Positions 1 through 64,000 of a DNA stretch of 64,000 nucleotides are shown here, piece by piece (the stretch's first letter is position 1; each line of letters starts with the position of its first letter). The position numbers and the translations under genes were made by a program. Origin of the DNA: Nitrosotalea sp. (lineage in GTDB: Archaea > Thermoproteota > Nitrososphaeria > Nitrososphaerales > Nitrosopumilaceae); contig JANWLA010000025.1 of assembly GCA_025451075.1 (NCBI GenBank), forward strand, positions 17,193 to 81,192, written 5' to 3'. Under the pieces are notes generated by a model. That model had not been told where the DNA came from, ran no database searches, and saw nothing but the letters and a program-made list of their open reading frames with translations.

Positions 1-2
1 TG

Positions 3-1019
3 TCAATAAACAAAATAGCCGAAAAAGTAAAGACCCTGTATGGCAGTGGCGACTACAAGAACATTCATGTTGCAATAAATCACATGAGCAAGGATAAAAT
101 TGTTACACTGGAACAGGCCGGAAACACTTCAATTGCAAATATAAATTTTGAAAACTATTTGATAATAGATCTGCTGCTGGAAATGGAACTGAGGAAAAAA
201 AGAGATTTTCTAAAAAGCCGACAAGAGATGCAAATGCTCATGCTAGATCTTGATACGTATCTCTATGACCAAGATCTAATACACTCAGTATCTATAGCCA
301 ATCCAGGGCGTAATGCAAAGCTAAACAAGATAGAATTTCTTGTCCATCTAAAAAAATCAGACAACGGGGAAATGATTTATGAAACAAAACAAGGCATCTA
401 TGCAGTGCTAAATCGCTTGCAGATGGTTCACACTATGAAAATAGATGTATTGGTACTAGAAGACAATGATATTTCTTATCTTGTAAAATCAAATGAAGCA
501 AATCCTGTACGCGAAATGCTTTATGATAAAATTACCATATTTAATTCACAGAACTTTTGGCTCTGGATGAGAAAAGAAATCATAAAGGGAATGAAAATAA
601 AAATCGAGGAAAGCCAAACCCATCCGGCAAAGATGTCAGAAGAAGATTTGGTTTACAATCTGGCCCGATTTGGATATACAGAATTTGGCCCAACAGTAAA
701 GGCGGGAAGACAAATCTGCATAGAATACGTTATTGCATCAATAATGTCTCACAAAGATGCAAGGCGCATTGACGCTGTTGCAATAATTCTTGCAAAGAAC
801 ACAAAGGTGACAAATTATGACCTGTTACTGTTTATTGCACTAAAGTACGAGTTTGCTGGAAAGATGCTGGGCATCCTAAAATCATTGAGAAATCTTGTGG
901 CACACGCTAAAGTGGCAGTTGTAGAGCCAATGAGGCTACTTGGGGCCATGAATGTACAAGAAATAAAGGCTGATGAGAAGAGGATGAAGGATAGGCTGAA
1001 GCTATACCATGTCACTTGA
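3..1019 (+). CDS. Uncharacterized protein, truncated at the left window edge; N-terminal part looks winged-helix-like
   Basis: Frame of the listed ORF (84..1019) stays open upstream to position 3 (SINKIAEKVKTLYGSGDYKNIHVAINHMSKDK...); overlaps the next gene by 11 nt. Confidence 0.7.
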   Translation, partial: SINKIAEKVKTLYGSGDYKNIHVAINHMSKDKIVTLEQAGNTSIANINFENYLIIDLLLEMELRKKRDFLKSRQEMQMLMLDLDTYLYDQDLIHSVSIANPGRNAKLNKIEFLVHLKKSDNGEMIYETKQGIYAVLNRLQMVHTMKIDVLVLEDNDISYLVKSNEANPVREMLYDKITIFNSQNFWLWMRKEIIKGMKIKIEESQTHPAKMSEEDLVYNLARFGYTEFGPTVKAGRQICIEYVIASIMSHKDARRIDAVAIILAKNTKVTNYDLLLFIALKYEFAGKMLGILKSLRNLVAHAKVAVVEPMRLLGAMNVQEIKADEKRMKDRLKLYHVT

Positions 1020-1527
1020 TAATACAAAACTATTGGATTTTCTTGGGGAAATTGAAAAGGAACTGACACACAAGATTGTGGTGGTGGCAATAGGGGGTAC
1101 TGCAATGACGCTTTTCAAGACCAAACCTTCTACAATTGACGTTGATTTTACAATACCGGATCAATACTATGATGATTTTTCTCGTGCAATGAAGATTGTA
1201 CGACCAGGGTTCCAGGTGGATCTGTATCGTGAAGGCATGGTGTTTGTCACGTCGCTACCCCCAGATTATCTGAAAAGAAGCAAACCTGTCCAAAAGACCA
1301 AACTGAAGAAAATAAAACTTTTGACTTTGCATCCTGTTGATATTATAGTTACAAAAATTGCCAGGCTGGATCAAAGAGATGAACAAGACATTGAATCGTG
1401 CATGAAAAAATTCAAGATAACTAGGAACCAAATTGTAAAGCGGGCAGGTCAAATTCCTTCACTTGTACATGATAAAACATTCCAAACTAATCTGAAAAAT
1501 TTTCTAAGAAAATTAAACAAAACCTGA
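1009..1527 (+). CDS. Nucleotidyltransferase-fold protein (DUF6036/AbiEii-like)
   Basis: VVVAIGGTAMTLFKTKPSTIDVDFTIP matches the GG(T/S)..(x)DxDF nucleotidyltransferase signature; overlaps upstream ORF. Confidence 0.7.
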   Translation: MSLDNTKLLDFLGEIEKELTHKIVVVAIGGTAMTLFKTKPSTIDVDFTIPDQYYDDFSRAMKIVRPGFQVDLYREGMVFVTSLPPDYLKRSKPVQKTKLKKIKLLTLHPVDIIVTKIARLDQRDEQDIESCMKKFKITRNQIVKRAGQIPSLVHDKTFQTNLKNFLRKLNKT

Positions 1528-1650
1528 CATTTTTACAAAAGTGGGTCCAACATGGAAACCGCAATAGATATGATGTACCATCCAGTATTTTTGCACTAGA
1601 AGAATTCTACACCAATTTTTTAAACTATACTTGTACAGTACGTATGCAAT

Positions 1651-2562
1651 ATGAATTCTGAAAAAAATAAACTTACAGTACTTGAAGCTTACACAAGAGA
1701 TGTCGGACGAGGTATTGCACGCATAGACAACGAAACGATGGAGAAACTTGGGTTATCAAAAGGCAATATAATGGAAATTAAAGGAAAAAGAAGAACCGTT
1801 GCCCGATGCTTGTCGCCGCTTACTGGCAGCCAATTGGTAGTAGAACGTATGCAACTTGAGCAAGCCCGAAAACAAATGCACAAAACACATTTTGAAGAGA
1901 AAAATAATTCTAAAACAGGATTTGACTGGACTGGAAGAGATCCAGAATCTTACAAAGTTCCATTTGGAAGCATCAGAATAGATGGCCTGACAAGAAATAA
2001 TGCCGGAATTGCAATTGGAGATGCAGTACTAGTAAAAAAAATTCAATCTACAATAGCAGAAAAAGTTCTGGTTGCCCCTCTTGAATCCATTCCTCCAATT
2101 GATGAAAGATACTTGGCTGATGCTCTTGAATCAATACCTATGACAAAGGGAGATAACGTGATGATTCCTTATTTTGGAGGCAGGTTAACATTTCAAGTTG
2201 TAGACACAGAACCACCTGATGATATAGTAATTGATCAAAAAACTATCTTTACAATAATGAACAAAAATACTAACTCAGTGCATATAATGTCATCATTTGG
2301 TTATTCAATAAATCATATTGATTCTGAAAAACTAACAAAATTAAAGACAGATGTAGAACAATGCGAAAAGGAGTTGTCGGCAAAACAGGATGAGATAAAA
2401 AACGTCACTCGTAAGATGTTAAAAGAAAATCATAAGATGGAAGACATACACAAATTTCTAAATTCAAATAGAAATGAGAGTCTGATTTCTACATTTCAAA
2501 AATTATTGAATATGTATAGGCAATATGTGACAGAACTTGAAGCGGCGACTAGTAGAAAATGA
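1651..2562 (+). CDS. Stand-alone Cdc48/VCP-type N-domain protein with C-terminal coiled coil, no AAA ATPase
   Basis: LTVLEAYTRDVGRGIARIDNETMEKLGLSKGNIMEIKGKRRTVARC resembles the Cdc48 N-domain double-psi barrel; no Walker A/B in the protein. Confidence 0.8.
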   Translation: MNSEKNKLTVLEAYTRDVGRGIARIDNETMEKLGLSKGNIMEIKGKRRTVARCLSPLTGSQLVVERMQLEQARKQMHKTHFEEKNNSKTGFDWTGRDPESYKVPFGSIRIDGLTRNNAGIAIGDAVLVKKIQSTIAEKVLVAPLESIPPIDERYLADALESIPMTKGDNVMIPYFGGRLTFQVVDTEPPDDIVIDQKTIFTIMNKNTNSVHIMSSFGYSINHIDSEKLTKLKTDVEQCEKELSAKQDEIKNVTRKMLKENHKMEDIHKFLNSNRNESLISTFQKLLNMYRQYVTELEAATSRK

Positions 2563-4235
2563 AGACTCTACAGATTCTCATAATTGGAATTTTTGTCTTT
2601 TCTACATTGTTGTACATAAAACCAGTCCAGGCAGACAATGAAAATGGTGTTGTAATTGAAAATATTCAAACGCTTCCAACTGCAATCATAATTGGGCAGA
2701 CATTTAAGATAAATGCAACTCTGGTAAACAACTCCACACATCCGATATTTATTGAACATGGATCTTGTGGCTCTCCATTCTCTGTAACATTTGACAATCG
2801 CGTTGTGGTCCGAACAAACAATGTAACCTGTACGTTGCAACTAATTGAGCAAAGACTAGACCCGGGTACAAAAATTACATCTACTAGTCCCTACTTGGAT
2901 CTTACATACGTGGCAGCGCAAAATGGAACTGTAAATGCAACTGTAAATGCAACTGTAAATGCAACTGTATCATTTCCGTATAATGTTTGGAACCAAACTG
3001 CCCAGTCAAACACCCCAAAAAATATCTCAAAACAGTTTTCTTTTATGATATATCCTAAAACCCGAGTGCCAACATTATCGCCCTCTGGGAATCAGGCAAT
3101 TATTGATATAGCACTAGCTATACCTGATTTGCAAAAATGGTCTAATGACTGGCAATTTGACTCTATGGCATTTATGACTGCAAAAAATCAGCCAGGTAAT
3201 TGGCAATATGCAATTGTCTATCTAAAGGCGTCTTCTAGTAGTTCCATCATACCATGTGATAGCAATAACGATTGGAGTGCAATGGTGATGATAGACAGGA
3301 CAACAATGAAAGTAATTCAAGCAACATATCCTACCGTGGAATCACATAACTGTAATTATACTACCGGTGGTGGACCTAACACATATGGTGGCACAACACC
3401 CCTGATGGATACTCCATTACAACAATTCAAATCCGGAATTGCGGCAAACGATGTAAAATGCGGTGTTAATCTTAATCTGGTAATAAAATCTGAAGATGGT
3501 TCTCCAGCTTGTGTAAAACTTGATGTTGCATACATGCTCATAAAAAGAGGGTGGGCTGTTAGCGAATCAGCATATCCTGGAGGCGATGCACAATTTGTGT
3601 TACATACAAACTCTACAATAATACCAGCACACCTGCCACGCAGCTCAGGTCTTCAGATTCCATACTACCAACCATCACGAGTCATAAATTACAGCGGCTT
3701 TGATGGTATATACAATGAAACATTTCAGTTCCGTGGAACTCAACATGATTATGTTCTCAAGCCTGGAAGCACTGGAATTATAACATTCAAGCTTGAAGCA
3801 GTTTCAACAGAACAGCAAGGTCAGAGTTATCCAACATCACTTCCAAAATCTCTCAACCTGACAAACTATGCCATATTTTACCATGAAATAACAAGCCTTG
3901 AGGATCTTTCAAAGTATCCTGGAGTCACGTTTAGCGACAATGACCATCGTGGTGGCTTTACTGCATGCTCTATAGGACCTGCCAGTGGAGGTTCATGCAT
4001 AGGAGGTGGGTCAAGTCCCATTGAAGCATTTGTGACAGACCATCCTGGAGTAGACGTTTTGTTTGAGCCGCCATCAGAGGTGTTGCCGCTTGGCATGAAT
4101 GCAACATCACAGGTAGTTACAATGACGATAACTGCAGATAGTAATGCACCAAGGGGTACGTACCTGGTAATGCTACCTTCTATTGGTGTTGACTCGTTTC
4201 TTCTAACTGTGGGCGACCAGCCATACCATGAGTGA
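2559..4235 (+). CDS. Exported protein with N-x-T repeats and a Cys-pair 'SPACV...RGW' module
   Basis: Signal peptide MKTLQILIIGIFVFSTLLYIKPVQA; TVNATVNATVNATV; DTPLQQFKSGIAANDVKCGVNLNLVIKSEDGSPACVKLDVAYMLIKRGW; ATGA overlap with upstream gene. Confidence 0.75.
   Translation: MKTLQILIIGIFVFSTLLYIKPVQADNENGVVIENIQTLPTAIIIGQTFKINATLVNNSTHPIFIEHGSCGSPFSVTFDNRVVVRTNNVTCTLQLIEQRLDPGTKITSTSPYLDLTYVAAQNGTVNATVNATVNATVSFPYNVWNQTAQSNTPKNISKQFSFMIYPKTRVPTLSPSGNQAIIDIALAIPDLQKWSNDWQFDSMAFMTAKNQPGNWQYAIVYLKASSSSSIIPCDSNNDWSAMVMIDRTTMKVIQATYPTVESHNCNYTTGGGPNTYGGTTPLMDTPLQQFKSGIAANDVKCGVNLNLVIKSEDGSPACVKLDVAYMLIKRGWAVSESAYPGGDAQFVLHTNSTIIPAHLPRSSGLQIPYYQPSRVINYSGFDGIYNETFQFRGTQHDYVLKPGSTGIITFKLEAVSTEQQGQSYPTSLPKSLNLTNYAIFYHEITSLEDLSKYPGVTFSDNDHRGGFTACSIGPASGGSCIGGGSSPIEAFVTDHPGVDVLFEPPSEVLPLGMNATSQVVTMTITADSNAPRGTYLVMLPSIGVDSFLLTVGDQPYHE
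2928..2969 (+). repeat. 12-bp tandem repeat ACTGTAAATGCA, 3.5 copies
   Basis: Direct reading; encodes TVNATVNATVNATV. Confidence 0.95.
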
Positions 4236-4245
4236 TGTTCAAGAA

Positions 4246-5496
4246 ATGAAAACTCTGCATCTTTCCATAATTGGAGTTTTTGTCCTGTCAATATCTGGTA
4301 TGATGTTTTATGGTTTTGCATACGCAGCATATGTTGGACCTGACTGCAATGAAAAAGATGTAGTCGGGTTTTCTCCAGTTACATCAAAGGTGGCATTCTT
4401 ATCAAATGAGGGCAATGCGCAACCGGATAATTTCACACTATATACTGTAAACAGCGACGGTACGGGCAACCTTGCAAAAATAAGCCAAGTTGTATCACAA
4501 ATGTCGCCTGTAGTCATATCACCAGATGGGAAAAAAATTGTGTTTTCATCCAATCAGAACGGAACAAACCCACTCTTCATTAGTGATATTGACGGAACGG
4601 GGTTGCGACAACTCACAAATTTTGCTGCATCTGCAATTAGTTTTTTCCCAAACAGCACCAAGATAATCTTTGGAAAAAACTTGCATGATGTGACGGGGTT
4701 TTCTAATATTTACTCGATAAACAATGACGGCACAAGTATTTTCTCAATCACTCATGATGATCAGGAAAAGTTTTGGACTGCCGCATCTGCCAATGGGAAG
4801 ATAATTGCGTACAGTATTGAAACAGGCATATACACCGATAAAGTATTTACAGCCAATACTGATGGTACAAACTTGCATTTTGTAACAGATGGCTCACTTT
4901 TTTCATATGAAAAACCTGTAATATCTGACAATGGCTCAAAAATAATATTTTCAAGATATACTGATACGCTAGATTATTTGTATGTGATAAATGCTGATGG
5001 TACTGGACTTGTTAACATTGGTCCCCTGAACCAACCATCGATTTCAGACAATTCCATAATGACACATGATAAGTCAATGACCTATTATTGGCCCATATTG
5101 AGAGTAGATAGTTCTACGATAATATTTCCTGAGAGAATAAATGGTACCATGCAAATCTTTGTCTCACATGATAATGGCAAAAATGTGATGCCTATAGTTG
5201 ACAACTCTTACTTTACAAAAAACTCTGATTGCACTATTCCATCTGACCTGGCACAATCCGTAAATCTCAAGACTGATTCGACGCCAAAAATTATATCGCA
5301 ACAAGCCCATCCTGGAAATAACACCGTATCAACATTACAATCGGAATTGGATGCAGAATATGCACAAACTACAGTTAGACAAGAAGCCGAGCAGAATAAA
5401 AAAGATGCAAGTGATGCAATCGTCTTAGCAGAAATTGGCATACCCATAGCTGCAAGTGTTTCACTTGCCATTTTCATATTTTCTAGAAAGAAATGA
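4246..5496 (+). CDS. TolB-like beta-propeller exported/membrane-anchored protein
   Basis: Repeated D/NxDGT..(L/I) and SPDGKKIVFSSNQNGTNPLFISDIDGTGLRQLT PD40-type motifs; C-terminal TM. Start placed at ATG 4246 by comparison with sister leaders (ORF track starts at 4228). Confidence 0.75.
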   Translation: MKTLHLSIIGVFVLSISGMMFYGFAYAAYVGPDCNEKDVVGFSPVTSKVAFLSNEGNAQPDNFTLYTVNSDGTGNLAKISQVVSQMSPVVISPDGKKIVFSSNQNGTNPLFISDIDGTGLRQLTNFAASAISFFPNSTKIIFGKNLHDVTGFSNIYSINNDGTSIFSITHDDQEKFWTAASANGKIIAYSIETGIYTDKVFTANTDGTNLHFVTDGSLFSYEKPVISDNGSKIIFSRYTDTLDYLYVINADGTGLVNIGPLNQPSISDNSIMTHDKSMTYYWPILRVDSSTIIFPERINGTMQIFVSHDNGKNVMPIVDNSYFTKNSDCTIPSDLAQSVNLKTDSTPKIISQQAHPGNNTVSTLQSELDAEYAQTTVRQEAEQNKKDASDAIVLAEIGIPIAASVSLAIFIFSRKK

Positions 5497-5969
5497 AAAT
5501 TCTACACTATTTCATAATTACAATTGCGTGTATAGTTTCAGTTTCTATGATATGGTATTTCACAAGTTATGATCCTACTCCTGTTACTAAAGAAAATGAT
5601 TTTGGAATCAACGCACTAGTCATTCATCGTCCTTTTCTAGGATGCTCAGTGGTGGAAAACTGTATTCATCCTGATTATTATCTTAAGATCAACTCTAATT
5701 CAAGCACATTTCTTACGGGATACAACATATGTGATGGAAACTCATGCATAAAGAAAGATAGACTGTTCATTTCATTGCCAGTAGTAGATGTTTTACATTC
5801 AAACTATCAAGAAATACCGTTACCAGATAATTTACCTTGGAAAGACGGGGATTTTGTTAACATAAAAGTAAAAGCACCTAGTGGTACGATGCTTGGCATT
5901 AGTATTTCATCTCGTAATGCAACAGTCTGGATTGATCTTGGGATGTCTGAAATAGTAAGGAGTTCTTAA
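5493..5969 (+). CDS. Small exported/membrane-anchored protein
   Basis: MKILHYFIITIACIVSVSMIWYF leader; ATGA overlap with upstream gene. Confidence 0.65.
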   Translation: MKILHYFIITIACIVSVSMIWYFTSYDPTPVTKENDFGINALVIHRPFLGCSVVENCIHPDYYLKINSNSSTFLTGYNICDGNSCIKKDRLFISLPVVDVLHSNYQEIPLPDNLPWKDGDFVNIKVKAPSGTMLGISISSRNATVWIDLGMSEIVRSS

Positions 5970-5970
5970 A

Positions 5971-6621
5971 ATGAAAACTCTGCATCTCTTAATCATAGCA
6001 AGTGCATCTTTGACTATTGCTTATCTTGTATCATTTCTTACATCTTCTAATCTTGTTGATGGGGAAATAATCTCAGCCCAGACAAACAAACTGATGTTTC
6101 ATTATGGGGAACCTATAACACTACAAATTCTTGATTTTAACACCTGGGTGGGTAAGGATATTTCAAATATTGAAAATACATATGCTGGAGATCCAAGTCC
6201 GTGTGGAGAAGCATATTTTGATTTTGTATTTTTAAAAGGAGACCATTCTGATATTAGAAATTATGACCAGTTGGTTTTGGCAAAAAACAACACGCTAAAC
6301 GTAAAGTGGGGAACTCCCTTTGATGTAATCATGTGTCCATACCTTGTTGAAAATATATCACATGTGATCATGGATCCTTTCAGTTCTCATGTTGCCATAT
6401 TCTTTGGCAATGGAAAAAATCCTAACAAAATTGATGAGAATTTGTTATCTTTTTCCAAATTAGATCATGTGTATGACAAAAAACCTTCTTACAAGCAAAT
6501 CTCTGCAAATACCACTCAAGAATATATTGGCTCACAAATAATCCCGTCTGGCAAGTATACTATAATTGCATTTAATCTGGCAGGAAAGATAAGCAAGCCC
6601 ATCTTAATTACAGTGGACTGA
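5971..6621 (+). CDS. Exported protein of unknown function
   Basis: MKTLHLLIIASASLTIAYLVSFL leader; same-strand array. Confidence 0.65.
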   Translation: MKTLHLLIIASASLTIAYLVSFLTSSNLVDGEIISAQTNKLMFHYGEPITLQILDFNTWVGKDISNIENTYAGDPSPCGEAYFDFVFLKGDHSDIRNYDQLVLAKNNTLNVKWGTPFDVIMCPYLVENISHVIMDPFSSHVAIFFGNGKNPNKIDENLLSFSKLDHVYDKKPSYKQISANTTQEYIGSQIIPSGKYTIIAFNLAGKISKPILITVD

Positions 6622-6691
6622 AAATAATTTGAAAAACTAGACGAAACCTGCATCATTCTTTTAAATCATGGTTATCCAGTACATCTCAATT

Positions 6692-8425
6692 ATGAGAACT
6701 AGATATTTTTTAATCATTGCAATTGTTCTTATGGTATCAATAATTTCCAATTCTGCACATGCCCAAACAAGTCCAATTTCTCTATCTATGCAAAAAGACA
6801 TGTATTATCCTAATGATGTTGTTGTCGTTAATGGTACTAGTGAGTCAAACCAGCTTGTTACTCTGGAGATAAAAAATCCCTTTGATAAATCCGTGTTTGA
6901 AAAATCTTTACTGCCTTCCGCAAAAGGTGCGTTTTCAATAACATATGTAGTTGATAGTTATCCTACAAGGGGAACATATGTTGTCACTGCAATACAAAAT
7001 TCTGCAACTAGCGCATCATACTTTGGGGTGTACACAAAACCTGCAATACGCCTTGAGGCCACCATGGACAAGATAAACTATGAAAACTCTGACAAAGCAA
7101 ACATTACGATACTTGACTTGGCAGAGTTTGTAATTGATATAAAAGTTCTAGACAATTCTCAGGTGCAAAAATTTGAAGATAAAATAACTACCGCACGTGA
7201 TGGCCATGCAGTATATCCTCTCAACATAACATCATATCCTGTAGGGGTTTACAATGTATTGGTTACAAGTAGTACTGGACAAATAAAGTTGGGTTTTTCA
7301 GTGGGATTGATGCCTATTGGTGGTCAGATATCTGTCAATACTGAAAAAAGCATCTATTCTATGGGGGATGATATCCTGATACTTGGTACAATTAATGCAA
7401 ATTCATTGGTTCACATATTGTTAACTGATTCTAATGGTACTCTAGTGAAATCTATTCAGACATACTCTGATAATACTGGGCATTTTACAATATCTGATCT
7501 AAAGATTCCTACAAATGCAGTACCTGGAAATTGGCAGATTGATGTATCAAGTGGAGTGAATCACCAAAGTTTGAGCATACAGGTGGTACGGTCTGTCTAT
7601 GGAGTCAGTGGTAATCCTGAAATTCATACCTATGGTCCAGGTGAGCCTGCTATTCCAATTCGTATTGATACTCCACTGCAACAATCTCTGCATGGTACTG
7701 CATCAAAAGATGTTCAATGCAAAGAAGGATTGCAACTAGCAATCAAATCAAAGGACAATTCTCCTGCATGTGTAAGTGATACAAGCATTGGCAGACTTGT
7801 CAGACAGGGTTGGTGGGCCTGGAATGACAAGGTGGGAGATACGGTAGTAAACACACCTGACAAAAGAGACTATGACAAGTCCTGTGGCATAACTGATACA
7901 ATGTCATCAATAATTGGGACCGGCGGATTTGTTAAAGATACACTGCCTCTTGATGGTGTCACTTATCCTGGTATGAACTTGACAGAACATGCAGGTGCCG
8001 ATATCCAGTTTGCAATCAAACCAAATTCTACTGCCCAGATTGTATTTGCATGTGATTTCAATCCATATCCTGGCGATATCTGTAAAGTTACATCAAAAGA
8101 TGTGTTTGCTACTACTAATCCTACAAAACCAGATGTCTCAATATCTGATTTGCTAAGTTCTCCTAGCATATTTGAGGTAGATAAAACCAAGATACGTACT
8201 GATGGCCCTCTATTGGGAGATTCTGGAGGTATGCAAGTAAAACTGATCAATGCCGAAGATCTCAATGATCATGTAGTAAAAGTAACGTATCAAATCATAT
8301 CAAAACCGACATCTCAAATAGGTAAATCATATCTTCTAAATTTCTGGTGGCATAGTGCAGTTGGGGTGACAGTGGGAAATGATTTGTACAATGGAACTGC
8401 ATTTTCTGGACCTCGATTTGGTTAA
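6692..8425 (+). CDS. Exported Ig-like/MG2-like repeat protein with 'SPACV...RGW' module
   Basis: Signal peptide MRTRYFLIIAIVLMVSIISNSAHAQ; repeated 'Y..GD.V.V.G' Ig-like segments; DTPLQQSLHGTASKDVQCKEGLQLAIKSKDNSPACV...RQGW. ORF track starts at 6668. Confidence 0.7.
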   Translation: MRTRYFLIIAIVLMVSIISNSAHAQTSPISLSMQKDMYYPNDVVVVNGTSESNQLVTLEIKNPFDKSVFEKSLLPSAKGAFSITYVVDSYPTRGTYVVTAIQNSATSASYFGVYTKPAIRLEATMDKINYENSDKANITILDLAEFVIDIKVLDNSQVQKFEDKITTARDGHAVYPLNITSYPVGVYNVLVTSSTGQIKLGFSVGLMPIGGQISVNTEKSIYSMGDDILILGTINANSLVHILLTDSNGTLVKSIQTYSDNTGHFTISDLKIPTNAVPGNWQIDVSSGVNHQSLSIQVVRSVYGVSGNPEIHTYGPGEPAIPIRIDTPLQQSLHGTASKDVQCKEGLQLAIKSKDNSPACVSDTSIGRLVRQGWWAWNDKVGDTVVNTPDKRDYDKSCGITDTMSSIIGTGGFVKDTLPLDGVTYPGMNLTEHAGADIQFAIKPNSTAQIVFACDFNPYPGDICKVTSKDVFATTNPTKPDVSISDLLSSPSIFEVDKTKIRTDGPLLGDSGGMQVKLINAEDLNDHVVKVTYQIISKPTSQIGKSYLLNFWWHSAVGVTVGNDLYNGTAFSGPRFG

Positions 8426-8434
8426 TGATGTGAA

Positions 8435-8881
8435 ATGAAGACCCTACACATTTCCATAATTCTGATTGTATCTGTTATCATTGCAACAAGTATCATTGTG
8501 GAATTTTTCGTACTGCATAACGAACCTGTCATGGTTTTACTATATCATGATTTGACAGTTGATGGACTAAAGGATACTTACAATATTGGAGAGCAGATTA
8601 ACTTTAAAGTCAAATTCAATGAAATGATAGGTAGCTGCACCCAGCCATATGTACTAGTCAAGAATCAGACCGGTCAAATAATATGGCAAAGCCCAGAGAT
8701 TGCACTACCGTGCTCTACTGATACCACGCTTCGCCATGGGCAAGGAGAATTTGAGTTTGGAGGCCCAGATCTTGGATATTTGAGAATCAATCAGACAGGC
8801 TCGTACTATATCCACATATTGTTTGTAAAAGAGATTGTAGAAAAAATTACTGTAATCAAGTCTAGTAATATGATACAATGA
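8435..8881 (+). CDS. Small exported protein
   Basis: MKTLHISIILIVSVIIATSII leader, fifth member of the shared-leader array. Confidence 0.65.
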   Translation: MKTLHISIILIVSVIIATSIIVEFFVLHNEPVMVLLYHDLTVDGLKDTYNIGEQINFKVKFNEMIGSCTQPYVLVKNQTGQIIWQSPEIALPCSTDTTLRHGQGEFEFGGPDLGYLRINQTGSYYIHILFVKEIVEKITVIKSSNMIQ

Positions 8882-8954
8882 AAAACTCTATACCATGATT
8901 AAAAAACAAATGAATCTTGGTCAAATTTATAAATCCTAATTTTATACTCGATGC

Positions 8955-9362
8955 ATGGGAACCAAAGTTTTTGTAAATCTACCTGTAAAAGATCTGGATA
9001 AATCTAAAGAGTTTTTTGCCAAGCTTGGTTTTAGTTTTAATCCTCAATTTACTAACAAGAACGCCGCATGCATGGTCATTAGTGAAGATAATTATGCCAT
9101 GCTTCTTGTAGACTCATTTTTCAAGACATTTACAAAAAAAGAGATTGTTGACGCCAAACACAGCACCGAAGTTCTTGTAGCGTTGTCTTCAGAAAGCAAA
9201 GAGAGTGTTGATAAAATGATGAGAAACGCTTTAGATGCAGGCGCAAAAGAGGCAAATGAACCGCAAGACCATGGTTTCATGTATGGTAGAAGTTTTGAAG
9301 ATTTGGACGGTCATATCTGGGAAATATTCTGGATGGACCCCAAGGCGATAAACCCATCTTGA
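8955..9362 (+). CDS. VOC (glyoxalase/bleomycin resistance) family protein
   Basis: FVNLPVKDLDKSKEFFAKLGFSFNPQF ... FMYGRSFEDLDGHIWEIFWMDP. Confidence 0.85.
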   Translation: MGTKVFVNLPVKDLDKSKEFFAKLGFSFNPQFTNKNAACMVISEDNYAMLLVDSFFKTFTKKEIVDAKHSTEVLVALSSESKESVDKMMRNALDAGAKEANEPQDHGFMYGRSFEDLDGHIWEIFWMDPKAINPS

Positions 9363-9516
9363 CTGGAATTACTCTTACATCCTTGCTGTAATATTCTGGG
9401 AAAAACAAACTATATAGATATCGTATGAGATTTTTCCCGTTGCAAAAACAATGTATTTATAAATTTTAATTTATAAAAAAAATAACATGGCCACGTCCTG
9501 AAAACAATTCAAAACC

Positions 9517-9846
9517 ATGGACGAATATATCGCTGCGTTTCCAAAAAATGTCCAAGATATCTTAACAAAACTACGACATGCAATCAGTGAATCTGCACCC
9601 AAAGCCGAAGAGGCAATAAGTTATGGTATCCCTACATTCAAGCTCAATGGCAACTTGGTGCATTTTGCAGCATTCAAAAATCACATTGGGTTTTATCCAA
9701 CTCCATCTGCAATCATTGCTTTTAAAAAAGAATTATCTTCATACAAGCAAGCAAAAGGGTCTGTCCAGTTTCCAATGGACAAAGAAATTCCATTTGATGT
9801 AATAAAAAAAATTGTAAAATATAGAGTAAAGCAGAATTTGAGCTAA
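9517..9846 (+). CDS. DUF1801/YdhG-like protein
   Basis: MDEYIAAFPKNVQDILTKLRHAISESAPKAEEAISYGIPTFKLNGNLVHFAAFKNHIGFYP. Confidence 0.8.
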   Translation: MDEYIAAFPKNVQDILTKLRHAISESAPKAEEAISYGIPTFKLNGNLVHFAAFKNHIGFYPTPSAIIAFKKELSSYKQAKGSVQFPMDKEIPFDVIKKIVKYRVKQNLS

Positions 9847-9967
9847 AACTATTTTCCTGCACGTTGACAACAATTAATGGTATTATGGAATGTACTACTG
9901 GAATTGGTCTCAAGTATGTTTTTAACTTCTAGAGATGTGATCTAGTTTGGGGATTAGGGGATACATC

Positions 9968-10063
9968 ATGCATGAAATAATGAAAAAAGAAGAATTGGAG
10001 GCACTTGTAGAGATGACTCTGAAAAACCACAAGATAATTTTCAAAATCCTAGACAAGCGTTGA
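9968..10063 (+). CDS. Putative 31-aa microprotein
   Basis: ATG...TGA: MHEIMKKEELEALVEMTLKNHKIIFKILDKR; below the ORF-track size cut-off. Confidence 0.3.
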   Translation: MHEIMKKEELEALVEMTLKNHKIIFKILDKR

Positions 10064-10152
10064 TTTGCAATATAGTAACAGGTAATAGTGCAAAACTAGC
10101 ATTTTCCATATCCTGCCAACTTTAAATTTAGAATCATGTTTGGTGTAATACA

Positions 10153-10251
10153 ATGGACTGCCCAAAATGCGGCTCGCCTATGGATAAATCGACAAAGCAA
10201 TCACAGACTGTATACACCTGCTTTTGCTGTAACCATACCGTAATCCAGTGA
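10153..10251 (+). CDS. 32-aa zinc-ribbon-like microprotein
   Basis: MDCPKCGSPMDKSTKQSQTVYTCFCCNHTVIQ: CPxCG plus CFCC knuckles; not in the ORF track. Confidence 0.6.
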   Translation: MDCPKCGSPMDKSTKQSQTVYTCFCCNHTVIQ

Positions 10252-10288
10252 AACTAGTTAAATTGCAGATTGGGATACTTATACCAGA

Positions 10289-10588
10289 ATGAGGTTTGAC
10301 GAGTTTTGGGGTATCCTGGCAAAAGAGCTTGTCGAGCCAAAACAGTTTGCAACCCAGACAAAATCGTTTTCTGCCAGGTATTCTGGGGGAAGGATACTAG
10401 TTACCACAAGTGATACCGTATGGCCAATTGAGAGGTCAACTGTGAGGCAGATTTGGACCAAGGCAATATCAATGCACGAGAAAATGAGGTTTGTCCATAC
10501 AAACTATTCACATGAGAACATCCGTACCTCGTCGTACATCATTTCATTGTTAAAGCATTTTGTTGCAGATGAATCCAAGATGGAGTGA
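10289..10588 (+). CDS. Hypothetical protein
   Basis: 99-aa ORF on the same strand as its small neighbours. Confidence 0.5.
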   Translation: MRFDEFWGILAKELVEPKQFATQTKSFSARYSGGRILVTTSDTVWPIERSTVRQIWTKAISMHEKMRFVHTNYSHENIRTSSYIISLLKHFVADESKME

Positions 10589-10632
10589 TGATTTCGATAA
10601 CCGTTATAGCCTTGATGTTGTGATATAATACC

Positions 10633-10773
10633 ATGGAAGAGCGCAAAAAGATGAAGTCAAACACTGAAGACGAGTATAATCAGGCTCTTGCGTCTGACGA
10701 CCCTACTGTAATATCTGAAGAGGAAAAAGAGAGGCTGACGCGCGAGGCAATAAAAAAGTTCAAGTCTTTATGA
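10633..10773 (+). CDS. 46-aa charged microprotein
   Basis: MEERKKMKSNTEDEYNQALASDDPTVISEEEKERLTREAIKKFKSL; stop overlaps the next start (ATGA). Confidence 0.5.
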   Translation: MEERKKMKSNTEDEYNQALASDDPTVISEEEKERLTREAIKKFKSL

Positions 10774-10904
10774 TTAGTCTACAATGGGTTGTAACAGGTA
10801 CTGTGTTGTTTGGTACCATGATTGTATGCGGGATTAGCTTGTATGTAAAAAGACGCAGGGACGCAAAGCTGGAACTTGACAAGGAAAACGAGTTTAGGAT
10901 CTGA
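10770..10904 (+). CDS. 44-aa single-TM microprotein
   Basis: MISLQWVVTGTVLFGTMIVCGISLYVKRRRDAKLELDKENEFRI; ATGA overlap with upstream microprotein. Confidence 0.5.
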   Translation: MISLQWVVTGTVLFGTMIVCGISLYVKRRRDAKLELDKENEFRI

Positions 10905-10985
10905 GTTTTTAAATTAGAATCATATCATTGTGAATTATTTTTTTGTTGCTGGGATGCGCATTTGCTTTATGGTATAGGATATCTC

Positions 10986-11011
10986 TATCCGATATGAAAT
11001 AATATCGGATA
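10986..11011. repeat. Perfect 10-bp inverted repeat with 6-nt loop
   Basis: TATCCGATAT-GAAATA-ATATCGGATA between convergent genes. Confidence 0.85.
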
Positions 11012-11034
11012 AAATACCCGATATTGATGTTATC

Positions 11035-11792
11035 TTACTGGAACACGTCAATCATTTCAAGATGTGATGGCAAAAATTCAAACAAGTCATCTGGGTCTAA
11101 GAGCTCCATTGCACCATGCTGTAACATCTTCTCAGGCCATTTTAGCTGAGTATTTTTCAAGACAGATTTCCAAATGAATAATGGTCTTCCTAGCCTGATT
11201 GCCTCCCAGCCCTGGTACAGCGAGCCGCTGGTATCTCTTGCTTCTACAATTACTGTAGCATCAGAGATTAGTGCCATTGTTTTATTTCGGAGCACAAAAT
11301 TTCGAGGAGTGGTTGGGTGACCTATCTTAAACTGTGAAATTGCAAGGTGATTGCTCATTATTTCGTGTTGGATCTGGGAATTTTTTGCAGGATATGTCCT
11401 GTTCAATGGTGTTCCAAGGACTGCAATAGTCTTTCCACCTAACTTGATGGCAGCAGTGTGGGCTGCTGTATCAATTCCCTCTGAAGTCCGCTAACAATTA
11501 CGACCTAGTTTTTTGCCAGTGCATTTGTGATTGTCTGGGCATCCCCAAGTCCGTTAGTTGATGCTTTTCTTGAGTCAATTATTGAAACCTTAGGCCTTGG
11601 CAATGGAATCTGCATGGGTCCTCTAACATACAGTTCTTTTGGGGCAAATTTTTCTTCGATGTCATTTAGTGGATGACCAAGAAGATTTTCGACCTGCATT
11701 GAGGAAATTTCTGTACCCTTGATCATTTCCATCATACTGTGTTGTAACTTGTTATTATACAACTTTATTGACTTTGAACAAAGTTGCAGCAA
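11035..11792 (-). pseudogene. dprA: DprA/Smf-like protein, disrupted
   Basis: ORFs 11505..11792 and 11035..11406 join as ...LYVRGPMQIPLPRPKVSIIDSRKAST...ALAKN-[TAG]-VVIVSGLQR-[frameshift]-GIDTAAHTAAIKLGGKTIAVLGTPLNRTYP... Confidence 0.75.
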
Positions 11793-12089
11793 GTGAGAAT
11801 TACATCAATTCATGAAAATAAAATGATCGTAGGTGTAATGTGATCGACATGGTGAAATAAAATTAGAAAATCCCAGTTGACGTAATTCTTGAAAAAGATC
11901 TTGAATGGCTGGTTTTGGCATGGCAAAGATATGTGCATTGAACACGGTTTTACTAAAGTTTCATTGAGTGGTTACTGTATTCTGTTAGTTGAAAATCAAA
12001 GAAACCAGAACTTTATCTATATCTTTTCCTGATATTTTTTTACGATTACTATAACCCGGGATGATTTTGGCACTAGCGTCAAGGCATTT

Positions 12090-12770
12090 GTGACTGATTT
12101 TACTGATGTCATGGGGTACTGTGAGTTTAAGATTCCGTTTCTAATCGAAGGTGTCAAGGCTAAGACTGCACAAATGACACTAGGCTCTGAACATCATGAG
12201 GATCTTGAAAGAATAGAGCGTGAGACTGTCACTCCGGTGCCTTTGACTCGTGAAAAACTGCAAGATAAAGAATCTGATATCAGCTTTATGCGAGAAGATG
12301 TTAATACTGTGTTTGTGCATGATTTTGATTTTGAGGGTGTCAAGTCTAGGCTTACATTATTTGGCAGGGCTGACAAGGTGTCTCGAGAAAATGCGGTCTT
12401 GATAGTGTCTGATGATAAGCACACTGCAAATCCTGGCAGGCATGATGCATTGGCTGGGCCATATAACGACCAACTGTTGCAGGTGCTAGCATATCTTCAT
12501 TCAAGATATGATCTTGGTGATTCCTTTGGTCTTGCAGAGATTCCGCACACAAAAAAGATGTACAGGATAAATATTATCGACAGCAAAACCAGGTTAGTCT
12601 ACAAGACATATGAAAATTATGTGAGTGTGGAGCATACTGGACTGTTCCTGGATTATGCCTTGCGGTTTGCAAGAAAGTGTCTGAAATTAGATGGTTTGGT
12701 GCATCACAACAGCAAGCCAAAATGCAAGGCGTGTGGATATTTTGGTGACTGTGCTAATGCTTTGAGATGA
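12090..12770 (+). CDS. Cas4/RecB-like PD-(D/E)XK nuclease
   Basis: N-terminal MGYCEFK, LIVSDDKHT..YNDQLLQVLAYL core, C-terminal KCKACGYFGDC cluster as in Cas4-like proteins; GTG start. Confidence 0.65.
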   Translation: MTDFTDVMGYCEFKIPFLIEGVKAKTAQMTLGSEHHEDLERIERETVTPVPLTREKLQDKESDISFMREDVNTVFVHDFDFEGVKSRLTLFGRADKVSRENAVLIVSDDKHTANPGRHDALAGPYNDQLLQVLAYLHSRYDLGDSFGLAEIPHTKKMYRINIIDSKTRLVYKTYENYVSVEHTGLFLDYALRFARKCLKLDGLVHHNSKPKCKACGYFGDCANALR

Positions 12771-12875
12771 TTTTGGGAAAATTGTGATTATGTTTGAAAT
12801 GACTTTTGTTTTCATAAAAATTATCCATGATTTGACTTTGATCATTCTTAAAACCGTAAGTGGTATAGTGATTTT

Positions 12876-13130
12876 ATGTTTAGAGACTTTCCTGAACTTA
12901 AACCGTCTAAAGGCAAGTTTCGCATCATGGGTATAGAAAAATCTGAGATTCAAGGCGAAGGTCATTGGGTAGTTGAGGATTTTGATAACTGTGATGATGC
13001 AATAAAAAAAGCAAAAGAAATGACTAGAAATGCTTCAAAAGATGCATCTGATCCAAGTGTTGCTACAGTGTTTTACGTATATGATGAAAATGGAACATAT
13101 CTTGGTGGGGATATGTATGATAAAAAATAA
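12876..13130 (+). CDS. Small hypothetical protein
   Basis: 84-aa ORF. Confidence 0.5.
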   Translation: MFRDFPELKPSKGKFRIMGIEKSEIQGEGHWVVEDFDNCDDAIKKAKEMTRNASKDASDPSVATVFYVYDENGTYLGGDMYDKK

Positions 13131-13147
13131 TTTTGTGAATAAACACA

Positions 13148-14641
13148 TTATTTGCTAACAGTTTCAAGCCAGTCCTTGATTACCCTTGTTGCAATACAGT
13201 CGTCTTCGTTATAATCAAGTATTAACTGGAGTTTGTCTTTATTTTTATCTGGATTTGCAACATGGTCAAGATATATTGCAATTGATTCTGTAGCGTCCAC
13301 ATCTTTATGTCTCCATGTAAAGCCTAGGTATTTTGCCACCGGTTTTAGACCATTCCCATAGGTGGGAAAGGCTACTGAATCAGTTGCAACTTTGTGGATA
13401 TCAATCATATGGTCAAAAACCATGTTTTTTGTTTTTTCATCAATTTCATACTTTGTCATCATCTTGTTCAGGTGAGTCTTTTCATAATGGTGATAATGGT
13501 ATATCACGTAATCTTTCTGTTTTTTCATAAAATCCAAAAATTCTAAAAACATCTCCTTTTCATGATCAAGATCATTTGCAATAAACGCTAAGTATTCTTC
13601 TTTGGAGTCTATTCTTACAAGCGCTCCTATGAGATAATCAACCTGGATGACTTCTTCACCGCCCATCATTGAAGGGTCGACTCCTTCCAAGTCTAAAAAT
13701 ATCTCAACTTTACAGGTTGGAAATACTATTGATTCTCTATTTTTTATAATTGGCTCTTTTGATTGGATTGCTTTTGCAGAATAAACAAGCTTGCCTGCAG
13801 TCTTGTCTCCAATTCCTTTGACTTTGACGAGTTTTTGTATGTCTGATCTTGCCAAATCGTGTACTGTCTTGAATCCATGTTCTACTAGCTTGTACTTTAT
13901 TTTCAATGAAACTCCAGCTACAAGTGATATGTCGTTTGTTTCTTCAGCAAGTCTGTTGCAATAACTTTCCCATGGATATCCACAGCTTCCATGGGTTGGT
14001 GAGACATGTTCTTCTTTTGCAAGTATTTTTCTAGTGCCTTTGATTGCTTGCAGTAATAATTCCCGGTATTCACTGTATTGGTATTCAATTTCTTCTCCAT
14101 CGCGGTTTATCAGATAAAATATTTCTGGTGTGACTCCTTGAATTTTTCCCAAGATGTAATTGTAAAATGCGCCTTGAATGACATGATCTTCTCTTATGTT
14201 TTTTGCAAGTTTTATTTCCTTGATTGTATAATGATATTTTCCAAATATGGATTCTTTAGATTCTGATTTTTCAAGAATGTCTATTTCACCTACTAGACCT
14301 TCTGGCAGATAAAACACGGGCATACCCTGCATTACGTTTGTACCTGCAGACATTGACTCTAGAACAATTTTGAAGCCTTCTTCGCGTGTAGCAAATCCAA
14401 TGGGGGTTGCATCAGGGTACTTGGTCTTTACTGTCTGTATTTCATGTTCTCTTCCGCGCTCAAATAATAATTGTTGATACTTACTCATGCTGTCTTTTTC
14501 TTCTTCAGGTGCAAATTTGTTGCAATGAATCTCAAATGGTGAAGTTATGTATCTTGAAACTGTAGTTGCAGTTAATGATTCAAGATTAGTTGGGGTAAGA
14601 CATTTGGCAAATATTTTGTTTATGTCTATGGTTTTTGGCAT
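13148..14641 (-). CDS. TM0106-type RecB-like nuclease with HhH and C-terminal RNase H-like domain
   Basis: HGSCGYPWESYC..., HhH segment VKVKGIGDKTAGKLVYSAKA, EIFLDLEGVDP...YHYHHYEKTHL...YNEDDCIATRVIKDWL. Confidence 0.85.
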   Translation of the reverse strand: MPKTIDINKIFAKCLTPTNLESLTATTVSRYITSPFEIHCNKFAPEEEKDSMSKYQQLLFERGREHEIQTVKTKYPDATPIGFATREEGFKIVLESMSAGTNVMQGMPVFYLPEGLVGEIDILEKSESKESIFGKYHYTIKEIKLAKNIREDHVIQGAFYNYILGKIQGVTPEIFYLINRDGEEIEYQYSEYRELLLQAIKGTRKILAKEEHVSPTHGSCGYPWESYCNRLAEETNDISLVAGVSLKIKYKLVEHGFKTVHDLARSDIQKLVKVKGIGDKTAGKLVYSAKAIQSKEPIIKNRESIVFPTCKVEIFLDLEGVDPSMMGGEEVIQVDYLIGALVRIDSKEEYLAFIANDLDHEKEMFLEFLDFMKKQKDYVIYHYHHYEKTHLNKMMTKYEIDEKTKNMVFDHMIDIHKVATDSVAFPTYGNGLKPVAKYLGFTWRHKDVDATESIAIYLDHVANPDKNKDKLQLILDYNEDDCIATRVIKDWLETVSK

Positions 14642-14802
14642 GTATTGATTTGTGCTATTATGTAGTTTGTATACCCTTTGGAATCTGTTGCTTTCATTGA
14701 TTAATTATAAAATCATAAACGTCATCGATCAGAAATATTGCTAATACAATAACCATCTGTATTTAATTTTCAAAATGTAATCACGCATGCGAGATAGTAA
14801 TA

Positions 14803-15024
14803 ATGAAGACCGCCTCGATCAAATCAATAGTTGCAGCAATGACCGGATTGTCAGGTGCAATTATGGCGGTATGTTATGGTTATGCTAGTAGTTATTCTGC
14901 CATTGTTGGTTTTGGAGCATTTTTTGTTACTCTGGGAATTCAATATGTCTCAATAAAATTCAAAATCATTGTTCCTGCTTTGGCAGTACTAACATATCTG
15001 TTGGCGAAACATCCATGGCATTGA
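14803..15024 (+). CDS. Small membrane protein
   Basis: 73 aa, hydrophobic segments. Confidence 0.5.
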   Translation: MKTASIKSIVAAMTGLSGAIMAVCYGYASSYSAIVGFGAFFVTLGIQYVSIKFKIIVPALAVLTYLLAKHPWH

Positions 15025-15095
15025 TGTTCATCATAATCTTGAATCAAAATGACAATCTCTTTAAATAATGAATATCAAAGAATGAATGAAATCTC

Positions 15096-15854
15096 ATGGC
15101 AACTGGTTCTAAAATAGAATGGACTGAAGCAACATGGAATCCTACTACTGGTTGTACCAAGATATCTTCAGGATGCAAGAACTGCTATGCCGCTACTCTA
15201 TCAAAGCGTCTCAAGGCAATGGGTATGAAAAAATATAAAAATGGATTTGAATTTGCTGAACATTCTGAAGATATTGAATTACCACTTCAATGGAAAAAAC
15301 CAAGAAAAATCTTTGTAAATAGCATGTCTGACCTGTTTCACGAAAAATCTACAATGGAGTTTATTGAAAGATGTTTTGCAGTTATGATGACTGCTAAGTT
15401 ACACACATATCAAGTTCTTACCAAACGACCGAAAAAAATGGCCGAGTTTTCAAAATTATTCTATGCTGATTTCGGTCACACAATCCCAAGTCATATTTGG
15501 ATGGGTACCAGTATAGAAAATGAAGAAAATGTTTGGAGAATAGATGAATTAAGAAATGTAGAATGTGATATCAAATTCATAAGCTTTGAGCCGTTAATTG
15601 GCTCTGTGGGGAAAATAGATCTTGATGGAATTCATTGGGCCATAATTGGAGGGGAGAGTGGATTTGGATTTAGACCTGTTCAAAAGGAATGGATAATGGA
15701 AATAATACGACAATGTAAAAAACAAAACGTCAAAGTATTTTTCAAACAATGGGGAGGGACAAGACCAAAATCTGGTGGAAGGATCATAAATGGAAGAACT
15801 TACGATGAATATCCAAAAATAATAAAATCAATACCTGCTCTTTATGCTCGATAA
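15096..15854 (+). CDS. Phage Gp37/Gp68-like (DUF5131) three-Cys-motif protein
   Basis: KIEWTEATWNPTTGCTKISSGCKNCYA (Cx6Cx2C), VLTKRPKKM, GGESGFGFRPVQKEWI, FFKQWGG. Confidence 0.9.
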   Translation: MATGSKIEWTEATWNPTTGCTKISSGCKNCYAATLSKRLKAMGMKKYKNGFEFAEHSEDIELPLQWKKPRKIFVNSMSDLFHEKSTMEFIERCFAVMMTAKLHTYQVLTKRPKKMAEFSKLFYADFGHTIPSHIWMGTSIENEENVWRIDELRNVECDIKFISFEPLIGSVGKIDLDGIHWAIIGGESGFGFRPVQKEWIMEIIRQCKKQNVKVFFKQWGGTRPKSGGRIINGRTYDEYPKIIKSIPALYAR

Positions 15855-15857
15855 ACT

Positions 15858-16820
15858 TTGAGCAAAAAACCAAAAAATACATTTGATCCTTACAATTGGT
15901 CAAAAAAGAGAATCAATACTCTGATGGATAAAATATCTTCAATCAAAAATGATGGATTGTCTTTATCTCCCGGTCAAATATGGTCTTTGAAAAAATTACT
16001 TTTTCTTGATTACTATGCTAGAGCCTTTGTTACTATAATACGAAAAAATGATTTTCAAAATTGGTATTATGTGGATACACATGCTGGTACAGGAATGATA
16101 GGATTTGAAGAAACAGATTTGATAAAGGAAAGGTTTCCTGGTTCTCCATTGGTAGCAGCATTTCGTTCACCAGAGTTTTCTTTCACTCATTATTTTTTCT
16201 CAGACATTGAAGATAAATCAATTCATTCTCTGAAGGAAAGACTTCAATCTGTAAAACCTTTGACCGGAGCGATAGATTATACAGCTCAGGTGATGGATTT
16301 CAAAAAGACTGTAGAGTTTATAGAAACCAAGAAAAAATTTGGCAATGCTTTTCTAATTTTTGTAGATCCCACTGGATATTCTGAAATAAAATGGGACTTG
16401 ATGAAAAAACTACTCGCAATTAATACTGCTGATATTGTTTTTACATTTATGACTTATTCTATTGCTCTTAACAAAGAAAATACGATGGAAAACCTTGCTA
16501 CTGAACAATCATTTAATGAATTTTTTGGCAATCAAGATTGGAAAAAATGTGAAGATGGAAATGCTTTGGTTGAATTATATCGTCTACAAATGTCTCAATT
16601 TAAAAAATATGTTGAGGTAATTCCGGTCTTTCAAACTGGAGAGCGTAAACTGTATGATTTGATCATTGCAACTAATAGCAAGGGTGGAAGTAATGTTATG
16701 GAAGATACAAGAAGAATAATGGAGGTAACGACGACTGAATTATTCCGAGACGCATTAAAAGTTATTACTGGAAAAACTACAGATCTTACACAGTTTTTCG
16801 GAAATTCGAATCCTAGTTGA
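15858..16820 (+). CDS. tcmP: Three-Cys-motif partner protein TcmP
   Basis: SLKKLLFLDYYARAFVTI...WYYVDTHAGTGMIGFEET; directly downstream of the three-Cys protein; TTG start. Confidence 0.85.
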   Translation: MSKKPKNTFDPYNWSKKRINTLMDKISSIKNDGLSLSPGQIWSLKKLLFLDYYARAFVTIIRKNDFQNWYYVDTHAGTGMIGFEETDLIKERFPGSPLVAAFRSPEFSFTHYFFSDIEDKSIHSLKERLQSVKPLTGAIDYTAQVMDFKKTVEFIETKKKFGNAFLIFVDPTGYSEIKWDLMKKLLAINTADIVFTFMTYSIALNKENTMENLATEQSFNEFFGNQDWKKCEDGNALVELYRLQMSQFKKYVEVIPVFQTGERKLYDLIIATNSKGGSNVMEDTRRIMEVTTTELFRDALKVITGKTTDLTQFFGNSNPS

Positions 16821-17169
16821 CTGACGTTATTTATTCTAAAACAGGCCTGACAAAAAGAAGATTTTGACTCAATAATTTAGTATCCTGTACAAAAATGAGA
16901 TCTATGATCTAATTTTTAATCCCTTACTACAAAAGGAAATGGAGTATTCTATGAAGAAAGAAAATGTCGTAAATGGTCAAATCTCAAAACAATCTACGGT
17001 AGATCTAAAAAACCATGATCACAAGTCTCATCTCTAAACGTCCGTAATGCCAAAAAGTTCTCCATTTCTTGCCTCTATAACTATGCTACTGCTATTTTCT
17101 GGTTATAACATGCTCCTATATCCATAAATAGTATGATCGTGTTAGAACTTTCTAATTGTGGGAAATCAT

Positions 17170-17523
17170 ATGAAAGTATTACTAGTTGATGATAATGACA
17201 CCATTACCGAGATGATGTCAAAGTACCTATCCGCCAAGGGACACCAGTGCTCTGTTGCAAACGACGGTAGGACCGGTCTTGCACTGATCACAGAAAAAAA
17301 GTTTGATGTCGTACTGCTTGACTTGGCCATGCCAGACTTTACTGGAATAGATGTCATAGAAAGTCTGCACAAGAGCGGCAAGATAAAAGAAAACAAGATA
17401 ATCCTGTTTACTGCTTCCTCTGTTACCGACGGAGAAATCGATGCCTTGATAAAAAAAGGCGCACACTCTTGCCTGAAAAAACCCGTCAAGCTTGCAGTGC
17501 TCTTGCAGGTAATTGGGGGCTGA
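17170..17523 (+). CDS. Single-domain response regulator (CheY-like receiver)
   Basis: KVLLVDDND...VVLLDLAMPDFTGI...TASS...KKPVK; ORF track starts at GTG 17158. Confidence 0.85.
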   Translation: MKVLLVDDNDTITEMMSKYLSAKGHQCSVANDGRTGLALITEKKFDVVLLDLAMPDFTGIDVIESLHKSGKIKENKIILFTASSVTDGEIDALIKKGAHSCLKKPVKLAVLLQVIGG

Positions 17524-18554
17524 ATAAAATTACTGACAGCGACGGCAGCGATAAAAAACATGACGGATCATCAAGTGATGATACAAGAAAAATTAAAGAG
17601 CTAGAGCAAGAAAAAGTTCTCTTCAAGGAAATAAACGATCAAGTCTCTGCACAAGCAGACAATCTTGAAAAATCACGCCATGACTTGGAAATAAAGCTAG
17701 GCCAAGAATCACAAAAATCAAAGGAACTAGAGCAAGAAAAGATCATACTCGAAGAAATTGTTGACAGCGCTGAAAAAACTGGACTAACGGTACACAAGAA
17801 ATACTATTCTTCCATGGCAGCAGTTGCAATTGCAGTCTCGCTTGGGTTTGTGGGGTATACATATTATGAAAATCAAGTAATTTCGCATACCGTACTTCCA
17901 ATACAGCAAAACTACAACTCTAACTATCTGATACAAAACCTGCAGGGTGATACCGTTAACACCTGGGTTGCATGGAATATAGCAAATGGGAGAATAATAC
18001 ATATTCATGTTACTAATACCGCAAATGTTCCACAGAATCTCATTGATGCAATAAAAAATGCAATTTTATCCACCCAGACTGTAACCATTGATGACTCTCT
18101 TACAGGAAAGGGACCAAAGGGCTCTTCTTCTGTATATTATGTTGGCTGGGAGGGTGCAGTAGAAAATGCATCAGCAGCACCAACAAAAAGGTACATACCG
18201 CAACAGTTTGACATCAATGGTTCCCCTGATGGAGTCGGAGATATAGAAATAATTCTTACAAATGACATCAACCCTGACGGATATTCAGGATACACAAGAT
18301 CAATTGTAGATGGAAATGAAATCCTAAAATCTAAAATAACAATATTCAAGGTAAACACGCTTGACCCTGACAGGCTGTCATCAATCATACGACACGAGTT
18401 TGGACATGCAATGGGACTTGGACATTCTACTGCTACAGAAGACCTGATGAGCCCAATGCTGCCAGATTACCCGTACATTTCAAGTTGTGATGTTGACACC
18501 CTGAAGGGCTTGTACAATGGAGACCAAAACAGCAAGGTTGTGTGCCAAAAATAA
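17469..18554 (+). CDS. Coiled-coil + single-TM + extracytoplasmic matrixin-like metalloprotease
   Basis: HEFGHAMGLGH zincin motif with downstream LMSPML Met turn; TM MAAVAIAVSLGFVGYTYY; N-terminal coiled coil. Start uncertain (TTG 17469, CTG 17520, or -1 frameshift from the receiver gene). Confidence 0.8.
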   Translation: MPEKTRQACSALAGNWGLNKITDSDGSDKKHDGSSSDDTRKIKELEQEKVLFKEINDQVSAQADNLEKSRHDLEIKLGQESQKSKELEQEKIILEEIVDSAEKTGLTVHKKYYSSMAAVAIAVSLGFVGYTYYENQVISHTVLPIQQNYNSNYLIQNLQGDTVNTWVAWNIANGRIIHIHVTNTANVPQNLIDAIKNAILSTQTVTIDDSLTGKGPKGSSSVYYVGWEGAVENASAAPTKRYIPQQFDINGSPDGVGDIEIILTNDINPDGYSGYTRSIVDGNEILKSKITIFKVNTLDPDRLSSIIRHEFGHAMGLGHSTATEDLMSPMLPDYPYISSCDVDTLKGLYNGDQNSKVVCQK

Positions 18555-18581
18555 GCAACTTTACCATCCTGGAGCATATTC

Positions 18582-20000
18582 ATGTTTAAGAAAACAACCC
18601 ACACAAAACTGATTGTCATAGCTTCCCTTTTGCCAATCATATCGTTTGGAACAGTTGGCGTTATTTCATACTATGAGATAAACAGCTTTATCGACGATGA
18701 AAATTGGGTCAGGCACACTCACCAAGTCATTGAACAGTCAGATGCAATAGAAAAAACCATGTTGGATATTGAGACTGGCTCAAGAGGATATGCAATAACT
18801 GGCAACCCAATATCTTTAGCACCGTACACTTCAGGCATATCACAAATTACATCACAGCTTGATTCAATTCGCACACTGACTACAGACAATCCAATACAGC
18901 AGGCAAACATTCAAAAATTAATTCCTCTAGTTGAAGAAAAAATATCATTTAGCAACAAGACAATTGCTTTGCAAAATAATACCGGTAAAGATGCCGGAGT
19001 ACAAAATGTTGCAACACTTGAAGGCACGCGCTTGATGGACAACATACGACAGGTAATAGGTGACATGAAAAATGAAGAAAATACTTTACTAGAACAAAGA
19101 GCAAGTGTATCTCAGGCGTCTGCCCAAAATACATCCAATACAATAATTGCAGGAACTGCAATTGCAATCCTGATTACCATGATCTCTACCATCGCAATAT
19201 ACAAAAAGATGCAGCAAAGAGACCAGATTGAAAAGGTAAACATCGAACTACACTTTGAAACAGAAAAGCTAAAGGAGCGAGATAATGCCAAGGCAGAACT
19301 TTCTGCAATGGTATCACACGAGCTAAAGACGCCGCTTGTTACAATAAGTGGATATGCAGAAATGCTCAAAGACGAAGCGGTGCTTGGGGCGCTAAACAAG
19401 GAGCAAATACATGCAGTGGATACAATTAGTTCCCAGACAGTCAAGCTTGAGAGGCTCATCAGTGATATAATGGACGCACAAAAGATGGACCTTAAAAAAA
19501 TGAAGTTCAACAAGAGGGACTTTGCAATTGATGACCTCATGGATGAGCAAATACAGATCCACTCAAAATTGATGGATGAAAAAAAGGTGCGTTTTACAAA
19601 CTCTACAAAGGAAAAATTGAAAATAAAAAGCGACCCTGACAGGCTAAACCAGGTGTTTGCAAATCTTATCAAAAACGCAGTCGACTTTGTACCTCCAAGT
19701 GGTGGTACAATAGAAATCAACGCTGCAAGAAAGAACGGGGATGTTGTGTTTTATGTCAAGGACAATGGCAACGGAATCCCCCAAGAAAAGCAAGATGGAC
19801 TGTTCAAGAAATTTTACCAGATAGACACGTCTTTGAAAAGAAGCCATGGTGGAACTGGCCTTGGCCTTGTAATCTGCAAGGGAATAGTGGAGGCTTTGGG
19901 GGGAACCATCTGGCTTGAAAGCCAGGTTGGTAAAGGCACCACCTTTTGGTTTAGAATTCCAAACAATGGATCTGCAAACCATGATCTAACCGAGGTGTGA
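18582..20000 (+). CDS. CHASE3-domain sensor histidine kinase
   Basis: Two TMs flanking DIETGSRGYAITGN (CHASE3); SHELKTPLVTISGYAE; NLIKNAVDF; GNGIPQEKQDGLF; GGTGLGLVICKGIVEALGG. Confidence 0.9.
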   Translation: MFKKTTHTKLIVIASLLPIISFGTVGVISYYEINSFIDDENWVRHTHQVIEQSDAIEKTMLDIETGSRGYAITGNPISLAPYTSGISQITSQLDSIRTLTTDNPIQQANIQKLIPLVEEKISFSNKTIALQNNTGKDAGVQNVATLEGTRLMDNIRQVIGDMKNEENTLLEQRASVSQASAQNTSNTIIAGTAIAILITMISTIAIYKKMQQRDQIEKVNIELHFETEKLKERDNAKAELSAMVSHELKTPLVTISGYAEMLKDEAVLGALNKEQIHAVDTISSQTVKLERLISDIMDAQKMDLKKMKFNKRDFAIDDLMDEQIQIHSKLMDEKKVRFTNSTKEKLKIKSDPDRLNQVFANLIKNAVDFVPPSGGTIEINAARKNGDVVFYVKDNGNGIPQEKQDGLFKKFYQIDTSLKRSHGGTGLGLVICKGIVEALGGTIWLESQVGKGTTFWFRIPNNGSANHDLTEV

Positions 20001-20124
20001 TGCCATCAAGAAGAGTCTTGGTACTGCAAAAAAACAAAAAAAGAATAAAAAACTAGATGAAGAAATATCCCACAGACTAAATGAATTAGAACAGCAGACA
20101 ATAATTTTATCCGGAACAAACAAG

Positions 20125-21372
20125 TTGCTTGAAGAAATGATGAATGATTTTGAGGTGGAAAGCACACAGCAACTCAAAAATGAGATTCACAAAGTCAGAG
20201 TAATGGAACAAAGATATCATAGCTTGTATGATGGCTCGCCCATATTGTTTCGTACCATTGATCTAAAGGGAATAATAATGGATTGCAATGTGTTCTATGC
20301 AGACAGCCTTGGATATGCAAAAAAAGAGATAATCGGAAAATCCATTTTTGATCATACTGCAAAACAAAGCATTGCCACATTAAAGAAATCTTTTCAACAA
20401 TGGAAAAAAATAGGCATTGTCAAAGGCAAGGAGATTTGGATGCAACGAAAAAATGGCACAACATTTCCTACACTGCTCAGTGCAACTAATTTATTTGATA
20501 ATGAAGGTAAGCGAATTGGCAGTAATACTGCACTACGAGATATAACGGAAATCCATGAGGCAAGAAAGAAGCTCAAAGCACATGAATCACAAATGAAAGA
20601 ACAGCTAGTCCAGCTAAAAAAACTAGGTGCACTCAAAGATGATTTTTTGACAATGATAACCCATGAGCTAAAAACACCGCTTGTTCCAATAATGAGTTAT
20701 GTGGATATCATGTTGTCAGAAACATTTGGAGCATTAAATGAAGAACAAAAAAAGAGGCTTGAGATAATCCGAACCAGCACTCGATCGCTTTTAAAATTAA
20801 TTTCTGATATTTTAGATAGTCAAAAAATTGAACTCGGTCAGCTGGTATTGAACAAAGATGTGTATGACTTGGGTACCATAATACGTGATGTTGTTGACAA
20901 GATAAAACCTGATGCAGACAAGAACAATATTGAATTGACTGTTGATTTAAAAAAACAAGTTATGGTATTATGCGATGATTCTAGGATGGACCAAGTCTTA
21001 TCAAACTTGATCCTCAACAGCCTGGATTTTTGTCCAAAACAAAATGGGAAAATAAGCCTAAGGCTAGACTCTAAAGGCAATGACGCGCATATTGTTGTAA
21101 AAGACAATGGCATTGGCATAGTAAAGAAAAGCATTGGCAAAATCTTTGTAAAATTCTACCAAGTAGACGCCAGACTGACTAGGGAACATGGAGGCACAGG
21201 GATGGGACTGGCAGTATGCAAAGGGATAGTGGAAGGGCATGGGGGAAAAATATGGGCAGAGTCTGAAGGGCGCGGAAAAGGTGTGGAAATTCATGTCTTG
21301 TTACCTCTGGCACACAAGTCCTATATCTTTACACCAAAGGACAAGCCAGATGGATCTGTATCTGAAAAATAA
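20125..21372 (+). CDS. PAS-domain histidine kinase
   Basis: PAS RYHSLYDGSPILFRTIDLKGIIMDCN...; THELKTPLVPIMSY; GGTGMGLAVCKGIVEGHGGKIW. TTG start; frame is open further upstream. Confidence 0.9.
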   Translation: MLEEMMNDFEVESTQQLKNEIHKVRVMEQRYHSLYDGSPILFRTIDLKGIIMDCNVFYADSLGYAKKEIIGKSIFDHTAKQSIATLKKSFQQWKKIGIVKGKEIWMQRKNGTTFPTLLSATNLFDNEGKRIGSNTALRDITEIHEARKKLKAHESQMKEQLVQLKKLGALKDDFLTMITHELKTPLVPIMSYVDIMLSETFGALNEEQKKRLEIIRTSTRSLLKLISDILDSQKIELGQLVLNKDVYDLGTIIRDVVDKIKPDADKNNIELTVDLKKQVMVLCDDSRMDQVLSNLILNSLDFCPKQNGKISLRLDSKGNDAHIVVKDNGIGIVKKSIGKIFVKFYQVDARLTREHGGTGMGLAVCKGIVEGHGGKIWAESEGRGKGVEIHVLLPLAHKSYIFTPKDKPDGSVSEK

Positions 21373-21397
21373 AAAGCGATCAATTACCTCCGAATTA

Positions 21398-21424
21398 AAA
21401 TAAATTCCAATTTGGAATTTATTT
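21398..21424. repeat. 27-bp near-perfect palindrome (13-bp arms, 1-nt centre)
   Basis: AAATAAATTCCAA-T-TTGGAATTTATTT just downstream of the PAS kinase gene. Confidence 0.85.
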
Positions 21425-21521
21425 GCAGAGAAATATTCCACACTTGATATTAACAAATGGTATGATATCATATCTAGGTAGACATGTATAGGATCTGCAT
21501 CAAATCTAGGATCGCTCTTTC

Positions 21522-21752
21522 TTGAAACTACATACAAAGTATTTTCAAGAAAAATTAGGCAAGCTCCCTGCTGAGCAGCTGTGGGTTATAATTGAAGAGT
21601 TGATAGAGCCACATCCTAACTCATTTGACAAAAAATCCATGAAGTACGATGAGGTGCTTGAGCTTGCAGTTGTGCTAAAGTCATCTGATGAGATATTCAA
21701 GAACCTAGAGCAGATTGCCATCATGAAAAACGAACTTGATAATATAAAATAA
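21522..21752 (+). CDS. Small hypothetical protein
   Basis: 76-aa ORF with helical character, TTG start. Confidence 0.45.
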   Translation: MKLHTKYFQEKLGKLPAEQLWVIIEELIEPHPNSFDKKSMKYDEVLELAVVLKSSDEIFKNLEQIAIMKNELDNIK

Positions 21753-21825
21753 CAAACTGTATCTAGTACCGCACAAATTCCTGCCCTGGTTAAGTCTATC
21801 GATAAATTCTCTCACACGATTTATA

Positions 21826-23295
21826 ATGAAATCACATCAAATTAAAAATAACATGACTATAACCGGTAAAGAATCTGATCCTAAAGTATCGTCTTCTGCA
21901 TGGCTTTCCCTTGCCATAGTCAGCGGTCTTGCACTTGTTACAATGTACGGCGAGACAATGGTCTTGCCTGCAATTCCGAATTTCATCAGAGACTTTACCA
22001 TATCATATAACGTATCATCGTGGATCTTGTCATCATACCTTATTGCAGGCGCTGTAATGACTCCAATTGCAGGCAAGCTCTCAGATGTCTATGGAAAAAA
22101 GAAGGTGTTGCTAGTTGTGATGATGATATATTCTGCAGGAATCCTGGCAGGAGGATTTTCAAACTCGTTTGATACCATGATACTTGCACGAATTGCACAA
22201 GGTGTGGGAATATCCATGTTCCCAATAGCGTTTGGTATTGTGCGTGATATATTCCCAGTAAAAAAACTTGCAATCGCACAAGGAATTTTTACATCAACAT
22301 TTTTTGGAGGCTCTGTTGTGGGGCTGATAGTTGGTGCAAGAATAATTGCAAGCTATGGATGGCATTTTACATTCTTCTCTGTATTTCCAGTTGCAATCAT
22401 TTTGGCAGTTGTCATGTCAAAGTTTATCCGTATCCCAAAATCAGAAGCTTACGAGCAACCGCCAGGCCTTGATATACCTGGTGCAATCACGCTCTCTGTT
22501 ACTGTAATTTTATTCCTGATGGGTGTATCATACCTGCAGGAAATTAGCCATGGAAATCTAGATTCTATCCTATTTTTTGCGGGAGCTACAGCATCTATTG
22601 TAGCATTTGTCATGGCAGAAAAAAGAACATCTCATCCACTAGTTGATTTCAAGGTTCTTGCAAATAAAATACTCTTGCCAACAAATGTCATACTCATGAT
22701 AGTTGGGATATCAACATTCATGGTATACCAAACAATTCCGATTCTAATCCAGAGCCCACAACCGCTTGGATTTGGGGGTGATGCTATATCTACTGCAAAC
22801 GTCCAGCTGCCGTTTATGATAATATCGCTTATTGTTTCAGCAGCATCAGGGTTTATCGTGTCAAAGGTAGGAAATTTCAGGCTCACTGCACTTGGGACTA
22901 TTGTATGTACAGTAGGATTTTTTGCACTGGTGACATTCCACTCTACAGAATTCATGATATCTGCCGCACTTGGAATAATATCAGTAGGATTGTCGTTTGC
23001 ATTTGTTGGCGGATTTAATATAATACTGGTGTCATCCCCGCAAAAAATGGAAGGAATATCGCTTGGCATGTCAGTTCTGCTTATTCTAGTTGGCCAGTCC
23101 GTTGGACCATCAGTTGCTGGAATGTTCCAGCAAATGTACCGCCAGACAATTCCAACCATACCTGGAGCCTTTCCGTCTGCGTTATCATACATGCAAATAT
23201 TTTCATGCTCTGTGATTCTCTCGCTTGTTTCAGTTGCACTGGTTGTTGTTTTAAAAAATAATATAAAAGCACAGAAAAATAATATTGCAAGCTGA
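21826..23295 (+). CDS. MFS transporter, EmrB/QacA (DHA2)-like
   Basis: ILSSYLIAGAVMTPIAGKLSDVYGKKKVLL; many TM segments. Confidence 0.9.
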   Translation: MKSHQIKNNMTITGKESDPKVSSSAWLSLAIVSGLALVTMYGETMVLPAIPNFIRDFTISYNVSSWILSSYLIAGAVMTPIAGKLSDVYGKKKVLLVVMMIYSAGILAGGFSNSFDTMILARIAQGVGISMFPIAFGIVRDIFPVKKLAIAQGIFTSTFFGGSVVGLIVGARIIASYGWHFTFFSVFPVAIILAVVMSKFIRIPKSEAYEQPPGLDIPGAITLSVTVILFLMGVSYLQEISHGNLDSILFFAGATASIVAFVMAEKRTSHPLVDFKVLANKILLPTNVILMIVGISTFMVYQTIPILIQSPQPLGFGGDAISTANVQLPFMIISLIVSAASGFIVSKVGNFRLTALGTIVCTVGFFALVTFHSTEFMISAALGIISVGLSFAFVGGFNIILVSSPQKMEGISLGMSVLLILVGQSVGPSVAGMFQQMYRQTIPTIPGAFPSALSYMQIFSCSVILSLVSVALVVVLKNNIKAQKNNIAS

Positions 23296-23302
23296 AAAAA
23301 AC

Positions 23303-23644
23303 ATGAAACTTGAAATCATAAACGACTTGCTGCAAATCAAATTCACCACTACAGAAAAGATCTTGGCAATACATGGCTCGATGCAAGTTCCACTTTCTCA
23401 TATTGTCCAAGCCACAGGGATGCTTTTAGAGCCAACATGGATGCAGATAAGAATGCCTGGAACAAACCTTCCTGGAATAATCAAGGCTGGAACATATTAC
23501 ACCAACAGGGGCAAAGAGTTTTGGTACCTCACACGAGGAAACGAAGTTCTCAGACTAGAACTCAAGGGCCAATCCTATGATAGAATCATACTTGGGGTAA
23601 AGGACAGTTCATTTTGGACAAGCAGGCTTGGAATAAAAAAATAA
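23303..23644 (+). CDS. PH-like domain protein
   Basis: MKLEIINDLLQIKFTTTEKILAIHGSMQVPLSHIVQA...GKEFWYLTRGNEVLRLELKGQSYDRIILGVKD; start moved from 23285 to ATG 23303. Confidence 0.6.
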   Translation: MKLEIINDLLQIKFTTTEKILAIHGSMQVPLSHIVQATGMLLEPTWMQIRMPGTNLPGIIKAGTYYTNRGKEFWYLTRGNEVLRLELKGQSYDRIILGVKDSSFWTSRLGIKK

Positions 23645-23666
23645 AAAAAATTGTAGATTGCAAAAA

Positions 23667-23918
23667 TTATTGGTGATAATCGCTGCCAAGGTATGCGCCA
23701 GAGTTCATGTCAGTTGACGGTACGCTACTATTTGTATTCGTACATCCTGTCTGAAATGAATAGCAGTTAGTTGTGCTGGGTGGGACATGTGATGCGTCAC
23801 TTACTCCTGTGTATGTACCAGGTGTTTCCCATCCCGATGCTGACAGCATTCCAATCGCTATGACAAGCGTGCCACCGACACTTGCAGCCAAGATGATTAG
23901 AAGTGTTTGTTTTACCAT
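23667..23918 (-). CDS. Small exported protein
   Basis: MVKQTLLIILAASVGGTLVIAIGML signal/anchor. Confidence 0.55.
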   Translation of the reverse strand: MVKQTLLIILAASVGGTLVIAIGMLSASGWETPGTYTGVSDASHVPPSTTNCYSFQTGCTNTNSSVPSTDMNSGAYLGSDYHQ

Positions 23919-24058
23919 TATACTTGGTACGCGCTTTTTTCATTTAACCATTACTAAACGATGTTCTTTGGGACAAATGACACTACGCACCACAACATTT
24001 GGGTTGCTAGACTGCAAACTAGAATATCTTCATATCCTGAGATTTTTTTGATTGAACC

Positions 24059-24844
24059 GTGGATGTAAAAATAGGATGCACAGGCTGGAGCTACAAAGGA
24101 TGGATTGGCCCATTATACCCAAAAACAATGCCAAGCACAGACTATCTCAAACACTATGCCAAAACATTTGACATTACAGAAATAAACTCGACATTTTACA
24201 AAATCCCTCTGCCGTATACTACAAAGAAGTGGTTTGACAATACACAAGAAAATTTCATCTTTACTGCAAAGCTACCAAAGCAGATAACTCATGATGCAAG
24301 ACTGAGGCCTGGTCCATACCTTGACCAGTTTCTAGGTTCCATCAAGCCTCTTGGTTCTAAAATGAAGATACTAGTTATCCAGTTTCCACCATCGCTTTCA
24401 TTTGAAGAGGCAGAAAAAAACTTGGATAAAATGGTAAACCACCTTCCAGAAAATTACAGATATGCTATAGAGGGAAGGCACCCATCGTGGTTTACTGAAT
24501 CCTCATACCGATTTCTCTCGGACAGAAAACTCTGTCTTGTGTGGAATGAGGTCCAAGGCGTGCTAAATCCTGCTCATGCCACAACAGACTTTGTCTATCT
24601 TAGATTAATTGGTGACCGCTCAATTCCAGAAGAAAAGTTTGGAACAATACAAAAGGATCAAAAAGAATCAATAAATAAATGGGTCCAAAGACTTGACGAG
24701 ATAAAAAATAAAGTATCCCTTGCAGTTGTAATGGCAAACAACCACTTTGAGGGATTCTCTCCGCACACTGCAAACAAGCTCAGGCTTGCACTGGACCTCG
24801 GAGAAATAACATGGTATGGCAAAGACCAAGTGAAACTGTTTTAA
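24059..24844 (+). CDS. DUF72 (YecE-like) protein
   Basis: VKIGCTGWSYKGWIGPLYPKTMPSTDYLKHYAKTFDITEINSTFYKIP; GTG start. Confidence 0.9.
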   Translation: MDVKIGCTGWSYKGWIGPLYPKTMPSTDYLKHYAKTFDITEINSTFYKIPLPYTTKKWFDNTQENFIFTAKLPKQITHDARLRPGPYLDQFLGSIKPLGSKMKILVIQFPPSLSFEEAEKNLDKMVNHLPENYRYAIEGRHPSWFTESSYRFLSDRKLCLVWNEVQGVLNPAHATTDFVYLRLIGDRSIPEEKFGTIQKDQKESINKWVQRLDEIKNKVSLAVVMANNHFEGFSPHTANKLRLALDLGEITWYGKDQVKLF

Positions 24845-24940
24845 TTTTCATGTTATTTCTCCAAGTGTGATTATACCGTTAGACAAACTTGTCTTTCAAA
24901 CTAGAAACAAACTGTACCAGCATCTTGGCTAGTTTGAGAA

Positions 24941-25315
24941 TCAAGTAGGCACTGCCTCCAGGACAAGATCATTTACTGCACGAATTACCGTGTCTATCTC
25001 CATTGGCTTGTAGAATATGGCTGAGGGTTTTAGCACATGTAGTTTGTTCATTGAATCTTGCGTAGTGTCTCCTGTGATAACAATTACACTTGCATCATGG
25101 TTTACCTTTCGTATGTGTTCTAGTGCGTATATTCCGTCATATTCTGGCATCATTACATCCAAAAACACAACGTCTGGCCCAAGTTTTTTGTACAACTCTA
25201 CTGCCTCAAGCCCATTGTATCCCTTACCAATTACTTCGATCTCGTTTATCTCCAATAATTCCGTCATGACATCAATTGTATCAATGTCATCATCTACTAC
25301 GATTGCAGTTCTCAT
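24941..25315 (-). CDS. Single-domain response regulator
   Basis: AIVVDDDIDT...VVFLDVMMPEYDGIYAL...ITGD...FYKPM. Confidence 0.9.
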   Translation of the reverse strand: MRTAIVVDDDIDTIDVMTELLEINEIEVIGKGYNGLEAVELYKKLGPDVVFLDVMMPEYDGIYALEHIRKVNHDASVIVITGDTTQDSMNKLHVLKPSAIFYKPMEIDTVIRAVNDLVLEAVPT

Positions 25316-25400
25316 GTATGATATATCTCACACTTGTACGTATTTACAAATTACACATGCTAATTATGTAATTTACATACCTGTAATGGTATCTCACAAG

Positions 25401-25622
25401 TCACATTATTTTTGATTCAATTCTGGATGTTTTCTCTGTATTTCCAATCTTGCATCTTGGCATGTGAATTTTTTTCAAATGGCGGCTGCAGCACTTGGAA
25501 CCACATGTGGGGCACTTCCATACTGCCTCATTGTCACAAATGTAGCACGTTTCCATGTACTGGATTGTTGCCTTGCCTATTTTGAATTTTGCGCCAAGAA
25601 TTCCATATCCTACGTGTTCCAT
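25401..25622 (-). CDS. Small zinc-finger protein (HIT/AN1-like Cys/His pattern)
   Basis: CYICDNEAVWKCPTCGSKCCSRHLKKIHMPRC. Confidence 0.65.
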   Translation of the reverse strand: MEHVGYGILGAKFKIGKATIQYMETCYICDNEAVWKCPTCGSKCCSRHLKKIHMPRCKIGNTEKTSRIESKIM

Positions 25623-25862
25623 GTTCTTTGATGGATAAAAAAATAATCCCAGCCTGTGGAAGAAACTATCTTATCTAAATTTGTTCTATGGATCTTTCGA
25701 TCTCACCATAATTTGCAAAGCGATCTATAAGATCAAGTAGCACAATGAGATCTATTCACAGAATAAACAAATTGTAAAAATACTTACTCTCTTGTATGAG
25801 AAAAACTGACAATAGATGCAAGGTCGGTAAACTACGATCCGCACAAGTGAGCACTGGGTAAA

Positions 25863-26159
25863 ATGGCGGCATCACAAATCTTTACCCATGATACAATGAT
25901 GAGGGATCTGATTGGAGTGCATGTGGAAAAAACTCTGCTCAATAGAGACATGGAAACTTATGAGAAAGTAGTACAGGTGCTCAATGCAGGAAAAATCACA
26001 TTTTCTGATTGCTATGAATATCCGGCAATCCTAAATGCGATCCTAAGACAATCCTGTGGACAAGACCACAAAACTGTAGTGCAGGAAATAAAAAGCAAGT
26101 TACACGACTTTGAAGAACAAAAAGGCGTGGCTCGATTCATGGAAATTTTGAGCCTATGA
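25863..26159 (+). CDS. Hypothetical protein
   Basis: 98-aa ORF. Confidence 0.5.
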   Translation: MAASQIFTHDTMMRDLIGVHVEKTLLNRDMETYEKVVQVLNAGKITFSDCYEYPAILNAILRQSCGQDHKTVVQEIKSKLHDFEEQKGVARFMEILSL

Positions 26160-26254
26160 AAAACATGGTACACGTTTCTTCATGTGCCATGCCTGTATCC
26201 ACAATACAAAATCTAGAGAAATTCCTCTGATCTTGTATTATCTTGTATACAGAT

Positions 26255-26602
26255 TTACAGTCTATCATGCATCACCTTGAAATCCTTGGCAATCCTGTAT
26301 GCCATGTTCTGAAGCTTGGTCACCTGGACTATGTTTGAGCTTCCCTGGCCAATCTGTCTCATTATTGTCATGCACTTGTGGATCCTGTTGTGGTCTCCGA
26401 GGTTGTCTTTTTCTGACCACATGTCAAAACAGTCGTCAAATTCTAGACAAAACCTCAGGATGAACTCATGCCAGTTGCTAAATTTTGTAGAATATCCAAT
26501 GGCGCTTGCAAGCTCATGGAACTCGTTGCTTCTATCCATTAAGAGCATGTCAAGTGATCTTTTTGTCTTGGAATCGATTTGATATACTCCAGTTGATGTC
26601 AT
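26255..26602 (-). CDS. Hypothetical helical protein
   Basis: 115-aa ORF. Confidence 0.5.
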   Translation of the reverse strand: MTSTGVYQIDSKTKRSLDMLLMDRSNEFHELASAIGYSTKFSNWHEFILRFCLEFDDCFDMWSEKDNLGDHNRIHKCMTIMRQIGQGSSNIVQVTKLQNMAYRIAKDFKVMHDRL

Positions 26603-26720
26603 GCAGTATGGTACATCCTGAAAATATTAAGCACTAGGAATACACTGCAATCATGTGCAACAGGTTTTTGCTAGTTGCAAAAGTAAAATTATTTTTTGAT
26701 GTGTGATTCTCTGCAGAAAA

Positions 26721-27296
26721 TTACCATCCGCGCTGGGCTAGTATCTGTGCAACTTGTGGGTATACACATGCTGGAGAGTCATCCTCTGCCTTGATTATCA
26801 GAGTAAAGCCTTGCTTGCATTGCACATCTTTTGCCTGCACTCCTGACTTGACTTGTTCAAGTGGAGGCAGTACATTTGTAACATTAGTTGGTATCGGTGG
26901 ACCTGATGACACACTGGCATTTTCTTGTGGACTGGAATAGTTCAGTGGATTGGCCAAGTCTTCAGGTGCCCTGGTCATGTTGTCTTCTTGTATTGTATCT
27001 CCAGCAGCGGGATTCAAGTTTTGCATATCAGTAGAGTTATCCATTGGATTTGGAATCATGCTTGGATCAGTAGAGTTGTCTTCTGGAATTGGTCCAGTAT
27101 TTGGATCAGTATAGTTGCCTTCAGGGATTGGACCAAGATTGGAATCATCAGGTGTTTGTGCAAATACGCTAAATTTTGACTGCAAATCAAATGCATTAAA
27201 AGATAAAACAAGAATTACTGTAATGCTCAAAATAAGTATCGGAGATACTAGTTTGTGCTTCATCTTACATCCTGTATAATTTGCCAACGGTATCAA
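26721..27296 (-). CDS. Exported protein with PIP(E/M)(G/D)N(Y/S)TDP repeats and 'SPACV...RGW' module
   Basis: N-terminal TM; GPIPEGNYTDPNTGPIPEDNSTDPSMIPNPMDNSTD; PPLEQVKSGVQAKDVQCKQGFTLIIKAEDDSPACVYPQVAQILAQRGW at the C-terminus. Confidence 0.7.
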   Translation of the reverse strand: MIPLANYTGCKMKHKLVSPILILSITVILVLSFNAFDLQSKFSVFAQTPDDSNLGPIPEGNYTDPNTGPIPEDNSTDPSMIPNPMDNSTDMQNLNPAAGDTIQEDNMTRAPEDLANPLNYSSPQENASVSSGPPIPTNVTNVLPPLEQVKSGVQAKDVQCKQGFTLIIKAEDDSPACVYPQVAQILAQRGW

Positions 27297-27420
27297 ATAC
27301 TTAAGAATTACTGATGAAACATACTTGCAAATATGATGTCTATAGTATTCGTGTATTACACCGTAAGATAATTGCGCGGGACAAGCATAGGAAATAAAAC
27401 TTTCTCCTTAATCTCACGGT

Positions 27421-27440
27421 ACTTTGTTAATTGACAAAGT
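27421..27440. promoter_or_regulatory. Perfect inverted repeat upstream of the Ala-rich repeat protein gene
   Basis: ACTTTGT-TAATTG-ACAAAGT ending 15 nt before ATG 27456. Confidence 0.5.
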
Positions 27441-27455
27441 TCCGCAATTGATTAT

Positions 27456-28496
27456 ATGTCCAGCACACAACACATGGCAAGAAATAACATGAATACCACA
27501 AAAGCGACAAAATCATCTTTGACAAAAAAGACTACAGTATTTGCAATAACTGCTGTACTGTTTGTATCAGTCTTTGGAGGCAATTTGATGACTTTGCAGG
27601 CAATGGCTGACAGTGGAAACGGCACAAGTTCCAATACAAGTTCGCATACTTCTGCATCTAGTGCGCAAGCTGCAAGACAAGTCTTAAGACAAACATTGCA
27701 GACAGATGCAATAACATACAAACAAGCTGTACAAAATGCAGATCTTGCATACAAGCAAACATCTCAATCTGCACAGCTTGCACATACGCAGGCAGTTCAG
27801 GATGCAAACACTGCATACAACCAAGCAGTCCAACAAGCACGCTCTGCATACAATACTGCAATTAGCGGTGCACATGGAAACCCAACTGTAATTGGTCCTG
27901 CCATGGCAACAAGAGACCAGGCAATAGCAACAGCACAGACTACAAAAATAAATGCAGTTGTATCAGCTGATGTTACTCGCGACAAGGCAGTAGATGAAGC
28001 ATGGTTAACACACCAGACTACAGTCTATGGTTCCCTTGCAACACGTGATGGCGCAGATGGAACAGCACAAAGCACATTTTACACCACAATTGGTAATGCC
28101 ACACTTGCAACCCGTTCCCAGACAATAGGTCAGGCACATGTAACTGCAGACAATTCAATTTCACAGGCAAGACAGACAAGAATCACAGCAGTTGAAACTG
28201 CTGATGTAGCAAAAGACCAAGCAATTGGTACTGCACAGACTACATACATCACTGCAGAAGTTACTGCTCACGTTGCACTTGACAATGCATATACCAAGGA
28301 CAGCAAGGCTTGGAATACTGCACTCCAGTCCTATTGGAACTCTTTAGCTCCACTAGCACAAACACAAGATGGAGCAATTGCAACTGCCAACGCAAACCAC
28401 GTATCTGCTGTTGGTACAGCTGATTCTACAAGAGACCTGGCAATTGATCAGGCATATGCCACAATGTACGGTTCTATCTCGGCAGCTTATTCCTAA
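27456..28496 (+). CDS. Exported Ala/Thr/Gln-rich repeat (helical) surface protein
   Basis: N-terminal TM; repeats such as AYNQAVQQARSAYNTAI, ATRDQAIATAQTT, VAKDQAIGTAQTT. Confidence 0.65.
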   Translation: MSSTQHMARNNMNTTKATKSSLTKKTTVFAITAVLFVSVFGGNLMTLQAMADSGNGTSSNTSSHTSASSAQAARQVLRQTLQTDAITYKQAVQNADLAYKQTSQSAQLAHTQAVQDANTAYNQAVQQARSAYNTAISGAHGNPTVIGPAMATRDQAIATAQTTKINAVVSADVTRDKAVDEAWLTHQTTVYGSLATRDGADGTAQSTFYTTIGNATLATRSQTIGQAHVTADNSISQARQTRITAVETADVAKDQAIGTAQTTYITAEVTAHVALDNAYTKDSKAWNTALQSYWNSLAPLAQTQDGAIATANANHVSAVGTADSTRDLAIDQAYATMYGSISAAYS

Positions 28497-28613
28497 GCCG
28501 TATAGACCAATCCTTATTTTTATTTTAAATTAAAAAAAATCTCAAGATGTTATAATAAAAAATGCATGATGATTCATGAATAAAAAAATAAAAAAGATTT
28601 GGGGGTGTGTACA

Positions 28614-29975
28614 CTATTTGCCGTGCGAGTATACTGTATCTGCACTAAAGAAAGGACAGTTTACAATAAATCCTGCAACAGCAGTGTCTGTCATGGTATT
28701 CTTGCTTGTAATGTCATGCACATTTTCAAGAACAGTTGCCATCGCAGGATCTTTCCAAGTTACCACCTGAATTCTCCACATTGGGGAATAATATTGATCT
28801 CCTTGTTTTGCACTTGCTACTCCTGACTGGAATCCCAAAGGTCCGCTGCCTGTTATGCCGTTTGAAAACTGGTACAGGTCTGCTGCTGCACTTGAAGATA
28901 TTGTGCTCTGGGTCTTGTTTGCCAAAACAATTCCTAGTGCATCTGCTGGACCTTTCTGTGATGCGTCAGTTACGATATAGTAAATTGTGGAACCATCAGG
29001 GCCAAATCCCCTGTGAGCTACAAAAGTTACCTGCATCTTGTCTGTGTCAATGTTTAGCACTTGGGCATTTCCATATGCACCGGATTCACTGATTGAATCT
29101 CGAATCTTTAGGTGGCCTGCAGGAATTGTTCCCTCCTTGTCGCCGCCCCACTGTACTATTGGACAGTTGACAACTATGGTTGTTGGAGTGATTGTAATTT
29201 TTCCTGCGTTGAATGCGGCCATGATATCATCTTCAGAACCCAAGACTGTGGCAGTTGATGCATCCTTCCACTCTACTAGATTTATCTTCCAAAGTGGGCT
29301 GTACTTTAGTTCTCCTGGAATTGAATCAACAACGTTGGGCTGGAATCCAAGTACGCCTCCTCCCTTGACACCGTTTTTGAATGCATAGATGTTTGCCTGC
29401 GATGATGCTGGGGCTTTGGCTAGTGCAGGTGCAAAGGTCACAGGAAAGTTGGTAAATGTACCTAGTGCGGTTGCTATTGTGGAATCAGATGCTTCTGTTG
29501 TGATATAGTACACATTTTTTCCATCATACAATCCCTTTACCAGTGGAATAACTATGGGCAGATTTGCATTTGATAATTTCAAAACTGAACCCGGGTCTTT
29601 TGACATCATGGTTTCATTTGACACTATGGAACCGCCGTTTGACATCATGGCTCCATTGCCTGACATCATGGAACCGCCATTTGACATCATTGACTGTGTA
29701 GACATTGTATGATTTATTTTTCCTGTCTGAGCTTGGCTGAGTTCTTGTTGTATCTGGGAATACTCTCCTGGTCCACAGATGTGATCTCCACACACTACAA
29801 AATTTCCGCCATATGTGAAAGTAAGTGGCTGGTCATTTGGTGCAGTATAGTCTCTTTTTGTAAGTGCATTTGCAGATGGTACATTCACAAAGGCAGTCAC
29901 TGCAGAGATGGAAAGCAATGGAAGAATCAACAACACTCCCAAGCTACGAATTTTACTTGTCATTGCATCTTCCAA
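28614..29975 (-). CDS. Exported protein: VCGDHxCxPGE module, Met-rich linker, two tandem homologous domains
   Basis: NFVVCGDHICGPGEYSQIQQELSQAQ; MMSNGGSMMSGNGAMMSNGG; two repeats with IYYIVTDAS/VYYITTEAS, LGFQ, YSP(L/M)W(K/R)I, VNCP. Confidence 0.75.
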   Translation of the reverse strand: MEDAMTSKIRSLGVLLILPLLSISAVTAFVNVPSANALTKRDYTAPNDQPLTFTYGGNFVVCGDHICGPGEYSQIQQELSQAQTGKINHTMSTQSMMSNGGSMMSGNGAMMSNGGSIVSNETMMSKDPGSVLKLSNANLPIVIPLVKGLYDGKNVYYITTEASDSTIATALGTFTNFPVTFAPALAKAPASSQANIYAFKNGVKGGGVLGFQPNVVDSIPGELKYSPLWKINLVEWKDASTATVLGSEDDIMAAFNAGKITITPTTIVVNCPIVQWGGDKEGTIPAGHLKIRDSISESGAYGNAQVLNIDTDKMQVTFVAHRGFGPDGSTIYYIVTDASQKGPADALGIVLANKTQSTISSSAAADLYQFSNGITGSGPLGFQSGVASAKQGDQYYSPMWRIQVVTWKDPAMATVLENVHDITSKNTMTDTAVAGFIVNCPFFSADTVYSHGK

Positions 29976-30041
29976 GTCGAGATTTTATAGATAAGACTTG
30001 TTCCAGATCTCATCCAAATTGTGCATTTGCACTTTTTAAAA

Positions 30042-31067
30042 CTACAACCCTATGCTGTTGATTGGATTTCCAGAGTTTGCATCAATTATCAAAATTATCT
30101 TCTTGCCCTTGTGGTCATATTGTGCAAACCATATTGGAGCATGCAGCAGTTCTGCGCTTGAAACATCTTCCTGGGTTTCCATCTGTCTTATCATGTGGTA
30201 TTTGGCGTGAACTGTCTGTGACTGGATCTGGTCTACAACGCCTTTTGCCTGGTTTTTTGCAGCATCCTCGTTGATATCGCCATTCAAGATTTTAATTGAT
30301 TTTGGAACTTTTTTTGAATCAAAATCAATCCTGTTGTCAAGTGAAAATTCGTATCCATGAGGCTGGTATGCAGTCAATGACTTTACAGCAACCACGGGAC
30401 AGTTGTAGCTCTCATTTACCGTATATGCCTTGGTTGCATTTCCTCCACCGCCCATCATTCCGCCTCCTCCCATCATTGAACCAAAGAGCATTCCGTCCAT
30501 CATTCCTCCACCAAAACCTCCTCCCCGTCTTCCCCCTCCGCCGCTCATCGCACCGCCCATCAGGCCTGCCATGGCAACAGTTGCAGCAATGCTTCCAACC
30601 TGTACTGCAATGTCTGTTGCAATAAGATTTGTTTTTGCAGTGACAGGGACAATCCAGTATGGGACAAATGACAATTCAAGATCATCAAGCTTTGAGCTCT
30701 CTTGGAGGTGTCTGTGCAAAAGGCCCTTGTCAATCATTTGGTGGAGTCTTGCAGTGATCTGATCCTGGTCCATTATTGTAACTGGTAACATGGTATGCTT
30801 TGCAACATTTTTCCATCCCTTGTTTTCAAGACTGACACTGCTTCCACAGTATTCGCATGTGACTACCATCTCGCCGAACTTTGGAACAATTGGTGCACTA
30901 CAGTTTGGACACTTTACTTCCTTTACTTCGGTACTTGCATCTTGCTGGGTGGATACAGTTGTATCTGTAGATGTGTTTGTTGCAATTTGTTTTGCACCGC
31001 ATTTTACACAAAAGACTGCATCATCTGGAAGTTGTAGACCGCATTTTACACAAAACATTTTTTTCAC
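30042..31067 (-). CDS. Multi-zinc-ribbon protein with Gly/Met-rich segment
   Basis: MFCVKCG...FCVKCGAK; CPNCSAPI...CEYCGSSV; GGAMSGGGGRRGGGFGGGMMDGMLFGSMMGGGGMMGGGG. Confidence 0.75.
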   Translation of the reverse strand: MKKMFCVKCGLQLPDDAVFCVKCGAKQIATNTSTDTTVSTQQDASTEVKEVKCPNCSAPIVPKFGEMVVTCEYCGSSVSLENKGWKNVAKHTMLPVTIMDQDQITARLHQMIDKGLLHRHLQESSKLDDLELSFVPYWIVPVTAKTNLIATDIAVQVGSIAATVAMAGLMGGAMSGGGGRRGGGFGGGMMDGMLFGSMMGGGGMMGGGGNATKAYTVNESYNCPVVAVKSLTAYQPHGYEFSLDNRIDFDSKKVPKSIKILNGDINEDAAKNQAKGVVDQIQSQTVHAKYHMIRQMETQEDVSSAELLHAPIWFAQYDHKGKKIILIIDANSGNPINSIGL

Positions 31068-32144
31068 CTAACTTGATTTTATCTCATTTCCACAATGAGA
31101 ACAGAACTTGGAATCAACTGCAACTATGGTATTGCATTTTGGACATATGACTCCTTGAGGTTTTTGTACCGGAGGCTGCTGGGTCTCTCCACAGCTTGGA
31201 CAAAAGTTGTTTGAGACTGGCATCATCATGGAACACTTTGGGCACTGCTTCATTGGGGGCTGGTACATTCCTTGGCCCATCTGACCTGCCATTGCATATC
31301 CAATGCCAGAGCCTGCGCCAAATCCAACTCCAAGGCCTGCCATGGAGCCTGCACCGCCTGAAGGATTCTTGGCAGCCTCTGTCATGGCCTGGCCTGCCTG
31401 ATACTGCATGTAATTTACGCCAAGAACTGACATTTCTGACTTGGTGTTGATTGCCTTTTGCACCTCTTCTGGTAGGCTGATTGTAAGTCCTGATATCTTG
31501 TTTATCTCTAAACCGTATTGGCCAAAACTTGACTGGGTGTTGGCAAGTACAACTTGCTCAATGTTTTGCAAGTTTGAAGCCAAGTCTGTAATCTTCATTC
31601 CGCTTTCTTTCATCTTTCCAATTGCGTTGAACAGCAAAAGCACCATCTGCTCTTTTAGTCTAGATTCAATTGCGTCTGATGTCTGCATTGCAAATGTTCC
31701 GACAAACTGGTTTACAAAATTCTCAGGTGATGAAATCTTCCACCTAAACTCTCCAAATATTCTCAAGTTTACCATTCCAAGCACTGGGTCGACAAACTGG
31801 TAAGGTCCCTGTGAGCCAAACTTGCCGTCAATGTACCTGTTTTGCAGATAATACACTTCAGCTGCCTGCTGCACTCCGGTGAAAAACTTCAACAGCCCGC
31901 TCACTATTGGCGCATTAAAATCAGTCAGAGCATATCTATTTGGCTTGTCAAAATATGTCAAAACTTTTCCGTCTCTGAAAAATACTGCAATCTCGTCTTC
32001 CCGGACTACTATGTTATCATTGAGTCGTATCAATCTTGGAACCTTCCACATGATGTTGCCTTCCTTGTATTGTGATTCCCACTCTATTGTAGTAGAGCCA
32101 ACTACACTTCCACCAGCGTCTTGATCTTTTTTACGTCCAAACAT
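31068..32144 (-). CDS. SPFH-domain protein with C-terminal zinc ribbons (YdjI/virion-core-like)
   Basis: NIMWKVPRLIRLNDNIVVREDEIAVFFRDGKVL...RIFGEFRWKISSPENFVNQFVGT...ITISLPEEVQKAI; CPKCSMMMPVSNNFCPSCG, CPKCNTIVAVDSKFCSHCG. Confidence 0.85.
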   Translation of the reverse strand: MFGRKKDQDAGGSVVGSTTIEWESQYKEGNIMWKVPRLIRLNDNIVVREDEIAVFFRDGKVLTYFDKPNRYALTDFNAPIVSGLLKFFTGVQQAAEVYYLQNRYIDGKFGSQGPYQFVDPVLGMVNLRIFGEFRWKISSPENFVNQFVGTFAMQTSDAIESRLKEQMVLLLFNAIGKMKESGMKITDLASNLQNIEQVVLANTQSSFGQYGLEINKISGLTISLPEEVQKAINTKSEMSVLGVNYMQYQAGQAMTEAAKNPSGGAGSMAGLGVGFGAGSGIGYAMAGQMGQGMYQPPMKQCPKCSMMMPVSNNFCPSCGETQQPPVQKPQGVICPKCNTIVAVDSKFCSHCGNEIKSS

Positions 32145-32176
32145 TTACTGACAATCTCCAGTTTCTACCATTTTTA

Positions 32177-32719
32177 TCACTTTGTAACCAATATGTTTTC
32201 AACTGACTCTAGTCTCTGCTTCCAAGAGTGACTCAAGTCATCTAGCATTGAACTAATCTTAGATGTGATATCCTGCACTGATTTTCCTGAATTATAATCT
32301 GATATGCAACTTGAACATGCTGAAAAAATCTGCTCTGCAGTATTTACAAAATTATAGTCATACTCGTACAACTTGTTGAGAACACCATCGTCAATTCTTA
32401 TGTTTGGAGAAATTCCCGCAGACCCCTGTTGGGCATGCTGTACAACACCTGAAATCTGCTGTATCTGAGATATTACATTTGCAACCAGTGTGAGATTTGA
32501 AAAATCTCCCTTGGCAGTTACGGCCTTTCTCAGGTCTTCAATTTTTCCCTTGGACTCGTTTAGATTGTCTGAGACCTGTTTTCGCAGCAATTGGTCGGCA
32601 GCCCTAATATCTTCAAGATTGCGGTATTCTCGCAGTCCTGGTATCTTTAGCTGTAATTTTTTCCAGGTGCCTCTGTTTTCAACTATCTTCTCGCGCAGGT
32701 CTGGATTATTTTCTGCCAT
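32177..32719 (-). CDS. Coiled-coil protein, first gene of the SPFH operon
   Basis: 180-aa helical protein, 32 nt upstream of the SPFH gene, same strand. Confidence 0.65.
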   Translation of the reverse strand: MAENNPDLREKIVENRGTWKKLQLKIPGLREYRNLEDIRAADQLLRKQVSDNLNESKGKIEDLRKAVTAKGDFSNLTLVANVISQIQQISGVVQHAQQGSAGISPNIRIDDGVLNKLYEYDYNFVNTAEQIFSACSSCISDYNSGKSVQDITSKISSMLDDLSHSWKQRLESVENILVTK

Positions 32720-32860
32720 GTGTTACTTAGCTATATTATAAAACTTAAAGATTCCGAGAACAATGTTACCTGATTGCACAAAATTTACTCGTGGATAAAT
32801 CTACACTTGTTCCATAGCATCAAAGTCATATAATGCAAATATCCCCCCTAGTCTTGCACC

Positions 32861-34807
32861 ATGAAAAAAACTGTCTTGTCGATTCTGGTTTCATTTCTTT
32901 TGATGTTCTGTTTTGTACCGTCATTTGCGCAAACAAATTCTACTGTCCAGGATTTTAAAACGCTGCAGCAGCAAAAAAACCAAAACAGCGCAAATTTATC
33001 CTATGCCGTATTTTATATCACAGAAAACGACAAGTGCTCTGATTCAGAATATCAGAGCTTGAAATTTTATCAAGTGGTGACAGATGAATATCTCTCGCTG
33101 TATGGAATACAACATGATCTGCAAGGCTCACTGTGTGTCCCTCTGAAAAGTTACCAGTCTTATTTCTCTGGACTGTCTACATACACACTTCCTGTTGTGA
33201 TATCAGATGATACGGTAGGCCAGCAACTAGTCCAGCAGGGCTTTTACGGAATGTATCAAATAACAGGAACTGGCATGCAGTCAATCTATGTCTGCTCTTG
33301 TGACAATAAAACAGAGAGCTGGGCAGGTGCATGGATTTTGTCTCACGAGCTGTCACACTTTTCATTGCGATATTTTGGCGAGCCTGATGACATTGCAGTC
33401 AACTGGGTGCACTATATTCAAGCACTAGAAAATGACTGCCAGCAAGGAGATTTCTCAAAAATCTGTCCACAATATTCTGCATCTGTAACATCACCTTCCG
33501 GAAACCAGATTCCTGTGATGGTAATATACGGGCAAGGTCCATCCTCTGACCTTCCGGCAAATGCTCCGCAAAGTGAAGCTGTTACACTGCAAGAAAGTTC
33601 CATTGTTCCAACTCAAAATCCTGCATGCCAGACAAACCAAGTGTGTGCACTGCCCGGAGATTATATCAAATACCAAATCGCTACACCTGGCCTAAACCAA
33701 ACAATACGATTTGATTTTACAAGCCCAACTGACAACAAGAATATTACAGTCAAGACAAGTGTGATACAGAACGGCTCACCTGCATCCGAGTCTGACATGC
33801 TTGATCTGACAAAATCATTATTCTTCAGACCAAATGGTCAGTCAACTAATTTCATGTACTTGCTTCCAATTCCACTGAAACTAAACAATGCATACCACCA
33901 AGGTGTGATGCAATTTAACAACTATACCAGAAGTGTCATGTCTGCACAAAACACCAACCAAACAAATTCAATTCTGGTACAAATTGACAAAGATACTGGA
34001 ATATTACTAAATCTTGCAGTCTCAAATGTTGTAAACGTAAACGGAAAAACATCTGTTAACCAACAATCCTACAAACTTGTTGATACAAATAAAATTAATT
34101 TTTCAAATTATGTCACTGGCACGATTTTAATTCCGTCGTGGGTAAAACAAAATGCCAAGTTTTGGTCAGACGGTTCAATCCCTGACACGCAATTTATCCA
34201 AGGGATGCAATATCTAATTGAAAATGATATCGTAAAAATACCTCAATCTGGTACTGCCAGCAATCCATCTACTTTGATACCATCGTGGGTCAAAAATAAT
34301 GCCAAGTTTTGGTCAGAGGGAATAATCTCTGATAACGAGTTTGCCGGGGCAATCCAGTATCTTATCTCAAATGAAATCATGCAAATCTCCGTTCCACAAA
34401 ACAGCTCCACTGAAAACTCGTCTGGTTTACCAACCGGTAAAATCAAGATAGGAAATGTATCACTTGACGTTGAGATTGCAAATACTCCAGATACTCAGGT
34501 AAAGGGATTACAGTACCATACTCCATTGTCATACGGACAAGGCATGCTCTTTACATTTGCCCAGCCTCAGGAGATACCAATATGGATGAAAGACATGCAG
34601 TTTCCAATTGATATCATCTGGGCTGATGGCTCTGGAAATGTTCTGCGTGTGGAAAAGAATGCGCCGGCATGTACTGCTGATCCTTGTCAGGTGTATGGCC
34701 AGGACCTAACCCAGGCACAATATGTCTTGGAGGTGACATCAGGCTTTGCAGACAAGTTTGGCATTGATCAAAGCTCGCACCTGCAACTGCTGACGCCAAT
34801 TCCGTGA
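32861..34807 (+). CDS. Exported multidomain protein: HExxH region, two IPxWVK repeats, C-terminal DUF192
   Basis: Signal peptide; WILSHELSHFSLRYFGEP; IPSWVKQNAKFWSDGSIPDTQFIQGMQYLIEN and IPSWVKNNAKFWSEGIISDNEFAGAIQYLISN; DUF192-like GNVSLDVEIANTPDTQVKGLQYHTPLSYGQGMLFTF...PIWMKDMQFPIDIIW. Confidence 0.8.
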   Translation: MKKTVLSILVSFLLMFCFVPSFAQTNSTVQDFKTLQQQKNQNSANLSYAVFYITENDKCSDSEYQSLKFYQVVTDEYLSLYGIQHDLQGSLCVPLKSYQSYFSGLSTYTLPVVISDDTVGQQLVQQGFYGMYQITGTGMQSIYVCSCDNKTESWAGAWILSHELSHFSLRYFGEPDDIAVNWVHYIQALENDCQQGDFSKICPQYSASVTSPSGNQIPVMVIYGQGPSSDLPANAPQSEAVTLQESSIVPTQNPACQTNQVCALPGDYIKYQIATPGLNQTIRFDFTSPTDNKNITVKTSVIQNGSPASESDMLDLTKSLFFRPNGQSTNFMYLLPIPLKLNNAYHQGVMQFNNYTRSVMSAQNTNQTNSILVQIDKDTGILLNLAVSNVVNVNGKTSVNQQSYKLVDTNKINFSNYVTGTILIPSWVKQNAKFWSDGSIPDTQFIQGMQYLIENDIVKIPQSGTASNPSTLIPSWVKNNAKFWSEGIISDNEFAGAIQYLISNEIMQISVPQNSSTENSSGLPTGKIKIGNVSLDVEIANTPDTQVKGLQYHTPLSYGQGMLFTFAQPQEIPIWMKDMQFPIDIIWADGSGNVLRVEKNAPACTADPCQVYGQDLTQAQYVLEVTSGFADKFGIDQSSHLQLLTPIP

Positions 34808-34849
34808 TGCAAGACTAGATTTTTAAATTCCACCAAAGCAATTCAATCC

Positions 34850-35155
34850 ATGCCAAATAAAATCATGATAAATCTTGACAAGGCAATATACACCGAAGGA
34901 GAATATGTAAAAATAAAACTTGATTACGAAACACTCACTCCAAAACAGGCAATGCACTTGGTCATATTTGATCCGTCTGAAAGAGAGGCCTTCAGCGAAG
35001 ACCAATACCTAAACTCGCAAAAAGGCTCATACTCTAACGTCCTCCGGTTTGATACAAAACAATGGAAGATTCCGGGAAGATACAAAGTTGCAGCATGGGA
35101 TCAAGAAGGAACAAGAAAAGAAGTCTTTTTCCAGTTCAAGACAAAAGGCTCATAG
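34850..35155 (+). CDS. Small Ig-like beta-rich protein
   Basis: IMINLDKAIYTEGEYVKIKLDYETL...WKIPGRYKVAAWDQEGTRKEVFFQF. Confidence 0.55.
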   Translation: MPNKIMINLDKAIYTEGEYVKIKLDYETLTPKQAMHLVIFDPSEREAFSEDQYLNSQKGSYSNVLRFDTKQWKIPGRYKVAAWDQEGTRKEVFFQFKTKGS

Positions 35156-35238
35156 ATTATTTTCTAAATGTGCAAAAATTTTATTACATCAAGAACTATG
35201 TTCACCAATCCATAAATACATCAAAGAAAGGCAAAGAT

Positions 35239-35949
35239 GTGTTGAAGACTGTAACACTTTTGGGATTTATCGCAATTGTATTTCTTGTATCATCAATGCT
35301 TGCAAGTCAGGCAAGTGCACAGTACCAGTCTCAGTCCGGTAATCGACAATTCCAAGGCACTCGAGTTCCTGTAAATGGTACATACACAAATTCTGCGTTT
35401 GGTGTTACAGTAACAATTCCTGATGGATGGAGCGGATATGAGATGAAGCGAACGAGTGGAACCACATCTGTAATGTTGGCCCTTGGAGGATTTCACATGC
35501 AACAAGGCGGACCACGTCCTGCGGTTATGATGATGGTCTCAATGTATCCCAGAAACTCTACAACCCCTACTCCACAATTTACTCCAAGAAATTTGCCTGC
35601 AAATGAAACATGCAATAATGATTCTAATACCACCAAGACTGTTAATGGAATGAGTCTTACTGATGTTGTAATTGACTGCTCTGGACAAATGACACTCAAG
35701 ACAGAGTATGATTATGCAAAAACAGATTCTTCTTATGTTATACTTGGGTACCGTGCAAATTCCCAGTCAAACTTTGATTCTCAAATTGCTGCGTTTAACA
35801 GCCTGCTTGGAACACTCCTGATTGGAAACTCCGCAGGAGCATCTACTGTACCTGAATTCCCAACTGCCTTTGTAGGATTGGCAGTAGCAATAATGGTTGG
35901 AACAGTTGTCATCCTTGGACGATCTAAGATAATGCCAAACCGAACCTAG
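35239..35949 (+). CDS. Exported protein with PEF-type C-terminal sorting tail
   Basis: GTG start before signal peptide LKTVTLLGFIAIVFLVSSMLASQASA; C-terminal TVPEFPTAFVGLAVAIMVGTVVILGRSK; ORF track start 35062 runs into the upstream gene. Confidence 0.75.
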   Translation: MLKTVTLLGFIAIVFLVSSMLASQASAQYQSQSGNRQFQGTRVPVNGTYTNSAFGVTVTIPDGWSGYEMKRTSGTTSVMLALGGFHMQQGGPRPAVMMMVSMYPRNSTTPTPQFTPRNLPANETCNNDSNTTKTVNGMSLTDVVIDCSGQMTLKTEYDYAKTDSSYVILGYRANSQSNFDSQIAAFNSLLGTLLIGNSAGASTVPEFPTAFVGLAVAIMVGTVVILGRSKIMPNRT

Positions 35950-35965
35950 TTCTGGACATTTACAC

Positions 35966-36940
35966 TTAGGTTGATTTTTGTGGACCACATGCTACGTCAC
36001 TTAGATCTTTGCCGTCGTAAAGATCCTTTACTGCATTCATGTCACAGTCTGAAACAAATGGAAAGTTTGTCTCAATGATATAGTGCATCAAGTCTTCTTG
36101 GTCACTTGAATGTCCAAGTCCTAATGCATGACCGAATTCATGTCTTACTATGGCACCGAGTCGATCTGGTGACAAGTTGCCAACATCGTATATTGTTATT
36201 GCTGCTTTTAGCGTCTCTTGGTTGTCAGTAATGGATTTTGTATATCCTGAATATCCATCTGGATTCTCAAGGCTTGACAAAATTATTGTTATGTCTCCTT
36301 CTTCAGATGGAGACTGCATTATGTTGAATTTGGTTGGAATGTGAAACTTTGTCTTGTCATTTTGCATGTTATCAATTGCACCCTGCCATCCCTTGTAGTA
36401 TACTGAAACAGTACCAACAGGTCCTCTATCCAGCAAAGAGTTGTCTATCTTTACAGACTCTTCTGAGAGTATGGCCTCTTTTATGGCGTCAATTTTTTCT
36501 TTTGAAACCTTGTCTGCATTTAATATGTTGACGTTGAGGACCTGATTGTCCACAATATGCCAAGGCTTCCATGTATCCACCGTATTGCCTTGCAGGTTTT
36601 GTATTAGATACTGTGTCTTAAGTGGACTGTTGTTAGAGTTGGAAAATGATTGTAAATCACTTGGCACATATGAAATAAAGATAAACATTGCAAGGCCAAG
36701 CGCTGCCACTATTGTAACATTTCGCAAAATCTTGTTTTTGCGCGGTTCGCTTTTCATTAATCCAGTTAAAACTTTCTTGTCTTCACGCAACTCACCAATT
36801 ATTTTTTCCTTCTCTGATATGTCATGCTCAAGATGTGTTGTACCTGTCTCCATCTCATCCAGGCGTTTCTTTAGTTCCAGATTCATCTCTTTTAGAAGAG
36901 TTTTTTGAGATACTAGATCATCAAACAGCTCTTGTTTCAT
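35966..36940 (-). CDS. Coiled-coil + single-TM + extracytoplasmic matrixin-like metalloprotease (paralog of 17469..18554)
   Basis: HEFGHALGLGH; YLIQNLQGNTVDTW, PDGYSGYTKSI shared with paralog; ATGA overlap with receiver gene. Confidence 0.85.
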   Translation of the reverse strand: MKQELFDDLVSQKTLLKEMNLELKKRLDEMETGTTHLEHDISEKEKIIGELREDKKVLTGLMKSEPRKNKILRNVTIVAALGLAMFIFISYVPSDLQSFSNSNNSPLKTQYLIQNLQGNTVDTWKPWHIVDNQVLNVNILNADKVSKEKIDAIKEAILSEESVKIDNSLLDRGPVGTVSVYYKGWQGAIDNMQNDKTKFHIPTKFNIMQSPSEEGDITIILSSLENPDGYSGYTKSITDNQETLKAAITIYDVGNLSPDRLGAIVRHEFGHALGLGHSSDQEDLMHYIIETNFPFVSDCDMNAVKDLYDGKDLSDVACGPQKST

Positions 36941-37356
36941 ATGGGTACCGCCTTTAATGTGGATAATCTGTCCAGTATGCGCATTATTTCGTTAATATCA
37001 TAAGGCTTGTAAATTATGGCAGATGCATCAAGGGCAATCAACTTGTCATGTGTGCTAACTGTCAAGTCTGCTGTAACCATTATTACGATGACATCAGACC
37101 TGATTTCCTTGATTTTCTCTAATGCGTATATTCCATCATGCCCTTCCATCATTACATCTAAAAATACCGAATCTGGCCTGAGTTTTTTGTACAGCTCTAC
37201 TGCCTCCAATCCATCATATCCTCTTCCAATCACTTTGATTCCTTTAATCTGCAAAAAATCACACAGGACCGATACTGTATCCCTGTCATCATCAATTACT
37301 ATAGTTGTAATAGAATTGTCATTACTAGTTGAGTGAGAATGAGAAAACGGTTTCAT
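36937..37356 (-). CDS. Single-domain response regulator
   Basis: TIVIDDDRDT...SVFLDVMMEGHDGIYAL...VTAD...IYKPY. Confidence 0.9.
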   Translation of the reverse strand: MKPFSHSHSTSNDNSITTIVIDDDRDTVSVLCDFLQIKGIKVIGRGYDGLEAVELYKKLRPDSVFLDVMMEGHDGIYALEKIKEIRSDVIVIMVTADLTVSTHDKLIALDASAIIYKPYDINEIMRILDRLSTLKAVPI

Positions 37357-37556
37357 CAGTTATATGAATTCTTGAATATATATTAGATGAATTTTGTTTG
37401 GTTTGAACAAACTAATTTTTACCAACTACCCGTCCAGATCTAAAAAATACTGATAATTCAATAAATTCCATCTGGCTGAAAAGTAGGCTTCTTTTACCAC
37501 TATGGTAAGAAAATGCGATCAAACTTTATTAAAACGGATGAGGTATTATTTCATTA

Positions 37557-38063
37557 TTGAATAATACCCAGTGCTACCACTTGCTTGGCCTAAGGGAAGG
37601 TGCATCCATACCTGAAATACGAAGCGCGTATCGCAGACTTGTGCTAGAGTACCATCCTGACAAAAATACGTCAGCCAAAGATGGTGCAAAATTCAAATTG
37701 ATAACAGAGGCTTATCGCACACTGCGTGTAAAAAACACAAGTGTAAGCAGAAATCCTGGTAACATGTATCAAAAACAATCTAGTACATATAAAAAGGTCC
37801 AGTCATGGAATTTCTATCTAAACATACTTTATGATATTATCGACTATGCTCAAAAAATAGTATATCAAAAAATCATTTGCCGATATCTGCCAAAATCAAA
37901 ACCTCTTTTGATGGCATGCTACAGACTTGCATTACAATATTGTATAATGCCATTGTACGGTTTGATGGAATCTTCATACATCCATACCCATTCTCTTATC
38001 TTGCGTGTATCGTACCGGGGACTGGTAAGGGGCATATCACGATACCTTGGCCTGCATTCTTAG
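37557..38063 (+). CDS. J-domain (DnaJ-like) protein
   Basis: CYHLLGLREGASIPEIRSAYRRLVLEYHPDKNTSAKDGAKFKLITEAYRTL with HPD motif; TTG start. Confidence 0.8.
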   Translation: MNNTQCYHLLGLREGASIPEIRSAYRRLVLEYHPDKNTSAKDGAKFKLITEAYRTLRVKNTSVSRNPGNMYQKQSSTYKKVQSWNFYLNILYDIIDYAQKIVYQKIICRYLPKSKPLLMACYRLALQYCIMPLYGLMESSYIHTHSLILRVSYRGLVRGISRYLGLHS

Positions 38064-38140
38064 GGTGTACACAGATTTTTCCGCATGATTCATGATTGGG
38101 GTTTTAGGTATTTTTAAATAGAAAAGGTACCAAACAGATC

Positions 38141-38644
38141 GTGTTGCAATCTAGTACCAAAACCATGTTGTTGACAATATCTGTCATGGGTATAGCCATG
38201 GCATTTGTCTTGGGACAAGTGGTACCAGCATTGGCACAAACAATTCCTACATCAAGTAATCTAGTTAAACGAGATTTTTCCACTACTGATGATCAACATA
38301 CTACTGCAATGTATGGTAACGACAAGGTATGTGGTGATCATCTATGTGCACCTGGTGAATGGGCAAAACTACAAGCAAGTCTAAATCAAGCCCAGATTGT
38401 ACATCCTGCACCGAACTCTACAAAAACCGTATCAGTATCATCTAATGTTACAACTACTGTATCAACAAACTCTACTTTACCAGTTCCATCTACACCTGTA
38501 ACGCCAACTCCAGTACCAACACCAATCCCAAGTCCACCTACTACACCAGCTTCTGTCTGCGCTGCAGTAAAGATGGCCATTGGTAACTCTACCGTATCAT
38601 CTGTTACTGCTGCCAAAGTAATGTCTGATCTTGGTTGCAGCTAA
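38141..38644 (+). CDS. Exported protein with VCGDHxCxPGE module and Pro/Thr-rich linker
   Basis: Signal peptide; DKVCGDHLCAPGEWAKLQASLNQAQ; TPVTPTPVPTPIPSPPTTP. Confidence 0.7.
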   Translation: MLQSSTKTMLLTISVMGIAMAFVLGQVVPALAQTIPTSSNLVKRDFSTTDDQHTTAMYGNDKVCGDHLCAPGEWAKLQASLNQAQIVHPAPNSTKTVSVSSNVTTTVSTNSTLPVPSTPVTPTPVPTPIPSPPTTPASVCAAVKMAIGNSTVSSVTAAKVMSDLGCS

Positions 38645-38745
38645 TAATATTTCGTAGAAACACTCTAAATATTTACAAATAATCAAGATATGCCTAGCTT
38701 GTTTTTTCTGAACATACAACATGTATTGTTATAGTAATTCGTATC

Positions 38746-40821
38746 ATGTTTATGTCCGGTACAACTAGCAAAACAAAGATGCAGACAGGAAAAGAATCCA
38801 CGTTCAAGTCTGTTGCTAACAAAAGAAATCTCCAAAATAATCAATCATATCGCGTTGATGAAAATACCGCTCTATCCAATCTGGATGAATTCTCTGAGCA
38901 AAACTATCAGGATCTGTATGATAAAACCCCCGGTCTATTGCGTTCTATAACTGTTGATGGGATAATCTTTGCATGCAATGAATTTTATGTAAAAAAACTC
39001 GGGTATCAAAAAAATGAGGTAATGGGAAAGTCTATCTTTGAGCACACTGCGGAAAAAAGCATCAAAAACCTAAGAGATGAAATGGCACGCTGGAAAGCCA
39101 CTCATAAAGTATCTAATCTAGAGATCTGGATGCAAAGAAAGGACGGGTCAACCTTTCCAATTCTGCTAACTGGAACAAGCTTGTTTGACAAGGATAAAAA
39201 ATTGATTGGCAGAACATCTGTTCTAGTTGACCTGACTGAAATTCATAAAGCCCGAAAAATGCTAGATTCCAATCACGGGCAAATAAAAAAGCAGATTGAC
39301 GAACTCAAAAAATCAAACACGCTCCTTGTAAAGACTGAGCAAAAATACAGGGATCTGTACGAAAACTCACCGGATCTTTTACGAACAATAAACTTGGAAG
39401 GGATAATTATTGACTGCAACAACTCTTACTGCAAGTATCTTGGATATACAAAAAAAGAAATAATTGGAATGGCTGTGTTTGATTTTGTAGCACCTCAAAG
39501 CACAGATGCATACGTGAATTCATTTGAAACGTGGAAGGCTACTGGAACTGTTTCAAATAAAAAGGTCTGGTTCAAAAGAAAGGATAACTCTGAGTTTCTT
39601 GGACTGATAAACGCCACTAACTTGTATGATTTTGATGGAAAATTAATTGGAAGTAACACTACGATACGTGACATAAGTGACTTGCATGAGATACGAAAAA
39701 CTCTTGAGGATAGTGAAAAAAAACTCAAGCAACGAAACGAAGCGCTTACCACTGCATATGATCACCTGCTGGAAACAGAACAAAGATACCGCACCCTTTA
39801 TGAAAAATCACCTGATCTTTTACGTACCGTTGACCTGGCTGAAAATATCGTTGACTGTAACGATGCCTACTGTTCAAGTCTTGGCTATTCAAGAGAAGAA
39901 ATTATTGGAAAATCGCTTCTCACTCATGTGGCAGAAAAAAGCATCAAAGACCTAGAGGCTGCATTGATAGAGTGGGATCGTACTGGTTTTATTGAAAATA
40001 GAGAGATATGGCTCCAAAGAAAAAATGGTGATACTTTTCCAACATTGCTTCTTTCAACAAATCTCTATGATACAAATGGAAAACTGACTGGACGCATTGG
40101 CGCACTACGAGACATGTCTGCCATTTATCATGCTAAAAAAGAAATTGAAGAGCATAAAACAAGGAGGCTTTCTGCAATAGGGGAACTCTCTGCCCGCATA
40201 GCACATGATCTTCGAAACCCATTATCTGTGATAAACAACACACTTGAAATAATTAAAATCCAGAATCCAAATTTTGAGAAAGACAATCAGGAAAAGTTTG
40301 ACAGAATTGAGCGTGCCGTAAAAAGGATGACTCATCAGTTAGAAGAGGTAATGGATTATGTTGTACCGCATCCACTGCACCTCCAAAATGTTTCTCTGCT
40401 TGATATTCTAAATTCTGCAGTATCAAATGTAAAGACAATTGGAACTGAAATCCACGTACCACAAAATGATGTAAGCGTGATGTGTGACTCTGAAAAGCTA
40501 GAAATTGTCTTTACAAATCTGCTGCTAAATGCAACACAGGCAATGAATAGCTGTGGAAGCATATATCTTCGAATAAAAGATGGCGTGGCAACCATTGATC
40601 ACGGCAGAGGTTTTACCATAATTGAAATCGAAGATACGGGCCCTGGTATTCCAAAGAGTGTACTGCCCAAAATATTTGATCCACTGTTTACAACCCGACA
40701 GATAGGTACAGGATTGGGGCTTGTGAGCTGTAAAAATATTATTGAAAAACATGGTGGTTCTATTAATATCAAAACCGAAGTCAACAAAGGTACGACATTT
40801 ATCCTCAGTATACCAAAATAG
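38746..40821 (+). CDS. Triple-PAS histidine kinase
   Basis: Three PAS copies (YQDLYDKTPGLLRSI, YRDLYENSPDLLRTI, YRTLYEKSPDLLRTV); ARIAHDLRNPLSVI; GTGLGLVSCKNIIEKHGG. Confidence 0.9.
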   Translation: MFMSGTTSKTKMQTGKESTFKSVANKRNLQNNQSYRVDENTALSNLDEFSEQNYQDLYDKTPGLLRSITVDGIIFACNEFYVKKLGYQKNEVMGKSIFEHTAEKSIKNLRDEMARWKATHKVSNLEIWMQRKDGSTFPILLTGTSLFDKDKKLIGRTSVLVDLTEIHKARKMLDSNHGQIKKQIDELKKSNTLLVKTEQKYRDLYENSPDLLRTINLEGIIIDCNNSYCKYLGYTKKEIIGMAVFDFVAPQSTDAYVNSFETWKATGTVSNKKVWFKRKDNSEFLGLINATNLYDFDGKLIGSNTTIRDISDLHEIRKTLEDSEKKLKQRNEALTTAYDHLLETEQRYRTLYEKSPDLLRTVDLAENIVDCNDAYCSSLGYSREEIIGKSLLTHVAEKSIKDLEAALIEWDRTGFIENREIWLQRKNGDTFPTLLLSTNLYDTNGKLTGRIGALRDMSAIYHAKKEIEEHKTRRLSAIGELSARIAHDLRNPLSVINNTLEIIKIQNPNFEKDNQEKFDRIERAVKRMTHQLEEVMDYVVPHPLHLQNVSLLDILNSAVSNVKTIGTEIHVPQNDVSVMCDSEKLEIVFTNLLLNATQAMNSCGSIYLRIKDGVATIDHGRGFTIIEIEDTGPGIPKSVLPKIFDPLFTTRQIGTGLGLVSCKNIIEKHGGSINIKTEVNKGTTFILSIPK

Positions 40822-40861
40822 TAAATTTGAAAAAATGACTCAGTTGCTATATCTTTGAGAC

Positions 40862-41425
40862 CTAGTCTCCTTCTGGGAATTGATAGAATGTAGGCATGTT
40901 CTGAGGAACGTCTCCGTACACCAGTACAATTTCATCATGTGCATTCATTACCGTATTGTTCAAGTTTGTGCTGACCAAGTTACCGTTTACAAAAATTTCT
41001 GGACCATTAGAAACTACAGGATATCCACTCTTAGTTGATTTCCAAATGTCAAAAAATTCTCCTATTGTAAAGTCTTTTTGTTGGGGTGATTCAATGTGAA
41101 CGATACCGTCAGGCGTGTGAGTATGCAACCAATACAGGCATGTGTTTTCCAATCCTATCTGAGCAGGAACTGGAGCATGTTGGCCGTTGATAAAAATATC
41201 CATATGTGCATGAATGTGAAATGTTGTGTATTCTTGGGTTTCACAGGGTATGCCATCAATTGATGCAAAACTGCTGTCAACGGTATTGTCTGATTTATGC
41301 ACGGCATAAGCTACACCTACTATTATGGCAGCAATGACTCCTAGTGCAATGAACTTGTTTCTACTAGAAGATGGTTTTGTTTTAATCTCCTTTGGGTTGC
41401 TCTTGTCTTTTTTTATCTTGGTCAT
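40862..41425 (-). CDS. Membrane-anchored His-rich protein, putative metal binding
   Basis: TM anchor; FHIHAHMDIFING...CLYWLHTHTPDGIVHIESP. Confidence 0.65.
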   Translation of the reverse strand: MTKIKKDKSNPKEIKTKPSSSRNKFIALGVIAAIIVGVAYAVHKSDNTVDSSFASIDGIPCETQEYTTFHIHAHMDIFINGQHAPVPAQIGLENTCLYWLHTHTPDGIVHIESPQQKDFTIGEFFDIWKSTKSGYPVVSNGPEIFVNGNLVSTNLNNTVMNAHDEIVLVYGDVPQNMPTFYQFPEGD

Positions 41426-41507
41426 GCTGTATTAGTACACGTTTTCAATTCAAGTATTAATATATTTCAACATGCGGTGATTCATAAAACTTCTCTAATG
41501 TAATGAC

Positions 41508-41681
41508 TCAGATCATCTTGTAGGCTCTGTTGTAAAAATGCATGATGACAAGTCCTATTATTGCAGATAACGTTGTAACTGTAAAACCAACAGTAGGAAA
41601 TGAAACCATTAGTGGCATAAACGATGTCCTTCTATCTATCATTGTTGCTGCAAAACTCAAAAACATTGATTTGAACATCAT
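41508..41681 (-). CDS. 57-aa small membrane protein
   Basis: MMFKSMFLSFAATMIDRRTSFMPLMVSFPTVGFTVTTLSAIIGLVIMHFYNRAYKMI; start overlaps stop of upstream minus-strand gene; not in ORF track. Confidence 0.5.
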   Translation of the reverse strand: MMFKSMFLSFAATMIDRRTSFMPLMVSFPTVGFTVTTLSAIIGLVIMHFYNRAYKMI

Positions 41682-41908
41682 TTGATCATTGACCTGAGCT
41701 GCTCAGGGGTTGCATGCATGATCTCAAATTTTGAGTATGACTTATTCAATTTCTTGTTCATCAAGACAATGCTCATGCCTCTTGGTATCTCTTTTCGTGA
41801 ACTCAAGAACCTCTGATATTGCTCTTTTTCCTCACTAGTACAAAATACGGTCTCATAGTTGCTTGAAACCCATATTTCGTCAAATACTTCTTCACTCATG
41901 CTCATCAT
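41678..41908 (-). CDS. Small hypothetical protein
   Basis: 76-aa ORF coupled to the downstream membrane microprotein. Confidence 0.5.
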   Translation of the reverse strand: MMSMSEEVFDEIWVSSNYETVFCTSEEKEQYQRFLSSRKEIPRGMSIVLMNKKLNKSYSKFEIMHATPEQLRSMIK

Positions 41909-42210
41909 GCCCTTAACTACGCTTGAGAACCTATAAGGAATTGCGACACATTGTTCAGTAACAAAGTTACTCTAGCTATATTCACTAGGTGTGACTCTTG
42001 CAAGCACGGCAAAACGATATTTTCAGTGAATTTATCTTTTAGTAAGGAATCCTACGTTTCTTTTTTTAATTGTAATCTGGTATATTATTGTCAGGCAAAC
42101 GGGAAGATCTCCTGTGAGGAAAAAGAACCCAGATCCATCCCCATATGATGTGAACCTGTTTGCCTTAACTTGTAATCATCTTATATCCTGTATGTGATAT
42201 ATTTTTTGCA

Positions 42211-42588
42211 ATGCCTGATCTTGATGATCTGACAAAAGCAAAGATAGTTGCGCTAATCTTGGATAAAAAGACAGAGCAGGCACTAGAGCAGCTGAGTATA
42301 TTGTATAAAGTTGATACACCGCAAATCGCGGTTGGTACCATAAAAAAGAAACGAAGAACCGTCTATGCCGTATATGTTGTGCAAGAAAAAAAGATCTATG
42401 CATTAAACTCTGACATATTCTACAACCCGTTTATTATTTTACACGAGTACTATCATCATATTCGTTCAAAGTTTGGAACGCATAGGGGTTCAGAAAAACA
42501 CGCAAACATGTATGCACAACAATTCATTGATTCATACGTAAGCATTGTAGAAAAATTACATCAAGACAGGTCTATGAAATCAAAATAG
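42211..42588 (+). CDS. HExxH putative metallopeptidase-like protein
   Basis: FIILHEYYHHIRSKFGTHRGSEKHANMYAQQFIDSYV. Confidence 0.65.
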   Translation: MPDLDDLTKAKIVALILDKKTEQALEQLSILYKVDTPQIAVGTIKKKRRTVYAVYVVQEKKIYALNSDIFYNPFIILHEYYHHIRSKFGTHRGSEKHANMYAQQFIDSYVSIVEKLHQDRSMKSK

Positions 42589-42594
42589 ATTTTT

Positions 42595-42981
42595 TTATAT
42601 TGTATTGTGGGATACGTCAAGATTTTTTACATGATTTATGGCTTTGAGCAGATTTTTTATCGTAGATGAAAAACTTCCATTTACCATGATTACAAGTGTG
42701 TCCTGTCCAGTTGGTATTGATATTATCCTGAGGTTTTCCCTCTCTGTAATTGTATATTTTACCGGCCCAAAACTCTCATCATAATCATGCTGCATCGATT
42801 GGTACAGTGTGAGCGACATGAAAAACATCTCCTTTTGCTCTTCTGAGAATTTTAATCCATTCTTTGTTCTCTGGTCTACAAGGCGACCATTTCTGGTTAC
42901 AAGTCCTACAAATTCAACTCCAGGAACTGTGATGTACTCATCAAGGTCTGCTACGGCGACATTTTGAGACATGCTTTTCAA
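42595..42981 (-). CDS. Roadblock/longin-like small protein
   Basis: VEFVGLVTRNGRLVDQRTKNGL...FGPVKYTITERENLRIISIP...TLVIMV. Confidence 0.6.
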   Translation of the reverse strand: MKSMSQNVAVADLDEYITVPGVEFVGLVTRNGRLVDQRTKNGLKFSEEQKEMFFMSLTLYQSMQHDYDESFGPVKYTITERENLRIISIPTGQDTLVIMVNGSFSSTIKNLLKAINHVKNLDVSHNTI

Positions 42982-43124
42982 CTCTATAGTAATCGGCTCC
43001 GTTGCTAATAAAACTGATCACATTGGTGTGTAGTCACACATCAAGGCTCAATAGAATGTTGATTATAAAAAAATGAATTAATCCAAGATTAACAAGTATT
43101 ATCTGCAAGTTTTTGTTACGTGGA

Positions 43125-43703
43125 ATGATGATGAGAATTCCACATTTTGCAATTATGGCAATGTTGGCTGGAGTGCTCTTTGGTATAGTTCCAGTTGCAA
43201 ACGCATACACATCTGATGCAACCAATTCGCCAATTGTGATATCTCCTGATACCTTGTCGCCAAACTCACAGGTCAATATCTTGATTCATGCACCTGATTT
43301 TAATTCCAATCCGTATGCCATTGATACAATTGGGGAAGGTGGAAGCAAGGTCGTAATATCAACAAGGGAAGCAAGCATTCCGTACCGACTTGTGGAAACA
43401 GGACCTAACACCGGAGACTTTGCAGGCTATATCATCTTGTCATCTACAACTTCACAGTGCTCACCTGTATGCGGCCCAACCGATGGATTTTTGGCAGCAG
43501 GGGGCGATGATGCAATCATGGTTACATTTATGGACGATAATGGGCGCATCATCGCAACTTCCTCGTCTGGCCAAAACCCTACTATCGTAAATCATGGGGC
43601 TGTGCCTGAGTTTTCCTTTGCGGGACTAGAACTGCTTGTGGGTGTCATGTTATTGGTATTAATCTCACAAGCGAACTTTATACGACAAAAATTCATCAAT
43701 TAA
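43125..43703 (+). CDS. Exported protein with PEF-type C-terminal tail
   Basis: Signal peptide; C-terminal AVPEFSFAGLELLVGVMLLVLISQANFIRQK; start moved from 43113 to an ATG. Confidence 0.7.
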   Translation: MMMRIPHFAIMAMLAGVLFGIVPVANAYTSDATNSPIVISPDTLSPNSQVNILIHAPDFNSNPYAIDTIGEGGSKVVISTREASIPYRLVETGPNTGDFAGYIILSSTTSQCSPVCGPTDGFLAAGGDDAIMVTFMDDNGRIIATSSSGQNPTIVNHGAVPEFSFAGLELLVGVMLLVLISQANFIRQKFIN

Positions 43704-43707
43704 AGAC

Positions 43708-43947
43708 ATGGGACCAAAAAAGAAGGCAAAAAATGCACAATGCAAAAGGTGTCTGAATCAATTTCTCGAAAAAGAGATCTATACAATTCAACAGTTCCAG
43801 TACAGAAAATCTCCCACATATGACTGGACAAGAGAATTCTTTACCGGATTGAAGATAGGTGAATGGGATTCTTTTTGTGAGGACTGTGTGTTATACTATG
43901 GAAAAATATCACACGATGCATGGATGGAGCGTTCCAAAAACAAGTGA
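43708..43947 (+). CDS. Small Cys-pair (putative zinc-binding) protein
   Basis: CKRC...CEDC in 79 aa. Confidence 0.5.
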   Translation: MGPKKKAKNAQCKRCLNQFLEKEIYTIQQFQYRKSPTYDWTREFFTGLKIGEWDSFCEDCVLYYGKISHDAWMERSKNK

Positions 43948-43949
43948 TA

Positions 43950-44945
43950 TTATTTCAAATACTCGTCCATGAATGAAAGTGTCTTGTTCCATGCATCACT
44001 TGTTTGCTTTGGAGCATAATTTGCACCAGATGGATTTGCAAATGCATGGCCTAGTCCCGGATAAATATAAATCTGGTTTTTAATTCCTAATGTATCAAGA
44101 TCGGATTTGAACTTTTTTATCATATCAACTGAAATTGACTGGTCCTTGTCACCATAAAATCCCAAGACCGGCCACTTGATTGCTGATAGTTCTGTAGTGT
44201 TTGTAATCGGCTGGCCATAGAAGAATATGGTTGCATCAAGATTATTGCTATCTAGTGCATAGTTTAATGACTGACTTCCTCCAAAGCACCATCCTATTGT
44301 TGCAACCTTGGTTACGTTATAGTTCTGCCTGAGAAGATTTACTGCAGAGCCAATGTTTACCATTCCCTTTTGCTCATCAAAAGAAAGCAAGAGTTTCCTT
44401 GCACCATCTGATGTCATAGCAACTTGTCCTGCATACAGATCTACTGCTAGGGCAACATAACCATGTGAAGCAAGCCCTCTTGCCATGCTCTTGATGTTAT
44501 CGTTTAGACCCCACCATTCGTGAATCAGTATCACTCCTGGAAAGTTGCCTTTCTGCATAGGTTCTGCCAAGTAGCCAGTGGTATTTTCAAAGTACTTTAC
44601 TGGTCCTGTCTTAATCTCAAGGGGTCCGCCATCAAACATGTCCGAGTTCTTGACGCCTCCAGCGGTATAATCCGGCAGGATGTGGATTGCCCAGCCTCTT
44701 TCAATCAATATTGCCTCATTGCCTTGCTTTACGCATGCAGGACTGCCATCGCTTTTTTTCATGACTAACTGCAAACCGTCTGGACAAATGATCTGGTCTA
44801 TTGGAATGTGCATCTTTGCCTGCTGTAGTGGTGTTGACAAACGTATTTTTTCAGAAGCTGCATCCACGTTGTTGGCATACTGCAGTGTAAACCATGATGA
44901 CGCTAAAACAATTATCAAGAAAATTGCAACTAGTTTTTGGAGCAT
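43950..44945 (-). CDS. Exported dienelactone hydrolase family protein with N-terminal 'SPACV...RGW' module
   Basis: STPLQQAKMHIPIDQIICPDGLQLVMKKSDGSPACVKQGNEAILIERGW; GVILIHEWWGLNDNIKSMARGLASHGYVALAVDLYAG; TIGWCFGGSQSLNYAL. Confidence 0.9.
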   Translation of the reverse strand: MLQKLVAIFLIIVLASSWFTLQYANNVDAASEKIRLSTPLQQAKMHIPIDQIICPDGLQLVMKKSDGSPACVKQGNEAILIERGWAIHILPDYTAGGVKNSDMFDGGPLEIKTGPVKYFENTTGYLAEPMQKGNFPGVILIHEWWGLNDNIKSMARGLASHGYVALAVDLYAGQVAMTSDGARKLLLSFDEQKGMVNIGSAVNLLRQNYNVTKVATIGWCFGGSQSLNYALDSNNLDATIFFYGQPITNTTELSAIKWPVLGFYGDKDQSISVDMIKKFKSDLDTLGIKNQIYIYPGLGHAFANPSGANYAPKQTSDAWNKTLSFMDEYLK

Positions 44946-45131
44946 AAAATGTGATATGCAAATTATAATTTAAACTTGAATTATACCTTCAAGGTAACAC
45001 AATATCTTTGTCACAAACTTTACAATTGGATTCTGAAAATTACCTGTAAGACCATTACCATGTCGTATCTTTCATATGGAATCTAATTCTATATGGATAA
45101 TGTTCTAAACATGTGATGCCGTAATGGAACC

Positions 45132-45254
45132 ATGTCATCAATTGAATCAGAAGATATTGCAGAGCCTGTAACTTCAAACACTGAAACAATTCAAGAAGTT
45201 AAAGAAGATGCAGCAGATACAATAGACCAAGAAGAAACTCCTGAACTAGAATAA
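45132..45254 (+). CDS. 40-aa acidic microprotein
   Basis: MSSIESEDIAEPVTSNTETIQEVKEDAADTIDQEETPELE; below ORF-track cut-off. Confidence 0.35.
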   Translation: MSSIESEDIAEPVTSNTETIQEVKEDAADTIDQEETPELE

Positions 45255-45382
45255 TCACTAGTTTATTTTTTCCTAGTACATGCTTTCATTTTTCTTCTTT
45301 GGGTTTTTTATGTTTTGAAACATTGACACCAGTCTAGTGTGTAAAATTTGGTAAAACGTGTGCTATTCTTATATGCAATCAA

Positions 45383-45784
45383 GTGTATATACTACCCGTG
45401 TCCCAAATTGCACGATATCTGGACAAGATTCTAGAAAACGTCATGCATACTGACAAGCAAATCAGATATGCGACAATCTTTGACAATGATGGAAAAGAGA
45501 TAATCACTAGCGTGCGTGAGGGAGTAGAGCCATTTCTAAATGAGGTCGATACAAAAGAGACACTTCATTATGCTGCAAATGCCTGGAAGATACGCCGAAC
45601 CTTTGAGCCAAAAGTTGGAAAAGGTAAGTATGTTTTGGCAGTGTATGAGAAACTAAGGCGACTGACAATGCCTGTTGGAGACAAGTATCTCTTAATGGTA
45701 ACATGGGGAATTGAAGGAGGCTCTGCTCAAATCATTGAACACCTGGAAAACATGTTTTCAGGCGATCCGACAAGAGATTGGTAA
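45383..45784 (+). CDS. Roadblock/longin-like small protein
   Basis: ILENVMHTDKQIRYATIFDNDGKEIITSVREGVEPFL...YEKLRRLTMPVGDKYLLMVTW. Confidence 0.6.
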   Translation: MYILPVSQIARYLDKILENVMHTDKQIRYATIFDNDGKEIITSVREGVEPFLNEVDTKETLHYAANAWKIRRTFEPKVGKGKYVLAVYEKLRRLTMPVGDKYLLMVTWGIEGGSAQIIEHLENMFSGDPTRDW

Positions 45785-45805
45785 TTGATAAAAAACTAAC
45801 GAGTT

Positions 45806-46735
45806 CTAACTGCTGTCTACTGGAAGTAATTTTTCAATATGTTTTGGTAATGTGATGGTAAAGGTCGTGGGATTGTTTGATGCTTGTATTGTACCATGGT
45901 GCTGCTCAACTATATTTTTACAACTTGGCAGGCCAAGTCCTGTTCCGTGCTGCTTTGTGGTAAATAATGGCTCAAATATCTTGGTTAGAAGATCTTCTGG
46001 AATTGCAGGACCTGAATTTTGAATCTGGATCTGAACCTGGTCGTCAATTTTCTCAATGAACTTGATTGTGATTTTCCCCTCTGTCTCTCCAATGGATTGG
46101 ACTGCATTAATTATCAAATTGTAAAACACTGATTCCAGTTTTACGTCATCAAAATTTAGCGTAATGTCATTTTGTGGCAATATTGTTTTAATATTGGAAG
46201 GAATTTTGATTGTCGCAATTGAATGAGCGATGACTTTGGTCAAAGAATGCTCTTCTAAATGCAATGGTTGGGTCCTTGCAAAATTTAGTATGTCTCCTAT
46301 CATCCCGCTCATGTTAAAAATGGCACGGTCCATTCTTGCAATATGATCTAAAATTTCTGGACTGAGTTGATCTTTGTATTTTATGTTCAGCAAGTCTATT
46401 GAGTTTTTAATTATTGCCATCGGGTTTCTGAGGTCGTGGCTAATGTTTGAGCTCATTTGGCCAAGTGTTACAAGTTTCTCGATCTTTATGGTATTCTCAG
46501 TCTTGATTTGGTGGACTTCGTTGATAAAATCGCACTTGAAACCTACTGCCTCATGGTGTTTCCATATTGATTCCTCGTCTGGAGCATCCAGCACACAGTA
46601 AAGATTGCTTTCGTTTTTGTTGAAAAACAACTCTAGGTGGGTTACCCCAAACTCATCCTTGGGCAAATTGACAAGTCGTTCTATCTCCTCTTGTGTAACT
46701 CCTTTTGAATCATGACCATCGATAAATATGGGCAA
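45806..46735 (-). CDS. Histidine kinase with N-terminal DUF4242-like (SCO4226-type) domain
   Basis: MPIFIDGHDSKGVTQEEIERL...GVTHLELFFNKNESNLYCVLDAPDEESIWKHHEAVGF; SSNISHDLRNPMAII; GTGLGLPSCKNIVEQHHG. Confidence 0.8.
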   Translation of the reverse strand: MPIFIDGHDSKGVTQEEIERLVNLPKDEFGVTHLELFFNKNESNLYCVLDAPDEESIWKHHEAVGFKCDFINEVHQIKTENTIKIEKLVTLGQMSSNISHDLRNPMAIIKNSIDLLNIKYKDQLSPEILDHIARMDRAIFNMSGMIGDILNFARTQPLHLEEHSLTKVIAHSIATIKIPSNIKTILPQNDITLNFDDVKLESVFYNLIINAVQSIGETEGKITIKFIEKIDDQVQIQIQNSGPAIPEDLLTKIFEPLFTTKQHGTGLGLPSCKNIVEQHHGTIQASNNPTTFTITLPKHIEKLLPVDSS

Positions 46736-46994
46736 TTAAGATATAGATCAAAATGAATCATAAATACTTTGAGTATCATGTGTTGCAAGTTGCCAAAATA
46801 AAATGGTTTTTGTCATGCCTTTTGTCTTAAAAATAATTTAATCCTGTAATACTTGATGTGGCTTGCATTTCAAAAATTATATTATTATTGTATTTTGCTG
46901 TACTGTGATTATGCCATTTGTATAATCATCTGATGCAAAATCCCTTCTGCAAAAATCTTGTTATTAAAATAGGCCTAGATTGATTATGTTTTGC

Positions 46995-47396
46995 ATGGGC
47001 ACTGCTGACCATAATACCTGGTATAGTACAGGTAATGAAAGTGCAAAGCACGGAGATAGCGAGGATGCATTAATTGCATATGATAAAGCACTTGAGCTAG
47101 ATCCAAACCATGTGAGCGCCTGGAATAACAAGGGAATTGTTTTGGCTAGACTAAAGAGATTTGAAGAATCCATTGTATGCTACGACAAGGCCATCGAATT
47201 GAATCCTCAATATGCAAATGCTTGGTACAACAAGGCAAATGCACTACGAAATTTTGGCCAGTCTCTAGTTGACAAGGCAAATGATGATCGTACAAATGCT
47301 CCCAAACTGGTAAATAGATCAATTGCGTTATTTGACACTGCGGACAAGTGTTATGACAAAGGCGACATCCTCTCGGGAAAAAAACGTGAATCTTGA
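46995..47396 (+). CDS. TPR-repeat protein
   Basis: ALIAYDKALELDPNHVSAWNNKGIVLARLKRFEESIVCYDKAIELNPQYANAWYNKANAL. Confidence 0.85.
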   Translation: MGTADHNTWYSTGNESAKHGDSEDALIAYDKALELDPNHVSAWNNKGIVLARLKRFEESIVCYDKAIELNPQYANAWYNKANALRNFGQSLVDKANDDRTNAPKLVNRSIALFDTADKCYDKGDILSGKKRES

Positions 47397-47742
47397 AAAG
47401 ATCTGCAATGATATCATGCAGTCTGATGAAGACATTACACTTGTTGCCGTCTCATATCGTGCAGAATACAGCTTCAAAGAGCGAGAGGGCGTAAAAAGTC
47501 TGCAAACAAGAGAAGAGATAGAAAAATCACTAGCCGATGCTTCATTGAGGTGGGTGACTCGAAGATCCCACAGGACACTTGGTGAGCCAATCTATGCCAT
47601 GGCAAAATATGAAAAGGCAAAACGCATAACTGCTCCGCTTGGAAGATATGGCATAATTTTATGTGTAGTGCATCCAAATTCTGATGCAGAAAAGATTGCA
47701 ACAGCACTTGTCAAAATTATAAAAAAATATCCAGACTTTTAA
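47386..47742 (+). CDS. Roadblock/longin-like small protein
   Basis: VNLEKICNDIMQSDEDITLVAVSYRAEYSFKEREGV...YEKAKRITAPLGRYGIILCVV; GTG start overlapping the TPR gene. Confidence 0.6.
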   Translation: MNLEKICNDIMQSDEDITLVAVSYRAEYSFKEREGVKSLQTREEIEKSLADASLRWVTRRSHRTLGEPIYAMAKYEKAKRITAPLGRYGIILCVVHPNSDAEKIATALVKIIKKYPDF

Positions 47743-47794
47743 AATTTAGTACCTTTTCTATTGTATTCCTGTCGCAACTAATTGTAAATAAAAT

Positions 47795-48193
47795 CTATCC
47801 CCCATAACCAGAGTTTCCAACAAAGTTTACACTTGTAGGAGTCCTGTATTCTTGCGTCATGTTGATTCCCTGGTCTGATGTTACATGCACTACATCAAGT
47901 GAGCTTCCATCTGGCGGTGAAAGCGAGATCTTTTCTCCGGGGTTCAGTATTGCAATGACATCTGGTTTTGCAGTGCCTCCATAGTATACGATAACATTTG
48001 TCAAAGCATTAGTACCTGTATTTTTGATGGCTACATGGGTCTCAGTTCCCATCTCGTCTTTTACTATGACTGGATCTATTGATATGTTGTACTTTGCAGA
48101 TGTTGGAATTATTGGCAGAAAACTGAACACTAGAAATATTGTGACTGCTGCAAAACATCCTCCTATTGCTATTGAAAGAATGGGTTTTTTCAA
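47795..48193 (-). CDS. Small membrane-anchored extracytoplasmic protein
   Basis: N-terminal TM followed by beta-rich HVAIKNTGTNALTNVIVYYGG. Confidence 0.6.
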   Translation of the reverse strand: MKKPILSIAIGGCFAAVTIFLVFSFLPIIPTSAKYNISIDPVIVKDEMGTETHVAIKNTGTNALTNVIVYYGGTAKPDVIAILNPGEKISLSPPDGSSLDVVHVTSDQGINMTQEYRTPTSVNFVGNSGYGG

Positions 48194-48334
48194 CTAGTAT
48201 AGTTTGTCATCTAAATATTTCAATTCTGCTGTTGGTGTATTTATCATCAAGTTAGATTTTTCAACTATTTTTACAGCTAGGCACTAGATGTCACTTGGAT
48301 AATCTATAATAAATGGCGACAAACCAATTTTTGC

Positions 48335-48598
48335 ATGTCTGTAGATATATCACTGCCAAATTTTTTAGAATGCAAGACCATCCTTCCAAACGCGTGTTGG
48401 GTTGAGGCACAAAACGACCAAAAAGATGCAATTCTCTTGGTCTCAGTACCATGTGAGGATGTCTCTTCAATTATAACAATAGACATGAATGGAAAACGAA
48501 GCGAGATGTGTTTCTCTATAGGATCCATTGTAAAAATTGAGGACAACAAACTGTACTATAACAAAAATAGGCTTGAAGATTGTGATTCTGAAGAATAG
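48335..48598 (+). CDS. Small hypothetical protein
   Basis: 87-aa ORF. Confidence 0.5.
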   Translation: MSVDISLPNFLECKTILPNACWVEAQNDQKDAILLVSVPCEDVSSIITIDMNGKRSEMCFSIGSIVKIEDNKLYYNKNRLEDCDSEE

Positions 48599-48600
48599 TA

Positions 48601-50145
48601 TTATGCGGTAATCTTGGTCTTGTTCTTAAACCGAATTGCTATGATGTATGCAAAAAATATCACAAATACGGCATTTGCAAGCAGCACAAATGGATTTGTA
48701 AAAGATTCTTGAAATGTTCCATATGATAGAGGGTTGGTCCAAAATGTTCCTGGGGAAAAGTAGATGTTTTGCCAGTATGACATTGAAGTTGCAGCATGTG
48801 CAAATAGTGCACATGCCATAAAAGAAATCTGTATTTTCTTGCTTGAAATATATCTTGCAAAACTCCAAAACCCATATGATGCAATGGCAATAATTGAGAT
48901 CAAAAATGGCAGCATGTATCTTTCAAGTGATAGATCCCTTGCAATCATCAGTGTTGTAAAAAATGTGCTGACAAACCAAATCAAGACAAGTAACTCTGGG
49001 ATACAGTCTTTGAGTTTTCGTATTTTTTGAATGACTAATGTCATCCCAACAAAGAAAAAGATGGTAAGCGGTATGCTGGAATTAGTGGGAGGACTGTTCC
49101 ATCCGAGATTAAACGTAGAGTTGGGATATGCCCCGGGTATTGTATGCTCTATGGGACTTGGAAATAGAGTATAGTGGAATAGTGAGAGCATTCTGGTCGG
49201 CTCTAGTCCTTGAACTGTAGGATATGCAATAAACCACACATCTCGATTGTAATTGTCCATGTCAGACTTGATTGCAGTAACCTCAAGAACTGGATTTTTA
49301 TAAAATTCTGGTTCTGTTAACAAAAAGCCAAGTATTGCAATAATAAAAAATACACCAACTGTCAAGCCGATTTTTAAAACATGTCTTTTATCAACTGGCC
49401 GTCCAGGTTGTCTTTGAGATAGGCCATTCAATAGAATGATACTTGCAAATAAAATTGAAAACTCGACAGATAACAATTTTGAGGTAAATGCGCATCCAAA
49501 TGCAAGACCGCTTAAAACAAGATATTTTATTTTGAGGTGCCCTGTTTTAAAAGAATAAAGCAAGAGCGACATGGCAAGCATGCTAAAAAAGGCATAATGA
49601 ACCTCAGTCATTATTGTTCTACTGTACCACACCCACAGGTTGTAGAACATGAAAAGAAGTGAAAAAACTAGACCGACATTTCTGTTAAAGAGAATTTTTC
49701 CAATGAGAAATACCACCACTATTGAAAGTGCGCCAAATATTGGTGAGAGTGCACGTCCTGCTGCCATCTGGGAAATGGTTGGTGCATGATGAAAATCATA
49801 GCAACTAAACCAGTAGCAAGACCAGTCGTAATAGTTTCCATTGTCCTGGTGCGTAAGGCTGAGTGGAAGGCCAATCAATATCATGCGAAGCGGACTGTAT
49901 GTTGCACCATGTGCGGGAATGTGGTATAGCAAGTTGCAATTGTCTATTGATACCAAACACGGGTTGGCAAGGTCACCGTTGTTAATCAAGTGGATATAGT
50001 TTCCAGCCCATCCAAGATAGTTTATCTCGTCTCCATGTCGTGGCTGTCCTTCCAAATTATACGAGTACATAAGAGTGGCAGCCAAGAATAAAGCAAGAGG
50101 GATTGTGTACCTTGATTTTGTACCAATCACCTGAATCAAACTCAT
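48601..50145 (-). CDS. GT39-type (PMT/ArnT-like) membrane glycosyltransferase
   Basis: Many TMs; RHGDEINYLGWAGNYIHL near N-terminus; extracytoplasmic loops. Confidence 0.75.
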   Translation of the reverse strand: MSLIQVIGTKSRYTIPLALFLAATLMYSYNLEGQPRHGDEINYLGWAGNYIHLINNGDLANPCLVSIDNCNLLYHIPAHGATYSPLRMILIGLPLSLTHQDNGNYYDWSCYWFSCYDFHHAPTISQMAAGRALSPIFGALSIVVVFLIGKILFNRNVGLVFSLLFMFYNLWVWYSRTIMTEVHYAFFSMLAMSLLLYSFKTGHLKIKYLVLSGLAFGCAFTSKLLSVEFSILFASIILLNGLSQRQPGRPVDKRHVLKIGLTVGVFFIIAILGFLLTEPEFYKNPVLEVTAIKSDMDNYNRDVWFIAYPTVQGLEPTRMLSLFHYTLFPSPIEHTIPGAYPNSTFNLGWNSPPTNSSIPLTIFFFVGMTLVIQKIRKLKDCIPELLVLIWFVSTFFTTLMIARDLSLERYMLPFLISIIAIASYGFWSFARYISSKKIQISFMACALFAHAATSMSYWQNIYFSPGTFWTNPLSYGTFQESFTNPFVLLANAVFVIFFAYIIAIRFKNKTKITA

Positions 50146-50244
50146 TTACATGTCTCCATGTCTTTTCATTGTTTTTTGTAATTGATTGATATCTCTATCT
50201 GTTGCACTGCATGTCAGTACGGCATTTGCTAGAAAGATTATCAA

Positions 50245-51282
50245 ATGGGCAAATTTTTCAGAACACTCATGGAGTCGGATGCAAAAACTTGTCAATTAGC
50301 ACCTGACCTGAAAATATCTAGAATTCTAAATGGCATGTGGCAAGTAGCTGGAGGCCATGGTGACATTGATCCCGAGTCTGCAATATCTGAAATGTTTTCG
50401 TACCATGACGCAGGTCTTACCACTTGGGACATGGCAGACATTTATGGTCCTGCAGAAGAATATTTTGGAGAATTTAGAAAAAGACTTGAAAAACAAAGGG
50501 GCAAGGATACAGCAACACAAGTTCAGGCGCTGACAAAATTTGTTCCAAACCCAGGACCCATGACTCGGTCAATAGTTGAGCATTACATAGAAAAATCAAT
50601 CAAGAGGATGAACGTACCATCAATTGATGTACTCCAGTTTCACTGGTGGGATTATACCGATACGGGATACCTTGATGCACTGCACCACCTCACAAATCTT
50701 TGCAATGAGGGAAAGATACGTCACCTTGGACTGACAAATTTTGATACTGATAGAATTGAGATAATGGTAGAGCAAGGATTCAAGATTTTATCAAACCAAG
50801 TTCAGTATTCTATCATAGACCAACGCCCGCAGATCAAGATGGCTCCATTTTGCCAGAAAAACAACATGCATCTTCTTGCATATGGTACTCTCTGTGGAGG
50901 GTTCTTGTCCAAAAAATATCTAGGTGAAACAGAACCTGCACGATCAGACATTGATACGTATAGCTTGCAAAAATACAAGAACATGATTAATGCATGGGGC
51001 GGCTGGAATTTGTTCCAAGAACTCTTGGTAACATTGGATAAAATTGCGACAAAACATGGTTCCAGCATTGCAAATGTTGCTACTAGGTACATATTGGACA
51101 AGCCTGCCGTTGCGGGGGTAATAATTGGAACAAGACTTGGAATCTCTGAAAACAAGTCTGATAATCTAAAAGTCTTTTCATTAAAACTAGATTCTGATGA
51201 CAATGAAAAAATAAATGCAGTCACATCAAAATCCAATGATCTTTTTGATACTATAGGCGATTGCGGCGACGAATATCGATAA
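50245..51282 (+). CDS. Aldo/keto reductase
   Basis: TWDMADIYGPAEEYFGEF...IDVLQFHWWDYTDTGYLDAL...IRHLGLTNFD...VIIGTRLG. Confidence 0.9.
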   Translation: MGKFFRTLMESDAKTCQLAPDLKISRILNGMWQVAGGHGDIDPESAISEMFSYHDAGLTTWDMADIYGPAEEYFGEFRKRLEKQRGKDTATQVQALTKFVPNPGPMTRSIVEHYIEKSIKRMNVPSIDVLQFHWWDYTDTGYLDALHHLTNLCNEGKIRHLGLTNFDTDRIEIMVEQGFKILSNQVQYSIIDQRPQIKMAPFCQKNNMHLLAYGTLCGGFLSKKYLGETEPARSDIDTYSLQKYKNMINAWGGWNLFQELLVTLDKIATKHGSSIANVATRYILDKPAVAGVIIGTRLGISENKSDNLKVFSLKLDSDDNEKINAVTSKSNDLFDTIGDCGDEYR

Positions 51283-51332
51283 AATACACCAAAATCATTT
51301 TCTTAATATTGTCAATGTATGTGACATGATTT

Positions 51333-52403
51333 GTGAAAGCTCTAGTCTATGAACAATACGCCCCTGATGATGATTATAAAAAAATTCTAAAGATAATGGA
51401 TGTGCCAGATCCAAAGCCAAAACCAAACGAGGTGGTCTTCAAGGTTATAGTTGCAGGGCTAAACCACGATGACATTTGGGGAATGCGTGGAAAACCAATA
51501 CTGATACCAATGCCGCATATTTCTGGAACTGATGCAGCAGGCCAAGTTACTGCAGTGGGCGAAGATGTCACCACAATTAAGGTTGGAGACAGGGTTGTCT
51601 CTCATGGTAACCTGTCTTGCCGAGTCTGTGTTGCATGCACTGAAGGCCGTGAATATGATTGCAGGTATAGAAAAATCTGGGGTTTTCAAACTGGCCCGCT
51701 GTGGGGAGGATATTGCGAATATGCACACCTGCCTGAGGTAAATGTAGTAAAAATTCCAGATGGTGTATCGTATGAAGATGCAGCAGCTGCTTCTATGACA
51801 ATGACAACATCATGGCACATGCTTGTGGGCCGGGCAAAAATCAAGCCAGGCCAAACCGTACTCATTATGGGCGGGGGTTCTGGGATGGGTACATTTGGAA
51901 TTCAAATCGCCAAGCTTTATGGTTGCGATGTAATTGCAACTGCAAGCCAGAGCAAGCTAGAAGAATGTCTCAAGCTTGGCGCAGACTTTGCAGTAGACCA
52001 CAGAAAAGAAGATTGGAACAAGCAAGTCTTTGCAATTTCAAAGGACTTGGCAAAAACAAAGCAATCAAGTCCTGGTATTGATGTAATCTTTGAGCATATT
52101 GGAGGATCACACTGGAACAAGGAACTTGCCTTGCTAAAATATGGTGCAACTCTTGTTACAACTGGCGCTACTACAGGATATGATGTAACCTCTGATCTGC
52201 GACACATATTTTTCAAAGGCACTAGCATCTTGGGTTCAACACAGGGAACACGCGCCGAGCTTGAATCTGGAATCTTTTGGATGTCAAAGGGAAAAATAAA
52301 ATCGATTGTTGACTCTGTCTATACTTTTGAAAATGCAGTAGAGGCCCACACAAAAATGCTCAAGGGAGATTTGTTTGGGAAAATACTGATGAAACCTGCA
52401 TGA
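51333..52403 (+). CDS. Zinc-type MDR alcohol dehydrogenase
   Basis: GTDAAGQVTAVGEDVTTIKVGDRVV; CRVCVACTEGREYDCRYRKIWG; LIMGGGSGMGTFGIQIAKLYG. Confidence 0.9.
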   Translation: MKALVYEQYAPDDDYKKILKIMDVPDPKPKPNEVVFKVIVAGLNHDDIWGMRGKPILIPMPHISGTDAAGQVTAVGEDVTTIKVGDRVVSHGNLSCRVCVACTEGREYDCRYRKIWGFQTGPLWGGYCEYAHLPEVNVVKIPDGVSYEDAAAASMTMTTSWHMLVGRAKIKPGQTVLIMGGGSGMGTFGIQIAKLYGCDVIATASQSKLEECLKLGADFAVDHRKEDWNKQVFAISKDLAKTKQSSPGIDVIFEHIGGSHWNKELALLKYGATLVTTGATTGYDVTSDLRHIFFKGTSILGSTQGTRAELESGIFWMSKGKIKSIVDSVYTFENAVEAHTKMLKGDLFGKILMKPA

Positions 52404-52419
52404 CATATTTGATTACCAT

Positions 52420-53190
52420 ATGTTTTTAGACTACAATATATCACATAGACTGTTGACATACAAATTGCTTGGCAGTCTTGTAATGCTCTTGATTTTTAGT
52501 GTAACACTATTGCCTCTGACACAGACTGTATATGCACAAACCCCTACAAACACCATGGATGTATCCACAAAAGGCATCGTATCTGCAAGCAGCAACTTTC
52601 ATGGTGTAGTAATGTGGACAATCATCAATGGCGACAAGGGTACCATAATAATCCAGTCTCCTGTGGGACGCGCAATGGTGCATGTTTCAATATCTCCAAG
52701 CACTGCTTGTGATTCAACCATGCCAATTTGCTTATTTTCAACTGTCACTGATGCTGGAAATAATGGTGTATTCAATGTCGGCGATACTTCACGATTTGCA
52801 TTTGATCTTGGTGCAAAAAAAGAATCAGTCTCACTACTTACTGGAGTCTTGGCTGGATTTGATGTATCACTTGACCTTTCCAAAACATGGAGCAAAGATA
52901 CTGCACTTTTGCCAGTCAACTCTACTATTGCAAACCCTGCGTCAGTCTACTGTGTTAGCCATGGTGGAAAATTGACCATGCAGACAACGCCTGCAGGCCA
53001 AACTGGCATCTGCACATTTCCTAACGGTTCTCAATGCGAAGAATGGAGTTATCTTAAAGGAACCTGTTCTCCCACTACTGGCGTGAATTCAACTAGCTCT
53101 GGCAGCATAAACTCTACTGCAACAAACACTACTCCACGACACCTTACCTTGTCCTTGAATGAATCCGTGGGTATTTCAATAAAGAACTAG
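52420..53190 (+). CDS. Exported protein with DUF333 (hemolysin-type) domain
   Basis: Signal peptide; NPASVYCVSHGGKLTMQTTPAGQTGICTFPNGSQCEEWSYLKGTC. Confidence 0.8.
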   Translation: MFLDYNISHRLLTYKLLGSLVMLLIFSVTLLPLTQTVYAQTPTNTMDVSTKGIVSASSNFHGVVMWTIINGDKGTIIIQSPVGRAMVHVSISPSTACDSTMPICLFSTVTDAGNNGVFNVGDTSRFAFDLGAKKESVSLLTGVLAGFDVSLDLSKTWSKDTALLPVNSTIANPASVYCVSHGGKLTMQTTPAGQTGICTFPNGSQCEEWSYLKGTCSPTTGVNSTSSGSINSTATNTTPRHLTLSLNESVGISIKN

Positions 53191-53256
53191 CGCCATTTTA
53201 CTAGTCTAAAAAAAATTACTTTAGATCCACGCACAAATTGAATAAATGTTGATGTG

Positions 53257-53421
53257 CTACGAACGGCTTCGCTTGGCCTTTTGATTCTTGCTTACAAGTT
53301 GCATTAGAAATATGCTATTGTCAAGTGATGGGTCTTCTTGCTTTGCTTTTTTCATTGCTTTTGCAAACTGCTCAAAGGCGCCGACTTTTACGGTAATTGT
53401 CTTGTATTCCTTTCTTGGCAT
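53257..53421 (-). CDS. 54-aa putative ribbon-helix-helix-like protein
   Basis: MPRKEYKTITVKVGAFEQFAKAMKKAKQEDPSLDNSIFLMQLVSKNQKAKRSRS; below ORF-track cut-off. Confidence 0.6.
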   Translation of the reverse strand: MPRKEYKTITVKVGAFEQFAKAMKKAKQEDPSLDNSIFLMQLVSKNQKAKRSRS

Positions 53422-53549
53422 GATTTTCTTCGTCCGGTACAGTTGATAAGTCTTGTGTAGAATTTTTCTATAAAATTATAACAATATTGCCTAAAATGTG
53501 AAAAAATGACACTGCGATTGCCTTAAACAGAAAATGTACGGTATGGGTG

Positions 53550-55730
53550 TTAAATGATAACTCTTCTTGAGAATATTATAACTGGGATAAATGCCATGAC
53601 AAAGGCAATTAGCGCAATTGGAAATTCCGGTACTGCCGTTGTTCCATAGATTGTTATATACTGTGTATTTGCAGGAAATGACACTGCAAGTGTTCTATAT
53701 GATGTAGTCTTGGTTTCAGTAAACTGGGCAATGCTTTTGTCAACTGTTACAATGTATGTATCATCTGTTCCATCAAGTTTCTTTGCATCCACCATGTTTC
53801 TTGGAATCTGGACAGATAATGTTCCAGGACTGGACGATTTTAGACTGATGTTCAAAGAGAATGTTCCCTGGTTTACGCCAATGCCTAGTATCTGGCCTCC
53901 GGTGATTTGATAGCTAATCGTTGAGGTGGTATTCAAAACAGGAATCACGCCCTGAGATTGTTGCTGTATTGGCGGAGGAGTGGATTGTACTGGTGTCTGA
54001 GAGTCTGATTGGGTTGTCACAGAGGTTTGGTTTGAGGGCTGGCTGGTACCTACGCTGCTTACTGAAGATACACGATAATAGTAAGTTGTACCGGTTAAAA
54101 GTCCTGATTTGATAAATGATGTTTGAACTCCTGTGTTTGAAGTGATTATGTACCATGTGTCGGTTGCTCCTGTCTTTGATTCAATTTTGAATCCTGTTAC
54201 AGGGAGTTTTCCATTGTTTGATGGCAATTTCCATGAAATCTGTACCGTATCATGGGAGATTAGTGTTGCATTAACATCTGCTGGAGGATCTGGTAGTGCT
54301 TGATTTTGTTGTGGTGTTGAAGTTGGCGGTGGTTGACTAGTTGAGCCTGGTGCAGATGATGTGCTTGTGGGTGTGACAGATGCAAGAGGGGATGGATTAG
54401 TCTGGGATCCTCCTGATAATAATGCAGTTACAGCAAAAGTGTATGTCTTACCTGTTGTAAGGTTTGGAACTGTATAGCTTCCAACATTGCTTCCAACCTG
54501 GTCCACTGGAAGAAAGTTACCGTTTATCACTTGATCAATTTTGTACCCGTTGATGACCTGACCATACGTCTGGGATGGTGCAATCCATGATAATTGCGCA
54601 CTGGTTGGAGATACTGCAATGATGGTTGTAACAGTTGGAGTTTGTGTGTCTTCTGGTTGTACTGTTATGACATTGGATGGATTTCCAGCACCAATTGAAT
54701 TGATGGCAGTTACACGATATGAATAACTTGTTCCTGTAACAAGCCCGCTGTGAATGTATCCAGTCTGCGAGTTGCCAGTATTTGCAACAAGTACAATGTA
54801 TGCAGATGTCCCGTTGGTGTATTCTATCTTGTATCCTGTAATTGCAGATCCTCCATCATTTGCAGGAGCAGTCCATGACAAGCTTACACTTGTAGCAGAT
54901 GAAGGATTTGCACTAAGTGTGGGTGAGCCTGGAACCGTAAGAACCTGTGTTAGTGTGGTAGTTGCAATGTTTGATGAATTGCTCATACCAATGGAGTTTA
55001 TTGCAAAAACTCTGTAAGAGTATGTATGACCTACTTGTAGTCCTGTATGGGAATATGCCGTAAATGAACTACCAGAGTTTGCAACAATATTAGTAAAGTT
55101 TCCAGAATCAAGACTGTAATCTATCTTGTATCCTGATACAGTCGGTCCTCCATTGGATGGGGGTGCACCCCATGAGAGATTTATCTGGGTTGAGGAATAT
55201 GTTGATGCCACAAGATTTTGTGGTGGATTTGGAGCAATATTTTGTGGTGGTGCAGAGCTACTAGTTGGAGTGGCCAGAACGTCTGGTGATGGGCTGCCAG
55301 TGCCATCTATGTTTATGGCAGAGACCCTGTAAATGTAGGTCTTGCCTGTAATTAGACCGGTGTGAGTGTATGTTGTAACGTTATTCAGTGTAACAAGAGT
55401 CTGGTATGTTGTATTTGGAACAACCCTGTAATCGATTTCATATCCTGTGATTGGTGATCCTCCATTGTTCTGAGGGGGACTCCAGTTTATGATTATACTT
55501 GTGGGAGATATTGCACTTGCCGTAACACCTACTGGCTGGTCCGGTGCATTTGCAGTTTGAGCAAATGACTGGCCACAAAGAAAACCAATACTTGTCCCAA
55601 GTATTGCAGATACTATCAATATGTTTACAAAATGACCCTGATAATTTCTTGCATTTTTACCCTGCCCCAACAACACAAAACGTTGTTTTTTATCATTGAT
55701 AAGTTGTATGGGGAAAGTTTTTTGGATCAT
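53550..55730 (-). CDS. Exported fibronectin type III repeat protein with PEF-type C-terminal tail
   Basis: Repeats of 'P..P.......S...I.WS.P...GG..ITGY.I.Y' and 'TGLTGK.Y.YRV.A.N..G'; C-terminal AVPEFPIALIAFVMAFIPVIIFSRR. Confidence 0.9.
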   Translation of the reverse strand: MIQKTFPIQLINDKKQRFVLLGQGKNARNYQGHFVNILIVSAILGTSIGFLCGQSFAQTANAPDQPVGVTASAISPTSIIINWSPPQNNGGSPITGYEIDYRVVPNTTYQTLVTLNNVTTYTHTGLITGKTYIYRVSAINIDGTGSPSPDVLATPTSSSAPPQNIAPNPPQNLVASTYSSTQINLSWGAPPSNGGPTVSGYKIDYSLDSGNFTNIVANSGSSFTAYSHTGLQVGHTYSYRVFAINSIGMSNSSNIATTTLTQVLTVPGSPTLSANPSSATSVSLSWTAPANDGGSAITGYKIEYTNGTSAYIVLVANTGNSQTGYIHSGLVTGTSYSYRVTAINSIGAGNPSNVITVQPEDTQTPTVTTIIAVSPTSAQLSWIAPSQTYGQVINGYKIDQVINGNFLPVDQVGSNVGSYTVPNLTTGKTYTFAVTALLSGGSQTNPSPLASVTPTSTSSAPGSTSQPPPTSTPQQNQALPDPPADVNATLISHDTVQISWKLPSNNGKLPVTGFKIESKTGATDTWYIITSNTGVQTSFIKSGLLTGTTYYYRVSSVSSVGTSQPSNQTSVTTQSDSQTPVQSTPPPIQQQSQGVIPVLNTTSTISYQITGGQILGIGVNQGTFSLNISLKSSSPGTLSVQIPRNMVDAKKLDGTDDTYIVTVDKSIAQFTETKTTSYRTLAVSFPANTQYITIYGTTAVPEFPIALIAFVMAFIPVIIFSRRVII

Positions 55731-55929
55731 TCCATGAAAAGAATTTTGACAAAGATACGGTACTGGAGTGACCCAGTTAATTCTACATCGAAAATTCTGG
55801 TGTTATATTATCACAACTTACACTCAGATGTCATATACCTTTTAGTCAAATCTACAAACACCCAACTTTTTTTTAAATGAATGGTCACATGAAACCACGG
55901 ACAAATATTGTACATATGATGGTCTCAAA

Positions 55930-56619
55930 GTGGATGAGGATCTGAGCAAATCATGTAAATTATGTGGATATGTGTATTGCATGGATCACCTCTTGCCAAC
56001 AAGGCACAAGTGTGCAATGCTTCAAAATGTGGAATATGTTAAAGCAGAATCATTTCCAACTGATTCAGAACCTGTATCTCCTGATGGACTCAGGGAAACA
56101 CCTGTGGATACAGTAAATGCTGCAACAATATCTAATGTGGAAAAAGTAAATGTGCTTGTATCGCCCACTGTGGAGGACGTCTATTGGTTATCTGACTGTC
56201 TAAAAGATGCGCAAAATGCGATAGTTGAATATCATGACGAAAAACCAGATGACCGAAACTTTGTGGACTGTACAAAGTTTTTTGCAAACAAAACTTTTGG
56301 TGTAAAGATACAAAACAATGGTAATGCCTCCGGTGATATCAATTTGATAAGGGATCTGCCAAGTCAACCATCATACAAGATATGCATCCATGATATGCTC
56401 AAAGATGATACCCGCGACAATAGAAGGATGGTGACAGTCATAATCATTCACCAGTTGTTACATGCAATTCATCCATCACGAATGCATGATTCCATGCTTG
56501 GACAAAAGGGAATAAACAAACTAGAGCATGAAATTGCAAACAGAGCAAGTTACCATGATGCATTGCTGAATCTAGAAAGCCTGCACCAGAGCGGAAAAGT
56601 ACATTTCTGCAATGTCTGA
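55930..56619 (+). CDS. AN1-like zinc finger fused to a zincin-like domain with HQxxH
   Basis: CKLCGYVYCMDHLLPTRHKC; IIIHQLLHAIHPSRMHD; same frame continues upstream (...NEWSHETTDKYCTYDGLK), start uncertain. Confidence 0.6.
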   Translation: MDEDLSKSCKLCGYVYCMDHLLPTRHKCAMLQNVEYVKAESFPTDSEPVSPDGLRETPVDTVNAATISNVEKVNVLVSPTVEDVYWLSDCLKDAQNAIVEYHDEKPDDRNFVDCTKFFANKTFGVKIQNNGNASGDINLIRDLPSQPSYKICIHDMLKDDTRDNRRMVTVIIIHQLLHAIHPSRMHDSMLGQKGINKLEHEIANRASYHDALLNLESLHQSGKVHFCNV

Positions 56620-56622
56620 ATT

Positions 56623-56937
56623 TTAATATTTTTTCTTTAATTCTCTTAGCTCATCGTATTCTTCTTGAGGTGTCTTCTTGCTTGACTTGGTACCTGGTTT
56701 GTTTCTTGGCCTTGACCTTACCATGCAGTTACAACAGTTGCAATACAAATCAAAGGTATCATCAGTTGCAGGCTTGTCTTCTTTGTCATGGCATGCCTCT
56801 CTTGACATAAAGACTCCGCATATCTGGCATCGCACTTGGCCTGATAAATAACGACTAGAACCATCTCTTGGTTTTCTGACCTTGTGTTCTTTGCACAGTC
56901 CTTTGCAAATGCCCTTGTCTTTATTCATAGGTAACAC
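56623..56937 (-). CDS. Cys-rich zinc-binding protein
   Basis: CQICGVFM...YCNCCNCMVRSRPRNKPGTKSSKK. Confidence 0.6.
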   Translation of the reverse strand: MLPMNKDKGICKGLCKEHKVRKPRDGSSRYLSGQVRCQICGVFMSREACHDKEDKPATDDTFDLYCNCCNCMVRSRPRNKPGTKSSKKTPQEEYDELRELKKKY

Positions 56938-57179
56938 TTGGCATGGGAGAATAAATTCTCATGCATTGATTTTCTATTCTATTGTAAAGCCACAATCTGA
57001 ACAAATCGACATGGATTCTACCAAATGTATGGTTTCACAATTTGCACATGTAATCATGTTGTAGTATACTATGAGTCTGCCTTGCCTACACTTGATGTCT
57101 AAAGAATTACATTAAATGTTAAAATTAATTTCAAACCCTGACCTTGGGCATAAACATGTATTTTGAAAACTTATAATCT

Positions 57180-57596
57180 CTAATGGATATTTTCTGCAAT
57201 TCTTCCAGTCAATCCATACGTTATCTCCATAATTCTCTCAATGTCGATTGGCTTTTCAATTATGATGTTTGCATTACAGTTGTCTAAGAGTGCTTTTTCC
57301 TGGTTTGAGCCTGTGACCAAAACCACTTTTGCATTAGAGTCGAACTCTCTGATTTTGCTTAATGCATAAAATCCATCATGAACTGGCATTTTTGCATCAA
57401 GAAAAACAATGTCTGGGCGATGTATCTGATATAGTTCAACTGCCTCTTCTCCATTTGAGCCTGTTTGGGCTACTTTGATTCCACGAATCTTGAGCAACTC
57501 TACGAAAAGATCTCGTAATTCCTTGTTATCATCAATGACTATTGCACTGATTGGGGCGTTGTTCTTGTTTTGGTGCTCTTTGGTACTGTGTGACAC
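57180..57596 (-). CDS. Single-domain response regulator
   Basis: AIVIDDNKEL...IVFLDAKMPVHDGFYAL...VTGSN...IEKPI. Confidence 0.9.
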   Translation of the reverse strand: MSHSTKEHQNKNNAPISAIVIDDNKELRDLFVELLKIRGIKVAQTGSNGEEAVELYQIHRPDIVFLDAKMPVHDGFYALSKIREFDSNAKVVLVTGSNQEKALLDNCNANIIIEKPIDIERIMEITYGLTGRIAENIH

Positions 57597-57814
57597 TAGA
57601 TCTGGTATTGGTTTTATGTTATATTAGATCCACATTATTTTTAATGAACAAACCGGGCATGATTGCACCTGATTTTTCCATTACGCAAATATTTTCTACA
57701 GGTTTGTTCATCCCAAAGAAGCTACTGGTTTATTGATACACTTGCAATAAATCATTCATGTATGATGCGCATCGTTTTTATCTTTTTAGAAGATATCATG
57801 AGGTAGCTTGAGAA

Positions 57815-59197
57815 ATGATACGTAAGTTCAGCACAAAAAGTCCTAAAAAAACCAAGATTCTGATACTCGGAGGGGGATTTGCTGGAAGCAATGTACTACG
57901 TGAGATACAAAAACAATTCAAAGGAAATGATGCTGAAATAACTCTGGTAAGCCAGGATAACTTTTTCCTTTTTACTCCAATGTTGCCTGAAATTTCATCT
58001 GGGATGCTTCATGCAAGTGATATTACAAATCCCATAAGATCTTTTTGCAAGACTGCAAACTTTTGCCATGCAAAGATTCACTCAATTGATGTAGACAATA
58101 AAACTGTCTCTGTAATTAGAATATTTGATCAAAAAGAAACTATGCTGGAATATGATTATCTTGTTCTTGCACTTGGTAGCAAAGATAACTTTTTTGGAAA
58201 TATAAACATCGAAGAATTTGCATTCACCATAAAAACATTGGAGGACGCAATAGCTATTAGAAATCACATAGTTAGTGTTCTTGAGTGTGCCGATCAGGAG
58301 CGAGACCAAATTCTTCAAGAACAGCTTTTGCGATTTGTTGTAGTGGGTGGAGGATTTGCGGGGGTGGAAATTGCAACGGAAATACATCATTTTCTGCAGG
58401 ATGCAACAAAAGATTATTACAAAAATATTGATGTCAAAAAAATCCACACCATAATTGTATCTGCAAGGGATGGAATTCTGCCAGAGGTTGGTGAAGAGCT
58501 TGGAAAATTTGCACTTGATCATGTCAAAAAATCCGGAATCGAAGTCCTGACAAATACAAAGGCAGTTGATGCTGGCGAAGATCATGTGCTATTAAGTGAT
58601 AATACTATAGTTCCATGTGCCACCTTGATCTGGGCAGGTGGAGTTACAGTTGACCCACTGATATCTTCACTCAAATGTGAACACGGCCAATCTGGTAGGC
58701 TGGTAGTTGATCAATACATGAGACTGAAAGATTATCCTAGTATTTTTGCACTGGGAGACTGTGCAAATCTTATTGACAGCAAAACCAACGCTGTGTATCC
58801 AACAACTGCTCAAATTGCAATAAGGCAGGCTAAATTGGTCTCAGAAAACCTGATTGCAGAGGTTACAGGTAACCCAAATGCAATAAAGCCATTTCTATAT
58901 CGCAACAGGGGAGTAATGGCTACAATAGGAAAGCGTACTGGTGTCGCACTTGTCAATGGAAGGAAAATACATGGATTTGCTGCATGGCTTTTGTGGAGAA
59001 CATTTTACTGGTCGCACTTGCCAACACGTGAAAAGAAAATAAAAGTTGGATTTGACTGGCTGCTTAGCTTAATTTTCCGTGCTGATATAATGACAGTTGG
59101 CTTTATCAAGAAAAAAACTTTGAGCAGGCTAGAAACTCCAATTTATTCTGCAATAGAGCGTGGCATAGACCCATCTCAAAATGTGTCATATCTTTAA
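57815..59197 (+). CDS. Type II NADH dehydrogenase (FAD-dependent)
   Basis: KILILGGGFAGSNVLREI; FVVVGGGFAGVEIATEI; FALGDCANL. Confidence 0.9.
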   Translation: MIRKFSTKSPKKTKILILGGGFAGSNVLREIQKQFKGNDAEITLVSQDNFFLFTPMLPEISSGMLHASDITNPIRSFCKTANFCHAKIHSIDVDNKTVSVIRIFDQKETMLEYDYLVLALGSKDNFFGNINIEEFAFTIKTLEDAIAIRNHIVSVLECADQERDQILQEQLLRFVVVGGGFAGVEIATEIHHFLQDATKDYYKNIDVKKIHTIIVSARDGILPEVGEELGKFALDHVKKSGIEVLTNTKAVDAGEDHVLLSDNTIVPCATLIWAGGVTVDPLISSLKCEHGQSGRLVVDQYMRLKDYPSIFALGDCANLIDSKTNAVYPTTAQIAIRQAKLVSENLIAEVTGNPNAIKPFLYRNRGVMATIGKRTGVALVNGRKIHGFAAWLLWRTFYWSHLPTREKKIKVGFDWLLSLIFRADIMTVGFIKKKTLSRLETPIYSAIERGIDPSQNVSYL

Positions 59198-59239
59198 AAG
59201 TCGATTATTTTATATGCATTTTATTTCATATCTTAGAGC

Positions 59240-59860
59240 ATGAAGACACTGCTTGTAAAATATACTCCAAGAGAAGAGATGTCTAACAGCAAAAAATTGT
59301 TGGATATTTTTCGAAACGAAATAAAAAATTCTGAGGTCGAAGTCCTCGATCTCTGCATTGATGTTCCAGACATGTTCGATGTTGAGAACATGAGTGCATA
59401 CATACACCGAAATTATCTAAAAGAAGAAATTTCTGATGCGCAAAAAAAAGTTTTGGCAAAAATGGATCGTATGACTAGACAAATAAAATCTGCAGATATT
59501 GTTGTAATGGCTTTTCCAATGCACAACTTTTCAACACCTGCACCAGTAAAGGCCTGGTTTGATTCTGTAATGCTAAAGGGTCAGACATGGGATGCTGCTG
59601 ACGGAAAATATCTTGGCTTAATGAGTGGTAAAAAAGCACTTGTGATTGTCTCATCTGGTGGTCTTTACACAAAAGAGCCCATGATACACTGGGAGCATGC
59701 CTTGTCACTTGCAAAGGTGGAATTCCAATTCATGGGGTTCTCAGATGTGCGTGGAATCCTAAACGGAGGCATGAATGCAGGGGATGAAATCCAGTCTGAA
59801 AACCTTCTCAACTCTCTTGAGGATGTGAAGAAAATAGCAAAAGAGTGGTACGGAAACTAG
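59240..59860 (+). CDS. Flavodoxin-fold NAD(P)H oxidoreductase, AzoR-like
   Basis: VVMAFPMHNFSTPAPVKAWFDSVMLKGQTW. Confidence 0.85.
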   Translation: MKTLLVKYTPREEMSNSKKLLDIFRNEIKNSEVEVLDLCIDVPDMFDVENMSAYIHRNYLKEEISDAQKKVLAKMDRMTRQIKSADIVVMAFPMHNFSTPAPVKAWFDSVMLKGQTWDAADGKYLGLMSGKKALVIVSSGGLYTKEPMIHWEHALSLAKVEFQFMGFSDVRGILNGGMNAGDEIQSENLLNSLEDVKKIAKEWYGN

Positions 59861-59863
59861 GCT

Positions 59864-60061
59864 TTACCCAAACCAGGGAAAGTTTTCCTTGTCTGCCTGT
59901 TTTGGAAACTCTTCAATTATTGCCTGTGCCACTTCGGTGTGGTTGTATGTCACATGCCTCAAAAATTTCTTTGAGTCTTCGTCAGTAGGCAAGGTTTCAT
60001 TTAGTTCTCTGATTATCTCCTTGCATTCTCTGCATGGGTTAAACTCTATGTAGAATTTCAA
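59864..60061 (-). CDS. Small hypothetical protein with CxxC
   Basis: 65-aa ORF, FNPCRECKEII. Confidence 0.5.
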   Translation of the reverse strand: MKFYIEFNPCRECKEIIRELNETLPTDEDSKKFLRHVTYNHTEVAQAIIEEFPKQADKENFPWFG

Positions 60062-60207
60062 ATTATTTGCACACTCGGTATATGTTGGAACCTGCTCTTA
60101 TTACTTGACTATGGATTACAAAACTTGGTCACACCACGTGATCGGCCCTGACCTTGTGCACTTGAAAGGCGCGATTATTATTTATCCTCCCAAAGCGGAT
60201 TATCTGT

Positions 60208-60789
60208 ATGGCATTTCGAGTACTAGGTATAGGTTCCAGTCTTCGTGATAATGCATCTAGCACAAACTCGTTGTCCATTACACTTGATTTTGCAAGAAAA
60301 TATGGGGCAGAGACTCGACTGTTAGATCTTAAACAGACCCCCTTGCCATTGTATGACTCATCTGAGAACAAATCAAATCCTAATATCAAAAAAACACAAG
60401 ATGATGTATCTTGGGCAGATGCATTGATTCTTTCTACCCCTGACTATCACGGTTCAATGTCTGGTGTAATGAAAAACTTTCTTGATTATTTCTGGGCAGA
60501 GTTTGCAGGAAAAACTTTTGGATACATCTGTGCGTCTCATGAAAAAGGTTTGACTGCAATGGATCAAATGAGAACTGCAGTAAGACAATGCTATGGGTGG
60601 AGTATGCCATACGGAATTTCTGTAAGTGACCGCGAAGATTTTACAGATGGAAAAATAAATCCAAAACTAGAATCAAGATTGGATATGCTTGCAAGAGATC
60701 TAGTTGTCTATGGGAATATCTTGCGTCAACAGTTTGTAAAAGACTTGAGCGATTCTTCCAATACATTTGCCTCACGGTATAGAAAATAA
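60208..60789 (+). CDS. NADPH-dependent FMN reductase family protein
   Basis: VLGIGSSLRDNASSTNSL; LILSTPDYHGSMSGVMKNFLDYF. Confidence 0.9.
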   Translation: MAFRVLGIGSSLRDNASSTNSLSITLDFARKYGAETRLLDLKQTPLPLYDSSENKSNPNIKKTQDDVSWADALILSTPDYHGSMSGVMKNFLDYFWAEFAGKTFGYICASHEKGLTAMDQMRTAVRQCYGWSMPYGISVSDREDFTDGKINPKLESRLDMLARDLVVYGNILRQQFVKDLSDSSNTFASRYRK

Positions 60790-60824
60790 CTTCAAAATAC
60801 TTCGGAACTCTAACACTTGCGTAT

Positions 60825-61253
60825 CTATTTTACAATCAAAACTGGACACTGTGAATGCTGAGACACACCGCTTGCAACACTTCCAAGTAACAATTTCTTG
60901 AAACCTCCAAAACCCCGTGAACCCATTATTATTAGGTCCACATTGTGAGACTCGGCATATGAGACCAATGAATCTGTGATTGACCTTACCTCTAATACGT
61001 CAGTTTTGTATTCTATCTTTGATTCTTTTAATCTGGACTCTAGATTTGATATTGATTTTTGTGCATCTTCTTTTAATAATTTCATAGTCTCAATGTATGC
61101 AGTTCCAAAATACGGATCTGTTGGAACCTGTATTGTAACACATGTCACAACGCTGATACTAGAGTTGCACTTTTCTGCAAGATAAACTGCATATTCAAAT
61201 GCATGATTTGCAGATCCTGATTTGTCATATGGCACCATAATGTGCTTTATCAT
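60825..61253 (-). CDS. Universal stress protein (UspA family)
   Basis: IMVPYDKSGSANHAFEYAV...DLIIMGSRGFGGFKKLLLGSVASGVSQHSQCPVLIVK. Confidence 0.95.
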   Translation of the reverse strand: MIKHIMVPYDKSGSANHAFEYAVYLAEKCNSSISVVTCVTIQVPTDPYFGTAYIETMKLLKEDAQKSISNLESRLKESKIEYKTDVLEVRSITDSLVSYAESHNVDLIIMGSRGFGGFKKLLLGSVASGVSQHSQCPVLIVK

Positions 61254-61466
61254 GTGTTTACTTGCTTATTATGCGATTTAAACAATTTTGTAATTTTCTA
61301 TTTTGGCTGAAATTATATCCTATAGTAAAATTATGCCACCATTTGTCACTGGCACAAGCATAATTTTTTAAAATATGGAAATCACGCCTCAAAAACAATA
61401 CATCACAAAACCAGTCCTTTACCTCCAATTCTTAAGATTTATTAGAATATTACTTGAAGCATCATT

Positions 61467-61772
61467 ATGTTATTTGGAGTATTTGCGGTGCACAGTCCTG
61501 ATCTGTGTCCAATGAATAACAAAAACAGCAAAAAGATATTCCTAGAGATCCAAGCAAAGATGAAGGCAACACAAAAAAAATTCCATATTACAAAAGTATT
61601 GGGATTTTACATGTCAGTTCTTGAACATGAATGGATAATAATCTTGGATGCAAAAAGCGCACACGATATAGAACAGATGTGCATCTATGTGGGAATATCA
61701 ACCACAAGTACAGTAAAGATTGTTCCAATAAATGATATACAAAAGGTAATGAACAGCATAAAATCAATCTGA
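61467..61772 (+). CDS. Small hypothetical protein, possible ferredoxin-like fold
   Basis: 101-aa ORF MLFGVFAVHSPDLCPMNN... Confidence 0.55.
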   Translation: MLFGVFAVHSPDLCPMNNKNSKKIFLEIQAKMKATQKKFHITKVLGFYMSVLEHEWIIILDAKSAHDIEQMCIYVGISTTSTVKIVPINDIQKVMNSIKSI

Positions 61773-61785
61773 CGCTTGAAAAAAT

Positions 61786-62166
61786 CTAAAGTTTTTTGGA
61801 ATCGTTTATCTCGTATGCTATCTTTGTTGCAAATGCAATTGGGCTGATCTTCTTTGTGCTTGTAATGATGATTATGTTCTTGTTGTATGGAAAACTAAAC
61901 ATGATAAAATCATCCTTGTCTGAATGGTGATATCTAATTGGTCCATAGAGATCATCAAATTTTGCTCCCATCGAAATGTCAAACATGCATTCCATATAGC
62001 GAATATCATTCCATTTTTCTAAACTTGGTTGAACAACTCCTCTGTGGGCCATGCTGTGAAGCAACTTTCCTTTTGCATCTAGTACGGCAACAGAGCGTAT
62101 GTTTCTGTCGATATCTAGTATGGATTTGCAGAATTGGTCCAGTTTTACAGTCCTTGCTATGACCAT
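61786..62166 (-). CDS. Roadblock/longin-like small protein
   Basis: FCKSILDIDRNIRSVAVLDAKGKLLHSMAHRGV...LYGPIRYHHSDKDDFIMFSFPYNKNIIII. Confidence 0.65.
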   Translation of the reverse strand: MVIARTVKLDQFCKSILDIDRNIRSVAVLDAKGKLLHSMAHRGVVQPSLEKWNDIRYMECMFDISMGAKFDDLYGPIRYHHSDKDDFIMFSFPYNKNIIIITSTKKISPIAFATKIAYEINDSKKL

Positions 62167-62224
62167 GTGTCATCTACGACATGGCTCTAATAAAAAGTAC
62201 TGATCACTTGGATACGAACATGTA

Positions 62225-63412
62225 CTATTTTCTATAAAACTTTTTTAATGCTCTAGTTATGTTTTGCTGGAGTTTCTTGTCTCCCACATTTGATATTATA
62301 TTGTTATGGCGCAATTGTTTCCTTGGTGTGGTATTTGCAACTGCTATTGCTGCAGCATAAAGTATCTCGGTATTTATTTTAGATATTTTATGGTCCAAGA
62401 TTGCCCTCATGAGATATGGAAAGACCAAGGCATTGTTTACTCTGTTATGAAACTGATAACTTCCAGTGGCAACAATTCTGGCACCTGCTTTTTTTGCAGT
62501 GATGGGATTTATCTCAGGCTCTGGATTGGTGAGGGCAAAAACTATGGAATCCTTTTTCATTTTTTTAATCATCTCCTCTGTAACAAGATTGCTGATTCCA
62601 GAAACTCCGATGAATACATCTGCGTTTTCCATTACATCTTCAAGTGAGCCTTTTTCTTTTCTTGGATTGGTATGTGCGGCAATTTCATTTTTGTACGGAT
62701 TCATGTTTTTACTTCTTCCCTTGTAAATTGCGCCTGTTGAATCAACTACAATCACATTTTTGCATCCTGCAAACCTGAGCAAGTCCGTGATACCTACTCC
62801 GGCAGAGCCTGCTCCGGCTACAATGACTTTGATTGATTGCAGTGATTTTTTAACAAGTTTTAGTGCGTTGAGCAGGGCTGCAAGGGCCACTACTGATGTA
62901 CCGTGTCGGTCATCATGAAATACTGGAATTGATATAATTTTTTGTAATTCTTTTGATATGTCCAAAACTTTGGGCGATTCAATGTCTTCTAAATTGATTG
63001 CACCAAATACTGGCTCTATTGCAACTATGGTTTCAATTATTTTTCTTTTATCTGTTGTACCAAGACATATTGGAAATGCAGTGATTCCAGAATATTGTTT
63101 GTACAAAATTGCTTTTCCTTCCATTACTGGCATTGCAGCGTATGGACCAATGTTGCCAAGCCCTAGTATTCTTGTTCCGTCAGTTACGATTGCAACATTA
63201 TTTATTTTTGATGTTAAAATAAATTTTTTTTCTGGATGTTCAAATATTTCTTTTGATACTGCTGCAACACCTGGTGTGTATATTAGCTGAATTTCCTTGA
63301 TGCTGAGTTTGCGTGATTTTTGTCCTAGCAGTATTTTTCCCTTTAAATCCTCGTGTAATTTGATTGATTTTTTGGCAATGTCTTGTGATGATGTCATGGT
63401 ATTATTACTCAA
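62225..63412 (-). CDS. Malic enzyme (malate oxidoreductase, decarboxylating)
   Basis: IYTPGVAAVSKEI; ILGLGNIGPYAAMPVMEGKAILYKQY; FHDDRHGTSVVALAALLNAL; VAGAGSAGVGITDLL. Confidence 0.95.
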   Translation of the reverse strand: MSNNTMTSSQDIAKKSIKLHEDLKGKILLGQKSRKLSIKEIQLIYTPGVAAVSKEIFEHPEKKFILTSKINNVAIVTDGTRILGLGNIGPYAAMPVMEGKAILYKQYSGITAFPICLGTTDKRKIIETIVAIEPVFGAINLEDIESPKVLDISKELQKIISIPVFHDDRHGTSVVALAALLNALKLVKKSLQSIKVIVAGAGSAGVGITDLLRFAGCKNVIVVDSTGAIYKGRSKNMNPYKNEIAAHTNPRKEKGSLEDVMENADVFIGVSGISNLVTEEMIKKMKKDSIVFALTNPEPEINPITAKKAGARIVATGSYQFHNRVNNALVFPYLMRAILDHKISKINTEILYAAAIAVANTTPRKQLRHNNIISNVGDKKLQQNITRALKKFYRK

Positions 63413-63528
63413 ATTATCTTACTATTAAAAATTCAAAATAAATTGGGACGCCTTTGGAAAAAAGAGCGCATGGAACAAAAATTAACAAGTTTAGAAAAAG
63501 GATAAGACCTTTTGCAGGTCCGATTATT

Positions 63529-63588
63529 TTATTTCTTCTTTGCTTTTGCTTTTGCTTTTGCTTTTGGTTTTGCTTTGGCTTTTGCCAT
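63529..63588 (-). CDS. Possible 19-aa Lys/Ala microprotein
   Basis: ATG..TAA encoding MAKAKAKPKAKAKAKAKKK. Confidence 0.35.
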   Translation of the reverse strand: MAKAKAKPKAKAKAKAKKK

Positions 63589-63715
63589 GAATAATTGCCT
63601 CTGCTATCCGTATTAAGCATAATGAAATGAGCGAATGATCGAAAAAGAGTCAAATTTTTGACATCAAAAACAAATTTCGAGCATTTTTATTGAGTGTCAT
63701 ATGTTTTACGATCAG

Positions 63716-63724
63716 AAGGAGGTG
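63716..63724 (+). promoter_or_regulatory. Strong Shine-Dalgarno sequence
   Basis: AAGGAGGTG, 5 nt before ATG 63730. Confidence 0.75.
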
Positions 63725-63729
63725 CGACG

Positions 63730-64000
63730 ATGAGTTACAACGATAGAGGAAGCGGAGGTTACGGCGGACGATCAGGCGGAGGTTACGGCGGCGGCGGTCG
63801 AAGATTCGGCGGTGGCGGCGGCGGTAGAAGTTTTGATAACAGCCCAAAACCAGTAGAAACCGGAAAGGAATATGACGTTTCCATTACTGAAATCAGTAGA
63901 AAAGGCGACGGTATTGCAAGAGTAGAAGGCTTTGTAATATTTGTTAAAGACGGCAAAGCTGGCCAGAATGCAAAGGTAAGAATTACCCAAGTAGGCCAGA
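63730..64000 (+). CDS. TRAM-domain protein with Gly/Arg-rich N-terminus, truncated at right edge
   Basis: MSYNDRGSGGYGGRSGGGYGGGGRRFGGGGGGRSFDNSPKPVETGKEYDVSITEISRKGDGIARVEGFVIFVKDGKAGQNAKVRITQVGQ; AAGGAGGTG at 63716-63724. Confidence 0.9.
   Translation, partial: MSYNDRGSGGYGGRSGGGYGGGGRRFGGGGGGRSFDNSPKPVETGKEYDVSITEISRKGDGIARVEGFVIFVKDGKAGQNAKVRITQVGQ

Follow-up and report, generated by a model that had tools for sequence, protein, structure and literature searches.

Can a stand-alone archaeal receiver control an enzyme on the outside of the cell? This question is raised by a locus in the window, the 64,000-nucleotide stretch of Nitrosotalea sp. DNA analyzed here, in which a receiver gene is followed by the gene of a membrane protease with a matrixin (M10) domain and by two histidine kinase genes. 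In ammonia-oxidizing archaea, this protease family is linked time and again to two-component parts, by adjacent genes and by fusion, which suggests that a surface protease is switched directly from inside the cell.

Two receiver-protease pairs in the window

As the initial annotation had proposed, Pfam searches and gene junctions place the receiver, the coiled coil-TM-M10 protein, the CHASE3 kinase and the PAS kinase on the same strand with tight spacing. The features are the following:

17158..17523, + strand: stand-alone receiver (REC); PF00072, E 1.3e-22 (Pfam)
17515..17519, + strand: Shine-Dalgarno-like GGGGG within the final receiver codons, 9 nt 5' of the proposed ATT
17529..18554, + strand: protease with coiled coil, one TM segment and matrixin (M10) domain; PF00413, E 4.7e-7; proposed ATT start
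17580..17790 (approximate), + strand: cytoplasmic coiled coil; continuous helix in the AlphaFold2 model; replaced or joined by DHp in relatives
17812..17874 (approximate), + strand: single TM segment, from orthologue hydropathy; the preceding KKYY fits the positive-inside rule
18393..18425, + strand: zinc motif HEFGHAMGLGH (HExxHxxGxxH) of the ectodomain
18582..20000, + strand: CHASE3 sensor histidine kinase; CHASE3 (E 9e-41), HisKA and HATPase_c (Pfam)
20005..21372, + strand: PAS histidine kinase; PAS, HisKA and HATPase_c; proposed ATC start, Shine-Dalgarno GAGGTG at 19992-19997

The receiver more likely starts at ATG 17170 than at 17158. Its stop codon overlaps the protease frame, 27 bp separate the protease from the CHASE3 kinase, and the stop codon of this kinase overlaps the frame of the PAS kinase. 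The initial annotation found this first locus on the plus strand and missed a second pair (37356-35966, minus strand):

36937..37356, - strand: second receiver, from another receiver lineage; REC HMM match, tree clade upB (100/96)
35966..36940, - strand: second coiled coil-TM-M10 protease; ATGA overlap with its receiver

The two window proteases share 42% identity over 317 amino acids and 46% over the ectodomain; the mutual identity of the two receivers is just 22%.

Translation of the window protease probably starts at a non-AUG codon

The protease does not begin at TTG 17469; the likely start is ATT 17529. Across 13 clade-A orthologues, the protease N-terminus generally lacks a nearby ATG, GTG or TTG, the exceptions being two orthologues with GTG and one with TTG. 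The aligned start column instead reads ATT in seven, CTG in four, ATC in one and TTG in one, and a G-rich, Shine-Dalgarno-like stretch lies 7 to 11 nt before it, in the last receiver codons, in all 13. Residues 20 to 90 are under purifying selection (dN 0.20 and dS 1.45 against L098), indicating that the coiled coil upstream of any canonical start is indeed translated. The simplest reading of these alignments is that the window protease would be made by coupled non-AUG initiation. The PAS kinase start, ATC AAG AA, and the GAGGTG upstream of it are also common to the window and L098.

Since nothing but one stop codon interrupts the shared frame in 10 of the 13 orthologues, and L060 and L061 carry a true REC-protease fusion, receiver and protease could be imagined to form one polypeptide through stop-codon readthrough or frameshifting. 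We consider this very improbable: the Shine-Dalgarno-like stretch and the near-cognate start column are retained, and variation among orthologues in the stop codon (TGA, TAA or TAG) and in the frame, which differs in three, including the window, led us to reject readthrough or frameshifting as the main mode.

The receiver and the predicted matrixin ectodomain keep their active sites

In an alignment of receivers adjacent to family proteases, the acidic pair, the phospho-Asp and the Lys were conserved in 45 of 45, and the Thr/Ser site was present in 34 of 45. In the window protease, HEFGHAMGLGH is followed by the Met-turn DLM, PF00413 scores above its cut-off, and H292, E293 and G299 are invariant in A1. 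Of 92 family members scored, 83 have an intact zinc triad; every member of clades A and B retains the catalytic Glu and the zinc His, as do the DHp fusions. Losses of zinc ligands fall mostly in the convergent/fused branch (8 clade-C or fused members, including L060 and L061), suggesting that the ectodomain of that branch may be a pseudoenzyme.

A profile search of the PDB matched the ectodomain to catalytic domains of matrix metalloproteinases (MMPs) (2jsd, E 7.6e-9). AlphaFold2 modeled the window protease (pLDDT 82) as one continuous helix from residue 18 to residue 122, followed by the ectodomain, for which the top Foldseek matches were MMP-7, MMP-1 and MMP-13 (E about 1e-5, target TM-score about 0.6). 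The window ectodomain is thus predicted to adopt the matrixin catalytic fold. The model of the DHp version (A3) was poor, with a pLDDT of 57. The cysteine-switch propeptide of animal-type MMPs, PRCGxPD, was not found in the translated window proteases. TM segments were called by 19-residue Kyte-Doolittle hydropathy at a cut-off of 1.5; the window copy is weak, scoring below 1.5, and most orthologues reach 1.8 to 2.9. Hydropathy, the AlphaFold2 model and the Foldseek matches together fit a surface protease, in line with the extracytoplasmic M10 domain that had been proposed.

Receiver and protease genes are paired in most members of the family

In 400 genomes from the order and 120 from the class, strong full-length matches to the protease were confined to Nitrosopumilaceae, with named records from Nitrosotalea, Nitrosarchaeum, Nitrosotenuis, Nitrosopumilus and unclassified Thaumarchaeota. 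We mapped the neighbors of 96 distinct family members, counting a REC gene as adjacent when it lay within 160 bp or was fused. The initial annotation had named a lack of receiver-protease synteny in relatives as evidence against its proposal; the synteny is conserved, 71 of 96 members having an adjacent or fused REC in counts that, being drawn from related genomes, are not independent. The REC gene immediately precedes the protease gene on the same strand in 45 members; it is convergent in 17, downstream in 6, divergent in 1 and fused in 2, and 25 of the 96 mapped members have no adjacent receiver. Among control genes of the same stretches, a REC was directly upstream of 6 of 712 and adjacent in any way to 43 of 712. 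Two genomes carry 17 receivers each, and in both of them all three full-length family proteases adjoin a receiver. These frequencies, together with the census and the controls, lead us to reject chance adjacency. None of the secreted M10 proteins L067-L069 in the same genomes has an adjacent receiver. Distances between RECs correlate with those between their proteases (r 0.68; permutation maximum 0.21), a value that partly reflects plain co-inheritance.

Adjacency can also result from co-regulation, and the contact between receiver and protease is something we infer. The genes might therefore merely be co-transcribed as signaling genes, with no direct contact between the two products. This explanation appears improbable in view of the natural fusions, the recruitment of four receiver lineages and the occurrence of convergent as well as tandem layouts.

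The kinase next door offers another reading, in which the protease trims the CHASE3 kinase ectodomain, either to shed the receptor or to provide feedback, and the kinase has the receiver as its ordinary output. Indeed, a CHASE3 kinase is the next downstream gene in nearly all clade-A orthologous loci, with only fragments in L033 and L040. We nevertheless regard such trimming as quite unlikely, as no CHASE3 kinase adjoins the pairs of clades B and C, and the fusions of the protease with REC or DHp would be left unexplained. In other genera, the usual gene order is kinase, receiver, DHp-TM-M10.

Natural fusions join the protease to two-component domains

Receiver and output domain share one chain in L060 and L061, where REC, TM segment and M10 domain form a single polypeptide (PF00072 and PF00413); in the window, they are encoded by separate genes. 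A HisKA (DHp) domain is fused to TM-M10 in 15 members of the census, whose genes usually follow immediately after a REC gene. One of these DHp-TM-M10 proteins, L037, nests inside the window protease's own clade, and the protease tree shows several exchanges between DHp and coiled-coil N-termini. In L108, a small DHp protein of its own is encoded between receiver and protease; in L125 and L134, such a protein precedes the protease.

The protease-linked receivers fall into at least four lineages of the receiver tree: those upstream of type A or DHp proteases (34 rows, 98/97), those upstream of type B (10 rows, 100/96), the convergent and fused receivers (100/98), and downstream receivers with NitrOD5 (100/100). 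The receiver-protease link thus arose repeatedly, and linkage from separate receiver lineages is stronger evidence than synteny by descent. What the window holds is no isolated oddity but a copy of a family-wide module with natural fusions, for which the mechanism suggested by the initial annotation is plausible and now has a better foundation.

The same fusions could be read in the outside-in direction: the M10 ectodomain would sense a peptide or substrate, the DHp or coiled coil would then be a phosphatase or phosphotransfer partner of the receiver, and the receiver would have its target elsewhere. The layout equals that of a kinase with an ectodomain sensor, the H-box phospho-His is retained in 14 of the 15 HisKA-M10 fusions, and zinc ligands are lost in some clade-C members and in both REC fusions. 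We find this direction unlikely. The conserved catalytic residues of the clade A and B members and DHp fusions disfavor M10 as a mere sensor. HATPase_c was absent from the M10 proteins checked against Pfam, including L037, L112, L118 and L163, all four of which contain HisKA; these DHp-TM-M10 relatives are accordingly not sensor histidine kinases, which combine HisKA with HATPase_c. Moreover, L150 combines M10 with a dCache sensor, which fits M10 as an output.

A proposed inside-out two-component effector module

We consider an inside-out two-component effector module the best explanation, with a probability of roughly 0.56. A histidine kinase, probably the neighboring CHASE3 and/or PAS kinase, would phosphorylate the stand-alone receiver, which would dock on the helical stalk that a type II membrane protease extends into the cytoplasm, much as response regulators dock on the DHp of kinases. 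The stalk would be a coiled coil in the window protease and a DHp four-helix domain in relatives. A change in the stalk would cross the membrane by way of the single TM helix, probably within a dimer, and turn the matrixin ectodomain on or off, thereby tying cleavage of a surface protein to the signal.

The wiring of receiver to protease is well supported. The sequences and models show how genes and domains are arranged, that the pairing is conserved and that fusions occur naturally, along with intact receiver and zinc sites and an MMP-like fold. Phosphotransfer, receiver docking, the protease dimer, the direction of signaling and the substrate are steps that we infer. Receivers dock on the DHp domains of kinases, and here a DHp or coiled coil sits in the cytoplasm below a TM-enzyme; docking, governed by phosphorylation, would be expected to alter the stalk and the ectodomain. 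The initial annotation had suggested that the receiver acts on the coiled coil and controls a surface protease. Conserved pairing, REC and HisKA fusions, topology and MMP fold all speak for this suggestion, which itself stays conjectural; it is strengthened by the fact that DHp, the standard docking partner of receivers, replaces or joins the coiled coil in relatives. A wider proposal, to which we would give somewhat less than even odds, is that these proteins form a widespread, reversed histidine-kinase-like class in which receivers drive an extracellular enzyme via a DHp/coiled-coil stalk, with the coupled non-AUG start setting the dose in the clade of the window.

If the inside-out module is real, it would be a direct inside-to-outside two-component output that bypasses transcription, in an archaeal group that ranks among the most abundant. 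The membrane protease with its docking stalk is a concrete, conserved candidate target for stand-alone archaeal receivers, and the natural fusions and DHp versions make the receiver-protease mechanism directly testable.

Comparison with known systems

The initial annotation knew of no precedent, and we likewise found no described receiver-metalloprotease system in the open-access literature searched. Control of proteolysis by a receiver protein through protein contact is known from RssB and CpdR with ClpXP, but there the receiver protein is an adaptor of a cytosolic AAA+ protease and nothing passes the membrane. Membrane-anchored metzincins under cytosolic control are represented by ADAM17-iRhom and the MT-MMPs; unlike the window protease, these are eukaryotic type I membrane proteins, are controlled by phosphorylation of the iRhom tail and involve no two-component parts.

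Most archaeal response regulators are stand-alone receivers, and the 2018 census concluded that their output must generally run through contacts between proteins (PMC5847659). Similar to the family described here, the census includes stand-alone REC, REC-enzyme and REC-HisKA proteins without HATPase; however, the enzyme outputs it lists are KaiC-like, BcsA-like, thioredoxin reductase and PPDK, and the words protease, peptidase and M10 are absent from its main text (PMC5847659).

Inside-out control of surface proteolysis is known from LapD-LapG of Pseudomonas, where a cytoplasmic state likewise crosses via a membrane protein to the extracytoplasmic proteolysis of a surface protein (PMC3032545). 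In contrast to the module proposed here, the input is c-di-GMP, LapG is a separate, soluble, sequestered cysteine protease, and the domains are unrelated (PMC3032545); in Pfam searches, neither the c-di-GMP receptor domains of LapD nor the cysteine protease domain of LapG was present in the four window proteins. GacS-RetS offers a precedent for an effect of DHp binding on an ectodomain: a partner bound at the cytoplasmic DHp/kinase domain alters the extracytoplasmic domain across the membrane, as proposed for the stalk of the protease, although both partners are kinases and the ectodomain is a sensor and not an enzyme (PMC12148439).

Start codons and neighbouring genes

Two genes of the operon that encodes the receiver (REC), the protease and the two kinases appear, from their sequences, to use AUU/AUC start codons (sites 17515-17531 and 19992-20007). 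For both, the SD-like sequence sits inside the preceding gene, and a near-cognate codon was found at the aligned start column in 13 of the 13 protease orthologues. The following features lie elsewhere in the window:

15096-16820, +: DUF5131 gene, directly followed by a 320-aa ORF without a Pfam match
21522-21752, +: 76-aa ORF after the operon, without a Pfam match
37356-35966, -: additional receiver/protease pair

The 76-aa ORF is retained downstream at several orthologous loci. The receiver of the additional pair belongs to a different lineage from the operon receiver.

Variation within the protease family

In L150 the M10 ectodomain of the family is joined to a dCache domain; in L153 and L155 its fusion partner is a multi-TM N-terminal region. 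Small stand-alone DHp-like proteins (about 107-141 aa, lacking the kinase ATPase) are encoded near the protease genes in L108, L111, L121, L125, L131 and L134. In L127, L129, L139, L143 and L146, a REC protein gene lies downstream of the protease gene, with the L127 product combining REC and a NitrOD5-like part; these proteins are a further receiver type linked to the family. Within the branch with convergent or fused receiver genes, one or two zinc ligands have been lost in L050, L054-L058, L060 and L061, which may be pseudoproteases.
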